Of a DNA stretch of 64,000 nucleotides, positions 1 through 64,000 are shown in pieces; within the stretch, counting starts at the first letter, position 1; every line of letters begins with the position of its first letter. Below the pieces are notes generated by a model. The model saw nothing but the letters and a program-made list of their open reading frames with translations. It made no database searches and had not been told where the DNA came from. The translations under genes were made by a program, and so were the position numbers. The DNA is from Myxococcota bacterium (lineage in GTDB: Bacteria > Myxococcota_A > UBA9160 > SMWR01). The stretch lies in contig JBCCEW010000009.1 in assembly GCA_039030075.1 (NCBI GenBank), positions 107,204 to 171,203 of the forward strand, read 5' to 3'.

Positions 1-139
1 CCGCGGCCTCGATCCGGTCACGACGGCGTGCAGCAAAGCAGGTGTGCGCACCCTCGGCCGCGATCGCCTGGGCCGCGGCGAGACCCAGTCCCGACGAGGC
101 ACCGACGACCAGCACCCGGCGGTCGGTGAGGCGGTCCAC
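1..139 (-). CDS. Short-chain dehydrogenase, N-terminal fragment (cut by window edge)
   Basis: The gene reads leftward from a GTG at 139 and leaves the window after 46 codons. The visible N-terminus carries a Rossmann dinucleotide-binding segment (VVGASSGLGLAAA; Gly-rich GASSGLG at residues 13-19) and an Arg-rich stretch after beta2 (AARRRDR) that would suit NADP(H). This is the classical SDR layout. The start is set by an in-frame TGA at 146-148 just upstream, which is also the stop of the neighbouring gene; the 6-bp gap implies a shared transcript and translational coupling. Substrate cannot be judged. Confidence 0.8.
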   Translation of the reverse strand, partial: MDRLTDRRVLVVGASSGLGLAAAQAIAAEGAHTCFAARRRDRIEAA

Positions 140-145
140 CCCGGT

Positions 146-580
146 TCAGTTCCCGAAGTCGGAAGCGCTGTGCTTTGCCATGACCTCGAGAAACCACTGG
201 GGGTACTGGCTCACGAACTTGTTCACGTCCCAGTAGTCGCTCCACAGCGAGATCTTGCCGTCCCGCATCTCGTGGAGCGTCACGAACTTGTGGGCCGCGG
301 TCTCGCCCGTCTTGAAGGTCCAGGTTTCGGTGTGATCCAGGAACACGACGTCGCCATCGATGGCGAGGTGGTGCAACACCTGGTCCTGCCGTTCGAGGTG
401 ATCGAAGGCGATGCGCAGCCGCTTCTCGACGTTCTCGGGGCCACGCGCGCCCGGATCGTCGGTGGGAACGTCCTGGTAGAAGATCTCGGGATGCAGACAG
501 GACTTCATCTCCGCCCAGTCCATGCGGCCCAGGGCGGCCCACATGCGTTCCACGGTCTCACGGGTGGCTTCTTTCGACAC
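146..580 (-). CDS. Limonene-1,2-epoxide-hydrolase-like / SnoaL-fold protein
   Basis: 144 aa, NTF2/SnoaL cone fold. Three stretches align with limonene-1,2-epoxide hydrolase: a FYQDVP segment (family YQN-P), a central FLDHTETW segment, and a C-terminal MRDGKISLWSDYWD segment (family GKI..WRDYFD). The family uses an Arg and two Asp to activate water. By eye the last Asp is kept (SDYWD), but the Arg-x-Asp pair looks replaced by His-x-Glu, so epoxide hydrolysis is uncertain. Start is GTG at 580 with GGAGGA upstream. It precedes an SDR by 6 bp, suggesting a two-gene unit for a small hydrophobic substrate. Confidence 0.75.
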   Translation of the reverse strand: MSKEATRETVERMWAALGRMDWAEMKSCLHPEIFYQDVPTDDPGARGPENVEKRLRIAFDHLERQDQVLHHLAIDGDVVFLDHTETWTFKTGETAAHKFVTLHEMRDGKISLWSDYWDVNKFVSQYPQWFLEVMAKHSASDFGN

Positions 581-642
581 GGGTCCTCCGAGGCCGGCCA
601 GGCTAGCTCAGGGCTGGCGCCGACACCGGATGGCTAGCGCGT

Positions 643-1815
643 TCAGGGAGCCGGAGCGGCGGGAACCGAGCCCTGACCGAGGATGTGCGTGTACAGGAAC
701 TCGATCGGACGATCCTGTTCGGGGACCGGCGCCTTCGAGGTCACCACCACGACGAGATCCATGCTCGGGACGAGGAAGAGGTATTGGCCCTGGAAGCCCT
801 CGGCGGAGATCACGCCATCGCCGTTCGGCGCGTCGCCGGGCGCCAGGGATCGGATCCACCACAGGTAGCCGTAGCCGGATGCGCTCTCGGTCGGGCGCTC
901 GAGGCGGACCTGGCGAGACGTGGAACGCGCGACCCAGGAAGCCGGGACGACCTGGCGACCCTCCCAACGGCCCCCTTGGAGGTAGAGCTGGCCGACCTTC
1001 GCGACGTCGCGGGGGCGCATCCAGAGTCCTCCACCCGTGTGCGGGTGCCCCTCGCGGTTGCGAAACCAGCGCACGTTTGAGATCCCGAGCGGGCCGAACA
1101 GGTACTTCTCGGCGAACGCATCGGCGTGCAGGCCGCTGCGCGCGTGCAGAATGCTCGACAAGAGAATCACGCCGCCACTGTCGTACTGGAAGTGGGTGCC
1201 CGGATCGCGAAGCATCGGCAGGTCGAGGTAATAGCGGGGCCAGCCCGAGGCCATTTGGTTGAGTCGCGAGTGGGGCGAGTCGAAGCCCCGCTCGTGGTAG
1301 CCGGTGCCGCTACGCATCGTCAGAAGATGCTCGATCGTGATGCTGCGCTTGCGCGCATCGTCGAAGCGGAGCGTCGGGTGGAAGGGTTCGAGGACGTCCA
1401 CGACGGATTCGTCGAGGGAGAGGAGCCCACGTTCGACGGCGATCCCGATCAGCGCCGAGGTCACCGTCTTCGTGACCGATTGGAGGTGTTGGAGATCGTC
1501 CGGCGAGACCCCAGCCGCGTATTCCTCGACGGCGAGACGGCCGTGCCGCGCGACCAGCAGCGAACGAACGTAGGGGAGACGGCCTTCGCGCAGATCGCGG
1601 ACCAGCGCATCGAGCCCCTGCGCGTCCAGCTCGAGCTGGGCGGGGGTCGAGCGGGGCCACTCGTCCGCGCACGCGGGGGCGGTGAGCGCCACGCAGGCGA
1701 GCAGGGCGCAGGCGCGAGCCAGGACGCGCGGCGGGGAAGGGGAGGCCGAGGGCAATGGCGGTCCGGGGGTAGGGGGAAGAACGCCACGTCGCCGAGACGG
1801 ACTCGACGCGGGCAT
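643..1815 (-). CDS. Serine hydrolase, class C beta-lactamase/esterase family, exported
   Basis: 390 aa. The nucleophile motif SxxK is SVTK at 113-116 and the second motif is YDS at 211-213 (family YxN/YxS); a GFQGQ near the C-terminus sits where the third motif (HxG) is expected. Members are penicillin-binding-protein-like esterases, amidases or peptidases, rarely true beta-lactamases. Residues 30-50 form a hydrophobic signal-like segment ending ALTAPACA, so the product is probably periplasmic. The Pro/Ser-rich first 30 residues suggest the true start may lie downstream of 1815. No operon partner is obvious. Confidence 0.82.
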   Translation of the reverse strand: MPASSPSRRRGVLPPTPGPPLPSASPSPPRVLARACALLACVALTAPACADEWPRSTPAQLELDAQGLDALVRDLREGRLPYVRSLLVARHGRLAVEEYAAGVSPDDLQHLQSVTKTVTSALIGIAVERGLLSLDESVVDVLEPFHPTLRFDDARKRSITIEHLLTMRSGTGYHERGFDSPHSRLNQMASGWPRYYLDLPMLRDPGTHFQYDSGGVILLSSILHARSGLHADAFAEKYLFGPLGISNVRWFRNREGHPHTGGGLWMRPRDVAKVGQLYLQGGRWEGRQVVPASWVARSTSRQVRLERPTESASGYGYLWWIRSLAPGDAPNGDGVISAEGFQGQYLFLVPSMDLVVVVTSKAPVPEQDRPIEFLYTHILGQGSVPAAPAP

Positions 1816-1965
1816 CCAAGTTATCGGTGGCCCCGAATGCGCTCTTCAGTACACCGCGGGGGCGAACCCCACGCGCACTACAGCGAACCGCAACTGTCGC
1901 TCAGCCGCGCGCAACTCCGGGGGCAGCGATGTGCATCTCCGGGCCCGGGCGGCCCGGGGACGTCC

Positions 1966-3006
1966 CTAGGTCCAGCAGGCTACGGTGCGCCCCATCGTCT
2001 CGCGGTCGAAGAGGGCCTGGATCTCGCGCGGGATCGCGTCGAAGTCCGCGGTCCTGCCGAGTACCGGGTTGAGCTGGCCCGCCGCGAACCCCTCGAGGAT
2101 GCGCGCGTGGATGCCGTCTCCGACCGAGCGCGGGCAGAAGTTCCAACCCATGCCTTTCTTCATCACGGGGATCAGCGGCTCGGGCGCATACGCGAGCAGG
2201 ACACCGCAGAGTCGGAAGTTCCCGGTGGCGATGCGCCGGGGCACGAGGGAGGGGGCGTCGGCGACCGACTTGTCCGAGGCGAACCCGATCATCACGTAGC
2301 GCCCGTGGTAGGCGAGACTCTTCATCGAACCATCCAGGACGGCCTCGCCCACGCCGTCGAAGACGACGTCGACACCGCGTCCGGCCGTTTCGGCGAGCAC
2401 GACCTCGGTGAAGTCCTCCTCGCGGTAACGCACGGTCACGTCGGCACCGAGGCGCTTTGCGAACGCGGCCTTCGCCTCGGATCCCACCGTGGCGATCACC
2501 CGGGCACCCGCCTGCCTCGCGATCTGCACGGCAGCCGCGCCCGTCCCCCCGGCGGCCGCGTGGATCAAGACGGTCTCGCCGGCCTGCAGCTCGGCGCGGT
2601 CCCAGAGCCCGAGACCCGCCAGGTGGAACGGGAAGAAGAAGGCGCCGGCCTCGGGTCCTTCGATCGCGTCGGGCACATCGAAGGCGGACACGGCGGGGCA
2701 GATCGCGAACTCGGCCCAGCCCCCGGTCGCCTGCTTCGTCATCGCGACGACGCGGCGGCCGGCCCAGTCTTCGACGCCCTCGCCTCCGCGCTCGACGATG
2801 CCCTGGACCTCCATTCCCGGCACCAGCGGGAGCTCGGGCGTCACCATCATGTTGCCGCCGGTGATCCGCTCCATGTCGTTCAGGTTGAGCGGGAGCGCCT
2901 GGGTCCGGACCAGCAGTTCCCCCGGTCCCGGATCGGGCACGGGAATGTCGTCGCATTGCAACACCGCTTCGGGTTGCCCCCAAGAATGGGTACGCCAGGC
3001 ACGCAT
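1966..3006 (-). CDS. Zinc-independent quinone oxidoreductase / MDR family dehydrogenase
   Basis: 346 aa medium-chain dehydrogenase/reductase: N-terminal GroES-like domain (PGPGELLVRT, LPLVPGMEVQG) and an NAD(P)-binding domain with HAAAGGTGAAAVQIA, typical of the NADPH:quinone/crotonyl-CoA-reductase-like branch. The zinc ligands of alcohol dehydrogenases are absent. The start is ATG at 3004-3006; its A is also the last base of the upstream epimerase TGA, so the two genes overlap by one base and are probably translationally coupled. Likely role: NADPH-dependent reduction of an activated double bond or quinone. Confidence 0.85.
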   Translation of the reverse strand: MRAWRTHSWGQPEAVLQCDDIPVPDPGPGELLVRTQALPLNLNDMERITGGNMMVTPELPLVPGMEVQGIVERGGEGVEDWAGRRVVAMTKQATGGWAEFAICPAVSAFDVPDAIEGPEAGAFFFPFHLAGLGLWDRAELQAGETVLIHAAAGGTGAAAVQIARQAGARVIATVGSEAKAAFAKRLGADVTVRYREEDFTEVVLAETAGRGVDVVFDGVGEAVLDGSMKSLAYHGRYVMIGFASDKSVADAPSLVPRRIATGNFRLCGVLLAYAPEPLIPVMKKGMGWNFCPRSVGDGIHARILEGFAAGQLNPVLGRTADFDAIPREIQALFDRETMGRTVACWT

Positions 3007-3977
3007 CAGGATCGCGCTCCTTCCTTCGCTCCGAGTTGTTCGAGGGCCTCGTCGACGGCGACGACCGGCGTGTAGCCGAGCTCGTTGCGGGCGCGCTCGT
3101 CGCGCAGGGTGCAGGTGCAGCGGAGGAGTCCGGCGGCGTGTCGGGTGAGCGGAGGTTCCGAGGAGAGGCCCAGGATGCGCCAGGTCGACTCGATCGCGGC
3201 GGCGAGTGGACCGACGAGCCAACCGGGAACCGACCGCGACGGGAGCGTGACGCCCGCGGTGGCCATCAGGCGCGGCAGGAAGTCGGCGAAGCGGTGGTTC
3301 TCTCCGTCGGTCACGAAGTAGGCGCGGCCGCCTTCGCCGCGTTCGAGCGCCAGTTCTGTGGCGTGGACGAGGTTGGCGATGTGGGTGGTGGAGGTTTCGG
3401 CCTGCCCGCCGTCGATCCAGGTGAACGCACCCTTCTCGACCATCTCCTTCACCGATGGAACGAGGGTGGTGTCGCCGGGGCCCCAGACGAAGCGCGGGCG
3501 CAGTGCGAGGGTCGTGAACGCCTCGGTATTCGCGGCGAGCACGCGGCGCTCGGCTTCTGCCTTGGTTTCCGAGTAGAGGATCGGCGTGCGTTCCGGGTAG
3601 GGATGGGTCTCGTCGACGTCGACGAGATCCTGTCCGTACCAGAGCACCGCCTCGGTGCTCATGTGCACGAAGCGGCGCGCGCCGGCGCGGGACGCGGCGG
3701 CGAGCAGCCGCGTGGTGCCCTCGACGTTCGCCTCCCAGAAATCCTCGCGAGAGCCCCAGGGCTCGACATAGGCCGCGCAGTGGACCGTGACGTCGTGCTC
3801 GGGCAGCGTGCCCGGATCGCCGAGATCGCCGCGGCAGGGTTCGGCTCCGCGCGCTTCGAGGCTGCGGTCGCTTCGCTCCGAGCGGGACAGTCCGATCACG
3901 CGGTGCTCGCGGGACAGCCGCTCGGCGATGGCGCCGCCGATGAAGCCCGAGCCGCCAGTCAAGAAGATTGTCGCCAT
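3006..3977 (-). CDS. NAD-dependent epimerase/3-beta-HSD-like dehydrogenase (extended SDR)
   Basis: 323 aa. The nucleotide-binding motif TGGSGFIG is at 7-14, the catalytic pair YSETK at 135-139, and an HMSTEA segment near 105-110 supplies the active-site Ser/Thr. The C-terminal substrate domain is typical of 3-beta-hydroxysteroid dehydrogenase/isomerase and dihydroflavonol-reductase-like members. It is first in a two-gene unit with the quinone oxidoreductase (1-base TGATG overlap), so the pair may act successively on one hydrophobic alcohol/ketone. A TAGGCT hexamer lies upstream of the ATG at 3977. Confidence 0.85.
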   Translation of the reverse strand: MATIFLTGGSGFIGGAIAERLSREHRVIGLSRSERSDRSLEARGAEPCRGDLGDPGTLPEHDVTVHCAAYVEPWGSREDFWEANVEGTTRLLAAASRAGARRFVHMSTEAVLWYGQDLVDVDETHPYPERTPILYSETKAEAERRVLAANTEAFTTLALRPRFVWGPGDTTLVPSVKEMVEKGAFTWIDGGQAETSTTHIANLVHATELALERGEGGRAYFVTDGENHRFADFLPRLMATAGVTLPSRSVPGWLVGPLAAAIESTWRILGLSSEPPLTRHAAGLLRCTCTLRDERARNELGYTPVVAVDEALEQLGAKEGARS

Positions 3978-4058
3978 CGCGCACGCCTCGCCGCAGGTGT
4001 CGAAGGCGCCCAGCCTAGCGGAAGGCGGGCACCACCCGAAGCGAATCCGTGGGAGGCG

Positions 4059-4955
4059 CTAGCTACACAGCGACTGGGACGCCTCGATGCGCTCTTCACA
4101 CATCGCGAGGATGTCGTCCAGCTGTGCCGGATCGAGCGCGAGTGCCTCCCAACCCCAGATCTGGGTGGGGTCGAGCGCCTCGATGGGGGTATGCCGGCCC
4201 GAGCCGAGCCGCGACAGACAGGCAGTCGTGACGCTGACCAGTGCGGTCAACCGCACCACGGCGGCCGGGGCGTCCGGCGGCTCCGGGTCGTGGTGATGGG
4301 CGATCACGGCGACGAGGCTCTCGGGGAGTTCCCAACGCCGTGCCACCTCGGCCCCGAGCTCGGTGTGGTCGAAACCGAACTGCTCGCGCTCGGCGACCGA
4401 GAACCGCGCGTTCTCCTCGCGCACCCGCGTGACGACGGACTCGTACTCTTCGCGGTGACTGTTGGCGAGCGCGGCCTTGCCGATGTCGTGCAAGAGGCCC
4501 GCGGTGAACGCCTCGTCCTGATCCACGCCGCCGACCTGCTTCGCCAGCGCGGAGCACACGGGCCCGGCCGCCGCCGAGTGGGTCCAGAGCAGCTGCTCCA
4601 TCGTTCCGAACTCGGCGTACGCCGCGCGCATGGCCGACGCCATGATCAGGTTCTTGACCGTGCGGCTTCCCAGCAGCGAGAGCGCCTGCTCGAGGCCGCG
4701 GATCTCGGTCGCGAAGCTGTAGAGCGACGAGTTCGACACCTTGAGGACTCGCGCCGACAGGGCGGCGTCCTGTTCGATCAGGACCCGCACGTCGTCGAGG
4801 GTCGCCTCCGGATCTTCGATCGCCTCGATCACCTCCGAGGCGATCTTGGGAATGGTCGGAAGATCGCCCGAAGCCCGGTCGAGATAGTTCGCCAACGGTT
4901 CTGTCGCCATGTCCCCATCCTGCACGATTGCTTGCAGGGCTTCCTTCGGAGACAT
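4059..4955 (-). CDS. HDOD domain signalling protein
   Basis: 298 aa single HDOD domain. The PTIPKIASEVI entry motif, IEQDAALSARVLKVSNS and a retained HD pair in GLLHDIGKAA (His156-Asp157) are clear; a second ATG at residue 16 is possible. HDOD proteins are usually adaptor/regulatory proteins rather than nucleotide phosphodiesterases, and often accompany motility or c-di-GMP systems. It is divergent from the pilus/secretion operon starting at 5173; the 217-bp gap should carry both promoters. The context suggests, without proving, a regulatory link. Confidence 0.88.
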   Translation of the reverse strand: MSPKEALQAIVQDGDMATEPLANYLDRASGDLPTIPKIASEVIEAIEDPEATLDDVRVLIEQDAALSARVLKVSNSSLYSFATEIRGLEQALSLLGSRTVKNLIMASAMRAAYAEFGTMEQLLWTHSAAAGPVCSALAKQVGGVDQDEAFTAGLLHDIGKAALANSHREEYESVVTRVREENARFSVAEREQFGFDHTELGAEVARRWELPESLVAVIAHHHDPEPPDAPAAVVRLTALVSVTTACLSRLGSGRHTPIEALDPTQIWGWEALALDPAQLDDILAMCEERIEASQSLCS

Positions 4956-5172
4956 CTCCAGCTGGATTGAGCCGAGATCTACACCCGACCGTCATACGCG
5001 TACGCGCTTTCCCGGGGAGTCTCTCGCCGTTTCCCTCGTCTACGGCGGCACGACGCAACCCGCGCGCATCTCGAGTTGCAAACCGAGCGCTGTCGCGTTC
5101 AGGGGGCCCGGTTCATGGCCGATGCAGCTCCTAACGCCAGCCCTCGGCGTACGGAAGGGGTGGTGCGTTTCG

Positions 5173-6855
5173 GTGGCAGAAGGGGCTCCGAAGAAGACAC
5201 AGCGACTCGGCGATCTCCTCGTCGGGGCCGGGTTGGTCACCGATGACCAGCTCAAGATCGCTCTGGCCGAACAGGCCCGGACCGGGAGCAAGCTCGGCCA
5301 GATTCTGGTCGATCTCGGGATCGCGAGCGACGAGGCGATCAGTCAGGCCGTCGCTTCCCAGAACGGGGTCGAGCACTACGACCTCGAGCGGGTGACCTTC
5401 GAGCCGGCGGCGGTGCGCTGTGTTCCCGAGGGCGTCGCGCGGCGTCACATCCTCGTTCCGATCAGCCTGAACAAGGACAAGCTCCTCGTCGCCATGGCGA
5501 ATCCCGCCGACATCATGGCGATCGACGAGATCGAGCGGACCAGCGACCTCTACGTCGAGTCGGCGTCCGCGAGCCGTTCCCAGATCCTGCGCGCCCTCGA
5601 CCGCGTCTATTCGAGTGGTGCACGCAACGAGTCGGCGCTCGAGGCCGCCATCCGGCGGGCGACCGCCGACCACGATGACAGCGACGATGCGGCCTCCGAA
5701 GGCGGGGTGATCGGCCTGGTCGAGGAGATCCTCGCGATCTCCTTCCGGAAGGAGGCGACCGACCTCCATCTCGAGCCCGATACCCACGTGGTGCGCGTGC
5801 GCTTCCGGATCGACGGGGAGCTCGTGCCGGGCCCGACCCTGGTGGCCAGCCTGCTCCAACCCATCGTCGCCCGGATCAAGATCCTGGCCGGCCTCGACAT
5901 CTCGGAGAAGCGGCTTCCCCAGGACGGGAAGATCCGCTTCCCGTATCAGAACCGCTCGATCGACCTGCGTGTCTCCACCTTCCCGTGCATCGAAGGCGAG
6001 AGCGTGGTGATCCGGATTCTCGATCGGAACCGCCAGAAGCTCGGACTCGTCGACATCGGTCTGTCCGAATCCCAGGTGGAGACGCTCACGGAAGCGACGC
6101 GACGGCCGAACGGACTCGTGCTCGCCGCGGGCCCTACGGGCAGCGGCAAGACGACCACGCTCTATGCGCTGCTGCGCGCGATGGATACCGCGACGCGGAA
6201 GGTGGTCACCCTCGAAGATCCGGTCGAGTACGAGCTGCCCCTGTCGGCCCAGTGCCAGATCAACGAAAAGGCGGGGCTCACCTTCGCGTCGGGTCTGCGG
6301 GCGATCCTGCGCCACGACCCGGACGTGATCCTGGTCGGCGAGATGCGCGACCAGGAGACCTGCCAGATGGCGTTCCGCGCCTCGCTGACGGGTCACCTCG
6401 TGCTCTCCACGATCCACACCAACGACTCGCTGCGCAGCGTGTCGCGACTCGTCGACATCGGCGTCGCGCCGTTCATGATCGCGAGCTGTCTGGCGGCGGT
6501 GAGCGCCCAGCGTCTGGTGCGCCTGGTTTGCGGTCACTGCAAGGAGGAGTACGTCCCCCAGGAGCACGAGCTCGAGGCGGCCGGCATCCCGGTGGGAACG
6601 CCCGGCACCTTCGTGCGCGGCGCCGGCTGTGATCGCTGCCACGAAACCGGCATGCGCGGACGCGAGGCCCTCTTCGAGGTGCTGCGCGTGACGCCTGCGG
6701 TCGCTGCGGTGATCGGCGCGGGCGGCCGCATCGACGAACTCGAGAGCGTGGCGTCGAGCGAGGGTCTCGTGACCTTCCGCGAACAGGCCCAGCGAAGTGC
6801 CCTGGCCGGGCGACTTCCCCTCGAAGAAGTCGCTCGCGTGACGGCGGAGTACTGA
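5173..6855 (+). CDS. MshE/GspE-type assembly ATPase with c-di-GMP-binding MshEN module
   Basis: 560 aa from GTG 5173 (GGAAGGGG upstream; ATG 5122 is an alternative). Residues 11-63 form a complete MshEN domain: two 24-residue RLGxxLVxxG...Q motifs (11-34 and 40-63) separated by exactly five residues, the arrangement known to bind c-di-GMP in MshE. The ATPase core has Walker A GPTGSGKT (320-327), Asp box LEDPVEYELP, Walker B ILVGEMRD, His box GHLVLSTIHTND and a zinc site C453/C456-C486/C489. It powers pilin polymerisation or extraction at the inner membrane. First gene of a nine-gene operon. Confidence 0.93.
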   Translation: MAEGAPKKTQRLGDLLVGAGLVTDDQLKIALAEQARTGSKLGQILVDLGIASDEAISQAVASQNGVEHYDLERVTFEPAAVRCVPEGVARRHILVPISLNKDKLLVAMANPADIMAIDEIERTSDLYVESASASRSQILRALDRVYSSGARNESALEAAIRRATADHDDSDDAASEGGVIGLVEEILAISFRKEATDLHLEPDTHVVRVRFRIDGELVPGPTLVASLLQPIVARIKILAGLDISEKRLPQDGKIRFPYQNRSIDLRVSTFPCIEGESVVIRILDRNRQKLGLVDIGLSESQVETLTEATRRPNGLVLAAGPTGSGKTTTLYALLRAMDTATRKVVTLEDPVEYELPLSAQCQINEKAGLTFASGLRAILRHDPDVILVGEMRDQETCQMAFRASLTGHLVLSTIHTNDSLRSVSRLVDIGVAPFMIASCLAAVSAQRLVRLVCGHCKEEYVPQEHELEAAGIPVGTPGTFVRGAGCDRCHETGMRGREALFEVLRVTPAVAAVIGAGGRIDELESVASSEGLVTFREQAQRSALAGRLPLEEVARVTAEY

Positions 6856-6856
6856 G

Positions 6857-8044
6857 ATGCCGCGGTACCAGTTCGAAGCGCGCGGTGCCGGAGGGGCCGT
6901 GGTGAGGGGCGTCGAGTTCGCGCCCGACGAGCTCTCCCTCGACCGGATGCTCGCCGACAGCGATCTCCTGCTGATCCGGGCGACTCACAAACCCGCGCGA
7001 GAAGGGCGGGGTTCGTCGACGCGCGCCCTGATCGACTTCTGTTACCACCTCGCGATCGTCTCCGAGTCGGGGATCCCGCTGATCCAGGGGCTGCGCGATC
7101 TCTCGGAAGGCGATCACCCGATGCAGACGGTGATCGCCGACGTCGCGCGTCGGGTCGAATCGGGCGAGACCCTCTCGGCCTCACTCGCCGAGCACCCCGC
7201 CGAGTTCCCCGAGCTGATGGTGGGTCTCGTGCGCGCGGGCGAAGAGAGCGGAACGCTGGACCGCGTCCTTCACGACCTCGCGAAGCACCTGGAGTGGCGC
7301 GAGGACCTGGCGCGGCAGATCCGCGTCGCCTCGATGTACCCCGCGCTCGTGGTCGTCGGGATCTGCGGGCTCGGTTTCGTGCTGGGCGCCTTCGTGCTGC
7401 CCCAGTTCCTGAAGATCTTCGACGAGCTCGGCGCGACCCTGCCGCCCACCACGCGGGCGCTGGTCTTCCTCCACGCGTTCTTTCGCGACTACTGGTGGCT
7501 GGCCTTCGGGGGGCTCGCCGGTCTGGGCTTCGGCGGGTGGCTCGCGCTCAAGAATCCGGTGATTCGCCACCGCTTCGACCAGACCGTGCTGCGCCTGCCC
7601 CTGCTCGGGAAGCTCGCGTTGATGATCGATATGTCGCGCTTCGCGCACAATCTGGGGACGCTCCTCGCATCGGGGATGCCGATCTTGCGTGCCCTGGCGA
7701 TGGTCGAGGACGTGGTCTCGAACCGCGCGATCCGCGACGCGTTGGCGCGGGGCCGCGATCGGGTCGAGCAAGGCGCCACGCTGACGGACGCGCTCGGTCG
7801 CAGTGACATCCTGCCGCCGCTGGTGATGCGGATGCTGTCGGTGGGCGAGGTCTCCGGACGTCTCGACGAATCCCTCGAACGGGTGGCCAGCTACTACGAC
7901 CGGGAGGTTCCGGCGATCGTCGAACGCGCGATCGCCGTCTTCAACATGGTGGCGCTGCTCGCGCTGGGCGCCGCGCTCGTGACGATCGCCCTGTCGATCT
8001 TCGCTCCGCTCTACCAGGCGATGGGAGAGCTCAGTGAGGTCTGA
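6857..8044 (+). CDS. GspF/PilC/MshG-type inner-membrane platform protein
   Basis: 395 aa, one base after the ATPase stop. It has the tandem T2SSF layout: a cytoplasmic domain (SESGIPLIQGLRDLSEG) and its repeat (ASGMPILRALAMVEDV), each followed by a conserved E-x-S-G-x-L segment (GEESGTLDRVL; GEVSGRLDESL), and membrane helices near 170-190, 215-235 and the C-terminus. The protein anchors the ATPase and directs pilin assembly. The length is normal for the family. The next gene starts inside its last codons, so expression is coupled. Confidence 0.93.
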   Translation: MPRYQFEARGAGGAVVRGVEFAPDELSLDRMLADSDLLLIRATHKPAREGRGSSTRALIDFCYHLAIVSESGIPLIQGLRDLSEGDHPMQTVIADVARRVESGETLSASLAEHPAEFPELMVGLVRAGEESGTLDRVLHDLAKHLEWREDLARQIRVASMYPALVVVGICGLGFVLGAFVLPQFLKIFDELGATLPPTTRALVFLHAFFRDYWWLAFGGLAGLGFGGWLALKNPVIRHRFDQTVLRLPLLGKLALMIDMSRFAHNLGTLLASGMPILRALAMVEDVVSNRAIRDALARGRDRVEQGATLTDALGRSDILPPLVMRMLSVGEVSGRLDESLERVASYYDREVPAIVERAIAVFNMVALLALGAALVTIALSIFAPLYQAMGELSEV

Positions 8045-8834
8045 TCTGCGCGCGCGGCGTGTCCTGGGCTTCTCGCTCCTCGAGATGCTCGTGGCCCTGG
8101 TGCTCCTGTCGGTGCTGGCCGGGGCAACGGCGCCGCTCGCGCTCACCCACATTCGCAACCAGCGTCTGCGCACCACCCTGGATCGCATGACGCGGGTCGT
8201 GGTCGGCATGGCCGGCGATCCCCAGCGGGCGTCCCACGGCTATCTCGGCGACATGGGCGCGCTTCCGGCGGTCCTCGACGATCTCAACGCGCGCGGGGCA
8301 GCGCCCTTCTACGCGATCGATCCGAACGACGGCGTGGGCGCGGGCTACAACGGTCCCTACGTGGTCCAGGCCGGCGCTGCCGGTGCCGAGTTCGTGGACG
8401 CCTGGGGCACGGGCTTTGGCTACGTCGCGGGTACCGCGCAGGTCACCAGTGCCGGTCCCGACCGCCAGTTCGGAACGGCCGACGATCTCGCGATGCCGGG
8501 CGACGCGCCCGTGACCAGTGGCTCGGTGACCGTGAACCTGACCGGCGTCCCGAACGACGGCAGTCCCGAGTGCGTGCTCGGCGAGGACGACGCGAACGTC
8601 TTCGTGTCGCGGTCCGTCGCCGGGACCCGGAACGAACTGCAGATCGCGGGCCCGGTCGGGTCGGGCGGCCCGTTCGTCGGCACGGGTCTGCACAACGGTC
8701 TGCACGGTCTGCGCGTGACGGGGCAGGGCGACTTCGCGGGCGCCTCGGTGCGCGACGTCATCGAAGTGCGCAGCGGCGCGGTCCAACGTCGGGTCACTCT
8801 GATCCAGCCGACCGGCCTACCGGCGGGGTGTTGA
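8034..8834 (+). CDS. GspG-like type IV pilin/pseudopilin
   Basis: 266 aa, GTG start overlapping the platform gene by 11 bp. A short basic leader is followed by a prepilin peptidase site: cleavage between Gly12 and Phe13 would leave FSLLE with Glu at +5 and a 20-residue hydrophobic helix. Near the middle, AGPDRQFGTADD resembles the calcium-binding loop of GspG major pseudopilins. It is longer than GspG (about 140 aa), with an extra C-terminal domain, so it may be an adhesive or capping subunit. Confidence 0.85.
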   Translation: MRSDLRARRVLGFSLLEMLVALVLLSVLAGATAPLALTHIRNQRLRTTLDRMTRVVVGMAGDPQRASHGYLGDMGALPAVLDDLNARGAAPFYAIDPNDGVGAGYNGPYVVQAGAAGAEFVDAWGTGFGYVAGTAQVTSAGPDRQFGTADDLAMPGDAPVTSGSVTVNLTGVPNDGSPECVLGEDDANVFVSRSVAGTRNELQIAGPVGSGGPFVGTGLHNGLHGLRVTGQGDFAGASVRDVIEVRSGAVQRRVTLIQPTGLPAGC

Positions 8835-8836
8835 GC

Positions 8837-10378
8837 ATGGCGCGGCTTCCCATCTCGATGCCGAGTCTCTGGCCCCGCTACGTCGCGCTCGATCTGCGAC
8901 CGGATGCGGTGGCCTGGGCCGAAGCCCGCTACGCCTTCGGCGGTTTCCGTCTCGCCGCCTGCGGCGAGGAGCCGCGCGCCGAGGGCGAACGCCCGCCGGA
9001 TCTGATCGCGCGGGTGGTGAAGCAACTCGACCTCGCGCGCGCCCATGTTCGCGTACCGATCCGGCACCCGGAGCTGCGCATCCAGCGCATCGAGCTTCCC
9101 GATCTCTCCGATCGCGACGCGCGGGGCGTGGCCGCCCGCCGCAGCGCCGAACTCGCCGAGGGCCTCGGCGAGCCCGGGATCGCCGCCTACGCGCTCTCGT
9201 CCCAGCGCACGGATCGCTCGGCCTGGATGGTGGGCCTGCCCGAGGAGTTCGTGCGCTTCGCCGAGGGCCAGTGGGAAACGCTGGGCCTGGAGGTCGCAGC
9301 CTTCGACACCCTGCAGCTCGCGCTCGGCTCGGTCTCGCATTGGATGCCGCCGCCGCCCGAAGGCGAGCTGCGCGCGCTCTTCGACATCGGTCCTGCCCAT
9401 GCGACATGCGTGTTCGCGGATGCGGAAGGCTGGATCTTCCACCGCGACATCTCATTGAAACTGATCACCGAGGTCGGGGTCGACGGCCACGATCGTGGCG
9501 ATGCGTCGGAACGGATCCTCACCGAGCTCCGGCGCACCTTCCAATACGTCGAGACCGAGCTGCGGCTGGGAACCGTGGGCGAGGTCGTGATCTCGGGCGG
9601 TCGTGAAGATCTCTACGAGCTGGTGGAGCCGCTGACCCTCGAGCTGGGCAGAGAGACCCGGATGCTCGGGGAGGTGGTCGCCGAGGGCCCCGCCGCCGGC
9701 GCGTCCCCCGGGCTCGCCGTCGTGCTCGGTGCGGTGGCCGGCTGCGCGTCGCCGCGCGGCGGGAACCTGTTGCCGAGAGAGGTGGCCCACGCCCGGCGCA
9801 GCCAGCGCCTCGAGCGACGGCTCGGCGCGTCCGTGCTCTGGCTCGGCTGCCTGGCGCTCGCCGGTCTCGCCTACGTGTGGATGAACCTCTCGAGCCTCTC
9901 CGACGCCAGCGCGCAGATGGAGTCGGCGTGGGCGGCGCTCGCCGGCGAACGGGCAGCGGTGGAGCGCACCGAAGCCGCGCGAGGCCGGGCGACCTCGGTC
10001 GCCGAGGCGCTCGATGCACTCGAGGGTGCCGATCCTCCCTGGCCCCAGGCACTCGATGCGATCGGCGTCCTGCTCCCCGAAGACGCGCTGCTCCTGCGCT
10101 TGTCCGCGCGACGCGACGCCGCCGACGCCTGGGTGGCGAGCCTCGACGTCGAGTTCCGCGGCGCCGACATGGCCGAGGCCGCATCGGAGGTCTCGAACTT
10201 CGCTGCGCGTCTCACCGACTCGCCGCTGTGGGCGGTGCGGACGCTCGAACGCACCACGGCGCCGCCCGCCGGCGAGCCCGAAGCGGGCGCACGCGTGCAC
10301 TTCCGCCTCGAGGCGGCCCTGGCCCCCGACGCGGGGCACGGCCTTTCGCTCGATGGCTGGGGGAATCGCGATGGCTGA
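8837..10378 (+). CDS. PilM-PilN-like (MshI/GspL-type) assembly protein
   Basis: 513 aa from ATG 8837. The first ~300 residues look like a PilM/GspL actin-like domain (YVALDLRPDAVAWAEA; ALFDIGPAHATCVF as the second phosphate-loop region). A single membrane helix at about 332-352 and a periplasmic ferredoxin-like PilN domain follow. PilM binds the short cytoplasmic tail of PilN and couples the ATPase to the alignment complex; here both appear in one chain, as in MshI. It begins 2 bp after the pilin stop and overlaps the next gene by 8 bp. Confidence 0.8.
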   Translation: MARLPISMPSLWPRYVALDLRPDAVAWAEARYAFGGFRLAACGEEPRAEGERPPDLIARVVKQLDLARAHVRVPIRHPELRIQRIELPDLSDRDARGVAARRSAELAEGLGEPGIAAYALSSQRTDRSAWMVGLPEEFVRFAEGQWETLGLEVAAFDTLQLALGSVSHWMPPPPEGELRALFDIGPAHATCVFADAEGWIFHRDISLKLITEVGVDGHDRGDASERILTELRRTFQYVETELRLGTVGEVVISGGREDLYELVEPLTLELGRETRMLGEVVAEGPAAGASPGLAVVLGAVAGCASPRGGNLLPREVAHARRSQRLERRLGASVLWLGCLALAGLAYVWMNLSSLSDASAQMESAWAALAGERAAVERTEAARGRATSVAEALDALEGADPPWPQALDAIGVLLPEDALLLRLSARRDAADAWVASLDVEFRGADMAEAASEVSNFAARLTDSPLWAVRTLERTTAPPAGEPEAGARVHFRLEAALAPDAGHGLSLDGWGNRDG

Positions 10379-10982
10379 TCGCGCGATCGCACTCACGGGC
10401 CGGAACCCGGTCTGGATCGGCGGCGTCTTCGTTCTCGGTGCGGTCGCCGCGTTGCTGTGGCTCGGTCCCGGCGTCACTTCCGTCGACCGTGCGCGCGACG
10501 ATCTCGCGGGGAAGGAAGATCGCTTCGCCCAGTGGGAGCGCGAGCGGGAAGCCGGCACCGCGATCAGCGACGCGGATCGCGAGAGTTGGGCGCTGCGCTT
10601 CGAACGGGTCCGCGCCTTCGGGGAAGACGTCGCCGACGACGCCTCGTTGATGGCGCGAGTCGCCGAGCGGTTGCGGGCACCGAGTGTGCGCGGCGTCGAG
10701 GTCGTGCGCACGAGCAGCGCGGCCGACGAGGAGGAGGACGAGGCCGAGGAGCCGCTGCGGCTCTACTCGAGCAGCGGCGACGAGGGCATCGAGCTCCGCC
10801 GGGTTCCGCTCCGGGTGAAGTTCGTCGCCGACTACCAGGATCTGAAGCGCATCCTCGACAACCTCACCGCCGGCGCGAACCGCGGGGTGCGCGTTCGCCA
10901 CCTCGACGTCGAACGCAGCTTTCCGGACGTACGCGTCGAGCTCGAGATCGACATCTGGAAGCGCTCGGAGATCGCGTCGTGA
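10371..10982 (+). CDS. PilO/GspM/MshJ-like alignment-complex protein
   Basis: 203 aa, ATG overlapping the upstream gene by 8 bp. One N-terminal membrane helix (about 13-33), a charged helical segment typical of PilO/GspM coiled coils, then a small alpha/beta domain (VPLRVKFVADYQDLKRIL) as in PilO. An acidic insertion (EEEDEAEEP) precedes it. It probably pairs with the PilN-like domain of the preceding gene in the periplasm. The assignment rests on size, topology and gene order more than on sequence motifs. Confidence 0.75.
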   Translation: MADRAIALTGRNPVWIGGVFVLGAVAALLWLGPGVTSVDRARDDLAGKEDRFAQWEREREAGTAISDADRESWALRFERVRAFGEDVADDASLMARVAERLRAPSVRGVEVVRTSSAADEEEDEAEEPLRLYSSSGDEGIELRRVPLRVKFVADYQDLKRILDNLTAGANRGVRVRHLDVERSFPDVRVELEIDIWKRSEIAS

Positions 10983-11494
10983 TCGACAAGAAGTGGATCG
11001 CGCTGTTGGGCATCGCCGCCATCGCGGTCGGCGTGCAGAACTACCTGTTCTTCACGAGCGGACCCGACATGGGTGGCGTGGACGACGACGAGGAAGAAGA
11101 GGATTTCATCGACTTCGGAGAGGGCGAAGGAGAGTCCCCCGCAGCCGCGAAGCCGCCTCCGCCGGTGGGGAACGCGACGGCGGCTGCGTGGATGGCGCTC
11201 CAGCCCGGCCCGATGCGCAGCCCGTTCCTGACACTCGGTGAGGCCGCGCTTCGCGATGCCGAGCGTCCCCTCGAGATGCGCGTGGGAGGCGTCCTCTTCG
11301 GGCCGACGCGACGCGTGGCCTGGATCGACGGCCGCCCACACAGCGAGCACGACTGGGTGGGTGAGCACCGGATCGAACGCATCGGACCCGAGAGCGTGTG
11401 GCTCCGGGTCGGAGACGAGCTGATGGAAGTCGCGGTATCCCCCGCCGCTCCCCCGACGGAACTCGAGGAAGAGGAAGAGAACGGTGACGGATAG
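10979..11494 (+). CDS. PilP/MshK/GspC-like inner-membrane protein
   Basis: 171 aa from GTG 10979, overlapping the previous stop by 4 bp (GTGA). N-terminal helix at about 5-24, then a very acidic linker (DDDEEEEDF) and a compact beta-rich C-terminal domain. It lies between the PilO-like protein and the secretin, where PilP, MshK or GspC, the inner-membrane partner of the secretin, is normally found. The MRVGGVLFGPTRRVAWIDG segment resembles the homology region of PilP/GspC. Weak family signal; position is the main argument. Confidence 0.65.
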   Translation: MIDKKWIALLGIAAIAVGVQNYLFFTSGPDMGGVDDDEEEEDFIDFGEGEGESPAAAKPPPPVGNATAAAWMALQPGPMRSPFLTLGEAALRDAERPLEMRVGGVLFGPTRRVAWIDGRPHSEHDWVGEHRIERIGPESVWLRVGDELMEVAVSPAAPPTELEEEEENGDG

Positions 11495-13217
11495 GTCTTG
11501 CCGATTGACGTGGCTCCTGGTCGCGTTCCTGGGGTGCGCGACGACGGGTCCCGAACCCGAAGTGGCCTCGACGGAAGCACCCGAAGCGGCGCCGAGCCCG
11601 GTCGAGCCGCCCGGATTCTCGCCGCGGACGGTGACGATTCCGGACGAAGCGCCCCGACCGCCGGCGTTTCGGCTGCTCGAGGAGCGCCGGTTCTCGTTGA
11701 ACGTCCAGGACGCGCCGCTCCGTGGCGTGCTGTTGGGCCTGGGTCGCGACAGCGCGTTCAACACGGTGGTCGAGCCGGGCGTCGTCGGCAGCGTGACGGC
11801 CGACTTCGAAGACGTCTCGCTGCGCGAGATCCTCGACCAGCTGCTGCGCCCGCGCGGTTACCGCTACGTCCTCGAGGGCAACATCCTGCGCGTGTACCGC
11901 ACCGAGCGGGGCACCCGCATCTACAAGGTCGACTACCCGAACTACTCCCGGAGCGGCAGCTCGGATCTCACCATCTCCGGCGCCATCGCGGCCCAACCCC
12001 AGGTCGGGGAGGGCGGCGGCAGCACCTCCGCCGCGGAGGACACCAGTACTTCGGGCGTGCAGACGACTCAGGTCCTCGACTTCTGGAAGGAGGTCGAAGA
12101 AGGCCTGCGCGGCATCGTCTTCGGTTCGATCGACGGCGAAGAGGATGCAGACGAGGAAGACGCCGTCCCGGACGCGGTCGACGTGCCGGATCGCAGCGTC
12201 GTGGTCGCGCGTCAGGCAGGCTTGATCACGGTCACGGCCGAGCCCGAGGTCCTGCGCGACGTCGAACACTATCTGCGCGAGGTCTCGCTCTCGACCGAGC
12301 GCCAGGTGCTGATCGACGTGCAGATCCTCGAGATCGATCTCGGCGACGACCTGTCGCTCGGCGTCGACTGGGACGTGGCCGTCGGCCTCGGCCGCAACGT
12401 CGATGGCAGCATCGGGCGAGGCGCGGGCCTCGACCCGGCGTTCCTCGCTCAGGACCTGGCCCCGGCGCTGCTGAATGGCGGCTTCATGTTCGGGATCGTG
12501 CACGAGGAGTTCAGCGCCGCCGTGAACGCGATCGCCGACCAGCGCGACGTGCGCGTCGTGTCGACACCCCGACTCGCAACGCTCAACAACCACAAGGCAC
12601 TGATCAAGGTCGTTCGCAACGAGATCTTCTTCATCGCCGAGGTGAACGCCGAGGTCGTCGACCAGGTGGGTGTCGCCCAGGTCACCGAGTTCACCCCCCA
12701 GATCGTGCCCGTGGGGGTCACCCTCGACATCACGCCGCAGATCTCGGACGACGATCGCATCACGATGCATCTGCACCCGAGCATCTCGGAGATCGTGGAC
12801 ATCGTGACCCAGCCGTCGGGAAGCCCCCTGCTGGATGCGACGGGCAGCCTGCCGGTCATCGATCTGCGCGAGACGGACACGGTCATGCGCGTCGACGACG
12901 GCTCCACGATCCTGATCGGGGGCCTGATTCAGAGCCGCGAGATCGAGCGCCAGGCGAAGGTGCCGGTGTTCGGCGACATCCCCTGGCTCGGCCAGGCGTT
13001 CCGCCAGTCCAATGTGGAACACGAGCGCACCGAGCTCGTGATCCTCGTGACGCCGCGGATCCTGGACGCCCCGATGATCAGTCGCCTGCGCGACAACGCC
13101 CGCGACTCCTTCGCGGTGCTCGAAGCGCTGCGCGAGCGACGCCTCGCGGAAGGCCCGTGGTGGAGGCGTCCGATCGGCGAGTCCTACGGAGTGGAGTTCG
13201 ATGATGTCCTGCCTTAG
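11484..13217 (+). CDS. Secretin (MshL/GspD-like outer-membrane channel lipoprotein)
   Basis: 577 aa. The N-terminus ends in a lipobox-like AFLGC (Cys18). A short N0/STN-like domain (about 70-145) with LNVQDAPLRGVLLGLG follows, then one N-domain and the C-terminal secretin channel ending with the family signature VPVFGDIPWLGQAF and LVILVTPRIL. Fewer N-domains than GspD and the lipoprotein anchor favour the MshL type. It forms the outer-membrane pore for the pilus. GTG start overlaps the upstream gene by 11 bp; its 3' end overlaps the TPR gene by 17 bp. Confidence 0.92.
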   Translation: MTDRSCRLTWLLVAFLGCATTGPEPEVASTEAPEAAPSPVEPPGFSPRTVTIPDEAPRPPAFRLLEERRFSLNVQDAPLRGVLLGLGRDSAFNTVVEPGVVGSVTADFEDVSLREILDQLLRPRGYRYVLEGNILRVYRTERGTRIYKVDYPNYSRSGSSDLTISGAIAAQPQVGEGGGSTSAAEDTSTSGVQTTQVLDFWKEVEEGLRGIVFGSIDGEEDADEEDAVPDAVDVPDRSVVVARQAGLITVTAEPEVLRDVEHYLREVSLSTERQVLIDVQILEIDLGDDLSLGVDWDVAVGLGRNVDGSIGRGAGLDPAFLAQDLAPALLNGGFMFGIVHEEFSAAVNAIADQRDVRVVSTPRLATLNNHKALIKVVRNEIFFIAEVNAEVVDQVGVAQVTEFTPQIVPVGVTLDITPQISDDDRITMHLHPSISEIVDIVTQPSGSPLLDATGSLPVIDLRETDTVMRVDDGSTILIGGLIQSREIERQAKVPVFGDIPWLGQAFRQSNVEHERTELVILVTPRILDAPMISRLRDNARDSFAVLEALRERRLAEGPWWRRPIGESYGVEFDDVLP

Positions 13218-13968
13218 TCGATGCGTGGCGTGTCTCGTGCTGGCCTTGTCGCCGGCTGTGATGGCGGGGGCCGTCGAGCGCGAGCGGGTCCGCCTCGATT
13301 CCCTCGAGCGGAGCGAGGCCGACTTCAAGCTCGGCGTCGCCGCCCAGCGGCGCGGTCACCTCGATGCGGCCGCGGAGGCCTATGCGAAGGCGGTCGAGCG
13401 CGACCCGTCCTTCGTCGAAGCCATGGTGAACCTCGCGCGCGTTCGCGCCGCCGAGGGACGCTTCGACCAGGCGGACGAGTGGCTCGATCGCGCGTCGCTC
13501 GTGCGGGACGACTATCCGGACATCGCGGCGGCACGCGGCCTGGTCGCCCTCGGGCGCGGCGACGCGAAGCTCGCGGTGAGTGAGTTGACCCGGGCGCGCG
13601 TGGTGGAACCCGACGACGTCGAGGTGCTCATCAACCTCGGCGCTGCGCTGATCGAGGCGGGCCTCTGGCTCGAGGCGATCGGGCATCTCGATCGCGCCGC
13701 GCGCCTCGACACCACCCGCAGTGCGGCGGTGTTGAACCTCGCGCTCGCCCACGATCACCGCGGCGACGCGGCCCGCGCCGCCTTCCACTACCGCCGCTAC
13801 CTCGACCTCGTGTCGCCGGGTGACCCGGAGCGCGAGGCGGTCGAGGCGCGTCTGGAACGACTCGCCGGGCGTGTTCCGCACGCCGTCAAGGCAAAGGCCC
13901 CGCCCGAGGAAGCCTCGGAAGGAAACACCCCCCCCGACATCAACCCAACGAGGACCGCCGGCAGATAG
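13201..13968 (+). CDS. Periplasmic TPR protein of the pilus/secretion operon (MshN-like position)
   Basis: 255 aa with an N-terminal signal segment (about 1-22) and four to five tetratricopeptide repeats between about 35 and 215, for example HLDAAAEAYAKAVERDP. It overlaps the secretin gene by 17 bp. In MSHA-type loci a TPR protein (MshN) follows the secretin; PilF-type TPR lipoproteins elsewhere assist secretin assembly. No lipobox Cys is seen. The Pro-rich tail is probably disordered. Role inferred from position. Confidence 0.78.
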   Translation: MMSCLSRCVACLVLALSPAVMAGAVERERVRLDSLERSEADFKLGVAAQRRGHLDAAAEAYAKAVERDPSFVEAMVNLARVRAAEGRFDQADEWLDRASLVRDDYPDIAAARGLVALGRGDAKLAVSELTRARVVEPDDVEVLINLGAALIEAGLWLEAIGHLDRAARLDTTRSAAVLNLALAHDHRGDAARAAFHYRRYLDLVSPGDPEREAVEARLERLAGRVPHAVKAKAPPEEASEGNTPPDINPTRTAGR

Positions 13969-14003
13969 CTCTGGCGCGAAAACGAAGGAACAGGAGTACG
14001 AAG

Positions 14004-14714
14004 ATGCAATCCTTGAACGCAGCGCCCGAGCGTCACCGCGCGGGTTTCACGCTGATCGAGATCCTGGTGGGTGTCGCCATCCTGGCGATCCTGTCGGCGG
14101 CGCTCACGCCGCTCGTGATCAAGTACGTGAACGACGGACGGCGCGCCCGCGCGCTCTCCGACAGTCAGATCCTCGGGCAGGCCATCCGGGCCTTCAATCT
14201 CGATACCGGGATCTGGCCGGTCAGCAGTGACGGCAACATCAACGACGGCGGCGAGGTCTCGCGGCTCGTAGGTCTGCCCGCCGGCTTCGGAGGCGCGGAC
14301 ATCCCGAACGGCGCCAACGTGGCGACGGGTGACGACAACTGGGACGGCGGCGGTTCGGGCGGAGCCGCCCAGCCGATCGAGGATCACCTGATCTTCAATC
14401 GAACGGCGACCGTCGACCCGCTCTATCCGGTGAGCGCTTCGCCCCCGCAGCCGCCGGGCTGGAACGGTCCCTACCTGGATCGGGTGCCGCTCGATCCCTG
14501 GGGTCGCCCGTTCGTGTGCAACGTCCGGTACCTCCAGAACGCGAACGTCAACGGCACCACCCAGGCCGAGCGCGACCAGCACGCGGTCTGGTGTCTGTCG
14601 GCGGGCCCGAACGGCGTCTGGGAGACCGCGTTCGACGACGGCACCGAGATCGAGAACAACCCGGGCGGCGACGACATCGGCGCCGTGATCCAGGGCAACC
14701 GCAACCGCAACTAG
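14004..14714 (+). CDS. GspG-like major pseudopilin
   Basis: 236 aa. After a 14-residue basic leader, the peptidase site is Gly14|Phe15 giving FTLIE (Glu +5) and a long hydrophobic helix (ILVGVAILAILSAALTPL). The C-terminal part has the GspG hallmarks GPYLDRVPLDPWGRPF and a calcium-loop-like SAGPNGVWETAFDDG. It is the last gene of the operon, 35 bp after the TPR gene. Together with the protein at 8034 it makes two G-type pilins in one locus. No prepilin peptidase is encoded nearby. Confidence 0.9.
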   Translation: MQSLNAAPERHRAGFTLIEILVGVAILAILSAALTPLVIKYVNDGRRARALSDSQILGQAIRAFNLDTGIWPVSSDGNINDGGEVSRLVGLPAGFGGADIPNGANVATGDDNWDGGGSGGAAQPIEDHLIFNRTATVDPLYPVSASPPQPPGWNGPYLDRVPLDPWGRPFVCNVRYLQNANVNGTTQAERDQHAVWCLSAGPNGVWETAFDDGTEIENNPGGDDIGAVIQGNRNRN

Positions 14715-14724
14715 CGGTCTCAGC

Positions 14725-14750
14725 AGATGGCGGGCCGTGCCCCGCCATCT
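14725..14750. terminator. Hairpin between convergent genes, candidate terminator
   Basis: A perfect 10-bp stem (14725-14734 pairing with 14741-14750, AGATGGCGGG/CCCGCCATCT) closes a 6-nt loop just after the pseudopilin stop and before the convergent reductase gene. There is no U-tract on either strand, so it may be a Rho-assisted or bidirectional transcript end rather than a classical terminator. Confidence 0.5.
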
Positions 14751-14825
14751 CGGCACGCTCGTTGGGGGATCCGTGCGGCGTGCGTTCGGCATCGTGCCGG
14801 GCGCACGTCGCAGGGGTCCGGCCGA

Positions 14826-15281
14826 CTAGCGCGGCTCGCAGACGAAGACGGGAATGTTGCGCTTGGTCCGCGCCTGATAGTCCTCGAAGGGCGGGTAGTA
14901 CTTCACGCAGGTCGGCCACACCTCGGCCTTCTCGGCGTCGTCGACCTCACGTGCCCGCAAGGGCATCACCTGGCTCTTGTACTGCACCTCGATCTCGGGG
15001 TGCGCGCGCAGGTTGTTCGCCCAGACCGGCTCCTTCGGAGCGCCGCCCTGGGACGCCACCACGATCACGCCATCGTTGTGGGGGACGTACATCAGCGGGA
15101 CGGTACGGGGCTCGCCGCTCTTCGCGCCCGTCATGTTCACCAGCATGACGTCGTAGCCCTGGAACTTGCCCATGATGCGACCCGAGGTCCATCGGTACAT
15201 GCGGACGTTCAAGTTCGAGTAGGGCTTGATGAAGCGCCGCAGGGTCTTGAACTCGCGTTCGGTCATCTCGCCTTGGGCCAT
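14826..15281 (-). CDS. Deazaflavin (F420)-dependent nitroreductase-family protein (Ddn-like)
   Basis: 151 aa, about the usual length. Split-barrel flavin-binding fold with family motifs: NVRMYRWTSGRIMG near the N-terminus, MTGAKSGEPRTVPLMYV (the G-x-KSG-x-x-R cofactor loop) and NLRAHPEIEVQY. Relatives bind coenzyme F420 and reduce quinones or nitro groups; some have no known activity. A TACACT hexamer on the minus strand (15305-15310) lies 24 bp upstream. A second family member is at 37929. No F420 biosynthesis gene is in the window. Confidence 0.85.
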   Translation of the reverse strand: MAQGEMTEREFKTLRRFIKPYSNLNVRMYRWTSGRIMGKFQGYDVMLVNMTGAKSGEPRTVPLMYVPHNDGVIVVASQGGAPKEPVWANNLRAHPEIEVQYKSQVMPLRAREVDDAEKAEVWPTCVKYYPPFEDYQARTKRNIPVFVCEPR

Positions 15282-15374
15282 GCTGCCTCCTCGTGTGGCG
15301 CGCCAGTGTATCCGAAGGCGTGGGGGCTGCGGGTCGCATCGAGCCGCGCTCGTTCGACGAGCGACGGCAATCCA

Positions 15375-17348
15375 CTAGCGATCGGGCTCGACGAAGGAGC
15401 GCCCGGCGCGGAAGTCGTCGGCTCGCGCCTCGATTTCCTGGGCCTGCGCGGTATTCCCGGCGTCGCGGGCGCGCTGCGCTGCGCGTTCGCTCCAGACGAG
15501 CGCCTCCTCGAACGCGCCGCCCGCGGCGAGGGCCGTTGCCAGGGTGTCCAGCTGGTGGGCGGGCGCTTCCCCGCCGTCACCGACCAGCGCGCGCGCCAGG
15601 GTGAGCGCCTGTTCCGGGTCGCGGTCCGCCGGGTCGGGTGCGGTCGCGAGCAGCCAGGCCAGGTTGTTGCGATTGCCCGCGCTGCGCGGCGCGATCTCCA
15701 GCAGTGCTCGCCGGTAGCCGATGGCCGGTCGAAACGCGCGCTTCGCCTCGGCGTCCTTCGCGAGCACGTCGAGCACCCGCGCCTGGCGGGGGTCGAGGGC
15801 GTGGGAGCGCGTGAAGGCGGCGAGCCCCGCTTCGCGGTCTCCGGCCCGCAGCAACGCCGCTCCGAGTCGCGCCTGGTTGCGCGCATGCGCGGGATCGATC
15901 TCCACGGCCCGTTGCAGACTCGCGAGCGCGCCCGCCGGGTCGTCGCGCTTCCGCAGGTGGGAGGCCTTCGTCTCGTAGTAGGTTCGCACCGCGAAGCGGG
16001 CGTAGTCGGGGTCGAGGGAGAACGCGTGCTCGTAGTGGGCTTCGGCGGCTTCCAGCGCGAGGGTGCGGGCCTGAATCGAGCCGAGACCGATGTGGGCGCG
16101 CGGGTGATCGGGGGACACGGCGATCACCCGGTTCCACATGGCAATGCCGTCGCGCCAGTGGTCGACCTGCCGAACGCTCGTGAGCGCGAGGGCGGCGACC
16201 GCGGCGACGCCCGCGGCTCCGAGCAGCGTGGACCGGTTCCATCTCGCGGCCGCGTCGGCGAGGGGCCAGGTGCAGGCGACGGTCAGGCCGATCAGTGGCA
16301 GGTACATGTAGCGGTCCGCCGAGGCCTGTTCGCCCACCTGGACGAGGCCGAGGGTCGGCACGAGCATGCCGCCGAACCACAGCCAGCCCATCCAGAACGC
16401 GGGCACCCGTCGCTGCAGCGCCGCGCCGAGCAGCGTGAGCGCGGCGAGCACGAGCAGGGCGCTGCCCCATTCGAACAGGGAAGGGCGACCTTCTGTCGGC
16501 AGCGGGTAGAACGCGGCGAGGTTCGCAGGCCAGAAGGTATGGAAGAGATAGGACCCGTAGGCATGGATCGCGGTGGCCACCCGATCGAAGCCGCCGCGTT
16601 CGGCGCCGAAGGCCATGGCGCCCGTGTCGCGTTGGACGAAGTAGGTGACGATCGAAGCGGCGATCACCAACGCGAAGAGCGGGAGCTTCTCTCGAACCGC
16701 GGCGCCGTCGAGTCGACGCAGGGGCCAGTAGTCCAGCAGCAGCAGCACGCAGGGCAGCGTGACGGTGGTCGGCTTCGAGAGCAGCGCACCCGCGACCCCG
16801 GCGACGACGAGCGCGTAGCGCCCGGAGCTCGGTACGCGCGCATAGCGCGCGTACGCCAGCAGCGTGGCGTTGAAGAACAAGCCCGATACCACGCCCTTGC
16901 GCTCGGAGATCCAGGCGACGGTCTCCACGTGCAGCGGATGGACGGCGAACACCGCCGCGACGAAGGCGCTGCGCCAAGGCGCGTTCGTCAGGGCCAACAT
17001 CGCGAAGAACAGCAGTAGGCTCGAGGCCGCGTGCAACACGAGGCTCGTGGTGTGATGACCGCCCGCGTCGTCGCCGAACCACGCGTGATCGAACTGGTGG
17101 GAGTGCGCGGTCAGGGGCATCCAGTTCGAGATCAGCGAGCGGGTCCAGGCGTTCTCGATGGCCTCGCCCAGCGAGGCGACCTGAAGGTCGGGGTTGAGCT
17201 GGATGCCGCCGAGATCGTCCAGATCGGCGAAGCCGTGGTCGCGGATCGCGCCCAGCGATGCCACGCACAGCACGGCCAGGCCCGCGGCGAGGGCCGGCAC
17301 GAGCCAGACAGGACGTGCGGGGTTGGGAGCGGCCGGGTCCGCGGGCAT
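15375..17348 (-). CDS. TMTC-like polytopic membrane protein with C-terminal TPR repeats
   Basis: 657 aa. The N-terminal ~400 residues contain about ten membrane helices and the family signature AVFAVHPLHVETVAWISERK followed by KGVVSGLFF; residues 420-640 are tetratricopeptide repeats. This architecture matches bacterial relatives of eukaryotic TMTC O-mannosyltransferases (GT-C fold), though bacterial activity is unproven. It may glycosylate envelope proteins. Transcribed alone, divergent from the PEP-CTERM esterase. Confidence 0.8.
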   Translation of the reverse strand: MPADPAAPNPARPVWLVPALAAGLAVLCVASLGAIRDHGFADLDDLGGIQLNPDLQVASLGEAIENAWTRSLISNWMPLTAHSHQFDHAWFGDDAGGHHTTSLVLHAASSLLLFFAMLALTNAPWRSAFVAAVFAVHPLHVETVAWISERKGVVSGLFFNATLLAYARYARVPSSGRYALVVAGVAGALLSKPTTVTLPCVLLLLDYWPLRRLDGAAVREKLPLFALVIAASIVTYFVQRDTGAMAFGAERGGFDRVATAIHAYGSYLFHTFWPANLAAFYPLPTEGRPSLFEWGSALLVLAALTLLGAALQRRVPAFWMGWLWFGGMLVPTLGLVQVGEQASADRYMYLPLIGLTVACTWPLADAAARWNRSTLLGAAGVAAVAALALTSVRQVDHWRDGIAMWNRVIAVSPDHPRAHIGLGSIQARTLALEAAEAHYEHAFSLDPDYARFAVRTYYETKASHLRKRDDPAGALASLQRAVEIDPAHARNQARLGAALLRAGDREAGLAAFTRSHALDPRQARVLDVLAKDAEAKRAFRPAIGYRRALLEIAPRSAGNRNNLAWLLATAPDPADRDPEQALTLARALVGDGGEAPAHQLDTLATALAAGGAFEEALVWSERAAQRARDAGNTAQAQEIEARADDFRAGRSFVEPDR

Positions 17349-17562
17349 CGCCGGCGAAGACTAGGCCCCGACCGGCCGCGATGCGCGGGGTTTCCGGCCG
17401 CTGCGAGAAGTGTCAGGCGCAGCAAGGGGTTAGCGCGACCCTTGCCGGTCTCCGCCGGAAGGCGGACTTCGAGTCACCTTGAGAGGCCCGATTTCGTGAC
17501 GGCGTTCGGGGGGTTGGGCGATTCCCGGCCGCATTTTTTTCACACAACCCTGACGAAATGTT

Positions 17563-17592
17563 TTGATTGCACTGTAGGGATCATGGTAGAAA
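17563..17592 (+). promoter_or_regulatory. Candidate promoter in AT-rich leader of the GDSL esterase
   Basis: In an unusually AT-rich stretch (about 17530-17600), TTGATT (17563-17568) and TAGAAA (17587-17592) lie 18 bp apart, leaving a leader of about 50 nt before the ATG at 17648. The match to sigma-70 is weak. The rest of the 17349-17647 intergenic region shows no other element I can support. Confidence 0.3.
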
Positions 17593-17647
17593 CCCCACTT
17601 GGAGCCAGTTCCAGCTCCGGAAACTCCTTGGGAAGGGGGTATTTCAA

Positions 17648-18655
17648 ATGGTCCTGCGGACCCGTCTGTCTTGTGCTGCTTTTCTGTTAGCTGTCCTCGT
17701 TAGCGCTCCTGCGTTCGCGATGCCGAGCTACACGAACCTCTACACGTTCGGTGATAGCTTGGTGGATGGCGGTAGCGTCTTCGGCCTCACTGGCGGAACG
17801 ACGCCCGATCCCGCGCTGGGTTACTGCGCTGGTCGCTTCACGAATTGTCCCGTGGTGCCGACCGACCCGATCACGCCGGCCGATTCGGTCTCTCAAGCGA
17901 TCACGGGGGGGAACGCGAACACGTTCCTCGCTGGTGGCACGAACTTCGCCTTCGGCGGAGCGCGCGCCAACAACCTGCCGCCCCAGAGCGGTCAGATCGT
18001 GCCCGACCTCGGCGACCAGCTCCTGGCCTATCTCCAGGAAGTGGGCGCTGGCAACCAGGTGGTCGACCCCGGTGCGCTCTACCTGATCAACGTCGGTGGC
18101 AACGACGCGCGTGACATCGTGTTGCAGGGCCTCACCGGCCCTGCGCGCGCCGCCTACATCCAGAGCGCGACGGATGCCCTTCAAGGCTTCATCTCGGTGC
18201 TGAAGAACGTCTACGGCATTCAGCACGTGGGCGTCGTCGGGCCCGGCGACGTCGGCGGGATTCCCGAAGTGAAGGCACTCGGTGCGGCTGCCCAGGCAGC
18301 GGGCCGCGCGGCTTCCGAAGACATTTCGGCGGCCTTCGCGGGTGTGGCCTCGACGACCGGCTCGCAGTTCTTCGACACGATCGCGCTCACAGACGCCGTT
18401 CTTGCCGACCCGGCCCTGTTCGGGCTGCCGGCAGGTCTGAACGTCGACGATGCCTGTCTGCTGGCGGGCGCTGCACCTCCGGGTGGCGCACCGGTCTGCA
18501 ACGACTTCGCATTCTTCGACCCCGTGCACCCTACGACTCAGGTTCTTCAGATCCTGGGTCAGGGGATCGTGAATCAGTTCGTGCCCGAGCCGGGCACGGC
18601 CGTTCTCGTGGGCATGGGCCTGTTCGGGATGGGGCTTCGCCGCCGCCTGAACTGA
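17648..18655 (+). CDS. PEP-CTERM-sorted GDSL lipase/esterase
   Basis: 335 aa from ATG 17648 (GGAAGGGGG upstream; an earlier in-frame ATG at 17567 would bury the signal peptide). Signal peptide 1-24 (SAPAFA). GDSL block I FGDSLVDGG with nucleophile Ser37; block III GGND; block V FFDPVHPT with the Asp/His pair. The C-terminus is a textbook PEP-CTERM tail: VPEPGTA, a short hydrophobic helix, then RRRLN. Such proteins are processed by an exosortase (EpsH/XrtA type), not seen here, and go to the cell surface or exopolysaccharide matrix. Confidence 0.93.
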   Translation: MVLRTRLSCAAFLLAVLVSAPAFAMPSYTNLYTFGDSLVDGGSVFGLTGGTTPDPALGYCAGRFTNCPVVPTDPITPADSVSQAITGGNANTFLAGGTNFAFGGARANNLPPQSGQIVPDLGDQLLAYLQEVGAGNQVVDPGALYLINVGGNDARDIVLQGLTGPARAAYIQSATDALQGFISVLKNVYGIQHVGVVGPGDVGGIPEVKALGAAAQAAGRAASEDISAAFAGVASTTGSQFFDTIALTDAVLADPALFGLPAGLNVDDACLLAGAAPPGGAPVCNDFAFFDPVHPTTQVLQILGQGIVNQFVPEPGTAVLVGMGLFGMGLRRRLN

Positions 18656-18681
18656 GTTCGTTCTCGAAAAGCAGCACGAAG

Positions 18682-18720
18682 CGCCGGCATCCCAGAGTGG
18701 GGTGCCGGCGTTTCTCTTTT
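18682..18720 (+). terminator. Intrinsic terminator of the GDSL esterase gene
   Basis: A 12-bp stem (CGCCGGCATCCC at 18682-18693 with 18699-18710, one T-G wobble) and 5-nt loop are followed by TTTCTCTTTT (18711-18720), 26 bp after the stop. This is the clearest Rho-independent terminator in the window. Confidence 0.85.
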
Positions 18721-18730
18721 CGGGAGAGGA

Positions 18731-19585
18731 TCAGGCGCCGGGCGCCTCGGGGTCGCCCAGGGTGAATGCGTCGCCGATCACGCGGCTTCCATCCAGCGAC
18801 CGGACCGGGCGCCCCACCGCGTGCAAGATGTCGCGGCTGAGGACCACCTGGCCCACGTGACGGCCACTGCAGAGCTCGAGGGCGGCCTCGGCCATCATCT
18901 CGACCGGCTCGAGCCAGTCCGGGTTCTTGCGCGCGATGTCGCGGACGTATTCGGCGCCGGCGGTGAGCACGATCGACACCGGCGCCATCGCGTTCACGAA
19001 GATCTCGTGTTCGGAGACCTCGTGGGCCAGCGCGACGGTGTAGCGGTTGAGGGCCGCCTTGGTTGCGCCGTAGGCACCGATCACGTGGGCCGAGAGCTTG
19101 CCATCGCGGTAGGGCAGCAGGGGCTGCTCGGCGGTGGCCGAGCTGATGTTGAGGATCCAGCCGCCGCCGCGCTCCTGCATCGACGGAATCCCCTGCTGGG
19201 CGAGGTCGACCGGGGCGTTCACGTTCGTCTCGAACATCTGGCTGCGTTGCTCGGTCGTCACCTGGCTGGGCATGCCCATGGTCGCGGCCGCCGCGTTGTT
19301 CACCAGAATGTCGATGGGGCCGAACGCCTCGCTCGCGCGCTCGATCAGCCCTTCGCGCGCGGCCGGATCCGAGAGGTCGGCCGTTACGGCCGCGGCCTTG
19401 CCGCCGTTCGCCTGGATCTCGGCGACGGCTTCCTCGAGCGTGCCGGGGAGCTTGCCGTGAGCGCCGAGGCGCGAAGCGCTGAGCACGACGGCTGCGCCCT
19501 CGGACGACAAACGTTTGGCGATCGCGCGGCCGATGCCCCGGCTCGATCCCGTGACGAACGCCACCTTTCCATCGCAGCTGCCCAT
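18731..19585 (-). CDS. Short-chain dehydrogenase/reductase
   Basis: 284 aa classical SDR: TGSSRGIG (12-19), NNAA (95-98 region), active-site Ser in NISSA, and YGATK as the catalytic Tyr/Lys. It is longer than the usual 250 aa; the extra C-terminus (VIGDAFTLGDPEAPGA) may cover the active site. The closest type by eye is a family of actinobacterial/deltaproteobacterial SDRs acting on hydrophobic alcohols. It is divergent from the P450 gene at 19760. The promoter region shows CAGAAT on the minus strand. Confidence 0.87.
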   Translation of the reverse strand: MGSCDGKVAFVTGSSRGIGRAIAKRLSSEGAAVVLSASRLGAHGKLPGTLEEAVAEIQANGGKAAAVTADLSDPAAREGLIERASEAFGPIDILVNNAAAATMGMPSQVTTEQRSQMFETNVNAPVDLAQQGIPSMQERGGGWILNISSATAEQPLLPYRDGKLSAHVIGAYGATKAALNRYTVALAHEVSEHEIFVNAMAPVSIVLTAGAEYVRDIARKNPDWLEPVEMMAEAALELCSGRHVGQVVLSRDILHAVGRPVRSLDGSRVIGDAFTLGDPEAPGA

Positions 19586-19759
19586 GTCGATTCCTCCTCG
19601 GATGCGCCCGCCGATTCTGCGCCGCTCCTTGCGCAGCGTCCAGCGAATCGCGGTGGCTCGACACGGTTGGGGAAGTCCGCTTGACGAAGTCGCCCGCGAT
19701 CGGGCGCGGGCGCGCGGCTACACTGGTGTCCACTTTCTTCGCGCCAACACGAGGCCTCC

Positions 19760-21019
19760 ATGTCCTTCGAGTTCGACCCCCGCGACCTGATCTACCCGAA
19801 GCACTACGGCGTTTCGGGGCAGCCCCACGATCTCTGGACGCAGCTCCGCGAGCACGCGCCCATTCAGTACTGCGAGACGGAAGAGTACGAATCGTTCTGG
19901 GCGATCACGCGCCACGCCGACATCATGGACATCTCGGGCAAGCCCGACGTGTTCAGCAACGCGAAGGGCCCGCCGACGATGCTCACCCTCGAGCAGCTGT
20001 CGAGACGCGATCGCGACAACTCCTCGTTCGGTGGGATGCGGACCATCATCGAGATGGATCCGCCCGAGCACCGCGACTTCCGCAAGGTCGCCAGCGGCTT
20101 CTTCACGCCGCGCAGCATCCACCGCCTCGATGAGATCGTGGCCGAGAGCGCGCGCCAGATCCTCGACAAGCTCGGCGAAGAAGGCGAGTGCGACTTCGTC
20201 GAGGAGATCTCCCAGCGCCATCCGCTGCGCGTGCTCGCGACGATCCTGGGCATCGACGAAGACGACGAGGAGCGCGTCCTCGAGTTGACGCAGCAGCTCT
20301 TCGCCGCCGACGATCCCGATCTTCAGCGCGAAGGCGAAGACCGGGAGAAGGCCGTGCAGGAGCTCGGCCTCGAGTTCTACCAGCTCTTCGATCGCATCAT
20401 CCAGGACCGACGCGCGAACCCGCGCGATGATCTGGCCAGCATGCTCGCCAACGCGAAGATGAAGGACGGCGAGGCGATGGGGCCGATGGAGACCTTCGGG
20501 TACTACCTGATCGTCTTCACCGCCGGGCACGACACCACGCGCAACGCACTTTCCGGCGGACTCTCGGCGCTGCTCGACAACCCGGGACAGATCGAGCGTC
20601 TGAAGGGGAATCCGGAGTTGGCGAAGAAGGCGGTCGAGGAGACGATCCGCTGGTCGTCGCCGGTGAACTACATGCGCCGGACGCTCCTCAAGGACGTGGA
20701 GATTCACGGCCAGACGATCCGCGAGGGCGAGCACCTGGTGCTCTATTACGGGTCGGCGAACCGCGACGAGCGCGTGTTCGAGCGACCCTTCGAGTTCGAC
20801 ATCGAACGCCACCCGAACCGACACCTCGGGTTCGGCACCGGCGAGCACTTTTGCCTCGGGGCCCACGTGGCCCGGCTGAGTTCACGGGCGCTCTTCGAAG
20901 AGCTGGCGAACCGGGTCGTCTCCCTCGAGCGCGCGGGCGGCGAGTCCCAGATCGAGTCGAGCTTCGTCGTGGGACTGAAGCACCTGCCGGTGCGCTACCA
21001 GCTGCGGCCGGCCGCCTAG
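19760..21019 (+). CDS. Cytochrome P450
   Basis: 419 aa soluble bacterial P450. I-helix AGHDTT, K-helix EETIRW (ExxR), and heme-binding FGTGEHFCLGAHVAR with the thiolate Cys365. Length and the RRTLLKDVEIHGQTI segment match class I P450s of the CYP125/CYP124/CYP111 kind, which hydroxylate steroid side chains, branched lipids or terpenes. No ferredoxin or reductase gene is adjacent, so electron partners lie elsewhere. Its TAG stop shares a CTAG with the convergent gene at 21016. Confidence 0.93.
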   Translation: MSFEFDPRDLIYPKHYGVSGQPHDLWTQLREHAPIQYCETEEYESFWAITRHADIMDISGKPDVFSNAKGPPTMLTLEQLSRRDRDNSSFGGMRTIIEMDPPEHRDFRKVASGFFTPRSIHRLDEIVAESARQILDKLGEEGECDFVEEISQRHPLRVLATILGIDEDDEERVLELTQQLFAADDPDLQREGEDREKAVQELGLEFYQLFDRIIQDRRANPRDDLASMLANAKMKDGEAMGPMETFGYYLIVFTAGHDTTRNALSGGLSALLDNPGQIERLKGNPELAKKAVEETIRWSSPVNYMRRTLLKDVEIHGQTIREGEHLVLYYGSANRDERVFERPFEFDIERHPNRHLGFGTGEHFCLGAHVARLSSRALFEELANRVVSLERAGGESQIESSFVVGLKHLPVRYQLRPAA

Positions 21020-21564
21020 CCCGAGGACGGTTCCGCGTCGCCTGCGGGTGACGCCCAGAAGCGCTGCCAGGTCTCGAATTCGTGCGGTGCCGATCCCATC
21101 CCAGTGGCGCTGCGGGGCCAGTGCGCAGGGGGCAGGCTGAGCGGGTTGGTGCCGAGGTCAGCGCCGTACACCAACAGGTGGTTGCGGCGCTCGAAGTACC
21201 AGTGGCCTTCGTGGCGCACGTAGCGGTCGTGGTACTGGATCGCCTGGACGATCCAGCGCTTCGCGTCGATGCCTCCCTGCTGGATCTCGCCTCGGCAGTA
21301 GACGACCCCGGTGGCCTTCTCTCCGGAGGGATCCAGCTCGATGGCATGGTTTCCCACGTGAAGGAAGGTGATGCCGACACCGCGCAGTTGCGCGTCGAAG
21401 TTCGCGCGCAGCGCGTCGCGGCCGCGGGCCTCACGCCCGACCCGCACGTCGGGCGTGAAGAGCTCGACGAGGCGATCGAGGTCTCGTGCGTCGAGGTAGA
21501 TCGAGTAGCGCTGCGCCAGCTGACGAATCTCTTCGAGCGCCAACAGTCGTTCGACGTCGTTCAC
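21016..21564 (-). CDS. SnoaL-like (NTF2 fold) protein
   Basis: 182 aa from GTG 21564, chosen because GAGGAGA lies 5-6 nt upstream (a start 27 bp upstream is open but has no such site). EEIRQLAQRYSIYLDARDLDRLVELFTPDV is the usual SnoaL_4 entry, with a conserved Tyr/His-lined pocket (HVGNHAIEL, YHDRYVRH). Relatives include dehydratases, isomerases and ring-hydroxylating beta-like proteins; the function here is unknown. Convergent with the P450 and overlapping it by 4 bp. Confidence 0.8.
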   Translation of the reverse strand: MNDVERLLALEEIRQLAQRYSIYLDARDLDRLVELFTPDVRVGREARGRDALRANFDAQLRGVGITFLHVGNHAIELDPSGEKATGVVYCRGEIQQGGIDAKRWIVQAIQYHDRYVRHEGHWYFERRNHLLVYGADLGTNPLSLPPAHWPRSATGMGSAPHEFETWQRFWASPAGDAEPSSG

Positions 21565-21665
21565 GGAGTCTCCTCGCAGTTTCCCCGGCACTCTACGCGG
21601 GGCGCGGCGGGGCGGCTAGCCAAACGGTTCTGGCGCGCGAACCCTGCGCGCTATTCTCCCGCCGC

Positions 21666-22301
21666 ATGCCGCGGCCCAAGTACAACGACACTGCGTGTTC
21701 TCTGCTGGGGTTCCTGCTCGATCGGCCCATGAGTGGTTGGGACCTCGCCAATCTGGTCGAGGAAACGGCCGGCAACTTCTGGCACGTGACGTCGAGTCAG
21801 ATCTACCGCGAGCTGCGCACGCTCGAGGAGAACGGCCTCGTGAAGGCGGGCGAGCCGGGCCCGCGTTCGAAGCGCCTCTACACGATCACGAAGCCCGGGA
21901 AAGAGGTCTTCAAGGAGTGGGTGGCGCGCGAGCCGGGCGACTACATCGGCCGCGTCCCGCTGCTCTTGACGGTGTGGTTCGGTGACCACGTTCCGCCCGA
22001 TGATCTCGACTGGTACCTGCGTCTGCACCGGCAGAAGCACGAGAAGCGCTACGCCTTCTTCAAGGACGTCTACGAGGATCTTCCCGACAAGTCGGCGCCG
22101 GTCGCCCGCGCACTGCGCTTCGGCGTGATGTTCGAGAAGACCTTCCTCGATTGGTTCGACACCCTGCCGCACTTCGGCGGCGTCGAGGAGAAGTCGGGCC
22201 CAGGCGAGCCTCGACCGACCGAGGCCGAGACCTTCGACCCGGGCGACGAGCCCGAGCGCGGCACGATGGGCCGGAAGAAGAAGGGGAAGCGGAAGCGCTG
22301 A
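21666..22301 (+). CDS. PadR-family transcriptional regulator
   Basis: 211 aa from ATG 21666. An N-terminal winged helix (residues 9-90; LLGFLLDRPMSGWDLANLVE, QIYRELRTLEENGLVKAG) is typical of PadR, followed by the helical C-terminal dimerisation domain (about 100-175) and a charged Lys-rich tail (GRKKKGKRKR). PadR proteins repress nearby detoxification or catabolic genes and respond to phenolics or other hydrophobic ligands. TATTCT at 21652-21657 is only 8 bp from the ATG, so the mRNA may be nearly leaderless. Likely targets: the flanking P450/SDR genes. Confidence 0.88.
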   Translation: MPRPKYNDTACSLLGFLLDRPMSGWDLANLVEETAGNFWHVTSSQIYRELRTLEENGLVKAGEPGPRSKRLYTITKPGKEVFKEWVAREPGDYIGRVPLLLTVWFGDHVPPDDLDWYLRLHRQKHEKRYAFFKDVYEDLPDKSAPVARALRFGVMFEKTFLDWFDTLPHFGGVEEKSGPGEPRPTEAETFDPGDEPERGTMGRKKKGKRKR

Positions 22302-22329
22302 GCGGCAGACCGCGTCCGCCCCGTGAGCG

Positions 22330-23187
22330 CTACTTGATCCCGGCGTCCTTCACCACGGGCATGTTGGTCCAGCGCCCGGTCTCGTGAACGCGGTACCAGC
22401 CACCGGCGGCCAGCGCGCCACCGTCGAGGTGGATGGTCGTTCCCGTCACCCAGCTGGAGAGGTCGCTCGCCAGGAAGACGGCACAGCCCGCGGCGTCTTG
22501 CGGGGTTCCGAAGCGGCCGAGCGGGATCCAGTCGCGGAAGTAGTCGTGGTACTCGGCCGGCACCCAGTTCTTCACCTGCACCTGCTCGGTCTCCGAGGTC
22601 TCGGGGGCGATCGCGTTGACACGGATGCCGTCGCGGCCGAACTCCAAGGCCAGGCTCTTCGTGAAGGCCGTGATGCCCGCGTTGAACGCCGAGTAGACGG
22701 CGCCCATCGGGATCCCGCGAAAGGCCTCGATCGTCGAGAGGTTGATGATGCTGCCCCCGCGCTTTCCCGCGCGAATCACCGGCAGTACCGCGTGGCTCAT
22801 GCGGAACACGTGGCGGAGGTTGACGTCGTAGAGCTTCGTCCATTCCTCCTCGGTCGAGCGGAGGAAGGGTTTGGTCAACCCGCAGTGATCGCCGACGTTG
22901 TTTACGAGGATGTCGATGCGCCCGAGATCGCGCGCGATCTCCTCGACGAAGGGCGGGATCCGCTCGCCCTCCTCGACGTCGAGCTGCACGACGCGGTGCG
23001 CGATGCCGTGCTCCTCGAACCAGGCCGCCGTCGCCTCGGCGCGTTCGGCCACCTTCTCGACCGCCACCACCGTGGCACCGAGGGAGCCGAAGCCCTCGGC
23101 GATGCCGCGCCCGAGTCCAGCGCCGGCGCCGGTCACGATCGCCACCTTGTCTCGAAGAGAAATGCGTTCCTGGGTCATGCTCGCCAT
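22330..23187 (-). CDS. SDR-family protein with catalytic Lys replaced by Asn
   Basis: 285 aa. The Rossmann motif TGAGAGLG, NNVG and the active-site Ser (INLST) are present, but the catalytic YxxxK is VYSAFNAG: the Lys position is Asn (AAC codon, read directly). SDR enzymes need this Lys to lower the Tyr pKa and bind the ribose, so the protein may be a weak or altered enzyme or a binding protein. The remainder (IRVNAIAPETSETE, WVTGTTIHLDGG) is normal. A minus-strand TATGCT at 23241-23246 lies 54 bp upstream. Confidence 0.85.
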   Translation of the reverse strand: MASMTQERISLRDKVAIVTGAGAGLGRGIAEGFGSLGATVVAVEKVAERAEATAAWFEEHGIAHRVVQLDVEEGERIPPFVEEIARDLGRIDILVNNVGDHCGLTKPFLRSTEEEWTKLYDVNLRHVFRMSHAVLPVIRAGKRGGSIINLSTIEAFRGIPMGAVYSAFNAGITAFTKSLALEFGRDGIRVNAIAPETSETEQVQVKNWVPAEYHDYFRDWIPLGRFGTPQDAAGCAVFLASDLSSWVTGTTIHLDGGALAAGGWYRVHETGRWTNMPVVKDAGIK

Positions 23188-23378
23188 CCACGTTCAGGGG
23201 CGCATGACGCGGGAGCGTGGGCGCCGTGAGAATGCGCCGCAGCATACCCGACCGCAGCCTCGGTCCGTCGTGACATCCTGGGTGCGGACGTGGCGATCGA
23301 GTCCGGGTGTCGTCCCGACGGCTCGAGGGGGCGTGCCCCGTCACCCGGTGTACTCTGCCTCTCCCTGCAGGAGACGCC

Positions 23379-24218
23379 GTGTCCTACGAACACATCCTCG
23401 TCGACGATCCGCGCCCGCTCGTCCGGCGGATCACGCTGAACCGCCCCAAGAAGCGCAACGCGCTCTCGAACGCCCTGCGCGGCGAACTCTTCGACGCCCT
23501 GGAGGCGGCCGATCGCGATGCCGAGGTGCACGTCAGCGTGCTGCGGGGGGCCGGGCCGTGCTTTTCGTCAGGCTACGACCTGGGCGGCGGTGTCGGTGTC
23601 GGGCGTGACGAACCCTTCTTCAGCGCCGACGGCGATGGCTCGTGGCCGCGCCATGTGGTCGAGGGCGCGTTCCACATCTGGGATCTCAAGAAGCCGGTGA
23701 TCGCCCAGGTGCACGGCTACTGCCTGGCGGGTGGCAGCGAGCTGATGGCCGCCTGCGATCTCGCCTACGTCTCGGAAGACGCGCAGATCGGCTACCCGCC
23801 CGTGCGGTTGATGAGCCCGCCCGACAACCAGTTCCACGTCTGGCTCGCCGGTTTTCGCAACGCCATGGAGCTGATGCTCACCGGCGATGCGGTCGACGGA
23901 GCGACGGCGGTGCAGATGGGGCTCGCGAATCGCTGCTTCCCGAACGACGCGCTCGAAGCGGCCGTCCTCGAGCGGGCCGAACGCATTGCGAAGATTCCGA
24001 CGGATCTGCAGCAGCTGAACAAACGCTCGATCCATCGCGCGATGGAGATCCAGGGGGCCCGCGCCGCGATTCGTGCGGGCACCGAGATCCAGGCCTTGGC
24101 CTTCCATCAGCCCTCCGCGCGTGCCTACCTGAAGGAGATGCAGAAGGGCGTGAGTGCGGCGCTCACGAAGCGCGACGAGAAGTTCGGCGACTACCGGACC
24201 GCGAAGCAGGACGACTGA
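23379..24218 (+). CDS. Enoyl-CoA hydratase/isomerase (crotonase) family protein
   Basis: 279 aa from GTG 23379 (GCAGGAGA upstream). Crotonase fold: ITLNRPKKRNAL, the CoA/oxyanion segment FSSGYDLGGG, and HGYCLAGGSELMAACDLAY with the first catalytic Glu. The second catalytic Glu of true hydratases (QPE) is replaced: here YPPVRL. It may be an isomerase, hydrolase or lyase-type member. It is clearly paralogous to the gene at 40718 (shared NALRG, ADRDA-VHVS, RGAG-CFSSGYDL). It is followed after 41 bp by an SDR, probably in one operon to 26957. Confidence 0.88.
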   Translation: MSYEHILVDDPRPLVRRITLNRPKKRNALSNALRGELFDALEAADRDAEVHVSVLRGAGPCFSSGYDLGGGVGVGRDEPFFSADGDGSWPRHVVEGAFHIWDLKKPVIAQVHGYCLAGGSELMAACDLAYVSEDAQIGYPPVRLMSPPDNQFHVWLAGFRNAMELMLTGDAVDGATAVQMGLANRCFPNDALEAAVLERAERIAKIPTDLQQLNKRSIHRAMEIQGARAAIRAGTEIQALAFHQPSARAYLKEMQKGVSAALTKRDEKFGDYRTAKQDD

Positions 24219-24259
24219 GCGACCCGAGAGCCGGGCGACGCAGCGAGGAGAAGCACGGA

Positions 24260-25036
24260 ATGGGATCTCGGGACGACCTCTTCGACTTGACCGGTCGGGT
24301 GGCAGTGGTCACCGGCGGTAGCCGCGGACTCGGCCGGGAGATGGTGCTCGCGTTCGCCGAGCACGGTGCCGACGTGGTGATCGCGAGCCGCAAGCAGGAC
24401 GCCTGCGACGCTCTCGCGAAGGAGGTGGAGGCCCAGACCGGTCGTCGCGCGCTGCCGCTGGCCTTCCACGCGGCGTCCTGGGAGGACTGCGATCGGCTCT
24501 TCGAGGCCACCCTCGCCGAGTTCGGAGGGGCGCAGGTTCTCGTGAACAACGCGGGGATGTCGCCGCTCTATCCGAAGCTCAGCGAATGCAGCGAGGAGCT
24601 CTTCGACAAGGTGCTCGGCGTCAACCTCAAGGGGCCGTTTCGGTTGGCGGTGCGCTTCGGCGAATGGATGCAGGAGCACACGGGTGGCTCGATCATCAAC
24701 GTGAGCAGCATCGCCGCCGTGGCGCCATCCTACGCCGAGGTGCCCTACGGCGCAGCGAAGGCGGGGCTCAACAACCTGACCACCTCGCTCTCGCGCTGCT
24801 TCGGACCGACCGTCCGGGTGAACACCCTGATGCCCGGCCCCTTCCTGACCGACATCAGCAAGGCCTGGGACCTCGAGGCCTTCAACAAGGCGGCGAAGCA
24901 CAACATCCCGGCCCAGCGCGGGGGCGAACCCGACGAGATCGTGGGCGCGGCCCTCTACCTGGCCAGCGATGCGTCGAGCTACACCAATGGCGCCGTGATC
25001 AAGCTCGACGGCGGCGCCGTCTTCTCACCCGCCTGA
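24260..25036 (+). CDS. Short-chain dehydrogenase/reductase
   Basis: 258 aa from ATG 24260 (GAGGAGAA upstream). TGGSRGLG (19-26), NNAG, Ser in NVSSIA and YGAAK as catalytic Tyr/Lys; C-terminal YTNGAVIKLDGG is the classic FabG-like end. It probably oxidises a 3-hydroxyacyl or alicyclic alcohol, and the neighbouring crotonase supports a beta-oxidation-like pathway. An ASRKQD segment after beta2 suggests NADP(H). 15 bp upstream of the hydroxyacid dehydrogenase. Confidence 0.9.
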   Translation: MGSRDDLFDLTGRVAVVTGGSRGLGREMVLAFAEHGADVVIASRKQDACDALAKEVEAQTGRRALPLAFHAASWEDCDRLFEATLAEFGGAQVLVNNAGMSPLYPKLSECSEELFDKVLGVNLKGPFRLAVRFGEWMQEHTGGSIINVSSIAAVAPSYAEVPYGAAKAGLNNLTTSLSRCFGPTVRVNTLMPGPFLTDISKAWDLEAFNKAAKHNIPAQRGGEPDEIVGAALYLASDASSYTNGAVIKLDGGAVFSPA

Positions 25037-25051
25037 GGGCGGGCTCCTCCC

Positions 25052-26023
25052 GTGGCGCCTGCCGAACCGGGTCGTCTGCGCGTGCTGGTCGCTTCGCAGT
25101 TCATCGCGCCCGTCGACGCCGCGATTCGCAGGGCCTTCCACGCGCACTTCGACCCCCGCCGCGATGTCCTGGCCGCGCTCGGTGCGACCGAGGCGCCGAT
25201 CGATGCCGTGTTCGTGTCCCTCGAGAACCCGCTTCCGGAGGAGGCGATTCGCGCGCTCCCGGGGACGCTGCGCGCGATCGCGACGTATTCGGTCGGGACC
25301 GACCACATCGACCTCGAGGCGGCGCGCTCCCGCGGCCTCGCGGTCTTTCACACCCCCGGTGTGTTGGCCGATGCGGTGGCCGAGAACGCCTTCCTGTTGA
25401 TGCTGGGCGCGGCACGGCGAGCGACCGAGAGCATCGAACTCCTGCGGAGCGGGAACTGGCGCGGTTGGTCGCCGACCCAGCTGGTCGGGACCCAGCTGTC
25501 GGGGAAGCGTCTCGGCATCCTCGGGATGGGCGACATCGGCCTGCGCGTGGCGCGTCGGGCCCGCGCCTTCGACATGGACGTCCACTACTGCAACCGACGC
25601 CCGGCCGCCGCGGCCGTGGAGCTGGGCGCCGCGCATCACGAGCGACCCGAGAGCCTGGCTGCCGCGGTGGACGTTTTCTTGTTGGCCTGCCCGTCCACCC
25701 CGGAGACGCGCGGCGTGCTCGGCGACGGCCTCCTCCGCGCGGCGAAACCGGGACTGATCGTGGTCAACATCGCGCGCGGCGATCTCGTCGACGATGCGGC
25801 CCTGCTCGCCGCGCTCCGCGACGGCCGGGTCGGGGCCGCCGGGCTCGACGTCTTCGCCGGCGAGCCCGACCTTCACCCGGACTACCTCGCCCTCCCCAAC
25901 GTCTTCGCGCTGCCCCACATCGGGAGCTCGACCCTCGAAGCCCGGCTCGGGATGGGGAACGTGTTGATCGACGGGATCCAGGCGTGGAGCCGCGGGGAAC
26001 ACCCGCCGAATCGAATTTGCTAG
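25052..26023 (+). CDS. D-isomer 2-hydroxyacid dehydrogenase
   Basis: 323 aa, GTG start. NAD(P)-binding GMGDIG with a CNRRP segment after beta2 (Arg pair suggests NADPH, as in glyoxylate/hydroxypyruvate reductases). Catalytic Arg in NIARGDL, Glu in DVFAGEP and His in LPHIGS are all present. It reduces a 2-oxoacid such as glyoxylate or hydroxypyruvate to the D-hydroxyacid. It lies in a tight + strand run with a crotonase, SDR and metallo-hydrolase. Confidence 0.9.
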   Translation: MAPAEPGRLRVLVASQFIAPVDAAIRRAFHAHFDPRRDVLAALGATEAPIDAVFVSLENPLPEEAIRALPGTLRAIATYSVGTDHIDLEAARSRGLAVFHTPGVLADAVAENAFLLMLGAARRATESIELLRSGNWRGWSPTQLVGTQLSGKRLGILGMGDIGLRVARRARAFDMDVHYCNRRPAAAAVELGAAHHERPESLAAAVDVFLLACPSTPETRGVLGDGLLRAAKPGLIVVNIARGDLVDDAALLAALRDGRVGAAGLDVFAGEPDLHPDYLALPNVFALPHIGSSTLEARLGMGNVLIDGIQAWSRGEHPPNRIC

Positions 26024-26087
26024 CCGAGGGTGGCTGCGGTCTGGAAGGATTGGCCCATCCGAGATCCGAACCCGCACGGGGGAACCC

Positions 26088-26957
26088 ATGAGCGAGCTGC
26101 TTTCCTGGAAGATCGGACGCGTCCAGGTGACGCGTGTCGTCGAGACCGAACTGGCCCTGCCGCCGGAAGGTCTGTTGCCCGAGGCGACGAAGGACGCCCT
26201 CGAGCCCCACGTCTCCTGGCTGGCGCCTCACTTCCTCCACCCGGACGGGCAGATCACCCTGGCCATCCAAGCGCTCGTCGTCGAGAGCCAGGGCCGGAAG
26301 ATCCTGGTCGACACCTGCGTCGGGGATCGCGAAGTGCCCGGCTTTCCGAGCCCCGACGGCTCCAACGCCTTCCTCGACCAACTCGCCGCCGCCGGTTTTC
26401 CGCGCGAGTCGATCGACGTCGTGCTGTGCACCCACCTCCACTTCGACCACGTCGGCTGGAACACGATGCGGCAGGACGGCGCCTGGGTGCCGACGTTCCC
26501 CAACGCGAAGTACCTGTTCGCGCGCGTCGAGTACGAGCACTGGCAGGCCGAGACCGAGGCGGGACGTGGTCAGGAGTACGCCTTCTGTTTCGACGACGCC
26601 GTGCGTCCGGTGGTGGATGCCGGACTCGCGGAGCTCGTCGAGACGAACCACGCGATCACCCCCGAGGTGCGTTTCGAGGCGACGCCGGGGCACACGCCTG
26701 GTCACGTTGCGGTCCGCATCGCGTCCGACGGCGCCGAGGGGCTGATCACCGGCGATCTCACCCACCACCCGGTGCAGTGGGCCGAGGTCGATTGGAAGAT
26801 GCCGGCGGACAGCGACAGCGCGGAGGCCGCCGCGACCCGAAGGCGCCTGATCGACGAGCACGCGGACACGGGCACTCTGGTGATCGGCACCCACTACGCG
26901 GCGCCGACCGCAGGGCGCCTGGTGCGAAGCGGCAAGACGGCGATCTTCGAGGCCTGA
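26088..26957 (+). CDS. MBL-fold metallo-hydrolase
   Basis: 289 aa, ATG 26088. Zinc motif HLHFDH at 116-121, further His in GHTPGH and Asp in GDLTHH, and final His in GTHYAAP, a complete binuclear site. The overall form resembles AHL-lactonase/quorum-quenching-like and related esterase MBL proteins, though substrate is not predictable. Last gene of the 23379-26957 run; no signal peptide, so cytoplasmic. Confidence 0.9.
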   Translation: MSELLSWKIGRVQVTRVVETELALPPEGLLPEATKDALEPHVSWLAPHFLHPDGQITLAIQALVVESQGRKILVDTCVGDREVPGFPSPDGSNAFLDQLAAAGFPRESIDVVLCTHLHFDHVGWNTMRQDGAWVPTFPNAKYLFARVEYEHWQAETEAGRGQEYAFCFDDAVRPVVDAGLAELVETNHAITPEVRFEATPGHTPGHVAVRIASDGAEGLITGDLTHHPVQWAEVDWKMPADSDSAEAAATRRRLIDEHADTGTLVIGTHYAAPTAGRLVRSGKTAIFEA

Positions 26958-26978
26958 TCCCATCGGAGACCGGGCTCG

Positions 26979-27197
26979 CTAGGGGCGCATGAAGGTGAAG
27001 TCCGCGTCGCCGTCGAGGTGCTCGGCGGTGAACAAGAGCTCGCGCGCCACGTCGGGCGCCGGGCGTTCCTCGAGCCAGAGCGCGACGGTCTCCTCGAGGA
27101 GCAGACGCCCCACGACGTCCCGCGGCACGCTCGCGGACTCGGCGTCCGCAAGCAGCGCCGCCAGGTGCTGCTTCACCAGCGATCGGTCCTTCGACAT
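26979..27197 (-). CDS. Small conserved-looking hypothetical protein
   Basis: 72 aa, acidic, mostly helical by composition (LVKQHLAALLADAES; RLLLEETVALWLEERP). No motif recognised. The start at 27197 is 9 bp after the stop of the small membrane protein at 27207-27311, which suggests reinitiation within a two-gene unit. The overlapping frames on the opposite strand look like coding shadows. Its reality rests on that arrangement and on protein-like composition. Confidence 0.55.
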   Translation of the reverse strand: MSKDRSLVKQHLAALLADAESASVPRDVVGRLLLEETVALWLEERPAPDVARELLFTAEHLDGDADFTFMRP

Positions 27198-27206
27198 CGC
27201 GAGAGG

Positions 27207-27311
27207 CTAGAAGCCGATGACCAGGATCACGAGGATCTGCAGCCCGACGCCGAGGGCGACCAGGGTGAAGACCCGCTTCGCGAGTTCGTCTGCCGGATAG
27301 GCGCGTCCCAT
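27207..27311 (-). CDS. 34-residue single-pass membrane protein
   Basis: Starts at ATG 27309-27311 with a near-perfect AAAGGAG site 7 nt upstream. A short charged N-terminus (MGRAYPADELAKR) is followed by one 20-residue helix (FTLVALGVGLQILVILVIGF) running to the C-terminus. Proteins of this kind are usually regulators or accessory subunits of membrane complexes. Its Shine-Dalgarno sits inside a perfect hairpin (27314-27340). Function unknown. Confidence 0.6.
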   Translation of the reverse strand: MGRAYPADELAKRVFTLVALGVGLQILVILVIGF

Positions 27312-27313
27312 GT

Positions 27314-27340
27314 TCCCACTCCTTTGCATTCGGAGTGGGA
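27314..27340 (-). promoter_or_regulatory. Hairpin sequestering the ribosome-binding site of the small membrane ORF
   Basis: On the minus-strand transcript TCCCACTCC (27340-27332) pairs perfectly with GGAGTGGGA (27322-27314) around a 9-nt loop, and the GGAG of the ribosome-binding site lies in the 3' arm. Folding would block translation of the ORF at 27207-27311. It could be a thermosensor-like or leader-controlled switch; it has no U-tract, so it is not a classical terminator. Confidence 0.5.
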
Positions 27341-27414
27341 GACTGCAGACCCCGTGCCGGCTCGAACGGCGCGGAGAACGCACGAGGGCGTTCGGCGCGG
27401 GGCAGGCCGCCGCG

Positions 27415-27437
27415 GGCCGGGGCCGATCGCCCCGGCC
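27415..27437 (-). terminator. GC-rich hairpin directly after the CoA-transferase stop
   Basis: GGCCGGGGC (27415-27423) pairs with GCCCCGGCC (27429-27437) over a 5-nt loop, touching the TAG of the CoA transferase. No U-tract follows on the minus strand, so it may be a Rho-assisted or RNA-stabilising 3' end. Confidence 0.4.
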
Positions 27438-28669
27438 TAGCCGAAGACGCCGTCCTTGCGGAGCTTCTCGATGGTGGCGGCGTCCTTGCCGAGCACGTCT
27501 TCCATCACGGCGTCGGTGTTCGCGCCGAGGGTCGGGGCCATCGTCGGTACCGGCAGCGGCTTTCCGTCGACGAAGACAGGCAGCGGCAGCTGCTCGCAAC
27601 CGAGCTTCTCGGTGGGCCAGAAGTTCATGCGGTGCTGGAACTGGGGGTCGTCGCCGATCGACGCGAGGGTGTTGAAGGGCGCGATCGTGGTGTTGTGCTC
27701 GGTCGCGAAATCGAGCCACTCCTTCACGGTCTTCGTCTTGAAGATCTTCTGGAGCTCGCGCTGCATCTCGGTGTTGCCCTTCGCGTGATCCGCGTACTTC
27801 GATCCGGGCCACTTCTCGAAGAGATCCATGCGGTCGTTGCCCTCGCAGAAGTTCTTCCAGAAGGCCTGCTCCGACGCCATGAAGAGCACGTGGCCGTCGC
27901 TGGCTTCGTACGCCTGGTAGCGCACGCCCTCCCACATCCCGGCGAGGCCGGCCGGGCGGCGCTCGTAATTGTCCGAAGGGTTGCCCGTGACTTCGCTCTC
28001 GGGCCGTCGATAGGCCCGCTCGGTCTCGATTCGGTACCAGTCCATGTACGCCGAAGCGTCGCTCTGCGCCATTTCCATCTCGCAGCCCTCGCCCGTTTCG
28101 CGCGCCTTGATGACGCCGGCCAGGATCGCGATGGCGCCGAGCATCGGGCCGACGTTGATGCCGACGTTGGGCATGGTCGGAGGGATCCGGCAGAAGCCCT
28201 CGTCGTCGACCATGGGCTGGACGATTCCCGACCAGGTGTCGTAGGCGATGCCGTGGCTGGGCATGTCCTTGTAGGGGCCCGTGGCGCCGTAGCCCGAGAG
28301 GGTCGCGAAGACGATCTTCGGGTTCACCTTCTTCAGGTCTTCGAAGCCGAGGCCCAGCTTCGCGAGCGCACCCGGGCGCATCGCCTCGACGACCACGTCG
28401 GCCTTGGCAACGAGCTCCTTGTAGATCGCGACGCCTTCCTCGCTCTTCAAGTTGAGCGTGATGCTCTTCTTGCCGCGATGGGTGTGCAGGTGCAGCAGCG
28501 AGACTCCTTCGATGATCGGCCAGGTCATCTGGCGGATGTAGTCACCCGACGGCGGCTCGACCTTGATGACGTCGGCGCCCATGTCGGCGAAGAAGGTGGC
28601 GACATGGCCGGGGCCGAGCAGGCTCGACTCGATGATGCGGACACCGGAAAGCAGGGAGGAAGTGGACAC
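27437..28669 (-). CDS. CaiB/BaiF family CoA transferase (class III)
   Basis: 410 aa, GTG start at 28669. N-terminal LSGVRIIE and GADVIKVEPPSGD, GYGATGPY, and the catalytic Asp204 in EMAQSDAS are family hallmarks. Class III enzymes move CoA between acyl groups through an aspartyl-CoA intermediate; relatives include formyl-CoA, carnitine, alpha-methylacyl-CoA racemase and bile-acid/steroid CoA transferases. It probably activates a hydrophobic acid for the crotonase/SDR enzymes nearby. Minus-strand TAGCCT lies upstream. Confidence 0.92.
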   Translation of the reverse strand: MSTSSLLSGVRIIESSLLGPGHVATFFADMGADVIKVEPPSGDYIRQMTWPIIEGVSLLHLHTHRGKKSITLNLKSEEGVAIYKELVAKADVVVEAMRPGALAKLGLGFEDLKKVNPKIVFATLSGYGATGPYKDMPSHGIAYDTWSGIVQPMVDDEGFCRIPPTMPNVGINVGPMLGAIAILAGVIKARETGEGCEMEMAQSDASAYMDWYRIETERAYRRPESEVTGNPSDNYERRPAGLAGMWEGVRYQAYEASDGHVLFMASEQAFWKNFCEGNDRMDLFEKWPGSKYADHAKGNTEMQRELQKIFKTKTVKEWLDFATEHNTTIAPFNTLASIGDDPQFQHRMNFWPTEKLGCEQLPLPVFVDGKPLPVPTMAPTLGANTDAVMEDVLGKDAATIEKLRKDGVFG

Positions 28670-28851
28670 GCGAATCTCCGTGGGTTGACGAAACGGTCGC
28701 CAAGGCTAGCCGCGGCGCCGGATCGTGGCACGGCGACGGCGCCTGGTCAGGCGCTCCTGTCGACTCGGGCGTCGCCGCGCACCCAGCGTGCCCTCGGGCG
28801 GGAGCGCGTTGGGAGGCCGCCGGGTGCCGCCGCGGCCTCCGAGAGGAGCCG

Positions 28852-30309
28852 CTAGAGCGCAGGTGTCTGCCAGAGCGGGAAGACCCGCTCCGGGTCGCAC
28901 TCCTCGTCGACGATCCACTTGCACATGCGGCGGACCGGCTCGATGGCGTCCTGGGGCATCGCGCTGGTCACGTGGCAGGCGTAGCCGAGCGAGGTGAGGC
29001 GCTGGGCACCGAAGAGCGGCAGCTGGTTGCGGAGCTCGCGCTTCAGACTCTCGGGGTAGATTCCGACCGTCTGGGTGTAGGCGTTCACGGCGTCGGTCAC
29101 CTTCTTGATGTCGTCGACCGGGACGATGTTCGCGACCCGGCCCGAGAGCATCGGCGCGTAGTCGACTGGCTCGTCCATCTGCGAGACGATGACCGCGCCT
29201 TCGTCCTCCTCGCCGCCGATCACGCGGTAGAAGTCCTCGGTCATGCGCGAACCCTCGAGGTGGTCGCGCAGGTCGCGATCGAAGTAGCGCGGCTTCGTCG
29301 AGAGGTGCTCCGGTAGGCCGACCAGCTTCTGGTAGATGCGCTCCCCGATCCGGTTGGCGCGCTCGATGCCGTCGGCGTCGGTGCCGCAGAGGAGGTAGAT
29401 CACGCGGGCCGAGGCACACGCCTCTTGGTTGGCCATGCCGATGTCGGTGGCGGCCCGGACGGCGACCTCGTCGAGGGTCTCTTCGCTCTCGAAGGCCTCG
29501 GGACCGATGATCGTGGCGCTGCGCTTCGGGTCGAGCGAGATCAGCTCGAGGCCGGGCTGGATGTAGCGGGTCACGTGCTTCACGGAAGCGAAGCCCCCCC
29601 AGGCCACGATCTTCTCGACGTGTTCGGGCCGGTAGAGGTGCTCTTCGATCCGGGTGTCGCCGCCCTTCCAGTAGGCCACCGCGAGGTGCTTCGTGACCGG
29701 GTGGTTCGGAGCCACGTCCGCGAGGGTCTTCGCGATGGCGATCGCGGTCATCGGGTCGTTCGAGGGCACCTTGACGATCGCGTCGCTTCGGGTGATCGCG
29801 TTGCGGATGATCGTGATCGCCGAGACGAGCCCCCCGTTGCCAGCGGGCACGTGGAGGGCCCGGGCGCCAAAGGCGCGGACGCGGATCTCCCGGCCGTCGC
29901 GCAGGGTGCGCGACACCCACCCCTCGAGGTAGTCGACGCCGATCCGCGACTCGGCGATCTCGACGATCGCATCCCGGTCGAAGACGTAGGGCATCGTCGT
30001 GTACGAATTGCGCAGCATGGCGGGCGGGTAGGGAGCCGCGATCGCCGCCGCCTTCATCGCCTCCTGGACGTGGGCGTTCTTGTCAGGATCCAGCGCCTTC
30101 CCGAGCTCGACGAGGACGTCGACGATCTCGTCGAAGGAGATCTCGTAGAGGTCGGCGAGGTCCATCGGCGTCGCCAGCGGAAGCCGATCGACGTACTTCG
30201 CCGGGTCGGGCGCTTCGAATCCCCCGGCTCCGTTGCGGGCACCGAAGGGGACCCAGTCCTCCTCGATGATCTCACCGCGGATGAACATCGGGATGCGGAA
30301 CGCGCTCAT
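28852..30309 (-). CDS. LuxC-family acyl-CoA (fatty acid) reductase
   Basis: 485 aa. ALDH-like fold of the LuxC family: cofactor segment LHVPAGNGG, VKVPSNDPMTA, AWGGFASVKH, and the acylated Cys298 in NQEACASARV. LuxC reduces an acyl-thioester with NADPH to an aldehyde and in luminous bacteria works with LuxE and LuxD. Here its ATG overlaps the LuxE-like stop by 4 bp (ATGA, 30306-30309), so the two are translationally coupled. No luxAB is present, so light emission is not implied; aldehyde supply for lipid or wax chemistry is more likely. Confidence 0.87.
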   Translation of the reverse strand: MSAFRIPMFIRGEIIEEDWVPFGARNGAGGFEAPDPAKYVDRLPLATPMDLADLYEISFDEIVDVLVELGKALDPDKNAHVQEAMKAAAIAAPYPPAMLRNSYTTMPYVFDRDAIVEIAESRIGVDYLEGWVSRTLRDGREIRVRAFGARALHVPAGNGGLVSAITIIRNAITRSDAIVKVPSNDPMTAIAIAKTLADVAPNHPVTKHLAVAYWKGGDTRIEEHLYRPEHVEKIVAWGGFASVKHVTRYIQPGLELISLDPKRSATIIGPEAFESEETLDEVAVRAATDIGMANQEACASARVIYLLCGTDADGIERANRIGERIYQKLVGLPEHLSTKPRYFDRDLRDHLEGSRMTEDFYRVIGGEEDEGAVIVSQMDEPVDYAPMLSGRVANIVPVDDIKKVTDAVNAYTQTVGIYPESLKRELRNQLPLFGAQRLTSLGYACHVTSAMPQDAIEPVRRMCKWIVDEECDPERVFPLWQTPAL

Positions 30310-31727
30310 CCTTCGTACTCCCGCATGAAGTTCACGGCTTCGTCGTGCACTTCCTGGGTGGCGTTGCAGGTGATGCGGTCGTCCTCGACGCCTTCCTTCT
30401 CGCTGTAGCGCATGATCGAGTGCTCGATCGCGACGCTCTCGAGGCCGCAGGGGCATTTGCTGTCCCAGTCGATCGTGATCTCGTCGCCCGAGATGATGCC
30501 GCCCCAGTGGCTCACGTTGACGAAGTCGTAGAAGGCGGCGCGGCCGGTCTGCTTCCCCTTGCGCGGGAGCGCTTCGCTGGTCTCGGGATCGAGCAGGTAG
30601 GGGATCACGAACGGCAGCACGTGATACTTGTCCTCCGGGCAGGCCCAGTGCATCGCGCTGATCTCGCTCATCCCGTAGCCCTCCTGGATGCGGTCGACGC
30701 CCATGAACTCCTTGATGGTCTCCATGTAGTTCTCGGGCAGCACGTGACCCTTCAGGCCACCGCCGGTGAGGATGGCCGAGTTCTTCGCGAACACGTGCTT
30801 CACGCCGCGCGCGAGGCCCTCCTTGGCGATCTCGTGCATGAGGGCGTAGGTGCCCGTCATGAAGACCCGCTTGCCGCGAAGCTCGTTCGTCATGCGCTCG
30901 AAGAAGCGCTGCAGCTCGGCCGGACGGTTCGCCTCGAGCTGCTCGAACTCCTCTTTCTTCTCGAGGAGCTTCGGGTCGATCTTCACGCGATCGAGCTCGC
31001 CCCGGCTCGCCGCGGCCCGGAGCTTGCTGGCGAGGAACATGAGGTCGGTATTGATGGACGCGTTGTAGAGGGGGTGGAAACGGCTCTCGTCGTTGCCCGT
31101 GAACTCGTTCTTGAGCAGCCCCACCATGCGCAGATGGCCGAGCTTGCCGTCGGCGAACTGGGGCCAGATGACGTCGACCACCGGGTTCAAGTCCTCTTCC
31201 TTCGGCTCCTTGAAGAACTCCTGGAACAGGAAGAGGCGCCACAGGCGCATCGCGTAGTGACCGCCGTGCTTGTCCTTGGGGATGATCGAGATCGTGCCGG
31301 TCGTTCCAGACGAGGTGATCGGGCGCAGATTCGAGTGTTCGTCGAGGGCTTCGATCCAGGCTTCGATGCTGTCCAGACCCTCGGTCGGCACCTGGGAGAG
31401 GTCGTGGGGCGTGTGCTTCTGCAGCCACTTCGTCATCAGGTCGAAGCGCTTGTTGTCGAGAAGGGCCGCCGGGTAGGACTTGAACGCGGTGTGAGCGAAG
31501 AGCAGCGGAACGACGTCGTCGAATTCCTGCACCTCGTCGATGCCCAGGCGGTCGGCCAGGTTCTTGACCATCTCGATGCTGGCCCGGTGCTGGGCGACGC
31601 GGGTGCGCATCGCCTCGCGTTGCAGCGACTCGAGCCCATCGCGGGGGATCATGTGCATCTTCGTGATCGAGGCGTCGAAATACGCGATCGGATCGTTCAT
31701 GAAGGTGTCGAGGGTGCGATTGCCCAT
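30306..31727 (-). CDS. LuxE-like acyl-protein synthetase (adenylating)
   Basis: 473 aa from ATG 31727 with GGAGGAA 5 nt upstream. The ATP-binding SSGTTG at 139-144 (ITSSGTTGTISIIPKDK), the QEGYGMSEISAMH segment equivalent to the adenylation-family A5 region, and a GRAAFYDFVN...GDEITID C-terminal core place it with LuxE and related adenylating enzymes. LuxE activates a fatty acid as acyl-AMP and passes it to LuxC. It is longer than LuxE of Vibrio (about 370 aa), with a helical N-terminal extension. First gene of the luxE-luxC unit, divergent from a MarR regulator. Confidence 0.82.
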   Translation of the reverse strand: MGNRTLDTFMNDPIAYFDASITKMHMIPRDGLESLQREAMRTRVAQHRASIEMVKNLADRLGIDEVQEFDDVVPLLFAHTAFKSYPAALLDNKRFDLMTKWLQKHTPHDLSQVPTEGLDSIEAWIEALDEHSNLRPITSSGTTGTISIIPKDKHGGHYAMRLWRLFLFQEFFKEPKEEDLNPVVDVIWPQFADGKLGHLRMVGLLKNEFTGNDESRFHPLYNASINTDLMFLASKLRAAASRGELDRVKIDPKLLEKKEEFEQLEANRPAELQRFFERMTNELRGKRVFMTGTYALMHEIAKEGLARGVKHVFAKNSAILTGGGLKGHVLPENYMETIKEFMGVDRIQEGYGMSEISAMHWACPEDKYHVLPFVIPYLLDPETSEALPRKGKQTGRAAFYDFVNVSHWGGIISGDEITIDWDSKCPCGLESVAIEHSIMRYSEKEGVEDDRITCNATQEVHDEAVNFMREYEG

Positions 31728-31771
31728 GAGGTTCCTCCGGTGTGATGACGGCCGTGTCTGGCCCCCTGGAA

Positions 31772-31802
31772 ATAGTAAATAGACTTTGGTAAATCCTGTC
31801 AA
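31772..31802 (-). promoter_or_regulatory. Promoter/operator region of the luxE-luxC unit
   Basis: The minus strand has a consensus -35 TTGACA (31802-31797), a 17-bp spacer, and TTTACT (31779-31774) as a -10-like hexamer. Two direct copies of GTAAAT (31775-31780 and 31789-31794 on the plus strand, 14 bp apart) overlap it and are a candidate binding site for the divergent MarR protein. The stretch is markedly AT-rich against its surroundings. Confidence 0.55.
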
Positions 31803-31821
31803 GCGGAAAAATGGAGATCCA

Positions 31822-32313
31822 ATGCCCCGATCGAGAGTCCAGAGCGCCCCGAGCGACGCCGACGCCGTCCTGATGAGCCGCCACCTGCTGGGCCTGGCGA
31901 TGGCGATCCGGCGCCGTGTCAGCGACGGGCTGATCGAGCGGGGCCATGATCTCAGCCCCTCGAGCACCCAGGTGGTGCCGAACCTGCCGGCAGAGGGGAT
32001 CGGCATGAGCGATCTCGCCGGCCGGCTGCGGCTCACCCTCCAGCGCACCGGGCAGCTCGTCGCGCGCCTCGAAGAGGACGGCTACGTCGAGCGCGTCGCC
32101 GACCCGAACGACGGCCGGGCGAAGCGGGTGGTCTACTCGCCGCGTGGCCGCACACTCGTCGCGGACATCGAGGCGATCATGCAGGAGACAACCGAAGAGT
32201 TCGCCGACACGTTGGGGAAGCAGCGCTTCGAAGACCTCTGCTCCGAGCTGGCCGAGCTCGACGCCGCGGTGAACGGCGTCGACGCACCGCTGCGGCTCGG
32301 CGAGCGGCGCTAG
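31822..32313 (+). CDS. MarR-family transcriptional regulator
   Basis: 163 aa from ATG 31822 (ATGGAGAT upstream; a TTG at 31786 would lie inside the promoter). Winged-helix core: LSPSSTQVVPNL, MSDLAGRLRLTLQRTGQLVARLEEDGYVER and the DPNDGRAKRVVYS wing (family DPxDxRxxxVxLT). Divergent from luxE-luxC with a 94-bp gap holding paired GTAAAT repeats, so it probably represses that unit and itself until an aldehyde or fatty-acid ligand binds. Its stop shares a CTAG with the convergent transporter. Confidence 0.9.
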   Translation: MPRSRVQSAPSDADAVLMSRHLLGLAMAIRRRVSDGLIERGHDLSPSSTQVVPNLPAEGIGMSDLAGRLRLTLQRTGQLVARLEEDGYVERVADPNDGRAKRVVYSPRGRTLVADIEAIMQETTEEFADTLGKQRFEDLCSELAELDAAVNGVDAPLRLGERR

Positions 32314-33674
32314 CCCGCGTCTTCGGGCGGAGGCGTCGCTTCGAGGCGGGCGCGAACTTCCGCGTGGCGCTCGCGCGTGATCGGGAAACCGACGAGGAAG
32401 AGCGCTCCGACCGCCATCATCACCGCCGGCACGCCGCCGTAGATCCACATCAGGGAGGCCTGCACCTCTCCCGTGATGCTTCCGCCCGACGGGTCGTAGC
32501 CGAAGGCAGCCGGGAGGCTCGTGCCCAGCACCGCCCCGAGGGCGAGGGAGAGCTTCGTCGCCATCCCCCATACCGCGAAGAAGAAGCCCGAGCGCGCCTC
32601 GCCCGCGCGGAGTGCATCGACGTCGATCACGTCGGCGGCGATCGAGTTCGACAGGAACAGAACGCTCGCGAAGCTCGAGCCGCGGATCGCGATCCAGACC
32701 ATGAGCGTCGTGGTGTCGCCCGGGCCGAGGAAGCAGAGGGGAAGCGAGAAGACCGCGAGCCAGAGCGCCGCGACGAGCAGGGCCCGGTGCTTGCCGATGC
32801 GCATCGAGAGCCCGAGCCAAAGCGGTACTGCCGCGAGGGTCGCGATGTTCTCGACCAGGACCATCATCGGGAAGCGGGCTTCGTCGCCCATGACGTCGGC
32901 GAGCACGAGACGGTGGAGCGTCCCCTGGATCGCGATGCCGGATACGAAGAAGACGACGGCGCCGACCATCCGCAGGAACGCCGGGTTTCCCGTCGCGAGG
33001 GCGACGCCTTCGCGGATGCTGCGCCGCGGACGCGGAGGGCCGGGTGCCGGCGGCTCGGGGACCGCGAGCACCGCCACCCCGACCAGCAGCGGCAGGCCGA
33101 TCACGACGCCGAGCGCCATCGCGTAGAGCTGGGTGGACGCCTCGCTGACGCCGCGCCCGGCCGCCCAGACCAGCGCAGCGAGCAGCGCGACCTGTCCCGC
33201 GGTCGAGACGCCCTCGCGCACGCTCGTGATGCGCGACCGCTCGTCGTAGTCGGGCGAGAGCTCGGCGCCCCAGGCCTTGTGAGGCAGGTCCATCATCGTG
33301 AACGCGAGGTAGAGCAGCCCCGACCAGAGCAGCAGGTGGGCCATGCCCGCGCCCGCCGGCGGCACGAAGATCTGCCAGATGGCGAGGGCGAAGAGTGGGA
33401 CGCCGGCGACCAGGAACGGCTTGCGGCGGCCGAAGCGGCTGCGCAGCCGGTCGCTCCAACCGCCGATCCACGGGTCGGTGACGACGTCGAGCAGGCGCGA
33501 GACCGCGATCGCGATACCGACCGACGCGAGGGGGACGCCGAGGTCGTCGGCGTAGAACGCCGGGACGAACAGCAGCATCGGAAGCGCCGCGACCGAGCTC
33601 AACAGCGACGGCAGCGCGTAGCAGAGCAGCCTCCCGATGCCGAGATCGGGTGTTCGAGGTGCGGGCGTCGACAG
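32310..33674 (-). CDS. MFS transporter, GPH (sugar/cation symporter) family
   Basis: About 12 membrane helices, with the GPH/MFS_2 signatures DVVTDPWIGGWSDR and RFGRRKPFLVAGVP in the first loops and DLPHKAWGAELSPDYDERSR in the middle. No ATG, GTG or TTG exists upstream of the TTG at 33602, which would delete half of helix 1. A CTG at 33674, 3 nt after the TGA of the upstream gene, restores a full N-terminus (LGIGRLLCYALPSLLSSVAA), giving 454 aa. I therefore favour CTG with reinitiation. Substrate unknown; family members carry sugars, glucuronides or, in some bacteria, lipids. Confidence 0.8.
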   Translation of the reverse strand: MSTPAPRTPDLGIGRLLCYALPSLLSSVAALPMLLFVPAFYADDLGVPLASVGIAIAVSRLLDVVTDPWIGGWSDRLRSRFGRRKPFLVAGVPLFALAIWQIFVPPAGAGMAHLLLWSGLLYLAFTMMDLPHKAWGAELSPDYDERSRITSVREGVSTAGQVALLAALVWAAGRGVSEASTQLYAMALGVVIGLPLLVGVAVLAVPEPPAPGPPRPRRSIREGVALATGNPAFLRMVGAVVFFVSGIAIQGTLHRLVLADVMGDEARFPMMVLVENIATLAAVPLWLGLSMRIGKHRALLVAALWLAVFSLPLCFLGPGDTTTLMVWIAIRGSSFASVLFLSNSIAADVIDVDALRAGEARSGFFFAVWGMATKLSLALGAVLGTSLPAAFGYDPSGGSITGEVQASLMWIYGGVPAVMMAVGALFLVGFPITRERHAEVRARLEATPPPEDAG

Positions 33675-33677
33675 CGT

Positions 33678-34553
33678 TCAGGCCGCTCGCGGGGGGCGCA
33701 GCCAGAGCGCCGGGGTGCGATCGCGGTACGAGACGTACTCGGGATCCTGGCCCCAGCGCTTCTCGGCGCGCTGTTCGAGGAGCGGGACGCCGCTGATGCG
33801 CGAGAGCAGCACGTACACGAAGACCGGAGAGATCAGCGTGACGAGCTGCCAGCCACGCAGCGCCGGTGCGGCGATCAGGGCGATCCCCACCCAGAGCAGG
33901 ATCTCGCCGAAGTAGTTCGGGTGGCGCGACCAGGCCCAGAGACCGGTCGTGATGAAGCGACCCTGGTTCGCCGGGTCGCTGCGGAAGATCCGCTTCTGGC
34001 GGTCGGCGGTGACCTCGATCGCGAAGCCGGCGAGCCACAGGGCGACGCCGAGCGCCGCGCTGGCGCCGAGCGGGGTCGGCGTGGCGACCGAGAGTGCCGC
34101 GAGCGCGCAGCCGGCGGTGAGGAAGACCCACAGGCCCTGGAGGGTCCAGGTCATCAGGAAGCGGGGGAAGTCGTGCTTCAAACGGTCGAAGCGCCCGTCC
34201 GACCCGTCGGTCTTCACCCGCAGGAACAGGAACGAGCCGAGTCGCGCGGCCCACACCCCGATCAGCATCGCGAGCAAGAGCGCACGGGCGTCGCCGGCGC
34301 CGAAGAGCAACGCGAACCCGACGACCGAGAGGTAGGTGAGGCTGCCCGTCAGATCGAAGTAGTGCTCGGTGCGCGCCGCGTAGGACGGCACGAACACGAT
34401 CCAGTTGACGACGAAGGCCAGGACGCCGGTCCACGCGAAGAGCGGGAACCCGCCCACCGATCGGCTCCCCTGGCTCCCGGCCCACGCGATCCCTGCGCCG
34501 ACGGCGAGGATCACCGCGATCGCAATCCAGGACTGGACGGTCGAAGACTTCAC
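33678..34553 (-). CDS. DUF1295 / steroid-5-alpha-reductase-like membrane protein
   Basis: 291 aa from GTG 34553 (GAGGAGG 5 nt upstream). About seven membrane helices with the family signatures LMTWTLQGLWVFL, ADRQKRIFR and GLWAWSRHPNYFGEILLW, shared with DUF1295, isoprenylcysteine methyltransferases and steroid reductases; these form a SAM- or NADPH-binding C-terminal pocket. Bacterial members are largely uncharacterised. The downstream transporter begins within 4 bp, so the pair is one unit. Confidence 0.87.
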   Translation of the reverse strand: MKSSTVQSWIAIAVILAVGAGIAWAGSQGSRSVGGFPLFAWTGVLAFVVNWIVFVPSYAARTEHYFDLTGSLTYLSVVGFALLFGAGDARALLLAMLIGVWAARLGSFLFLRVKTDGSDGRFDRLKHDFPRFLMTWTLQGLWVFLTAGCALAALSVATPTPLGASAALGVALWLAGFAIEVTADRQKRIFRSDPANQGRFITTGLWAWSRHPNYFGEILLWVGIALIAAPALRGWQLVTLISPVFVYVLLSRISGVPLLEQRAEKRWGQDPEYVSYRDRTPALWLRPPRAA

Positions 34554-34650
34554 GGGGCCTCCTCGGTCATTGCCTCTTCCTGCCATCCTCACCGTACCCG
34601 GAAGGCGCCGGCGAGCCACCCCCCGACACCGCAGGGCTTCGCCCGCCGGC

Positions 34651-35259
34651 TCAGCCCGCCTCGAGCGGGGCCAGACACACCACCGAGAACCCGACCGCCG
34701 TTCCTCGCCCCGGGTTGCGGTAGCTGTGGCGCTGGTCGCCGGTGAACGCGGCCACATCTCCCTGGGACAGGGCGAAGTGTTCCCCCGCGACCCAGAGATC
34801 GAGGCGCCCGCGTTCGCAGTAGAGGAACTCGTGGGTTCCCGGGGCGTGGGGGGAGCCGGCCAGGGTGGCGCCCGAGGCGAGTTCGAGCCGGTCGATGGAC
34901 ATGCCGGGAACCGGATTCGGCAGCAGTTTCGCCAATCGCACCGCGCCGCCGCGTCGCGAGACCTCTTCGGGGAGCGACCCACGCGGGAAGAGCTGGCAGC
35001 GCGCCCGCGGTGGAGCCAGGAGCTCCTCGAGGGAGAGGTGGAGCGCGCCGGCCAGGCGCGCCAGGACGCCCAGGGTGGGGTTCGTTCCGCCGCTCTCGAT
35101 GTGCGCGACCGTCGAACGCGGGACGCCGCAGAGGTCCGCGAGTTGCTGTTGGGTCAGCCCCCGCACTTCCCGGACGGCCCGCAGGTTCTGAGCGAGGGCA
35201 TCGCTGAGCGCGTCGAGCCGGTCGGCCACCGGCGCCTCGGTGGGGTGGGAACGGGGCAT
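34651..35259 (-). CDS. XRE-family regulator with C-terminal cupin domain
   Basis: 202 aa. HTH_3 domain at about 24-80 (VREVRGLTQQQLADLCGVP, TVAHIESGGTNPTLGVLARLAGAL) and a cupin beta-barrel at about 125-195 (GTHEFLYCERGRLDLWV, GDVAAFTGDQRHSYRNPG). These one-component repressors sense small ligands through the cupin. Upstream lie two direct copies of ACCGACATT exactly 20 bp apart (35329-35357), a likely operator between this gene and the divergent VOC gene. Confidence 0.9.
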   Translation of the reverse strand: MPRSHPTEAPVADRLDALSDALAQNLRAVREVRGLTQQQLADLCGVPRSTVAHIESGGTNPTLGVLARLAGALHLSLEELLAPPRARCQLFPRGSLPEEVSRRGGAVRLAKLLPNPVPGMSIDRLELASGATLAGSPHAPGTHEFLYCERGRLDLWVAGEHFALSQGDVAAFTGDQRHSYRNPGRGTAVGFSVVCLAPLEAG

Positions 35260-35328
35260 GGCGCCATCCTCGGCGGGTTCGGAGCACCGGGTGCCGGCGC
35301 TGACGGGGAGTCGGAGCCTTGCCAGGAT

Positions 35329-35357
35329 ACCGACATTTCTACCAGAAAACCGACATT
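35329..35357. promoter_or_regulatory. Direct-repeat operator candidate (ACCGACATT x2)
   Basis: ACCGACATT occurs at 35329-35337 and 35349-35357, 20 bp apart, i.e. two helical turns, so a dimer could bind both on one face. It sits between the XRE-cupin regulator (start 35259) and the VOC gene (start 35418). Confidence 0.5.
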
Positions 35358-35417
35358 CCCGGGCGATCCTTCGACGACAACGCGCGAGGGCGCCCCCCGC
35401 GCGGTCGGAGGAACGCC

Positions 35418-35825
35418 ATGCGAATCGAACACGTCAACCTCACCGTCCACGACCTGGAGCGCTCGATCGCCTTCTACCGTCACGTCTTCGGCTGGGACGT
35501 GCGCTGGCGCGGCGAGATCCTGAACACCACCCGGACCGCGCCGGCGGCCCACGTCGGTGTGCAGGACGGGCCCTACCTGGCGCTCTTCGAGGCGGAAGCC
35601 GAAGCGGAGCGCGAAGCCGGGGAACCGCTGCGGTCGAGCTACGCGGCCCCCGGCGTCAATCACTTCGCCGTCGAAGTGGAGGCGCTCGAACCGATCCTGG
35701 CGCGGTTGCCCGCCGCGGGCACCCGCGTCCATCTCGAGATGGACTACGAGCCCGGCCGACGCGCCTACTTCTACGACCCCGATGGCATCGAGATCGAGAT
35801 CGTCAGCTACGCGGCGGCAGCCTAG
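35418..35825 (+). CDS. VOC-superfamily (glyoxalase/dioxygenase-like) protein
   Basis: 135 aa from ATG 35418 with GGAGGAA 6 nt upstream. Two beta-alpha-beta-beta-beta modules: MRIEHVNLTVHDLERSIAFY and VNHFAVEVEAL...YFYDPDGIEIEIVSY. Metal ligands expected from the family are His5 and the Glu near the C-terminus (IEIEIV), with His in NHFAVE; likely a glyoxalase, fosfomycin-resistance or dioxygenase-like protein. Divergent from the XRE regulator, which may control it. Shares a CTAG stop overlap with the convergent gene. Confidence 0.85.
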   Translation: MRIEHVNLTVHDLERSIAFYRHVFGWDVRWRGEILNTTRTAPAAHVGVQDGPYLALFEAEAEAEREAGEPLRSSYAAPGVNHFAVEVEALEPILARLPAAGTRVHLEMDYEPGRRAYFYDPDGIEIEIVSYAAAA

Positions 35826-36787
35826 TTGCCGACGGTCACGGCCACGATCTGATTGGTGAAGGTGCTGAGGATCATGGCGTCGAACCCGTGCCAATCGCCG
35901 TACTTCTCCTTCATCCGGTCGTAGAAGTAGGAGAAGGCGGCGAGGAAGCGGTCCTCGTCGTAGGTCATCGAGATGCCGCGCTCGTCCGTCCCGTATCGCG
36001 CCAGGGCTTCACGGGCCCAGCGGTACCCGTCGCGTTGGAGATCTGCGGCTTCGACGTAGGCCGCCTTGTCGCCCCAGCCGAAGTGGCTCGACACGAAGAC
36101 CTCGAAGTCGAGCCCCTGGAGGCGGTCGAGGGCGGCGAGGTAGGCCGGCATGTAGATGGAGACCCCGCCCGCAGGCAGCATCACCCCGAGTCCGACCGTA
36201 TCTGCGGCGAAGAGCACGCCCTCGTCGGGCAGGTGTACCGCGTACATGGTGTCCGTGTGTGACTTCGGCAGCGCCACCAGGTCGATGCGGACGCCCCCGA
36301 TCTCGAGACGCTGGTCTCCTTCGAGTGTGCGCGTCGGGCGCAGGACGTCGGCGGTGTCCTCCGCGGGGAGTTCGTCGAGAAACTCGTCGCAGCGGACGTG
36401 ACAGACCACGTTGCGCGGAGCCAGGGCCGCGCCGCCGCGGGTGTGATCGACGTGGTAGTGGGTGTACAGGAGCGTGTGGACGTCGGGTTCGATGCCCGCG
36501 TCGACGAGGGCTTGGCGCAGGTGGGTCGCCATGTGCGGGTTGAAGGGGTCGACCACCACGAGTCCGGCATCGGTCTGCACGATCAGCGTGCGATCGAAGT
36601 ACCAGTGGTAGGTCCACACCCGGTCGCTCAGGCGGGTGAGTTCGGAGCCGACCGAGGCCGGGGTATCGAAGTACGCCACGAATCCCCGCAGCGCCTGGCT
36701 GAGGACCGACTTGTTGAGGTCGCAGCCGGAACAGAGCAGGGCGGTGGCGATGGCGAGCGCGGTCGCGCTCCGTTTGCGAAGGGTCAT
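35822..36787 (-). CDS. Lipoprotein MBL-fold metallo-hydrolase
   Basis: 321 aa from ATG 36787 (AGGAGG upstream; a longer frame adds 27 residues before a normal lipoprotein signal). Lipobox LLCSGC with Cys22. Zinc motif HYHVDH at 110-115, later His in PKSHTDT, Asp in FAADTVG and His in SSHFGWG. Membrane-anchored MBL proteins of this form include alkyl-sulfatase- and SoxH/quinoprotein-relay-like hydrolases; substrate unknown. The TYHWYFDRTLIVQTDAGLVVVD segment is typical of the family. Confidence 0.88.
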   Translation of the reverse strand: MTLRKRSATALAIATALLCSGCDLNKSVLSQALRGFVAYFDTPASVGSELTRLSDRVWTYHWYFDRTLIVQTDAGLVVVDPFNPHMATHLRQALVDAGIEPDVHTLLYTHYHVDHTRGGAALAPRNVVCHVRCDEFLDELPAEDTADVLRPTRTLEGDQRLEIGGVRIDLVALPKSHTDTMYAVHLPDEGVLFAADTVGLGVMLPAGGVSIYMPAYLAALDRLQGLDFEVFVSSHFGWGDKAAYVEAADLQRDGYRWAREALARYGTDERGISMTYDEDRFLAAFSYFYDRMKEKYGDWHGFDAMILSTFTNQIVAVTVGN

Positions 36788-36919
36788 GGAAGCCTCCTGC
36801 GGACGCGGAGGCGAAGGTCGGTCGGGGTCGCGGGCCGGTCGATTACCCCGGGCGTCATCCCAAGGCACGCCGGGAATGGCCGGTGTTACGCTACGTCGAC
36901 CTCAACGAAGGCCCCCCTG

Positions 36920-37978
36920 ATGATGCGTTCCTGGAATTCGTGGCTCCCGTGGCCGGCCGTCGGGCTCTCTCTCGCGCTCGCGCTGGCTCTCGGGGCCGGG
37001 AGGCCCGCTTTGGCGGACCCGAAGCTCGACTTCGAGCGGGCGGTCGAGGCCCATAACGCGGGTGAGTACGAGCGCGCCGTCGTGCTCTACGACGCGGTGC
37101 TCGAGGCCGTCACCGGGCCCGAGTCGGTCCCGATCCTCGAGAACCGCGCGCGCGCACACATGAGGTTGCACGCCCTCGACACCGCCGTCGCGGATCTCGA
37201 CCTGGCGATCTCACGAGAGGAGCGCCCGTCCTCACTGGCGTTTCGCTGCATGCTCTTGATGCAGTTGGGACGCGCCTCCGAGGCGGTGCCCAGCTGCGAG
37301 CGCGCCATCGAACTCGAGCCCGAGACCGCAGCCGCCCACTACACGCTGGGGCTCCTGTCCGAGAAGACCGGTGACACCGAGGCCGCGCTGGCCCGCTATC
37401 AGCGGGTGCTCGAGCTCGACCCGAAGCAGCCCGACGCGGTTGCCGCCGTCGCGCGCCTGACGAGTTCGAGCGCCGGGCAGCAGTACTTCACCTACGCCCA
37501 GCAGGCGCGCGCGGCCGGGAACGCGGGAGAGGCCGTGCGTGGGTACAGCCTGGCCCTGGGCGCCGGCCTGCCCGAGACAGAGCAGGCCGAGGCCTACTTC
37601 TGGCGCGGCGTCGCGCTCGAGCGGCTCGGGCTCCCGGATCATGCCCTGGAAGACCTCGACCGGGCGGTCGAGGCGCGCCCGCATCTCGGGTTGGTGTGGG
37701 CTGCGCGCTGCGGCGTCTACCTGCGCCTCGCCAAGCTCGAGCCCGCGCGCGCCGATTGCGAGAAGGCGGTGTCGCTCGACGGCAAGCTCGCCGAGGCCCG
37801 CTATCTGCGCGGGTTGATCCACGAACGCGACGGCAACACGGCCGAAGCCGAATCCGCGTTTCGGCGCGCCCTCGAGCTCCAGCCGAACCATCCGCTGGCA
37901 GCGCTCGGGTTGGAACGCGTCGCGGGCGTCAGCCTGGAGGCATCCCCTCCGCCGGACGCTTCTTCGCCAGGCGAATGA
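36920..37978 (+). CDS. Exported TPR-repeat protein
   Basis: 352 aa from ATG 36920 (a second ATG follows at once). Signal peptide about 1-32 (ALGAGRPALA). Eight to nine tetratricopeptide repeats from residue 35 to about 335, for example DTEAALARYQRVLELDPKQP and NTAEAESAFRRALELQPNHP, make up nearly the whole protein, so it is a periplasmic scaffold. Its last 50 bp overlap the convergent gene at 37929, an unusually long antisense overlap. Confidence 0.85.
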   Translation: MMRSWNSWLPWPAVGLSLALALALGAGRPALADPKLDFERAVEAHNAGEYERAVVLYDAVLEAVTGPESVPILENRARAHMRLHALDTAVADLDLAISREERPSSLAFRCMLLMQLGRASEAVPSCERAIELEPETAAAHYTLGLLSEKTGDTEAALARYQRVLELDPKQPDAVAAVARLTSSSAGQQYFTYAQQARAAGNAGEAVRGYSLALGAGLPETEQAEAYFWRGVALERLGLPDHALEDLDRAVEARPHLGLVWAARCGVYLRLAKLEPARADCEKAVSLDGKLAEARYLRGLIHERDGNTAEAESAFRRALELQPNHPLAALGLERVAGVSLEASPPPDASSPGE

Positions 37979-38435
37979 GCGGCAGCTCGCGTTCGGTGAG
38001 CAGCTGGTAGTCGCGGTAGTAGCTGCGGTCTTCGGTCATCGCGTCCCAGATGCGCTGGCGCTCGTCGCCAGTGAGGATCTCCGCCTCGGTCCAGTACTGA
38101 TCGAAGCGCGTGCGCACGTACAGCTCGGCGTTGACCTCGCGATCCGTGAGGTTGAGATACCAGGCCGGGTGCTTCTTGGCGCCCGCGTAGGAGCCCACGA
38201 CGATCGGGGTGTCGCGGTCGTCGAGCCAGTAGGGCAGGGCCACCTTGTGGATGCGCCCCGAGCGTCGTCCGACGGTGCGCAGCAGCAGGTGCGACATGTT
38301 GTACATCACCCAGACCGGCTCGGGCTCGCCGTCTTCCGACGCCTCCATCGCCGCGACGTGACCCCGCGTGATGTCGGGGATCACGGCGCGGTCGGGGGTG
38401 TCGAAGGGATCACTCTTCTGGTTGCGATCGGTCAT
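37929..38435 (-). CDS. Deazaflavin-dependent nitroreductase-family protein (second Ddn-like)
   Basis: 168 aa. Split-barrel signatures: MSHLLLRTVGRRSGRIHKVALPYWL (cofactor loop GRRSG) and GSYAGAKKHPAWYLNL, followed by an ERQRIWDAM segment. It differs from the gene at 14826 but belongs to the same F420/quinone-reductase-like superfamily. It is downstream of the EthD-like gene with a 4-bp ATGA overlap, so the two form a unit. The 3' end overlaps the TPR gene by 50 bp. Confidence 0.82.
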   Translation of the reverse strand: MTDRNQKSDPFDTPDRAVIPDITRGHVAAMEASEDGEPEPVWVMYNMSHLLLRTVGRRSGRIHKVALPYWLDDRDTPIVVGSYAGAKKHPAWYLNLTDREVNAELYVRTRFDQYWTEAEILTGDERQRIWDAMTEDRSYYRDYQLLTERELPLIRLAKKRPAEGMPPG

Positions 38436-39148
38436 GAGGGAAAGGGCTCGCGGTCGAAGACGTACTCGCTCATCGCGGTGACGTCGGTGGCATCCATCTG
38501 CAAGAACTTCTGGCAGGTGTCGATCATGCGTCGCAGGTTGGTGCGGAACTTCTCCGGCTCACCCACGGCGTCGTAGAAGACTTCCGGGTTGTCGAGGGCG
38601 CCGATCGGAAAGCCCTCCTCGACGATCGCCGACCAGCGCGGAGTGTCACCCGACAGGCGGCGGACGATCTCGTTGCGGACGTATTGGAACGTCGACTGGG
38701 TCTCGATGGCGCAGGGCCGCTGCTCGGTCTGCCAGATGCGAATGAACTCGTCGTAGGGCAGTCCCTGCTTCGCGCGGATGCAGGTCACCTGGGAGAAGCC
38801 CTCGGTGCGCTCACCGGGGGGGGACACGTGGGTCTCGTTCACGATCGGGATCGACTCGACGACGAGGAAGGAGGCCAATCGCTCGCTCGGTTCGGCAAGA
38901 AGCGACTCGAAGGGGCCGCGGTCCTGGGCCAGCCCGGTCCAGTAGGAGACCATGGCGGCCTTCGGCGGGCCCTGTGGATTCATGCGCAGTCCTGCACCCG
39001 CCGCGACCGCGTCGTCTTCGACGCACACCTTGAGGGCGCGGGCTCCCAGGGCGCGCAGCTGCGGCGCGGTCTTCTCCCGCAGGTGGTCGGCAAAGGACTG
39101 CGGGTCCTGGCGTTCGGGTCTCCACAAGAGCGTGACGATCTTTTCCAT
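38432..39148 (-). CDS. EthD-like dimeric alpha/beta-barrel protein
   Basis: 238 aa from ATG 39148. Two ferredoxin-like modules of the EthD/antibiotic-monooxygenase barrel: MEKIVTLLWRPERQDPQSFADH at the start and FSQVTCIRAKQGLPYDEFIRIWQTEQRP in the middle. Proteins of this fold act as small monooxygenases, dehydratases or accessory proteins in catabolic operons. It is coupled to the Ddn-like reductase and divergent from the flavoprotein at 39266, suggesting one degradative locus. Confidence 0.75.
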   Translation of the reverse strand: MEKIVTLLWRPERQDPQSFADHLREKTAPQLRALGARALKVCVEDDAVAAGAGLRMNPQGPPKAAMVSYWTGLAQDRGPFESLLAEPSERLASFLVVESIPIVNETHVSPPGERTEGFSQVTCIRAKQGLPYDEFIRIWQTEQRPCAIETQSTFQYVRNEIVRRLSGDTPRWSAIVEEGFPIGALDNPEVFYDAVGEPEKFRTNLRRMIDTCQKFLQMDATDVTAMSEYVFDREPFPS

Positions 39149-39265
39149 CGCATCCTCGTTCGCGGTCGCGTCGGGGGACGCGACCCGAAAGTGATAGCGT
39201 CCCTTCCGAAGCCTGTGCGAGCGCGCCGGTTCGGTCAGGGTTCCCTGAGCGCTGCGTGGAGCCCC

Positions 39266-40726
39266 ATGTCCTTCGACTCCCAGACCGAGATTCCGCTGCG
39301 CCTCGACGCTCGGGACGTACCGCAATGGGACCACAGCGCTGACGTCGTCGTCGTCGGTTTCGGCTGCGCGGGAGCGAGCGCTGCCATCGAGGCTTCGCGG
39401 GCGGGTGCCCGGGTCTGCGTGCTCGAGGTGGCGGGTGGGCCCGGAGGGACCTCGGCACTCTCGGGTGGCCTCGTGTACCTCGGCGGTGGGACGCCGATCC
39501 AGCGCGCGTGCGGGTTCGAGGACAGCACCGACGACATGTTCCGCTACATGATGGCCGCGTGCGGTCCCGACCCGGACGAGGCCATGATCGCGGCCTACTG
39601 CGAGGGCAGTCTCGAGCACTTCGACTGGCTCGACGCGTGCGGCGTTCCCTTCCGCGCGTCGTTCTTTCCCGACGCCCACGAGCCCTTCGAGACCGACGAC
39701 GGTCTCACCTACTCGGGCAGCGAGCACGTGCACCCGTTCTGCGAGATCGCTCGTCCCGCACCGCGCGGGCACATTCCGCGCAAAGTGCGCAACAAGGGCG
39801 GTCTGCTGATGCAGCACCTGGTCGCGACGGCCGAAGCGGCGGGCATCGAGGTGCACACCGGGACGAAGGTGATGGCGCTGGTGGTCGAGGGCGACGGACG
39901 CATCGTCGGAGTGGTCGCACGCCAGGCCGACGGCGTGTGTTGCGTGCAGGCGCGACGCGGTGTGGTGCTCACCGCCGGTGGCTTCGTCTACAACGAAGAC
40001 ATGTTGGCCGCGTATGCGCCGACCCTGTCTCGCTGTCGCTTCAAGGTGGGCACGGAGTACGACGACGGTTCGGGTATCCGCCTGGGAATCGCGGCAGGCG
40101 GACACGCGATCCGCATGGGAGCGGGGGACATCAGCCTGGCGCTGTTTCCCCCGAACGACCTGCGACGCGGGCTCTTCGTCAACCGCTTCGGTCAGCGTTT
40201 CTTGAACGAGGATGCGTACATGGGGCGCGCCGGCGAGTTCTTTCTGCTCCATCAGGAAGGGCGCGGCTGGTTGATCGTCGACGACGCGGTGTTCCAGCAG
40301 CCGAAGTTCTTTCCCGCGGCCGTCGCTGCGGTCGGCGACACGGTGGCGGAGCTCGAGGCCGAGCTCGGGTTGCCCGCCCCCTGTCTGCAGGACACCGTCG
40401 CGCTCTACAACCGCTACGCCGAGCGCGGAGAGGATCCGCTCTTCCACAAGGGCGCGGGGTATCTACAGCCCCTGACCGAGCCTCCCTTCGGCGCGATCGA
40501 TCTCGGTACCGACGCCGCGATGTACTCGGTCTTCACGCTCGGCGGTCTCCACATCGATCCGGACGGGCGCGTGCTGCGCGCCGCCGGCGAGCCGGTGCCC
40601 GGCCTGTACGCCGCGGGGCGCACCACCTCGGGGATCGCGAAGCAGGGGTACAGCAGCGGGATGTCCCTCGGCGACGCCAGCTTCTTCGGCCGGCGCGCAG
40701 GGCTTCACGCAGCCGGCTCAGCCTGA
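39266..40726 (+). CDS. FAD-dependent oxidoreductase (fumarate reductase/3-ketosteroid dehydrogenase-like)
   Basis: 486 aa from ATG 39266. FAD-binding VVVVGFGCAGASAAIEA (GxGxxG variant) and LEVAGGPGGTSALSGG, then a mobile capping domain and the C-terminal GLYAAGRTTSGIAKQGYSSG. This fits the FAD_binding_2 family that contains fumarate reductase flavoproteins and 3-ketosteroid-delta-1-dehydrogenases. Near a P450, crotonases and SDRs, a steroid-like or alicyclic substrate is plausible but not shown. Its 3' end overlaps the convergent crotonase by 9 bp. Confidence 0.9.
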   Translation: MSFDSQTEIPLRLDARDVPQWDHSADVVVVGFGCAGASAAIEASRAGARVCVLEVAGGPGGTSALSGGLVYLGGGTPIQRACGFEDSTDDMFRYMMAACGPDPDEAMIAAYCEGSLEHFDWLDACGVPFRASFFPDAHEPFETDDGLTYSGSEHVHPFCEIARPAPRGHIPRKVRNKGGLLMQHLVATAEAAGIEVHTGTKVMALVVEGDGRIVGVVARQADGVCCVQARRGVVLTAGGFVYNEDMLAAYAPTLSRCRFKVGTEYDDGSGIRLGIAAGGHAIRMGAGDISLALFPPNDLRRGLFVNRFGQRFLNEDAYMGRAGEFFLLHQEGRGWLIVDDAVFQQPKFFPAAVAAVGDTVAELEAELGLPAPCLQDTVALYNRYAERGEDPLFHKGAGYLQPLTEPPFGAIDLGTDAAMYSVFTLGGLHIDPDGRVLRAAGEPVPGLYAAGRTTSGIAKQGYSSGMSLGDASFFGRRAGLHAAGSA

Positions 40727-41530
40727 ACCCGTCGCGTCCGAACCGCCCGAGCTCCCCTTCTTCACGTTGCCCAGGATGTCGGCGCCGCTCGCGCCCATCA
40801 GGGCCTGCATGTGGGGTCCGGCCGAGAGGTCGTTACCCATGCGCACGACCGAGCGACCGCCGCGTGCCTCGAGCGCCGCGTAGACGTGGCGCTTCTGAAC
40901 CGTCAGCACGGGAATGGGCACGCGCGCGATGCCTTCGGCGATCTCCAGCACGCGCGCTTCGAGCTCTTCCGACGGGAACGCCTGGTTCACCAGACCTGCA
41001 CGCGCGGCTTCCTCCCCCGAGTACTCGCGCCCGGTCAGGTGCAGCTCCATCGCGTGACGCGGCTCGAGCTTTGCCGCGAACCAGGGGAAGTCGGCGAGGC
41101 CCGACATGCGCAGCACCGGGTGGGAGAGGCGCGCGTCGGCGGCGGCGTAGGCCAGGTCGCAGGCACCGACCAGCTCGAGCCCCCCCGCCATCGCGTAGCC
41201 GTGCACCTGGGCGATCACGGGTTTCGCGAGGTCCCAGAGCGAGAGCCAGCCCTCACTGACATGGCGCGCCCAGGGCATCCCGACGTTGGCCGTAAAGTAT
41301 GGTTGACCGCTCGAGAGGTCCGACTTCAGGTCGTACCCCGACGAGAAGCACCGGCCCGCACCGCGCACGATCGACACGTGGACGTCCGCGTCCCGGTCGG
41401 CCTCCTGCAGCGCCGTCAACAAGGCGCCGCGCAGGGCGTTGTGGATGGCGTTCCGCTTCTCGGGGCGGTTCAGCGTGATCTGCCGCACGCCTTCGCGGAC
41501 GTCTTCGACGAGCAAGTACGATTCGCTCAC
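40718..41530 (-). CDS. Enoyl-CoA hydratase/isomerase (crotonase) family protein, paralogue of 23379
   Basis: 270 aa from GTG 41530 (GGAGG 6 nt upstream). ITLNRPEKRNAI, FSSGYDLKSD and HGYAMAGGLELVGACDLAY keep the first catalytic Glu; the second Glu position is again lost (LSHPVLRMSG). Long shared blocks with the protein at 23379-24218 show a common origin; both lack the hydratase Glu pair, so they may share an unusual isomerase or hydrolase-type reaction. The Gly/Ser-rich C-terminus is low-complexity. Confidence 0.87.
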   Translation of the reverse strand: MSESYLLVEDVREGVRQITLNRPEKRNAIHNALRGALLTALQEADRDADVHVSIVRGAGRCFSSGYDLKSDLSSGQPYFTANVGMPWARHVSEGWLSLWDLAKPVIAQVHGYAMAGGLELVGACDLAYAAADARLSHPVLRMSGLADFPWFAAKLEPRHAMELHLTGREYSGEEAARAGLVNQAFPSEELEARVLEIAEGIARVPIPVLTVQKRHVYAALEARGGRSVVRMGNDLSAGPHMQALMGASGADILGNVKKGSSGGSDATGSG

Positions 41531-41643
41531 GGCGCCTCCATCGGAGTTCTCGCTGCGCAATCTAGCGAACGGGCGTGTCGTGTATGCTGACCGCCCGCAG
41601 CGTCGAGGTGGCCCTCGGCTGGCGGACGATCCAAGGAGGCGGT

Positions 41644-42711
41644 GTGGGCTGTCGCGGCGTGGTGTTCCTGGGCGACGGGTCCTACGAGGTGCGGGAGTTT
41701 CCGATCCCGACTCCGCTGCCGGGAGGCGCGGTCTTGCAGGTCGAAGCCGTCGGTCTCTGCGCGAGCGACGTCTCCCAGCTGCGCGGCGTGCCCCACGTCC
41801 CGGGCGAGGTGTGCCCGGTCGTCCCGGGACACGAGATCGTCGGCCGCGTCCACGCCCTCGCACCCGACGCGGATCTCGGCGTGTCGGTGGGGCAACGGGT
41901 CGGCGTCGATCTGCTCGTGCTGAACTCGCCGGCGCGTCCCGGTCTCAACCTCTACGGGTACACGATTCCGCCCGATTTCGAGCATGGGCTGTGGGGCGGC
42001 TACGGCGAGTACATGGGGATCCTGCCCGGTACCCAGCTCGTTCCCCTGACCGACGACGTGCCCGCCGCCGAGCTCTCGCTCATCGAGCCGCTCTCGTCGA
42101 TCGTCGCGTGGTCCGAGGCCGTCGGGCTCTCGCGCCACGATCGGCTGGTCGTGCAGGGGCCGGGGCACATGGGGCTCATCGCGGTCGCCTACGCGGCTTG
42201 CATGCTCGACGTGAAGCAGATCGTGGTCACAGGAACCGCACGCGACGGGCTGCGTCTCGAGGCGGCGCGCGCGCTCGGGGCGCACGAGACACTCGTGGTG
42301 GAAGAAGAGGCGAACCTCGTCGGTCGCATTCAAGAGTTGACCGGAGGGGGCCCGAGCGTGGTCATGGAACTGTCGGCGATGGCGACTCAGCCCGTTTCGG
42401 ACGCGATCGAGATGGCCCGCATGGGCGGGCGCATCCTGCTCGGGGGCATGAAGGACCAGCGCCCGGTCGAGATCATCAGCGACCACATCATCATGAAGTC
42501 GCTGCGGGTGATCGGCGGGTCGGGCGGCACCCCCGCGACCTTCGCGAAGGCCGGAGACGTGCTGAACTCGGGTCGCTTCCCGACCGCGACGCTGGTGGGC
42601 GAGACCTTCACGCTCGACGAGATCGACGAGGCGATGGCGCTCCTCGAGCGCACGCTGCCCGACCGCGACGCGGTGCGCGTGGGCCTGGTGCACCGCGCGA
42701 CCGGCGGCTAG
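41644..42711 (+). CDS. Zinc-type alcohol dehydrogenase (MDR)
   Basis: 355 aa from GTG 41644, with AAGGAGG just upstream; 23 extra upstream codons are open but not protein-like. The GroES-like domain has the catalytic zinc ligands in GLCASD and GHEIVG; the four-Cys structural zinc lobe is missing. The Rossmann part has QGPGHMGLIAVAYA. The form resembles threonine/sorbitol-dehydrogenase-like MDRs. TATGCT (41583-41588) is a candidate -10. Divergent from the crotonase at 40718, and sharing a CTAG stop overlap with the selenoprotein gene. Confidence 0.87.
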   Translation: MGCRGVVFLGDGSYEVREFPIPTPLPGGAVLQVEAVGLCASDVSQLRGVPHVPGEVCPVVPGHEIVGRVHALAPDADLGVSVGQRVGVDLLVLNSPARPGLNLYGYTIPPDFEHGLWGGYGEYMGILPGTQLVPLTDDVPAAELSLIEPLSSIVAWSEAVGLSRHDRLVVQGPGHMGLIAVAYAACMLDVKQIVVTGTARDGLRLEAARALGAHETLVVEEEANLVGRIQELTGGGPSVVMELSAMATQPVSDAIEMARMGGRILLGGMKDQRPVEIISDHIIMKSLRVIGGSGGTPATFAKAGDVLNSGRFPTATLVGETFTLDEIDEAMALLERTLPDRDAVRVGLVHRATGG

Positions 42712-43457
42712 AGCCCCCCGATCGCGGCGAAGATCGCCTCGGGTTCGGCGCGTTCCCGGTAGGTGGTGGACTGGTAGGTCCACTGCACCTGGCCCGACCG
42801 GTCCACGAGTATGGCGGTCGGGTAGGCGATGTCGGCGCCGTCCTGGCGCGCGCCCTGATGGCGGATGCCGAGCGCGTCGAGCAGGGTGCCGTCGGTGTCG
42901 GCGAGGAAGGTGAACTCGACGTCGAGGTGGTCGCGCAGGCGTCGCGACACCTTCGGGGGGTCGACGCTCACCGCGTAGAGTTCGACGCCCTGGTCGTGGA
43001 TCCGTTCGTAGTACTGCTCGAGCTGGACCAGCTCGACCCGACAGAAGGGTCACCAATCGCCGCGGTAGAAGATGTAGAGCTCGGGCGGGCGCGTTTCGCC
43101 CTCGGTGCGCGCGTGGCGGATCTCGTCCTGGTCGAGCAGCGAGTACGCCGGGAACGGATCGCCCACCGCGACCTGGAGTGTCGAGGGCGGCAGCTGGGAG
43201 AGCTGCAGGATGTAGACCGAGACCAGGCCGACGAGCAGCGCCTCGACGCCGACCACGGGCCAGGCGAACCAGGGGCGGCGACGCACGAGGGAGCCGATTC
43301 CGAGGGCGAGTCCGCCCCACATCGGGAGCAACACGAACCAGGGGACCCGTGCGTGGATGATCTGCTCGAAGCCGAAGCGCAGCGTGTCGCTCGGGGCCAT
43401 CGCCCAGAAGATCCACGCGACCATCCCGAAGACGACGACGGCGGAGGCGACGAGCAT
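42708..43457 (-). CDS. Membrane-anchored peroxiredoxin-like selenoprotein (in-frame UGA = Sec136)
   Basis: One frame from ATG 43457 to TAG 42708 is broken only by TGA at 43052-43050. Reading it as selenocysteine gives 249 aa: three N-terminal helices (about 1-22, 38-58, 65-85), then a thioredoxin fold with FYRGDW-U-PFC, where AhpC/TSA-like proteins have RGxWCPxC, followed by VELVQLEQYYERI and LYAVSVDPP. Sec136 is followed by Cys139 (UxxC). The reading frame and protein similarity continue across the stop, and a SECIS-like hairpin follows. A conventional caller would report two fragments. Confidence 0.85.
43018..43052 (-). promoter_or_regulatory. Bacterial SECIS-like element for Sec136
   Basis: On the minus-strand RNA, 13 nt after UGA (43052-43050), TCGAGCT pairs with AGCTCGA (43036-43018) around a GGUCC loop; GGUC occupies positions +21 to +24 after UGA. 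The E. coli fdhF SECIS places the same GGUC at about +19 to +22. This should bind SelB and direct selenocysteine insertion. Confidence 0.75.
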
Positions 43458-43558
43458 GGGCCGAGGGTAGCGCGTCCCGCTCGGGCTTCGGCCGCACTGG
43501 GCTTCGGTCGCGTTCGGGGTGCCGCCGCGCCCGGGCTTTCTCTCGACTGGGGCTTCGT

Positions 43559-44254
43559 TCAACCCGACGCTTCGGAGGCGCCGGCGTCGGACGCCTCGAG
43601 GAAGACGCCCGTGTAGAGAAGCCGTTCCCGATAGACGAACCGCCCTTCGATCTCGCGTCGCCCGAACCAGGAGGGAGCCGACGGGTCGACGAGCCGCACC
43701 TGGAACTGCCCCGGACCCGCGAGCTGCACCTCCGCGTCGTGGAACTCCAGGGTGTGTCGCAATCGCGGGAAGTAGGCCTTGTAGAAGCTCTCCTTGGCGC
43801 TCCAGACGAGCTTCGCCCAATCGCGCCCGAGCGCGCGGTCGTGCTCCTGCGCGCGATCGCGTTCGGCCGGCCCGAGCACGGTGTCGATCACCTCGGTCGG
43901 CAGGGCATCGGCACCCTCGACATCGAAGCCGAGCGCGACCACGTCGCTCGCGCGGGCGACCACCGCACCGCAGGCATCGTCACAGTGGCTGATGCTCCCG
44001 ACGAACCCCTGGGGCCACACGGGGACCCGATCCGGGTCGCGGGGCAGGGCGCCCGCCTCGCCACCGAGGGTCGAGAGGGCATCGCGCGCGCAGGCGCGTC
44101 CAGCGGCGAACTCGCGTCGACGCTTCGCGACCGCCCTGGCCACGATGGCCACCTCGCCCGCCACGAGCGGCGCCTCCCAATCGCTCGCTTCCGCCATGCG
44201 CAGCGCGGAGGCTTCCGGAAACAGGGACGCGATCTCCGCGACGTGGGTCGGCAA
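43559..44254 (-). CDS. 4'-phosphopantetheinyl transferase (EntD/Sfp type)
   Basis: About 231 aa if TTG 44254 is used (212 aa from ATG 44197). The N-terminal LFPEASAL matches the EntD LFPEE box, then RRREFAAGRACARDAL, GSISHC, the metal-binding FDVEGAD and WSAKESFYKAYF. All motifs are intact. It transfers phosphopantetheine from CoA to carrier proteins of polyketide, non-ribosomal peptide or fatty-acid synthases; no synthase is in the window. The TTG start keeps the LFPE box and has AGAGG upstream. Confidence 0.9.
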   Translation of the reverse strand: MPTHVAEIASLFPEASALRMAEASDWEAPLVAGEVAIVARAVAKRRREFAAGRACARDALSTLGGEAGALPRDPDRVPVWPQGFVGSISHCDDACGAVVARASDVVALGFDVEGADALPTEVIDTVLGPAERDRAQEHDRALGRDWAKLVWSAKESFYKAYFPRLRHTLEFHDAEVQLAGPGQFQVRLVDPSAPSWFGRREIEGRFVYRERLLYTGVFLEASDAGASEASG

Positions 44255-44422
44255 CGGCTGGGATCCTCTCGGGCCGCCGGCGTGGGCGAAGCGCGATTCT
44301 ACGCCCGGCGCCTCGGGTCGCCCACGCTCCGGAGCCCCTTGGCGGGAAGCCCGGACTTCGGCGGGGTCCGGGCGAGGGGCTACTCTCGTTCTCCGTCGCT
44401 CGACGAACTGCCCGAGACCCGC

Positions 44423-44905
44423 GTGCAACCCGACCCCCCTGCCGACTCCGCCCCGCTCGCCCCTGCCGCCCCGGTGGCAGTCTCGGGCGACGCGCCCTTC
44501 CTGTACTTCGCCTGGCTGGTCGCGCTGGTCGGGACCTTCTCCAGCCTCTTCTTCGGCGAGGTGATGCAGCTGCCGCCGTGCACGCTCTGCTGGTACCAGC
44601 GCATCTGCCTGTTTCCGCTGAGCCTCGTCCTCACGGTCGGGATCCTGCTGAAGGACGCCCGCGTGGTGCACTACGCGCTGCCGCTCGTGGTGCTGGGCTT
44701 CGGGATCGCCGTGTATCACAACGGCGTGTACTGGGGCGTGATCCCCGAGTCCCTGTCGCCCTGCGCCGAGGGCGTGTCGTGCCGCGAGGTGCACCTCGAG
44801 TGGCTCGGGTTCATCACGATCCCGTTCCTGTCGTTCTCTGCCTTCAGCTTGATCGGGGCTAGTCTGTGGCTCCATCAGCGCACCACGGGGAGCACGGAAG
44901 CGTGA
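44423..44905 (+). CDS. Disulfide bond formation protein B (DsbB/BdbC-like)
   Basis: 160 aa from GTG 44423. Four membrane helices with the first redox pair PPCTLCWYQR (Cys53, Cys56) and the second pair in SPCAEGVSCREV. DsbB reoxidises DsbA and passes electrons to quinone. The short length and WYQRI signature match the BdbC branch. It ends 16 bp before the DsbA-like gene, forming a dedicated oxidase pair. TACTCT near 44382 is a candidate -10. Confidence 0.92.
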   Translation: MQPDPPADSAPLAPAAPVAVSGDAPFLYFAWLVALVGTFSSLFFGEVMQLPPCTLCWYQRICLFPLSLVLTVGILLKDARVVHYALPLVVLGFGIAVYHNGVYWGVIPESLSPCAEGVSCREVHLEWLGFITIPFLSFSAFSLIGASLWLHQRTTGSTEA

Positions 44906-44921
44906 ACAAGGAAGGAAGCCC

Positions 44922-45608
44922 ATGAGCAAGGAAGCAAGCCGGTTGGCCCTCGCGGCGGGCGCGTTGCTCGTGGTTTTCGGGATCGGCGCGTTCCTCTACA
45001 ACCAGTCCCAGAGCGACGCCCAGTCGAGTCTGCTGGCCGCCGCCGACGACACGGTCTTCGAGCGCCCCCACAGCGTGACCAAGGGGTCTGCCGACGCGCA
45101 GGTGACGATCGTCGAGTTCCTCGACCCCGAGTGCGGCTCCTGCAAGCTGATGCATCCCTACGTGAAGCGGGTCATGAACCAGTACGGCAGCCGGGTGCGT
45201 CTGGTCATCCGCTACCTCCCGCTCCACAAGAACTCGATCCAGGCGATCGCGGCGCTTGAGGCGGCCCGCGAGCAGGACCGCTTCTGGGACATGCTCGAGA
45301 TCCTGTTCCGCGAACAGCACATCTGGGGCTCGCACAAGCTGCCGCGCCCCGAGCTCATTCCGGGCTACGCCGAGCAGATCGGGCTCGACATGGAGGCCTA
45401 CGATCGGGTGGTGAGCCGCGGCGAATACAAAAAGCTCGCCGACATCGATCGCGCCGACGCGGCAACGCTCGGTGTGCGCGGGACGCCGACCTTCTTCGTC
45501 AACGGACGGCCCCTCGAGAAGCTGGGCTACGACGGGCTGCGTCAGCTCGTCGCCGACGCCCTCGCCCAGTCCTCCCGCACCGACAGCGAGTCCGGCACCG
45601 AGAGCTAG
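44922..45608 (+). CDS. DsbA-like thiol-disulfide oxidoreductase (BdbD-like)
   Basis: 228 aa, ATG with GGAAG upstream. One N-terminal membrane anchor (about 7-26), then a thioredoxin fold with active site DPECGSCKLM (Cys71-Cys74), an alpha-helical insertion and the cis-Pro loop GTPTFFVN. Partner of the DsbB-like protein immediately upstream. It introduces disulfides into exported proteins, such as the secretin-system or lipase proteins of this organism. Confidence 0.92.
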   Translation: MSKEASRLALAAGALLVVFGIGAFLYNQSQSDAQSSLLAAADDTVFERPHSVTKGSADAQVTIVEFLDPECGSCKLMHPYVKRVMNQYGSRVRLVIRYLPLHKNSIQAIAALEAAREQDRFWDMLEILFREQHIWGSHKLPRPELIPGYAEQIGLDMEAYDRVVSRGEYKKLADIDRADAATLGVRGTPTFFVNGRPLEKLGYDGLRQLVADALAQSSRTDSESGTES

Positions 45609-45618
45609 CGGCCCCGCG

Positions 45619-46035
45619 TCAGCGGGTTTCCGGGCGATTCACGGCGGCGATCTGGTCGTTCAGCGTCCAGAAGTCGTAGAGCACGCCCACGCCGACGATA
45701 CCCCCGCTCACGAGGTAGAGGATCCCGGTCCAGAGCTTCCCGAGGTAGAAGCGGTGGATGCCGACCACGCCGAGGAAGGTGAGCAGCCCCCAGGCGAGGC
45801 TGTAGTCGATCTCTCCGGTGACGAAGCGTTCGTCGGCGTCGCGGTCCATCGAGGGGATCAGGAACAGGTCGATCAGCCAGCCGATTCCCAACAGGCCCAG
45901 CGTGCAGAACCAGAGGGTGCCGGTGTAGGGCTTGCCGTAGTAGAAGCGATGGGACCCGAGGAAGCCGAAGAGCCAGAGCAGGTAGCCGATGCTCTTGCGG
46001 TGGGTGTCGCCGCGGGCAGCGGCCTCGGAACTCAT
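45619..46035 (-). CDS. Tandem TM2-domain membrane protein
   Basis: 138 aa with two TM2 modules: GFLGSHRFYYGKPYTG (about 25-75) and GVVGIHRFYLGKLWTG (about 88-130), each two helices joined by a short polar turn. TM2 proteins are widespread and of unknown function. The ATG overlaps the upstream gene's TGA by 4 bp (ATGA, 46032-46035), so the two are coupled. Confidence 0.87.
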   Translation of the reverse strand: MSSEAAARGDTHRKSIGYLLWLFGFLGSHRFYYGKPYTGTLWFCTLGLLGIGWLIDLFLIPSMDRDADERFVTGEIDYSLAWGLLTFLGVVGIHRFYLGKLWTGILYLVSGGIVGVGVLYDFWTLNDQIAAVNRPETR

Positions 46036-46529
46036 CGGCTGCCCTCGACCACCAGGTACACGATCCGCACGAAGGTGATCACCGCCGAGGTCAGCACCAG
46101 GGTGAGCCCGGCGTAGAAGACCCCGAAGCTGGCCGGGTAGCCGACGCTGAAGGCATTCAGGGCGAGGGCGATCGCCGCCAGCAGGGCACTCACCCAGAAA
46201 CCCACGTCGAACACGATCGTCTCACGCAGGAAGATCGAGCCGAAGAGCTGACGCTGACGGGTGAAGGTGCGGGCCAGCAGGGCCAGCGTTGCCAGGCCGA
46301 GGCCCGCGCTAGCGATCGACCAGACACTCTCCTCGGCGATCTCGAACGCCAACAGGCCGACGGGGAGCAGCGAGAAGGCGATCGTGGTACCGCCGGCCTC
46401 GACCATCACGCGCAGGCGCAACTCGGCCATCGGAGCCGCGCGCGATTGCAACACCGCGACGATGCCCGCAAAGCCGAGCACCGCGACGGCGATCTCGGCG
46501 GTCGTCAGGAGCGTGTCCGAGGGATTCAC
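46032..46529 (-). CDS. Small polytopic membrane protein, unknown function
   Basis: 165 aa with four to five hydrophobic helices (TAEIAVAVLGFAGIVAVL; TIAFSLLPVGLLAF; VWSIASAGLGLATLAL; FWVSALLAAIALAL; VLTSAVITFVRIVYLV). No known domain recognised. It begins at ATG 46529 and overlaps the TM2 gene by 4 bp. The MITE-like element begins 84 bp upstream. Confidence 0.75.
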   Translation of the reverse strand: MNPSDTLLTTAEIAVAVLGFAGIVAVLQSRAAPMAELRLRVMVEAGGTTIAFSLLPVGLLAFEIAEESVWSIASAGLGLATLALLARTFTRQRQLFGSIFLRETIVFDVGFWVSALLAAIALALNAFSVGYPASFGVFYAGLTLVLTSAVITFVRIVYLVVEGSR

Positions 46530-46613
46530 GAGGCCTCACCGTACCCGCGCGAAAAGCGGCCCGGCAAACTACCACGCGGGCCGTGGCCGGCCAACGCGCG
46601 CCCCGCGGCGACG

Positions 46614-46774
46614 AGAGGGCATCTCATCGACCCCTCGGTCGCCAGGCACCCGCCTTCGCTCCGATCTCTTCGTTGCGAAACCTCGCCGTAGCGTCGCTAT
46701 GCCTGCGGTTTCGCGCCTCGACCTCGGGCCGAATTCGGGCCCCTGTCTCGGTCGGGGTCGATGCGATGCCCTCT
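46614..46774. repeat. MITE-like palindromic element, copy A
   Basis: About 161 bp bounded by 21-bp inverted repeats (46614-46634 and 46754-46774, 20 of 21 matching; AGAGGGCATC outer part). The core has GCGAAACC and GGTTTCGC flanking an inner imperfect stem. The core closely matches the element at 56286-56452 although the terminal repeats differ. It has no coding capacity and touches the stop of the VOC gene. Most of the 243-bp intergenic region is this element. Confidence 0.65.
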
Positions 46775-47234
46775 ACTCGTCGAAGCTCAGCGTGCTGGCA
46801 CCCGAGCCGGGCACGTGCTCGAGCAGCTCGAAGACGTTTCCGAACGGGTCGCGTCCGTAGGCGAAGCGGGCGGGCGAAGCGCCGAAGGGAGGTGTGTTGA
46901 ACGTCACACCCTTCGAGACCAGGTAGTCGTAGTCGGTCTGGAAGTCGTCGGTGCAGACCGCGAAATGAGTGAGCCCGGTCCGGTTCACCGGTCGGTTCGC
47001 GACGCCGTCCTCGGGGCTGTTGAACTCGAAGAGTTCGATGCAGGAGTTGCCCTTGCGGACCATGCGCACCTTGCAGCCGGCGTCCTCGATTCCGAAGGCC
47101 TCGTCCATCGGCGCGACGCCGGAGGGAATGTTCGCCTCCATCACCTGTTCGAAACCCATCACGCCGCAGTAGAAATCGAGCGCCTTGTCCATGTCGGGGA
47201 CGGCCAGCGCGGGGTGGTGCACTCCCAGAATCAT
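46773..47234 (-). CDS. VOC-superfamily protein (glyoxalase/bleomycin resistance fold)
   Basis: 153 aa from ATG 47234 (AAGGAGAG 6 nt upstream; the longer upstream frame is Pro-rich and unlikely). ILGVHHPALAVPDMDKALDFYCGVMGFEQV and LTHFAVCTDDFQTDYDYL plus DPFGNVFELLEH give the metal ligands His, His and Glu. Relatives include methylmalonyl-CoA epimerase, glyoxalase I and extradiol dioxygenases. No operon partner. Its stop is at the edge of copy A of the repeat. Confidence 0.87.
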   Translation of the reverse strand: MILGVHHPALAVPDMDKALDFYCGVMGFEQVMEANIPSGVAPMDEAFGIEDAGCKVRMVRKGNSCIELFEFNSPEDGVANRPVNRTGLTHFAVCTDDFQTDYDYLVSKGVTFNTPPFGASPARFAYGRDPFGNVFELLEHVPGSGASTLSFDE

Positions 47235-47325
47235 CGCTGCTCTCCTTGCACGAGCGACCGTCGGGCCGCCCGGTGGCTTGGGGAGCGGGAGCATACCGCG
47301 AAGGCTGCCGTCGGTGGGGGCCTGG

Positions 47326-48441
47326 TCAGCCGGGCGTGACCAGGCAGTCGAGGATGCGCTCGATCTCCGCCCGCTGCTCGGCGCGCGGCGCCGGCCCGTC
47401 GTTCACCACACGATCCGCGGCGCGGAAGAACGGCAGGAACGCGGGTTCGTCCTCGCAGCGTTTCGCCACCTGGAGCGGGCGTCCCGTCCCGACGCGGGCG
47501 TCCCAGGCGGCGCGCACCTCGCTCCAGAACCGTCCCGTGGCTTCCCAGTAGGCGTCGCCGGCGCTGAAGTCGAAGCCCCGGATCCGCTGGTAGCGGTTGA
47601 CGCCGATCTCGCGGGCGCGATCGGCGAGGGGGCGCCCGCTCTCCGTGTCGAGGACGCGTTTGCGGTTGTCCTGTTCGTGCACCCAGCCGCTCGGCATGAC
47701 GGTCAGGCGGTGGCGCCCCTCGAGCACGTGGTAGTCGTCGCGGACGCTGCTCTCGCGGCGGGGCAGCGGACGCCAGCCATCTTCGCTGGTCCATACCGAG
47801 GCCTGGGGGCCGTGCTCCCAGCTGCCGAGGGTGGCGTAGCGCGGCGAGTCGTCGACCTGGTAGACGGTCTGGCTCCAGCGCCCGCGGGCTTCGCCCGCGT
47901 TGACGCGCTCGAGCCGCCAGCGCTGGAGGCCCTGGTACCGCAGCGCGCGCTCGGGTTCGTAGCGCCAATCCTGCCGCCAGTGCTTCTGGACGAAGGGACC
48001 GAGGAGCTCCCCGTCATCGCCCTCGACCACCATCACGAGGATGTGCTGGAGCCGCACGAAATGCGGACCGGATTCCACCACGTAGATGCGTTCGGTGCCC
48101 CAGGATCGGTACGGCGTCGCGGGCTCGGTCGCGCCGTCGAAGCGGACCGTCTCGAGGAAGTCGAAGCTGGCCCGGTAGTCGCCGGCCATGGCCAGGATCG
48201 CGGCCCGGTCCCGCTCCGGCAGATCGAGGGAGTCGGCCTGGAGCGCGCGCCACGCCTGCGGCGGCTCGGGGTCGAGCTCGACGGCGGGCCCCTGGGTGGT
48301 GCCCCCACGCGGGGGCAGGACCTCGGGTGAGACGAACCCCCAGCCAAACAGATACGGACGCGACGGCGGTTCGTTCATGTGGGCGCAGGCGCTGGCCAGC
48401 AGCGCGCAGCCGAGCAGGACGATGCGGGAGACGGGATTCAT
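47326..48441 (-). CDS. Lipoprotein of a DUF6607-like family
   Basis: 371 aa from ATG 48441 (a start 6 bp upstream is possible). Lipoprotein signal LLASAC (Cys19). The body has FVQKHWRQDWRYEPERAL and SGWVHEQDNRKR, aromatic and charged segments that I associate with the uncharacterised DUF6607 family; the name is tentative. A beta-rich, Trp-containing fold facing the periplasm is likely. It is divergent from the RND transporter at 48574 with a 132-bp gap. Confidence 0.7.
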   Translation of the reverse strand: MNPVSRIVLLGCALLASACAHMNEPPSRPYLFGWGFVSPEVLPPRGGTTQGPAVELDPEPPQAWRALQADSLDLPERDRAAILAMAGDYRASFDFLETVRFDGATEPATPYRSWGTERIYVVESGPHFVRLQHILVMVVEGDDGELLGPFVQKHWRQDWRYEPERALRYQGLQRWRLERVNAGEARGRWSQTVYQVDDSPRYATLGSWEHGPQASVWTSEDGWRPLPRRESSVRDDYHVLEGRHRLTVMPSGWVHEQDNRKRVLDTESGRPLADRAREIGVNRYQRIRGFDFSAGDAYWEATGRFWSEVRAAWDARVGTGRPLQVAKRCEDEPAFLPFFRAADRVVNDGPAPRAEQRAEIERILDCLVTPG

Positions 48442-48573
48442 GGGCATGACCTCGCCCCGAACCATAACCGGCCCTCGCGGGCGCGGATGCAGCACTGGGG
48501 GGTGGTCCCACCAGCCGCGCGGTGACGCGCCCCGGGCGACCACTGCGCGGGCGCCGTACCCTGCCTCCGGCCC

Positions 48574-51372
48574 ATGTCCGACCTGCGCGAACGCCTGATC
48601 GACCCGCTCGAGAAGCTCTTGCTGGAGCATCCGCGCTGGGTCGTGGTCAGCGTGGCGCTGCTCTTCGCGCTGAGTCTGCTCGCGCTCGTCGACCTGCGCA
48701 GTGGCGAGCCGCGCCTGCGGCTCGATCCCTCGGTCGATGGCCTCTTGCCCGAGGACGATCCGGGCCGGCAGTACCTCGAGCGGATCCAGGCCCTCTTCGA
48801 CAGCGGCGACGTCGTGTTGATCGGGCTGTCCAGCGACGACGCCTTCACCCGTGAGCGGCTCGCCCGGCTGGAGGAGCTCTCCGAGGCGATCGAGTCCGAG
48901 CCCGAGGTGCTCTACGTCTCGAGTCTCTCGACGGCCGTTCACATCCGCGGCGAGAACGGGGCGCTGCGCGTCGGACCGTTCTTCGAAGACGTGCCCGAGA
49001 CGCCCGCGGAGCTCGCCGACCTGCGCGAACGTGCCCTCGCCGATCCGATCTATGCGGGCAACCTGATCTCGCGCGACGGGCGCGTGGCCGTCGTCGCGGC
49101 CCAGCTCCTGGATGTTTCCGAGGAAGCGCTGATCACCTCCCGCTTCGACGAGCGGATCCGCGCCCTCGCGGAGGCGGCTGCGGGGGACGCCGAGGTGTGG
49201 ATCACCGGGGCACCCCACATCCAGGCCGAGATCGCGCGCCTCCTGCGCCGCGACATCCAGGGCGTCCTCCCGATCGCCTACGTCGTGATGGCCCTGGCGG
49301 CTTTCGTGGCGTTCCGGAGCTGGCGTGGGGTGGCGATCCCGATGCTGACCGTCGGGGTCGCGGTCACCGCGACGATGGCGTGCATGGCCGAGATTTCGGG
49401 CTCGCTCAACCAGGTGACCTCGGCCGTGCCCTCGATCCTCGTGGTGGTGGGCTTCGCCTATGCGGTGCATCTGCTGGCGGCCTACGAAAAGGCGCGGCGC
49501 GCCGGGGAGGGCGACTCGCGGGCGCTGGTGCACGGAGCCCTGCGCGAAACGGCGATCCCCGTGTTCTTCACGGGCGTGACCACCGCCGCCGGGTTCCTGA
49601 CGCTCACGACGAGTTCGCTCCACGCGGTCCAGCAGTTCGGGTTCTACAACGCGCTCGGTGTGGGGCTCACGACGCTCTTCGCGCTCACGCTGGTCCCCGC
49701 CCTGCTGCGGCTGCTGCCGGTGTCGTCCGGGGCGGTCACTCCTTCCCAAACCGAGCCCGATCGCTTCGACCGCTGGCTGTCGCGCGTCGCCCAGTTCGAC
49801 CTGCGGCGGCGCTCGACGGTGCTCCTGTCCGCCGCGGTGTTGGCCGCCGCCGCCCTGATCGCGACTACGCGGATCGAGGTCGGGACGAGTCTGGTCAGCA
49901 GCCTGTCCGGCTCGAATCCCAGCCGCATCGACTTCGAAGCCTTCAACCAGCACCTCCAGGGCGCCAACGGGTTCCGCGTCGTGCTCGAGGCCCGCGAGCC
50001 CGACGCGTTCAAGGACCCGGTGTCGCTCCGGGCCGTCGACGACCTGACGAGCTGGCTCCTCGAGCAACCCGAGATCGGCGGCGTCACGTCGCTGGCCGAC
50101 TACGTGAAGACCATTCACCGCGGCGTCGACGGCGAAGCCGCCTTCCGGATCCCGGATTCGGCCGAAGCGGTGAGCCAGCTGTTGATCCTCGGCGAGAACG
50201 AGGAGCTCCAGCGCTTCGTGGTGCCGGACTACAGCGTCGCGAACCTCGAAGTGCGCACCTCGGCGATCGATTCGAGCGCGTTGGTGCCGCTGGTGCATCG
50301 CATCCAGACCCGCCTCGACGAACTGCCGGGCTCACTCGCGGGCCAGGTCACCGGCAACACGGTGCTCGTGGCCCAGACCCTCGACGAGATCGCCGTCGGC
50401 CAGCTGCGCAGCCTCGGCACCGCGTTCGTGATCATCTACCTGATCCTCTCGTTCCTGTTCACGTCGTTCCGCATCGGGCTCGTGGCGTTGATTCCCAACG
50501 CGCTCCCGGTGCTGGTCTACTTCGGTCTCCTGGGACTCTCCGGTGTCTCGCTCAACGTCACGACCGGGCTCGTGGCCTGTCTGGTGCTCGGGATCGTGGT
50601 CGACGACACGATCCACCTGATGGCCCACTTCAACGAAGCGGCGAAGCGGATGGCCGACGAGCGTCGCGGCGTCCTCGAGGCCGTGGTCGCCGTGGGGCGA
50701 CCGATCACCTACACGACGATCGCCCTGTGTCTGGGATTCCTGTGCTTGCTCGCGAGTGGCAACGCCAATCAGTTCGAGTTCGGATTGCTCTCGGCGGCGA
50801 CCCTCGCGATCGCCTGGGTCATCGACATCACGCTGACGCCGGCGATCGCCGGACGCCTCCGGGTGGTCACGCTCTGGGACGTGCTGCGCCTCGATCTCGG
50901 TGAGGCGCCCCAGCGTTCGATTCCGGTCTTCAAGGGACTGACCGAGCGGCAGGCACGCATCGCGGCGCTGATGGCCTCCTTCCGGCCCTTCCGTGCCGGC
51001 GACTGTGTCGTGGCCGACGGGACGCTGGGCGACGAGATGTTCGTGGTGATCGACGGCGAACTGGAGGCGAGCGTCGGGAGCGGTCCGACGCGGACCGTGC
51101 TGCGCACGATGCGCCGCGGCGACCTGATCGGCGAAGTCGGACTGGTGCTGGGGCGGCGCTCGGCGGACGTCGTGGCCATGACCGACGGGCGACTCCTGCG
51201 GCTGACCCGAGAAGACCTGGATCGGCTGAGTCGACGCTATCCGCGGATCGCCGCGATCCTGAACGGGCGGCTCAGCGAGGTGCTCGCGATGCGCCTGGTG
51301 TCGCTGACCGGTCGCGTGGGATCGGCCACCGAGACCCGGGAAGCCGCTTCGTCGCCACCGCCGACGCCCTGA
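48574..51372 (+). CDS. RND/MMPL-family exporter fused to a cyclic-nucleotide-binding domain
   Basis: 932 aa. Two six-helix blocks with large periplasmic loops, typical of MMPL/HpnN-like transporters (VVVSVALLFALSLLAL; GFAYAVHLLAAYEKARR; second block with LGIVVDDTIHLMAHFNEA, the proton-relay helix). Residues about 795-910 form a cNMP-binding domain (FRAGDCVVADGTLGDEMFVVIDGELEA, RRGDLIGEVGLVLGRRSADV). Transport of a lipid or hopanoid-like substrate may thus be gated by cAMP or cGMP. The fusion is unusual. Convergent with the GreA-like gene 15 bp away. Confidence 0.9.
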   Translation: MSDLRERLIDPLEKLLLEHPRWVVVSVALLFALSLLALVDLRSGEPRLRLDPSVDGLLPEDDPGRQYLERIQALFDSGDVVLIGLSSDDAFTRERLARLEELSEAIESEPEVLYVSSLSTAVHIRGENGALRVGPFFEDVPETPAELADLRERALADPIYAGNLISRDGRVAVVAAQLLDVSEEALITSRFDERIRALAEAAAGDAEVWITGAPHIQAEIARLLRRDIQGVLPIAYVVMALAAFVAFRSWRGVAIPMLTVGVAVTATMACMAEISGSLNQVTSAVPSILVVVGFAYAVHLLAAYEKARRAGEGDSRALVHGALRETAIPVFFTGVTTAAGFLTLTTSSLHAVQQFGFYNALGVGLTTLFALTLVPALLRLLPVSSGAVTPSQTEPDRFDRWLSRVAQFDLRRRSTVLLSAAVLAAAALIATTRIEVGTSLVSSLSGSNPSRIDFEAFNQHLQGANGFRVVLEAREPDAFKDPVSLRAVDDLTSWLLEQPEIGGVTSLADYVKTIHRGVDGEAAFRIPDSAEAVSQLLILGENEELQRFVVPDYSVANLEVRTSAIDSSALVPLVHRIQTRLDELPGSLAGQVTGNTVLVAQTLDEIAVGQLRSLGTAFVIIYLILSFLFTSFRIGLVALIPNALPVLVYFGLLGLSGVSLNVTTGLVACLVLGIVVDDTIHLMAHFNEAAKRMADERRGVLEAVVAVGRPITYTTIALCLGFLCLLASGNANQFEFGLLSAATLAIAWVIDITLTPAIAGRLRVVTLWDVLRLDLGEAPQRSIPVFKGLTERQARIAALMASFRPFRAGDCVVADGTLGDEMFVVIDGELEASVGSGPTRTVLRTMRRGDLIGEVGLVLGRRSADVVAMTDGRLLRLTREDLDRLSRRYPRIAAILNGRLSEVLAMRLVSLTGRVGSATETREAASSPPPTP

Positions 51373-51387
51373 ACCCGGGGGCGTGGG

Positions 51388-51882
51388 CTAGGCGATCGCG
51401 ATCACGCGGTAGTGGTGGGCGGCCCGCGGCGTCTTGACGTCGACCTCTTCCCCGGGCGCGCAACCGAGCAGCGCGCGACCGAGCGGCGCCTGGGGCGTCA
51501 GCACCGACACGGTCTCGTCGTCGACGTTCACCTCGATGCCGCCGCCCGCCGGCAGCAGGAACACGAGTCGTTCGTCGCCGTCGTCCGCCTCGAGGGCGGC
51601 CAGCTGGTTCACGCCCATCCCATCGCCCGCGTCGAAGGGCTCGAGTCGGAGGCCGGCCAGGGTGGCCTGGGCCTCGCGGAGCGCCTCGACGCGCTCGGCC
51701 AACCCGCGCGCGAGGTAGCCCGCCTCGATCGCCCGGGTGTCCTTCGGATTCTCCTGGCGGGTCTCGCTGTGGGTCGCGCCGGCCTGGCTGGCCTGTTGGG
51801 AAGCGGCGAGCTCGGCGAGTCGGGCGTCGATCGCGGCCCGTACGGCGGCGAGGGTCCGCTCTTTGTCCGGAAGCTGCGGCAT
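51388..51882 (-). CDS. GreA/GreB C-terminal-like protein
   Basis: 164 aa from ATG 51882 (51894 is possible). An N-terminal helical region precedes a C-terminal FKBP-like domain ending VSVLTPQAPLGRALLGCAPGEEVDV, the signature seen in GreA, GreB and Rnk. The N-terminal coiled coil of a true Gre factor, with its two acidic tip residues, is not obvious, so it may bind RNA polymerase without cleaving RNA. Positioned between the RND transporter and the GGDEF-EAL gene. Confidence 0.8.
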   Translation of the reverse strand: MPQLPDKERTLAAVRAAIDARLAELAASQQASQAGATHSETRQENPKDTRAIEAGYLARGLAERVEALREAQATLAGLRLEPFDAGDGMGVNQLAALEADDGDERLVFLLPAGGGIEVNVDDETVSVLTPQAPLGRALLGCAPGEEVDVKTPRAAHHYRVIAIA

Positions 51883-51997
51883 TTCGCGGAGCATAGGCGT
51901 CGCGCGAGATCGGATCCCTATGGTCCCAGCGGAACCCTCCCGGGGCGTCCGCGACTCTCGCCTCAGCTCTCCCTGGCCCGAGGCCGATACGTTCGCG

Positions 51998-53728
51998 GTG
52001 CACGCTTCTTCCAGGGACGCACAGCTGCCGACCGAGGTGGGACTCATCTCGGGAGACATGGAGCTCGTGCAGGAATGCGCCGAGGCGCTTTCTCACGCGG
52101 GCTTCGGCGTCACGCCGATCGATCCCGACGACGTGTCGCGGGTGTCGCGGCCGCCCACCTTGCTCGTGCTCGACCATCGCCGCGCCGAGGAATCCTGGGA
52201 GAAACGGCTCCGCGCGCTGCGCGCCAACTTCGGAACGCTCCCTCCGACACTGATCCTGGTTCCCGACCGCCACGAGCCGCCCCACGGCGGTGTCGAGTTC
52301 CAGACGAGCCTCGACTTCGAGCGTCTTCCCGTCGCCTGGGACTGGGTTGCGGCCCGCCTGCGTCGGCTGCAGACCACCGGCATCACGCCCGGTGGTCCCG
52401 AACTCGAGCAGCTCCGCCGCGTCGGATGGTTCGACGCGCTGACCGGGCTCGCCACCCGGCATCATTTCATCGAGGAGCTGGGCAACCTCTGCTCCGACGA
52501 TCGCCACGTGGCGCTTCTGTTGATCGACGTCGACGCGTTCAAACGCGTCAACGATCGCTACGGACCCTGGAATGGCGACCTGCTGCTCCAGGAGATCGGG
52601 AACCGGCTGCGCGCCGCCGTGCGCTCCTCGCCCGAGATTCCCGCGATCACGACGGATACGAACCGTCCGGTGCTCGGACGCCTGAATGGCGACGAGTTCA
52701 CGATCGCGGTCCCCGACATCGAGTTGCCGGCAGCCCAGCGGGTGGCCGACGAGGTGGCCCATTGCTTCGACACCCCCTTCGAGGTGGACGGGGTCGAGCT
52801 GCGGGTGCGCGCGAGCGTCGGGATCGCCTCCTCGCCGATCCACGGCACCACGCCCCAGGAGCTGGTGCACAGCGCCGACCTGGCGATGCAGGGGGCGCGT
52901 CGCTGCCGCGACGGCCAGCCCTTCGTGTACAAGGGAGAGGTCGGCGAGGCGGCGGAGCGCCGCGCCCTGATCGAAGAAGGGCTGCCCCGCGCTCTCGAAG
53001 CCGGTGAGTTCCAGCTCTGCTACCAGCCTCGTCTGCATCTACGCAGCATGCGCATCCGCGGAGCCGAGGCGCTGATCCGCTGGACCCATGCGGAACTCGG
53101 GCCCATTTCGCCCGGCGAGTTCATCCCGATCGCCGAGGAGACCGACCAGATCTTCGACCTCGGGGGCTGGGTCCTCGAACGGGTGTGTGGTGACATCGCC
53201 GAGGGGATCCTGGGCGCGGACAACCTCACCGTATCGCTGAACGTGTCGTCCCGGCAGTTCGAGCGTCCGAACCTCGCGCGCGAGTTCCTGGACGCCATCG
53301 AAGCCAGCGGTGTCGACCCCGCGCGCATCGAGTTCGAAGTGACCGAGAGCGTCGCGCTGCGCCGCGTCGAAGAGGCCACCCGCATCCTCGAAGAGCTGCA
53401 GGCAGCGGGCTGCCATGTGGCCCTCGACGATTTCGGAACCGGCTACTCCTCGCTGCAGACCCTGCTCGAGCTCCCGCTCGACACCCTGAAGCTCGATCGC
53501 TCGGTGGTGGGCGGGATGGCCGCCGATGAGGACAAGCTCAGCGTCGTGCGCGCCATGGTCTTGATGGCCCACAGCGTCGGCCTGCGCGTGGTGGCCGAAG
53601 GCGTGTCCGAGGACGTCCTGATTCCGCTGCTCGGCCAGCTCGGTTGCGACGAGGCCCAGGGATTCGCGATCGCCCACCCGATGCCCGCGAAGAAGCTCGC
53701 GGATCGACTGCGGAGGCAGGCGCTGTGA
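51998..53728 (+). CDS. Receiver-like / GGDEF-EAL c-di-GMP signalling protein
   Basis: 576 aa from GTG 51998 (ATG 51920 is an alternative). A receiver-like N-terminal domain (about 10-120; no clear phospho-Asp loop) is followed by a GGDEF domain whose signature is degenerate, NGDEF at 230-234, so cyclase activity may be low. The EAL domain has intact catalytic residues: EAL at 357-359, SLNVSSRQF, EVTES, DDFGTGYSS, LKLDRS and AEGV, and so should hydrolyse c-di-GMP. It may act on the MshEN-containing ATPase system at 5173. The next gene overlaps by 4 bp. Confidence 0.92.
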   Translation: MHASSRDAQLPTEVGLISGDMELVQECAEALSHAGFGVTPIDPDDVSRVSRPPTLLVLDHRRAEESWEKRLRALRANFGTLPPTLILVPDRHEPPHGGVEFQTSLDFERLPVAWDWVAARLRRLQTTGITPGGPELEQLRRVGWFDALTGLATRHHFIEELGNLCSDDRHVALLLIDVDAFKRVNDRYGPWNGDLLLQEIGNRLRAAVRSSPEIPAITTDTNRPVLGRLNGDEFTIAVPDIELPAAQRVADEVAHCFDTPFEVDGVELRVRASVGIASSPIHGTTPQELVHSADLAMQGARRCRDGQPFVYKGEVGEAAERRALIEEGLPRALEAGEFQLCYQPRLHLRSMRIRGAEALIRWTHAELGPISPGEFIPIAEETDQIFDLGGWVLERVCGDIAEGILGADNLTVSLNVSSRQFERPNLAREFLDAIEASGVDPARIEFEVTESVALRRVEEATRILEELQAAGCHVALDDFGTGYSSLQTLLELPLDTLKLDRSVVGGMAADEDKLSVVRAMVLMAHSVGLRVVAEGVSEDVLIPLLGQLGCDEAQGFAIAHPMPAKKLADRLRRQAL

Positions 53729-54381
53729 GCGATCCCAACGACACCCGACACGTCGATGCCCTGAACGAGGAGGCTTCTCAGCCGCTCTTCGGTCCGGACA
53801 CGCGACTGGTGGTCTCTCAGTGGGACGTCGGGGAGGAGCAGCTGACCTCCATCGGCACGGGAACGCTCGCCTCCCCGCTGGCCGTCGGACAGCCGCTGCG
53901 GCTGCGGATTCGTCGCCAGCGCGGTCTCGAGACGAGCGACGTGCGCTCGCTGGTCTACCTCTCGGAGCGGGACCTGGCCGTCGTGACCGAGGCGACGGTC
54001 TACGTCGTGAGCCATCTGGATCGAGACGCCGGCGTCGATCTCGTGGCAGAGCTCCGCGCACGCTTGACCGACGAGTCGCTGTTTCCGGCCGAGGACAGCG
54101 CCGGCTTGACCGACTACGTGCGACTCGACACCCGTGAGGGCGAACGCGAGCGCGCCCTCGGCAAGGTGCGGATTCGCGTGCAGCGTGGAGATACGCCGCA
54201 GCAGGACGTCGGCGTGGGTGAACTCCTCTCGGACGTCGCGGTGGGGGCCCCGGTGCGCTTCACCACCGAGGACGGCGCCGTCCGCGTGACCAGCGACATC
54301 GTGTCCGTGCGCTGGCGTTCCGAAGAGTCGATCGAGGTGGAGACCGCGAACTCGCGCTACCTCTTCGAGGCGATCGAGTAG
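53725..54381 (+). CDS. Uncharacterised protein coupled to the GGDEF-EAL gene
   Basis: 218 aa from GTG 53725, overlapping the upstream stop by 4 bp (GTGA) with GGAGG upstream. Soluble, acidic, with beta-strand-rich repeats (LVVSQWDVGEEQLTSIGTG; VRFTTEDGAVRVTSDIVSVRW). No membrane segment or recognised domain. A PilZ-like c-di-GMP receptor was considered, but the RxxxR and D/NxSxxG motifs are absent. Translational coupling suggests it modulates, or is modulated by, the EAL protein. Confidence 0.7.
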   Translation: MSDPNDTRHVDALNEEASQPLFGPDTRLVVSQWDVGEEQLTSIGTGTLASPLAVGQPLRLRIRRQRGLETSDVRSLVYLSERDLAVVTEATVYVVSHLDRDAGVDLVAELRARLTDESLFPAEDSAGLTDYVRLDTREGERERALGKVRIRVQRGDTPQQDVGVGELLSDVAVGAPVRFTTEDGAVRVTSDIVSVRWRSEESIEVETANSRYLFEAIE

Positions 54382-54419
54382 GCATCCGCGCCGCGCGATG
54401 CCTCGCCCCGGAGGTTCGC

Positions 54420-54878
54420 GTGCTGACCGATTCGGACCGACGCGCCTGCTACGACCTCGCGCTGCACTACGCCCGAGCCGTCGATCGACGCGTCTACGCC
54501 GCGCTCTTGCCGCTGCTGGCCCCGGACGCCCTGATCGCCGTGCACCCGGGGGATCCGAGCGAGGTCGCGCCCGACGCGGAGATGCGCGGCCATGCAGAAG
54601 TCCTCGCTGCGATGCCGCGAATCGAGGCCTATCGGGCCACCTTCCACCTGGTCGGAAATCAGACCCTCGAGGCCGACGGCGAGGGGCGCGCGCGGGGTGA
54701 GACCTATTGCACCGCGCACCACATCTACGCGCGCGATGGACGCGACCGCGATCGGACGATGCACATTCGCTATCAGGATCGCTTCGCGCGCGCCGAGAGC
54801 GGTTGGGTGTTCAGCGAGCGCCGGCTCTGGGTGGTCTTTACGTCCGACCGACCCCTCGAGGAAGGCGCGCCGAGCTGA
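54420..54878 (+). CDS. SnoaL-like (NTF2 fold) protein
   Basis: 152 aa, GTG start with GGAGG upstream. DRRACYDLALHYARAVDRRVYAALLPLLAPDAL is a typical SnoaL_4 opening; later MRGHAEVLAAMPR, HLVGNQTLEADG and MHIRYQDRFARAESGW form the pocket-lining strands. Relatives are dehydratases, isomerases or of unknown function. Convergent with the glutathione peroxidase; a large hairpin at 54897-54936 separates them. Confidence 0.8.
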   Translation: MLTDSDRRACYDLALHYARAVDRRVYAALLPLLAPDALIAVHPGDPSEVAPDAEMRGHAEVLAAMPRIEAYRATFHLVGNQTLEADGEGRARGETYCTAHHIYARDGRDRDRTMHIRYQDRFARAESGWVFSERRLWVVFTSDRPLEEGAPS

Positions 54879-54896
54879 GCGGGCGCTGGCCCCGGG

Positions 54897-54936
54897 CCGC
54901 GTCCGGAACGCGCAGTGTCGCGCGCTCCGGACGCGG
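54897..54936. terminator. Bidirectional hairpin between convergent genes
   Basis: CCGCGTCCGGA (54897-54907) pairs with TCCGGACGCGG (54926-54936), an 11-bp perfect stem with a further short GCGC pairing inside the loop. It ends 1 bp from the glutathione peroxidase stop and starts 18 bp after the SnoaL stop. No U-tract, so probably a bidirectional 3' end. Confidence 0.5.
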
Positions 54937-54937
54937 T

Positions 54938-55417
54938 CTAGAGCAGGCCGGTGACGTCGGCCTCGATGTCTTCGGGCGCGACCGGCGGCGCGTAGCGCTT
55001 CACCACCTGGCCTTCGCCGTTGACGAGGAACTTGGTGAAGTTCCAGGCGATGTCCTCGTTGCCTTCCTCGTCCGGGTTTCCCGCTTTGAGGAACTGGTAG
55101 AGATCAGAGGCGCCTGGCCCGTTGACCTCGATCTTCGCGAACATCGGAAACGACGCATCGTACTTCGAGCGCGCGAACTCGAGGATTTCCTCGTTGCTCC
55201 CGGGCTCCTGGGCGCCGAACTGGTTGCAGGGGAACGCCAGAACGCTGAAGCCCTGGCCCTTGTGAGTCTCGTGAAGGGTACGCAGACCTGCGTACTGGTT
55301 CGTGAGTCCTCACTGACTCGCGACGTTGACGACCAGACACACCTTGCCGGCGTAGTCCGAGAGCGCCACGTCTTCGCCCGTGATGGACGACATCTGGAAA
55401 TCGTGCAGGCTTGCCAT
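54938..55417 (-). CDS. Selenocysteine glutathione peroxidase (in-frame UGA = Sec36)
   Basis: From ATG 55417 (GAGGAGG 6 nt upstream) the frame to TAG 54938 is interrupted only by TGA at 55312-55310. As Sec it gives 159 aa with the classical GPx core: NVASQ-U-GLTNQY (Sec36), FPCNQFGAQEPG (Gln70), and DIAWNFTKFLV (Trp125, Asn126), a complete U/Q/W/N tetrad. Peroxide reduction with thioredoxin- or glutathione-type reductant is expected. There is no signal peptide. The UGA is followed by a SECIS-like hairpin. Divergent from the SDR at 55513; TATGCT (minus, 55437-55442) is a candidate -10. Confidence 0.9.
55278..55312 (-). promoter_or_regulatory. Bacterial SECIS-like element for Sec36
   Basis: The perfect palindrome 55278-55295 forms, on the minus-strand RNA, a 7-bp stem (GTACGCA/TGCGTAC) with a GGUC tetraloop at +22 to +25 after UGA (55312-55310). 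The apical GCAGGUCUGC is identical to that of the E. coli fdhF SECIS as I remember it. Confidence 0.85.
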
Positions 55418-55512
55418 GCGGATCCTCCTCGGGCGCAGCATACGCGATCCCTGCGCCCGAGGGGGGCGCACCCGGGCACCCCCGCCCGCTAGAATGCCCG
55501 CGAGGGAGAACG

Positions 55513-56289
55513 GTGGAACTCAAGGACAAGATCGTCGTGGTGACCGGGGCTGCCAGCGGCATCGGGAAGGCGTTGGCTGCGCGCTTCGTCCAGGAAGGGG
55601 CGCGTCAGGTCGTCGCCGTGGACTTGAACGAGGTGGGCGCGCGGGGAACGGCCGAGGCCTTCGGCTGTGTCTCGATGGGCGCAGACGTGTCGCGCGAGGC
55701 CGACGTGCAGCGGGTGATCGAGCGTACCGAGGACGAGATCGGCCCGATCGATCTGTTCTGCTCCAACGCCGGCATCGGCGCCGCTCCCGAACTCGCGTCG
55801 GACAACGAGGAATGGCAGCGCAGCTGGGACGTCAACGTCATGTCCCATGTCTACGCTGCGCGTCACCTGGTGCCGCGGATGGTCGAGCGCGGCGGCGGCT
55901 ACTTCATGAACACCTCGTCGGCGGCCGGGCTGCTCAACCAGATCGGCGGTGCCGCCTACGGGGTGACGAAGCATGCCGCGGTGGGCTTCGGCGAGTGGCT
56001 CGCGCTCACCTATGCCCATCAGGGCATTCGCGTGTCGATGCTCTGCCCCCAGGCGGTGCGCACGCCGATGACCGCGAACGACAACGACGCGACGGCGGCC
56101 GCCGCGAACGACGGGATGATCGAGCCCGAACAGCTCGCGGACACGGTCATCGAGGGCCTGGGGGACGAGCGCTTCCTGATCCTGCCCCACGCCGAGGTGA
56201 TCGAGTACATGCGGCGGAAGACCGCCGACTACGACCGCTGGATCGGGGGCATGAACCGCCTGATGCGGCGCATCACGGGACAGGACTAG
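55513..56289 (+). CDS. Short-chain dehydrogenase/reductase
   Basis: 258 aa from GTG 55513 (GAGGGAGAA upstream). TGAASGIG (11-18), SNAG, Ser in NTSSAAG and YGVTK as the catalytic pair. The acidic DLNE after beta2 suggests NAD(H). The C-terminus DRWIGGMNRLMRR is longer and more basic than in FabG-type SDRs. The TAG stop is the left end of the MITE-like element (CTAG at 56286), so the transposition event abuts or created the stop context. Confidence 0.88.
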   Translation: MELKDKIVVVTGAASGIGKALAARFVQEGARQVVAVDLNEVGARGTAEAFGCVSMGADVSREADVQRVIERTEDEIGPIDLFCSNAGIGAAPELASDNEEWQRSWDVNVMSHVYAARHLVPRMVERGGGYFMNTSSAAGLLNQIGGAAYGVTKHAAVGFGEWLALTYAHQGIRVSMLCPQAVRTPMTANDNDATAAAANDGMIEPEQLADTVIEGLGDERFLILPHAEVIEYMRRKTADYDRWIGGMNRLMRRITGQD

Positions 56290-56452
56290 CAGGATGCTGA
56301 AAAACCCATTCCCGTCGCCACGCGGCGTCTTCCGGCCGCCTTCTTCGTTCTCGAAACTCGCTGTAGCGACACTACAGCTTCGTTTCGTCGCCTCGAAGGC
56401 AACCGGAACTCGCTCGTGTGGCTCGGTCCAGGGTTCTTCAGCAACCTGCTAG
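56286..56452. mobile_element. MITE-like palindromic element, copy B
   Basis: 167 bp with 22-bp terminal inverted repeats (56286-56307 and 56431-56452, 20 of 22 matching; outer CTAGCAGG, then TGCTGAA). The CTAG at each end may be part of the repeat or a target duplication. The core has GAAAC/GTTTC flanking a perfect 7-bp stem GCTGTAG/CTACAGC with a 5-nt loop. No coding capacity. The core aligns with copy A (46614-46774) with apparent compensatory changes. Confidence 0.7.
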
Positions 56453-56466
56453 CGCTCGCTGCTTCC

Positions 56467-57468
56467 TCAGGAGGCGGCGACGAAGTCGATGATGCGCTGG
56501 GCGAACTCGTCGGCGCGGCCTTCCTGCAGGAAGTGACCGCCCCCCTGGATCGGCTGGTTCTTCGCCGTCGGGACCCGTGACAGGAAGGGCTGCTCGCCGC
56601 CCTGCGAGACCGGATCGTTGTCGGAGAAGCAGCACAGGAACGGCTTCTCCCACTTCGAGAAGACCTCCCAGGCACGCTGGTTCGCCGGTACCGAGGGATC
56701 GTTCGGCAGGGTCGGGACCTGGGTCGGCATCGCCCGCGGGCCCATCTTGTACGACGGATCCGGGAACGGCGCTTCGTAGGCGGCGATTTCCTCGGGCGTG
56801 GCCTGGCGACCGTCGAGCGACCCGACGATCGGCGCGGACACCGGGATGTCCTCGGTGTCCCAGCACCATTTCTGCCAATAGGCAAAGGCGGCCTCCGGCG
56901 CCTCCGGGTTGCCCTTGCCGATGGCCGCCATCACTTCGGGGAGGCTCGGGGTCGGCGCCTCGCGCCGGAACCGTTCGACGGCGGCGACGCGTTCTTCGGT
57001 CACGTTCTGGGGCACCGGGATCCCGGTGTTCGCGATGACGACGCGCGCAAAGCGCTCCGGGTTCTCGGCCACCATGCGCAGCCCGATCAGTCCGCCCCAG
57101 TCCTGGCCGACGAAGGTCGTATCGCGCAGATCGTTCTGCACGAGCCAACGCGTCATCCAGTCGACCTGGCGCTGGTAGCTGTAGTCCTCGCGCGCTGCCG
57201 GCTTGTCCGACCGGCCGAAGCCGACGAGGTCCGGCGCCACGACCCGAAGTCCCGCGTCGATCAGCCGCGGAATCATCAGCCGATAGAGGTAGCTCCAGGT
57301 CGGCTGGCCGTGCATGCACAGCACCAGCGGACCGTCCGCGGGGCCCTCGTCGACGTGATGGATGCGGAGCGTGCCGCCGTCGCCGTCGTCGACCTCGGTG
57401 TAGTGCGGAGCGAAGGCGTAGCCGGGCAGGTTCTCGAAGCGGGCGTCGGGGGTCCGAAGGGTCTTCAT
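56467..57468 (-). CDS. Haloalkane dehalogenase (HLD-I-like alpha/beta-hydrolase)
   Basis: 333 aa from ATG 57468 (AAGGAGA upstream). HGQPTWSYLYR (oxyanion region), DLVGFGRSDKP, and GQDWGGLIGLR with nucleophile Asp123 and halide-binding Trp124, followed by an acid in FSDNDP and His312 in GGGHFLQE. An Asp nucleophile in this context defines haloalkane dehalogenases rather than epoxide hydrolases or Ser esterases. It converts alkyl halides to alcohols. A perfect 19-bp palindrome upstream (57496-57514) is a likely operator. Confidence 0.88.
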   Translation of the reverse strand: MKTLRTPDARFENLPGYAFAPHYTEVDDGDGGTLRIHHVDEGPADGPLVLCMHGQPTWSYLYRLMIPRLIDAGLRVVAPDLVGFGRSDKPAAREDYSYQRQVDWMTRWLVQNDLRDTTFVGQDWGGLIGLRMVAENPERFARVVIANTGIPVPQNVTEERVAAVERFRREAPTPSLPEVMAAIGKGNPEAPEAAFAYWQKWCWDTEDIPVSAPIVGSLDGRQATPEEIAAYEAPFPDPSYKMGPRAMPTQVPTLPNDPSVPANQRAWEVFSKWEKPFLCCFSDNDPVSQGGEQPFLSRVPTAKNQPIQGGGHFLQEGRADEFAQRIIDFVAAS

Positions 57469-57495
57469 GGGGTCTCCTTGGGGCGCGGGCGAATG

Positions 57496-57514
57496 TTGAC
57501 ACGGACCGTGTCAA
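57496..57514. promoter_or_regulatory. Perfect 19-bp palindrome, probable TetR-type operator
   Basis: TTGACACGGACCGTGTCAA is two 9-bp perfect arms about one base, 28 bp upstream of the haloalkane dehalogenase ATG. The arm contains TTGACA on both strands, so a repressor here would cover the -35. No regulator gene is adjacent. The remainder of the 276-bp gap to 57745 has no other element I can support. Confidence 0.65.
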
Positions 57515-57744
57515 AAGTGAATGGCCCGGGCGCTCGAGTCTCGGGTCCGTCGGGCCCGCTCCGCCAACCCCTGGGGGGCAGTGCGTCCGGGAGCGGGCCT
57601 CGTCTGGCGCCCCACCCGCCGCGTGTGGTTGTATTGGCGGCGTCCGGGCAGCCGTCGGGAACGCGCGAAACCCGTGAATTTCCTGGACGCATCGGCCCAG
57701 CGGTGCGAGCGCGCACGGTGAGCACACCACGAGGGGGGACGGGC

Positions 57745-58722
57745 GTGAAGGACTCCTCTGCCACCTATTCGTTCGTGGTCCCGATCTACAACGACGGGCG
57801 CTTGGCGGAACGCTTCTGCGTCGAGTTCGAGCGGGTGTTCCGGGAGTACCTGGCCTGCGAGGCGATCGAGGGCCAGGTCGAGCTGATCTTCGTGAACGAC
57901 GGCAGCGTCGACGATTCGATCGAGCTGCTGCGCAAGCTGGCGGGCAACTTCCCGTTCGTGCGGGTGATCGATCTGAGTCGCAACTTCGGCCAGCACCTGG
58001 CGCTCTCGTGCGGGTACAAGCACGCGTCCGGGGACTATGTCGGGATGCTGAACGTCGATCAGCAGGATCCTCCGAGCCAGATCCCGAAGCTTCTCGACCT
58101 GATTCGCAGCGGCGACGCCGACGTCGTCTACGGCCTGCGCATCCAACGGAACGATCCCGCGATCAACCGCTGGACCTCGCGACTCTTCACCCAGGTGCTC
58201 AACAAGCTCACCGGGTACGACACTCCGCTCAATATCTCGACGCTGCGCGTGATGTCGCGTCGGTTCGTCGACGCCTACGACCAGCTCACCGAGAAGAGCC
58301 GCTACCTGCCCGGGCTCGAGATGTGGATGGGCTTCAAGAAGGACTACACGCCGATCACCCATCAGGAGCGCGAGGAGGGGACGTCGAGCTACACGTTCCG
58401 GCGCCGGCTGCTCTTCGCGTTGTCGGCGATCGTGTCCTTCTCGGATCTGCCGCTGAAGTTCGCCGTCGTGACGGGGACGCTGGTGGCGGCGGTCGGCTTC
58501 CTGTTGACGGCCTTCCTGATCCTCCAGAAGCTCTTCTTCCTGGAGATTCAGCCGGGCTATACGACGACGGTCTCCCTGATCGTCTTCCTCGGCGGCGTCC
58601 AGATCCTGTTCATCGGGCTGGCGAGCCTCTACATCGGACGCGTCCTGCGGGAGGTCCAGAACCGCCCGGCCTGGATCGTCCGCGATACCTACAACTTCGG
58701 ATCAGTTCGGGAGAGTCGATGA
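57745..58722 (+). CDS. GT2-family glycosyltransferase (dolichol-phosphate-sugar synthase/GtrB-like)
   Basis: 325 aa from GTG 57745 with GAGGGGGGA upstream (57718 GTG is possible). FVVPIYNDG, VNDGSVDDS, LSRNFGQHLALSCGYKHASGDYV and NVDQQDPP (DxD-like) define the GT-A fold; two C-terminal helices (about 240-265, 275-300) anchor it. GtrB/DPM-like enzymes make polyprenyl-phosphate sugars for glycan or lipid modification. First of four coupled genes (4-bp overlap with the next). Confidence 0.9.
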   Translation: MKDSSATYSFVVPIYNDGRLAERFCVEFERVFREYLACEAIEGQVELIFVNDGSVDDSIELLRKLAGNFPFVRVIDLSRNFGQHLALSCGYKHASGDYVGMLNVDQQDPPSQIPKLLDLIRSGDADVVYGLRIQRNDPAINRWTSRLFTQVLNKLTGYDTPLNISTLRVMSRRFVDAYDQLTEKSRYLPGLEMWMGFKKDYTPITHQEREEGTSSYTFRRRLLFALSAIVSFSDLPLKFAVVTGTLVAAVGFLLTAFLILQKLFFLEIQPGYTTTVSLIVFLGGVQILFIGLASLYIGRVLREVQNRPAWIVRDTYNFGSVRESR

Positions 58723-59573
58723 GCGACAGCGCCAAGTACAAGCAGGTCATCGAGGCGAACATCGCGCTGCACAGCCGCGCGGCGGCCGACTACAGCACCT
58801 GCGAGCCCCACTTTCGCCCTGAGAACGTCGCCAAGGTCGACGCCATCCTGGCGCGGATCTTCGAAGAGACGGGCGCCAAGCGCATGCTGGATCTGGGGTG
58901 CGGCACGGGCTTCATGATCGGGATCGGCAAGAAGTACGCGAAGGAGATCCACGGCGTCGACGTCACCCAGGCGATGCTCGACGAAGTCGATCTCTCCGGG
59001 GATGCGTCGATCACACTTCACAACCACGACGCCGGCACATACCCGGTGGAGCCGGGCAGTTTCGACGTGGTCACGACCTACTCGTTCCTGCACCACCTCT
59101 ACGACGTTCAGCCGACCTTCGAGACGGCGTACAACGCGCTCCGCCCCGGCGGCAAGTACTACGCCGACCTCGATCCGAACTACTACTTCTGGGAGGCGAT
59201 CGACGGGCTCGACCGCGACGGCCCCTACGATCCGATCATCAAGCGCGAGATCGAGGCGGTGTCCCACAAAGACGAGGACATCCAGGAGACGCTGGGAGTC
59301 GACAAGGACACCTTCGACCAGGCCGAGTACGGAAAGAACGTACTGGGCGGCTTCAAGGAAGAGGAGCTGCGCGAGAAGCTGCGCAAGGCCGGCTTCTCGA
59401 GCGTCGACATCTTCTACTACTGGTACATCGGGCAGGGCGCGCTCATCAACGACGAGAGCCGCGATGCCGGAGACCGGGTGCGCCATGCCGAGGTGATGGA
59501 GACCGTCCTGCAGCAGGTGCAGCCGCTCTCACGGGTGCTCTACAAGTACATCGGGTTCGTCGCCACCCGCTAG
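58719..59573 (+). CDS. SAM-dependent methyltransferase (class I)
   Basis: 284 aa from ATG 58719, overlapping the glycosyltransferase stop (ATGA). SAM-binding MLDLGCGTGFMIGIG, acidic residue in HGVDVTQ, and FDVVTTYSFLHHL; ADLDPNYYFWEAIDG follows. The family is common in glycan and lipid clusters, where it methylates sugars. The C-terminus (VLYKYIGFVATR) is short and hydrophobic. It ends 4 bp before WbqC. Confidence 0.87.
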   Translation: MSDSAKYKQVIEANIALHSRAAADYSTCEPHFRPENVAKVDAILARIFEETGAKRMLDLGCGTGFMIGIGKKYAKEIHGVDVTQAMLDEVDLSGDASITLHNHDAGTYPVEPGSFDVVTTYSFLHHLYDVQPTFETAYNALRPGGKYYADLDPNYYFWEAIDGLDRDGPYDPIIKREIEAVSHKDEDIQETLGVDKDTFDQAEYGKNVLGGFKEEELREKLRKAGFSSVDIFYYWYIGQGALINDESRDAGDRVRHAEVMETVLQQVQPLSRVLYKYIGFVATR

Positions 59574-59577
59574 CGCG

Positions 59578-60282
59578 ATGAAGGTCGTCGTCCTCCAGTC
59601 GAACTATGTGCCCTGGAAGGGGTACTTCGATCTCATCCACGATGCGGACCTCTTCGTCCACTACGACGAGGTCAAGTACACGAAGAACGACTGGCGGAAT
59701 CGCAACGCCATCCTCACCAAGTCGGGACGTCAGTGGCTCACGATCCCGATCGCGAAGTCGGCCGTCCAGCAGAAGATCAGCGAGGTGCGGATCGAGGACG
59801 CGCGCTGGCAGGAGCGCCACTTCCGCTCGCTCTACTACGGGTACAAGAGCGCGGCGCACTTCGCGCAGCTCGAGCCGCTGCTTCACGAGTTCTATCACGA
59901 GCGGGAGTGGGATCGGCTGATCGACGTGGACCGGCACATTCTGGGGCGGGTCAGCGACATGCTGGGGATCGCGACGCGCTTCGTCGATTCGGCCGACTAC
60001 GCGCTGGAGGGGAAGCGCGAAGGGCGGCTCCTCGGGCTCCTGAAGCAGCTCGGCGCGACCGAGTACATCTCCGGGCCCGCGGCGCGCGACTACCTGACGC
60101 CCGTCGAGCCCGACTTCGCGGCGGCGGGGATCCAGATCACCTACAAGGACTACGCGGGCTATCCGACCTACCGCCAGATGAACCCCGAGTTCGACCACGC
60201 GGTTTCGATCCTCGACATGATCGCGAACGTCGCGCTGGACGAGATCGGCGAGCGGATCTGGGGCTGGAGGGACGCGCGCTGA
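59578..60282 (+). CDS. WbqC-family protein
   Basis: 234 aa. VVLQSNYVPWKGYFDLIHDADLFV and YDEVKYTKNDWRNRN are signatures of the WbqC family, found in O-antigen and glycolipid clusters; members are linked to amino-sugar modification and aminoacyl transfer to sugars. Length is typical. Four bases after the previous methyltransferase, and its TGA overlaps the next gene's CTG start. Confidence 0.88.
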   Translation: MKVVVLQSNYVPWKGYFDLIHDADLFVHYDEVKYTKNDWRNRNAILTKSGRQWLTIPIAKSAVQQKISEVRIEDARWQERHFRSLYYGYKSAAHFAQLEPLLHEFYHEREWDRLIDVDRHILGRVSDMLGIATRFVDSADYALEGKREGRLLGLLKQLGATEYISGPAARDYLTPVEPDFAAAGIQITYKDYAGYPTYRQMNPEFDHAVSILDMIANVALDEIGERIWGWRDAR

Positions 60283-61091
60283 GCGCCCTGGTCCGAGACC
60301 GCAACGGGGTCTGGGTGAGTGACGGTCAGGAGACCGTCGACTATCCCGAGTACACGCTGTCCGAGGATCTCTGGCACGAGGAGCGCAGCCCGTGGCACAC
60401 CCATCGGGCCGCGATCATCTGTGATACGGCGCGGCGCCATCCCTTCGAGGGCGGCTTCGCCGACGTCGGCGGGGGCAGCGGCTACCTCGCCCTGATGTTG
60501 GGCCGCGCATTCGCCGACCGGGACTGCTTCCTCGTGGAGCCCGGCTACGAGGCCTGCCTTCGGGCCCGCGAGCGCGGAGTGGAGCTTGTCTACAGCACCG
60601 CCTACCGCGACTTCTCCTTCGACGAGAAGAAGATCGGCGGCGTCGGACTCTTCGACGTGATCGAGCACGTCGAGGACGACGCGGGCTTCTTGCGCGATCT
60701 GGCGCAACAGGCCGGTCCGGGGACGCGCTTCTACATCACGGTGCCGGCCTACGGCTGGCTGTGGTCCGACGTCGACGACTACAGCCAGCACCACCGGCGC
60801 TACGACCGCGGGATGATCCAACGCCTCGCCGACCGGACCGGGCTCCAGGTGCGACTCAACGCGTACTTCCACTCGTACCTGCCGCCCTTCACCTTCCTGC
60901 TGCGCTGCCTCCCCTACCGGTTGGGACTCACCCGGACGCCCGACGAGATCCTCGAGAGCGCGACCCAGCAGCTCGAGCCGAGCGGCCTCGGCGCCTGGAT
61001 CTTCGAGCGGGGCGGGGCGTGGGAGCGGGCCCGGTTCGGAGACCGGGGGATGCGCTTCGGCGCGAGCTGCATCGCCGTCCTCGATCGCTAG
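60279..61091 (+). CDS. SAM-dependent methyltransferase, CTG start likely
   Basis: 270 aa if CTG 60279 is used: GGAGGG lies 7 nt upstream and CTGA overlaps the WbqC stop, as ATGA does elsewhere. The GTG at 60315 (258 aa) has only a weak site. ADVGGGSGYLALMLG is the SAM pocket, VEPGYEACLRAR the acidic loop, and LFDVIEHVEDDAGFL plus FYITVPAYGWLWSDVDDYSQ the catalytic domain. Typical of methyltransferases in glycan clusters; last gene of the four-gene set. Confidence 0.8.
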   Translation: MSALVRDRNGVWVSDGQETVDYPEYTLSEDLWHEERSPWHTHRAAIICDTARRHPFEGGFADVGGGSGYLALMLGRAFADRDCFLVEPGYEACLRARERGVELVYSTAYRDFSFDEKKIGGVGLFDVIEHVEDDAGFLRDLAQQAGPGTRFYITVPAYGWLWSDVDDYSQHHRRYDRGMIQRLADRTGLQVRLNAYFHSYLPPFTFLLRCLPYRLGLTRTPDEILESATQQLEPSGLGAWIFERGGAWERARFGDRGMRFGASCIAVLDR

Positions 61092-61117
61092 CCGCCGTCG
61101 AGGATCACGCGCGAGCG

Positions 61118-61894
61118 CTACTCGACCGGCTGTCGGAACTTCCGCTGGTCGGGCGGCAGGTAGTACTCGTCGTAGGACGCGGGCACCTGAGCCAGGAAGC
61201 CGAGCTTCTGGCGCGCCTGCTCGGAGTAGCCCGACAGGTCCATGTGGCTCATCGCCCGCGGGATGTCGATGCGCTGCTTCATCCAGGGCCGACACATGTT
61301 CATCGTGACCGAGTGACGCCAGCGGTCGGTCTGGTTGTCGCCCCCCGCATGCCAGAGCCGCGGGTGGAGGAAGTTCACCGAGCCGGCGGGGGCGATGAGC
61401 CGTTCGGCGCGCGCGTAGAAGTCGTCTTGCGCCGGCGGCTCGACGCTGCGGTGGGAACCCGCCAGCAGCCAGGAGCCGCCGTTGCCTTCGGTGAAGTCGT
61501 CGAGCAGCACCATCGCGCCCATGTTGGTCTCGTAGCCCGGGATGATCCGCGGGCAGTCGACGTGGATCCGGTTCGAGAAGTTCGTGCCGCCCGGCGGCAT
61601 CGAGGACGACGTGTAGGCGTAGACGATGCAGCCCTCGCCGAGCACCCACTCGAGGGGCTCGATCAGTCCCGGGTTGTCGAAGACCTCGATGAAGGGCCCG
61701 CCATAGAGCGAGCAGAGCATCACCATCGCGTAGTCGACGTAGTCCTCGCGGCCGTGGTGGTACTCGACCTCCTTCTCGATCGCGTTCTCGAGGGCCGATC
61801 GCAGCGCCTCGACTTCGCGTTTCGACAACACGTCCTCGACCACGCAGTAGCCGTTGGCGTCGACCTCTTCGAGGAACTGCTCGCGGCTCTTCAT
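61118..61894 (-). CDS. Phytanoyl-CoA dioxygenase (PhyH) family protein
   Basis: 258 aa from ATG 61894 (GTG 61906 is an alternative). Non-haem iron ligands His111-x-Asp113 (HVDCP) and His182 (WHAGGD), and the 2-oxoglutarate-binding Arg downstream (RWRHSVTM). PhyH members hydroxylate branched fatty acyl groups, alkaloids or antibiotics using Fe(II) and 2-oxoglutarate. The context (glycan cluster, divergent membrane protein) does not fix the substrate. Confidence 0.87.
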   Translation of the reverse strand: MKSREQFLEEVDANGYCVVEDVLSKREVEALRSALENAIEKEVEYHHGREDYVDYAMVMLCSLYGGPFIEVFDNPGLIEPLEWVLGEGCIVYAYTSSSMPPGGTNFSNRIHVDCPRIIPGYETNMGAMVLLDDFTEGNGGSWLLAGSHRSVEPPAQDDFYARAERLIAPAGSVNFLHPRLWHAGGDNQTDRWRHSVTMNMCRPWMKQRIDIPRAMSHMDLSGYSEQARQKLGFLAQVPASYDEYYLPPDQRKFRQPVE

Positions 61895-61921
61895 GCGGTG
61901 ATTCACCCCGGTGGATGGATT

Positions 61922-61949
61922 TGTTCGCCGGATGGGCTCGCGTATACTG
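61922..61949 (+). promoter_or_regulatory. Sigma-70-like promoter of the membrane-protein gene
   Basis: TTGTTC (61922-61927) and TATACT (61944-61949) are 16 bp apart, giving a leader of about 55 nt before ATG 62013. The -10 matches a TANNCT pattern seen upstream of many genes in the window. Confidence 0.5.
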
Positions 61950-62012
61950 CTCCGCCAGCGCAGCACCCCGGACCATGACCGCGCAGGCGGAAGGGAAGAG
62001 TAGTCCAGAGGC

Positions 62013-64000
62013 ATGCGACTCGGGCTGACGCGATCCAGCTTTTCCGCAGCGGCCGCGTTCGCGTCGATCCTGTTGGCCCTGCCGATGCTCTGGGCCCCCT
62101 CCGGGAATCCGCCGCTCCACGAGCGCTTCACGCCCGAGCTCGTCGAGCTGCACGCGATGTTCGACGCGACGAACCAGAGTCGGGCGCATCGCGTCGCGTT
62201 GGTCCTCGTCGCGGCCCTGGGTCTGGGCGGGATGCTCCTCGCCGACCGCGGGCGCATGCGCGCGTGGAGCGACCGTGCGCCGCAGGTCGCGCGCGGCGTG
62301 CGCTGGCTGTCTCGCCGCGGTGAGTGGGTGGCGGGCGTCGCACTCGCGGGCCTGCTGGCACAGTTCTCCGAGCGCGCGGCGATCAGCCTCGGGGTGGGTG
62401 TGCTGCTCACCGAGCTCCTTTCCCGTGCGGCCCCCTGGCTCGGGGCGGCCCGCACCCGAACCGTGCTCTCGGGGGTGACGGCGCTCTACGTCGCGCTCCT
62501 GATCCTGCCGGGGCTCGCGCTTCCCCTCGATCTCTCGGGACACCTCGCCTCGGTGGTGCCCGCGATCGAGGCCCACTACTCGGCTGTAATGGGCTCGGCG
62601 GGACGGCTCGCGCTCGGGGAAGGGGCGGCCAGCTTCAACTACGGCGCCCTCCTGCCGACGCTCTTCGCGATCTTCGCGCGCGCAGGGGGTGCGCCCGAGT
62701 TCGGGAGCGAGGTGCGCGTCGTCCAGCTCATGCAGGGGCTCTTCGCGTTGCTCGCCGCTGCCGCCTACGCGATCTGGCGACCGCGCCGTCCGCTGGCCGT
62801 CGTGCTGCCCCTGCTGCTGATCGCGCCGTCCCTGTCGAACTTCAACACGCTGGTCTGGTTTCCGAACCAGACCGCGTGGCGGTTCATCGGCTTCCCGCTG
62901 GCGGCGCTCGGGCTTCTCGCGGTCCGACGGCGGGATGCGGGATGGGGCGTGGCGATCTGGCTCGGCGGCGTGTCGGCGCTCCTGCTCGTGTCGAACCTCG
63001 AGACCGGGATCGCGGCCAGCGTGGGCTTCTGCGTCTACCTGGCTTCGCGCGCGCCCGTTCGCCTCGGCCCGCTCGTGGCGCACGGCATCGGCTACCTCGT
63101 GGGCGTCGGGCTCGGGCTGGGCGTGTTCGCCGGGTTCTTCCGCGCGTCGCTCGGCTACTGGCCTCTCGAAACGGCGCGCTCCCTGCTCGCCGACATGGGG
63201 CACGTCGCGTCGGGCTACGCGGGGAGTCCGCTTCCCTTCGACCCGTTGGCGTTGCTGCTGTTCGCCCACGCGGCGTTCACCGTCATCCGCGGCGCCATCC
63301 GCTGGCGGGCGGGAGCGCTCGGGCCCGACGCGAGCTTCCGGGTGGCCATCGCGACGACCCTGCTGATCTGGTTCGCCTACTACGTGAACCGGCCCTGGGC
63401 GATGAACCTGTGGACCCTGCTCTTCCTCTACGGGTTCCTGCTCGCCGATCTCCTGGATCCGCGGGTGCTCGCGCTGCGCGGGGGGCGTCCCGCGCGGGTC
63501 CTGTTGCCGGCGCGCACGGCGATCCTCGCCTTCCTGGTGCTTCCCGCGGCCATCGCGCTCAACTGGCAGGCGGTCGACGACGCCCGGCGCGCCGTGAAGC
63601 GCCTCGTGAAGGACCCGGTCGCCGAGCCCGAGGAACGTCGGGTCTCGGGGGTCTGGCTGGACGCGGAGGCGGCGTCGTCACTCGAGCGCCGCGCGGCATA
63701 CCTGCGCGCCGCGGAAGGCGACCGGCTCCTCTCCCTCTCGGCCAGCGTGTACCTGCTGCCGCGCCTGTCGGGCCTCCAGTCTCCGCTGACGGTGCGCGAT
63801 GCGTTCAACGGCACCCTGACACCCGGCGACTTCGACGGCCTCGTCGCCGAGATCCTCGCGCTCGCGCCCGAGCGCATCCTGTTCGACGCCGATCCCCGTT
63901 TCGCGGGTCCACCGCAGCAGCAGCAGTTCGTCCAGCGGCTGCAAACCCAGCTGGGCGCGGTCTATCGCCGCGACCCGGACGCCGACGACTGGCAGGTCTG
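62013..64000 (+). CDS. Large polytopic membrane protein, cut by window end
   Basis: The frame is open from ATG 62013 to the window end (662 codons, unbroken on direct translation). At least ten hydrophobic helices cover residues 10-520 (for example SAAAAFASILLALPMLWA and VVLPLLLIAPSLSNF), with AWRFIGFPLAALGLLAV in the middle; from about 540 it is soluble (DPVAEPEERRVSGVWL). Topology resembles GT-C glycosyltransferases, but no DxD-type loop is obvious, so this is open. It probably belongs to the neighbouring glycan genes. Confidence 0.72.
   Translation, partial: MRLGLTRSSFSAAAAFASILLALPMLWAPSGNPPLHERFTPELVELHAMFDATNQSRAHRVALVLVAALGLGGMLLADRGRMRAWSDRAPQVARGVRWLSRRGEWVAGVALAGLLAQFSERAAISLGVGVLLTELLSRAAPWLGAARTRTVLSGVTALYVALLILPGLALPLDLSGHLASVVPAIEAHYSAVMGSAGRLALGEGAASFNYGALLPTLFAIFARAGGAPEFGSEVRVVQLMQGLFALLAAAAYAIWRPRRPLAVVLPLLLIAPSLSNFNTLVWFPNQTAWRFIGFPLAALGLLAVRRRDAGWGVAIWLGGVSALLLVSNLETGIAASVGFCVYLASRAPVRLGPLVAHGIGYLVGVGLGLGVFAGFFRASLGYWPLETARSLLADMGHVASGYAGSPLPFDPLALLLFAHAAFTVIRGAIRWRAGALGPDASFRVAIATTLLIWFAYYVNRPWAMNLWTLLFLYGFLLADLLDPRVLALRGGRPARVLLPARTAILAFLVLPAAIALNWQAVDDARRAVKRLVKDPVAEPEERRVSGVWLDAEAASSLERRAAYLRAAEGDRLLSLSASVYLLPRLSGLQSPLTVRDAFNGTLTPGDFDGLVAEILALAPERILFDADPRFAGPPQQQQFVQRLQTQLGAVYRRDPDADDWQV

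Follow-up and report, generated by a model that had tools for sequence, protein, structure and literature searches.

The stretch of DNA analysed here, the window, comprises 64,000 nucleotides from a Myxococcota bacterium. Its minus strand harbors a complete gene for a redoxin-domain protein, predicted to be anchored in the membrane, whose active site contains an in-frame UGA codon. The gene and its features are given below.

42708..43457, minus strand: complete predicted selenoprotein gene of 249 codons plus a TAG stop (42710-42708), with ATG at 43457 and selenocysteine (Sec) as codon 136
43398..43454, minus strand: predicted transmembrane helix 1, residues 2-20 (AlphaFold2 model)
43278..43340, minus strand: predicted transmembrane helix 2, residues 40-60 (AlphaFold2 model)
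43200..43265, minus strand: predicted transmembrane helix 3, residues 65-86, after which the chain would enter the periplasm (AlphaFold2 model, charges)
42747..43166, minus strand: redoxin domain (AhpC-TSA/PrxQ-AhpE fold), residues 98-237 (Pfam PF00578 and PF08534; Foldseek 3hjp and 4x1u)
43062..43064, minus strand: Arg132, invariant, in place of the Pro of PxxxTxxC (alignments)
43050..43052, minus strand: UGA specifying selenocysteine 136, the U of UPFC (TGA in 14/14 aligned rows)
43041..43043, minus strand: Cys139, second residue of the UxxC pair, aligned with the peroxidatic Cys of peroxiredoxins (alignments)
43018..43036, minus strand: bSECIS hairpin UCGAGCUG-GUC-CAGCUCGA, with an 8-bp stem and the 3-nt loop GUC at 43028-43026, 21 nt after the UGA
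42819..42821, minus strand: Pro213, invariant (in DIAYP), where PrxQ has its catalytic Arg (alignments)

An earlier sequence-only reading of this DNA had placed the gene, its strand, the motif FYRGDW-U-PFC and the TGA at 43052-43050 (codon 136) exactly. Between the ATG at 43457 and the TAG at 42710-42708 that TGA is, as had been claimed, the sole internal stop, and the similarity reported on both sides of it is borne out by a Pfam AhpC-TSA match that spans residues 98-226 (E=3.3e-21); the Pfam Redoxin match likewise extends across the TGA. The stop codon overlaps that of a convergent zinc alcohol dehydrogenase gene (41575-42711, plus strand) within the sequence CTAG at 42708-42711.

Of the 91 genomes of the class, 13 (the window genome counted) yielded an orthologue, and a further one, L053, was taken from a separate collection; a fourteenth class match (G080) was left out as a member of a different subfamily. 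The resulting alignment A1 has 14 rows, the window gene and 13 orthologues, which are 49-63% identical to the window protein and in which the start and end positions of the gene are alike. TGA stands at the position of codon 136 in all 14 rows and is thus neither a sequencing error nor a chance stop. Compared with the window protein, the anchor is 32-52% identical, the segment leading up to the TGA 51-64% and the part downstream of the TGA 58-72%; this last part, being better conserved than those upstream, must therefore be translated and constrained. Homologues truly ending at residue 135, which were sought as evidence against a selenoprotein, were not found. Since 7 of the 13 orthologues also use TGA as their terminal stop, some signal has to distinguish the two TGAs.

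Such a signal is provided by the hairpin. According to PMC13188914, a bacterial SECIS has a loop of 3-9 nt, a stem of 4-16 bp, a G in the first two loop positions, a spacing of 16-37 nt and an MFE of at most -7.5. Evaluated as a simple hairpin, the window element agrees with each of these published terms (8 bp, loop GUC, 21 nt, -11.0 kcal/mol; -14.3 when folded with its flanks). Its free energy is only modestly unusual, an equally stable fold being reached by 6 of 300 synonymous shuffles, and the free-energy z-scores of single longer segments are weak (-0.89 and -0.25), so the SECIS claim rests on a family-wide test. Among 38 distinct Sec sites of this and related families, many of them related to one another and hence not 38 independent events, with at least three unrelated stems involved, 37 pass the bSECIS model as so described. 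In 200 rounds of synonymous-codon shuffling 4.7 passed on average and never more than 10, a null that is conservative because the codon pool was that of the Sec sites themselves; none of nine Cys homologue sites passed. Though Leu has six codons, the stem is spelled GAG CTG. CAG CTC in 14/14 rows. All four stem codons are invariant, as against only 4 of the 46 codons elsewhere that can be compared (Fisher p=3e-4, stem only), in a test whose region was picked after the hairpin had been seen. Related Sec subfamilies carry other hairpins in the same zone, namely UGUCGCCG-AGUUG-CGGCGAUG, AGCUGCAA-GGU-UUGCAGCU and CGCAGCUC-GGC-GAGCUGCG. An Rfam scan of the window gave no matches, which says little because bSECIS elements are diverse. 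The SECIS-like hairpin proposed from the letters is accordingly real.

The genome also encodes a complete Sec system, where its absence had been named as grounds for rejecting the idea: profile matches were found for SelA (517 bits), SelB (323) and SelD (271), together with a tRNA-Sec with anticodon TCA (UCA). A second match to the tRNA-Sec model, L002, was discarded as a tRNA-Ser according to ARAGORN. The SelD match (L061) sits in an open frame of 863 codons, far longer than SelD alone, and possibly represents a fusion protein. From these comparative data UGA-136 is almost certainly decoded as selenocysteine.

The redoxin domain scores 75.9 bits against PF00578, for which the curated cut-off is 26. 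The model has the peroxiredoxin fold, and the best solved folds returned by Foldseek are the Bcp4, AhpE and PrxQ peroxiredoxins (3hjp, 1xvw, 2cx3; target TM-score mostly 0.73-0.89), which, unlike the window protein, are soluble, use Cys and carry the canonical Pro/Thr/Arg signature. In a profile alignment to Aeropyrum PrxQ (2cx3) UPFC lies over SPVC: the peroxidatic Cys is matched by Cys139, the Ser/Thr three positions ahead of it by U136 and the motif Pro by R132. The PxxxTxxC motif of canonical peroxiredoxins is thus absent, with R132 and U136 in its place, and the position that the sequence-profile alignment assigns to the catalytic Arg is occupied by P213; all three residues are invariant throughout alignment A2. 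What is left in the active site is a thioredoxin-type UxxC pair preceded by W135. The description "peroxiredoxin-like" therefore holds for the fold and fails for the catalytic signature, and the protein, having UxxC where peroxiredoxins have TxxC or TxxU, is classed as a Prx-like UxxC thiol:disulfide oxidoreductase and not as a true peroxiredoxin.

A Prx-like superfamily with UxxC has been known since 2005 (PMC1088965). The Prx-like thiol:disulfide oxidoreductase selenoproteins (PF00578, UxxC/UxxU; WP_010940744; the Sargasso Sea "Prx-like" family) share with the window protein the Pfam domain, the distant homology to peroxiredoxins and the replacement of TxxU by UxxC (PMC1088965, PMC13188914). 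The window subfamily differs in its three-helix anchor and its separate clade, WP_010940744 being set apart by description; the consulted portions of the literature on the family make no mention of a membrane anchor. Selenoproteins listed as redoxin family protein (PF08534, UxxC; HEU0032618, MBA3499694) likewise combine a redoxin domain with UxxC (PMC13188914, Table 1; PMC9312934); these were compared by description only, which does not give their N-terminal architecture, and they may be the same as the window subfamily. Sec peroxiredoxins (TxxU, PF00578) share the fold and the use of Sec, which in them occupies the peroxidatic site, whereas in the window protein it lies three residues earlier, at the Thr/Ser position. 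The thiol:disulfide oxidoreductases ResA and TlpA are also membrane-tethered periplasmic redoxins with a Cys pair two residues apart, and are anchored by one helix or a signal anchor. They contain Cys only, and the match to the ResA profile (NF002854, E=3.2e-12) stays at 46.7 bits, below the curated cut-off of 170. The profile for SelL-related redox proteins (NF040769) likewise gives 37.8 bits against a cut-off of 120. The kind of enzyme is already known; the novelty lies in the anchor of three helices, in an orthologue group found only with Sec, and in a Sec-rich genome that looks aerobic. Within the open-access literature no paper linking selenoproteins to this Myxococcota lineage was found.

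A tree built from 43 domains places the 14 subfamily rows, all with Sec, in one clade (support 100/99), and in the genomes examined no member turned up outside a single group of uncultured Myxococcota or in any but the selenium form. The sequence-only reading had taken a Cys version to be the normal form; for this subfamily none was found among the 91 class genomes or in a 379-genome sample of the phylum that overlaps them. Absence from incomplete assemblies is weak evidence, but it is informative that not one of the members recovered has Cys. The expected Cys homologues with N-terminal helices do exist (L076, L077), in a separate and distant clade, and in other parts of the phylum there are Cys relatives whose N-termini resemble signal peptides (L078, L079, L081). 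The class contains a second membrane-anchored Sec clade (FFRAHWUPYC), with one copy in the window genome (L083/L094), and a third (GHWUPFC). A match in genome G027 (L080, residues 1-100, no stop) was considered as a Cys or chimeric orthologue and rejected, as a contig end cuts it.

Sixteen redoxin-type matches were found in the window genome, 11 of them with an in-frame TGA (L094-L103 on contigs C37, C3, C12, C36, C41, C17 and C16; unread ones on C20 and C6). In the nine that were read, the window gene and eight paralogues, the TGA occupies the active-site position in each. L098 (TPGUTE) and L103 (TFVUATE) are canonical Sec peroxiredoxins, and L097 has the variant VDWUPFT, in which Thr replaces the second Cys. 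Two heme-copper oxidase-type genes (L111, L112) suggest that the organism respires oxygen; for the second of them, NO reductase is another possible identity.

With moderate confidence, the locus as a whole is best explained as encoding a membrane-tethered, periplasm-facing selenol/thiol oxidoreductase. On comparative grounds UGA-136 is almost certainly decoded by SelB and tRNA-Sec under the direction of the hairpin 21 nt downstream, and the charges and model suggest that the three helices would hold the protein N-in/C-out, with the Prx-fold domain on the inner membrane's periplasmic side. Sec136, low in pKa, would act as the attacking nucleophile and, at the membrane surface, reduce a substrate that is either a disulfide or a peroxide, Cys139 would close a Se-S bond with release of the product, and a periplasmic thiol relay of the DsbD/CcdA type is a putative partner for re-reduction.

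As to the chemistry, we lean towards a disulfide-type reaction, a TlpA/thioredoxin-like selenol-disulfide exchange, which seems favored over the classical peroxiredoxin cycle because the canonical Pro, Thr/Ser and Arg are all replaced. Against disulfide chemistry, and in favor of peroxide as the substrate, is the fact that the nearest folds are peroxiredoxins (AhpE, PrxQ, Bcp4), and ResA-type proteins are the weaker sequence matches. A periplasmic peroxide or lipid-hydroperoxide reductase, in which Sec136 (or Cys139 at the peroxidatic position) attacks and the partner residue resolves, is hence a realistic if lesser prospect: beyond the structural matches and the alignment of Cys139, a membrane anchor would suit lipid peroxides, and the oxidase genes imply that oxygen is probably met. 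Apart from the missing motif and Arg, this reading is opposed by the known Sec peroxiredoxins, which carry Sec at the peroxidatic site, and by the TxxU-type proteins that the genome already has (L098 TPGU, L103 TFVU).

The three N-terminal membrane helices of the sequence-only reading reappear in the AlphaFold2 model (pLDDT 91.7), where they precede the redoxin fold. In all orthologues the loop that joins helices 2 and 3 (VRRRPWFAW) has a strongly basic character, with 49 K/R against 1 D/E over 14 sequences, and the segment after helix 3 has 4 K/R against 16 D/E. By the positive-inside rule the loop is therefore probably cytoplasmic, and from charges and model together it is likely that the redoxin domain lies on the periplasmic side. 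Three helices could in principle insert the other way round, and peroxiredoxins are mostly cytoplasmic, so that the domain might instead face the cytoplasm and have thioredoxin or its reductase as a partner at the inner membrane. The basic loop and the acidic flank on the domain side make this unlikely, as do the Cys relatives L078, L079 and L081, which have apparent lipoprotein signal peptides, as in exported redoxins. That TGA-136 is a true stop, a sequencing error or the mark of a pseudogene, leaving a 135-residue membrane protein, is exceedingly improbable: TGA is a standard stop and ends several of the orthologues, but the downstream conservation, the invariance of the codon, the bSECIS statistics and the Sec machinery all speak against it.

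Selenoproteins are rarely retained by aerobic bacteria, according to a recent review (PMC13188914). Our broader proposal, which falls a little short of an even chance, is of a periplasmic, membrane-tethered, Sec-only redoxin subfamily in probably aerobic Myxococcota whose redoxin set has largely moved to selenium. If true, the subfamily would be an exception to the views that selenoproteins are rare in aerobes and that Cys forms accompany Sec forms. It offers a clean case of Sec kept, with no Cys counterpart found, in a predicted exported domain and in a lineage that has heme-copper oxidase genes and in which oxidation of the selenol ought to carry a cost, and the reason for retaining selenium becomes directly testable by a Sec-to-Cys comparison. 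Automated annotation normally cuts such genes at residue 135 and so misses the enzyme.

In the flanks available around the orthologues no gene is conserved beside them that would point to a substrate or reductant; the window's own neighbours, among them a 4'-phosphopantetheinyl transferase gene upstream, the zinc alcohol dehydrogenase gene that converges on it and a DsbA-like gene, were tried as operon or synteny partners and are absent there. The DsbA-like thioredoxin, two genes away (44922-45608, plus strand), has an N-terminal hydrophobic segment and the active site CGSC and, though not conserved beside the orthologues, is a possible periplasmic redox partner.
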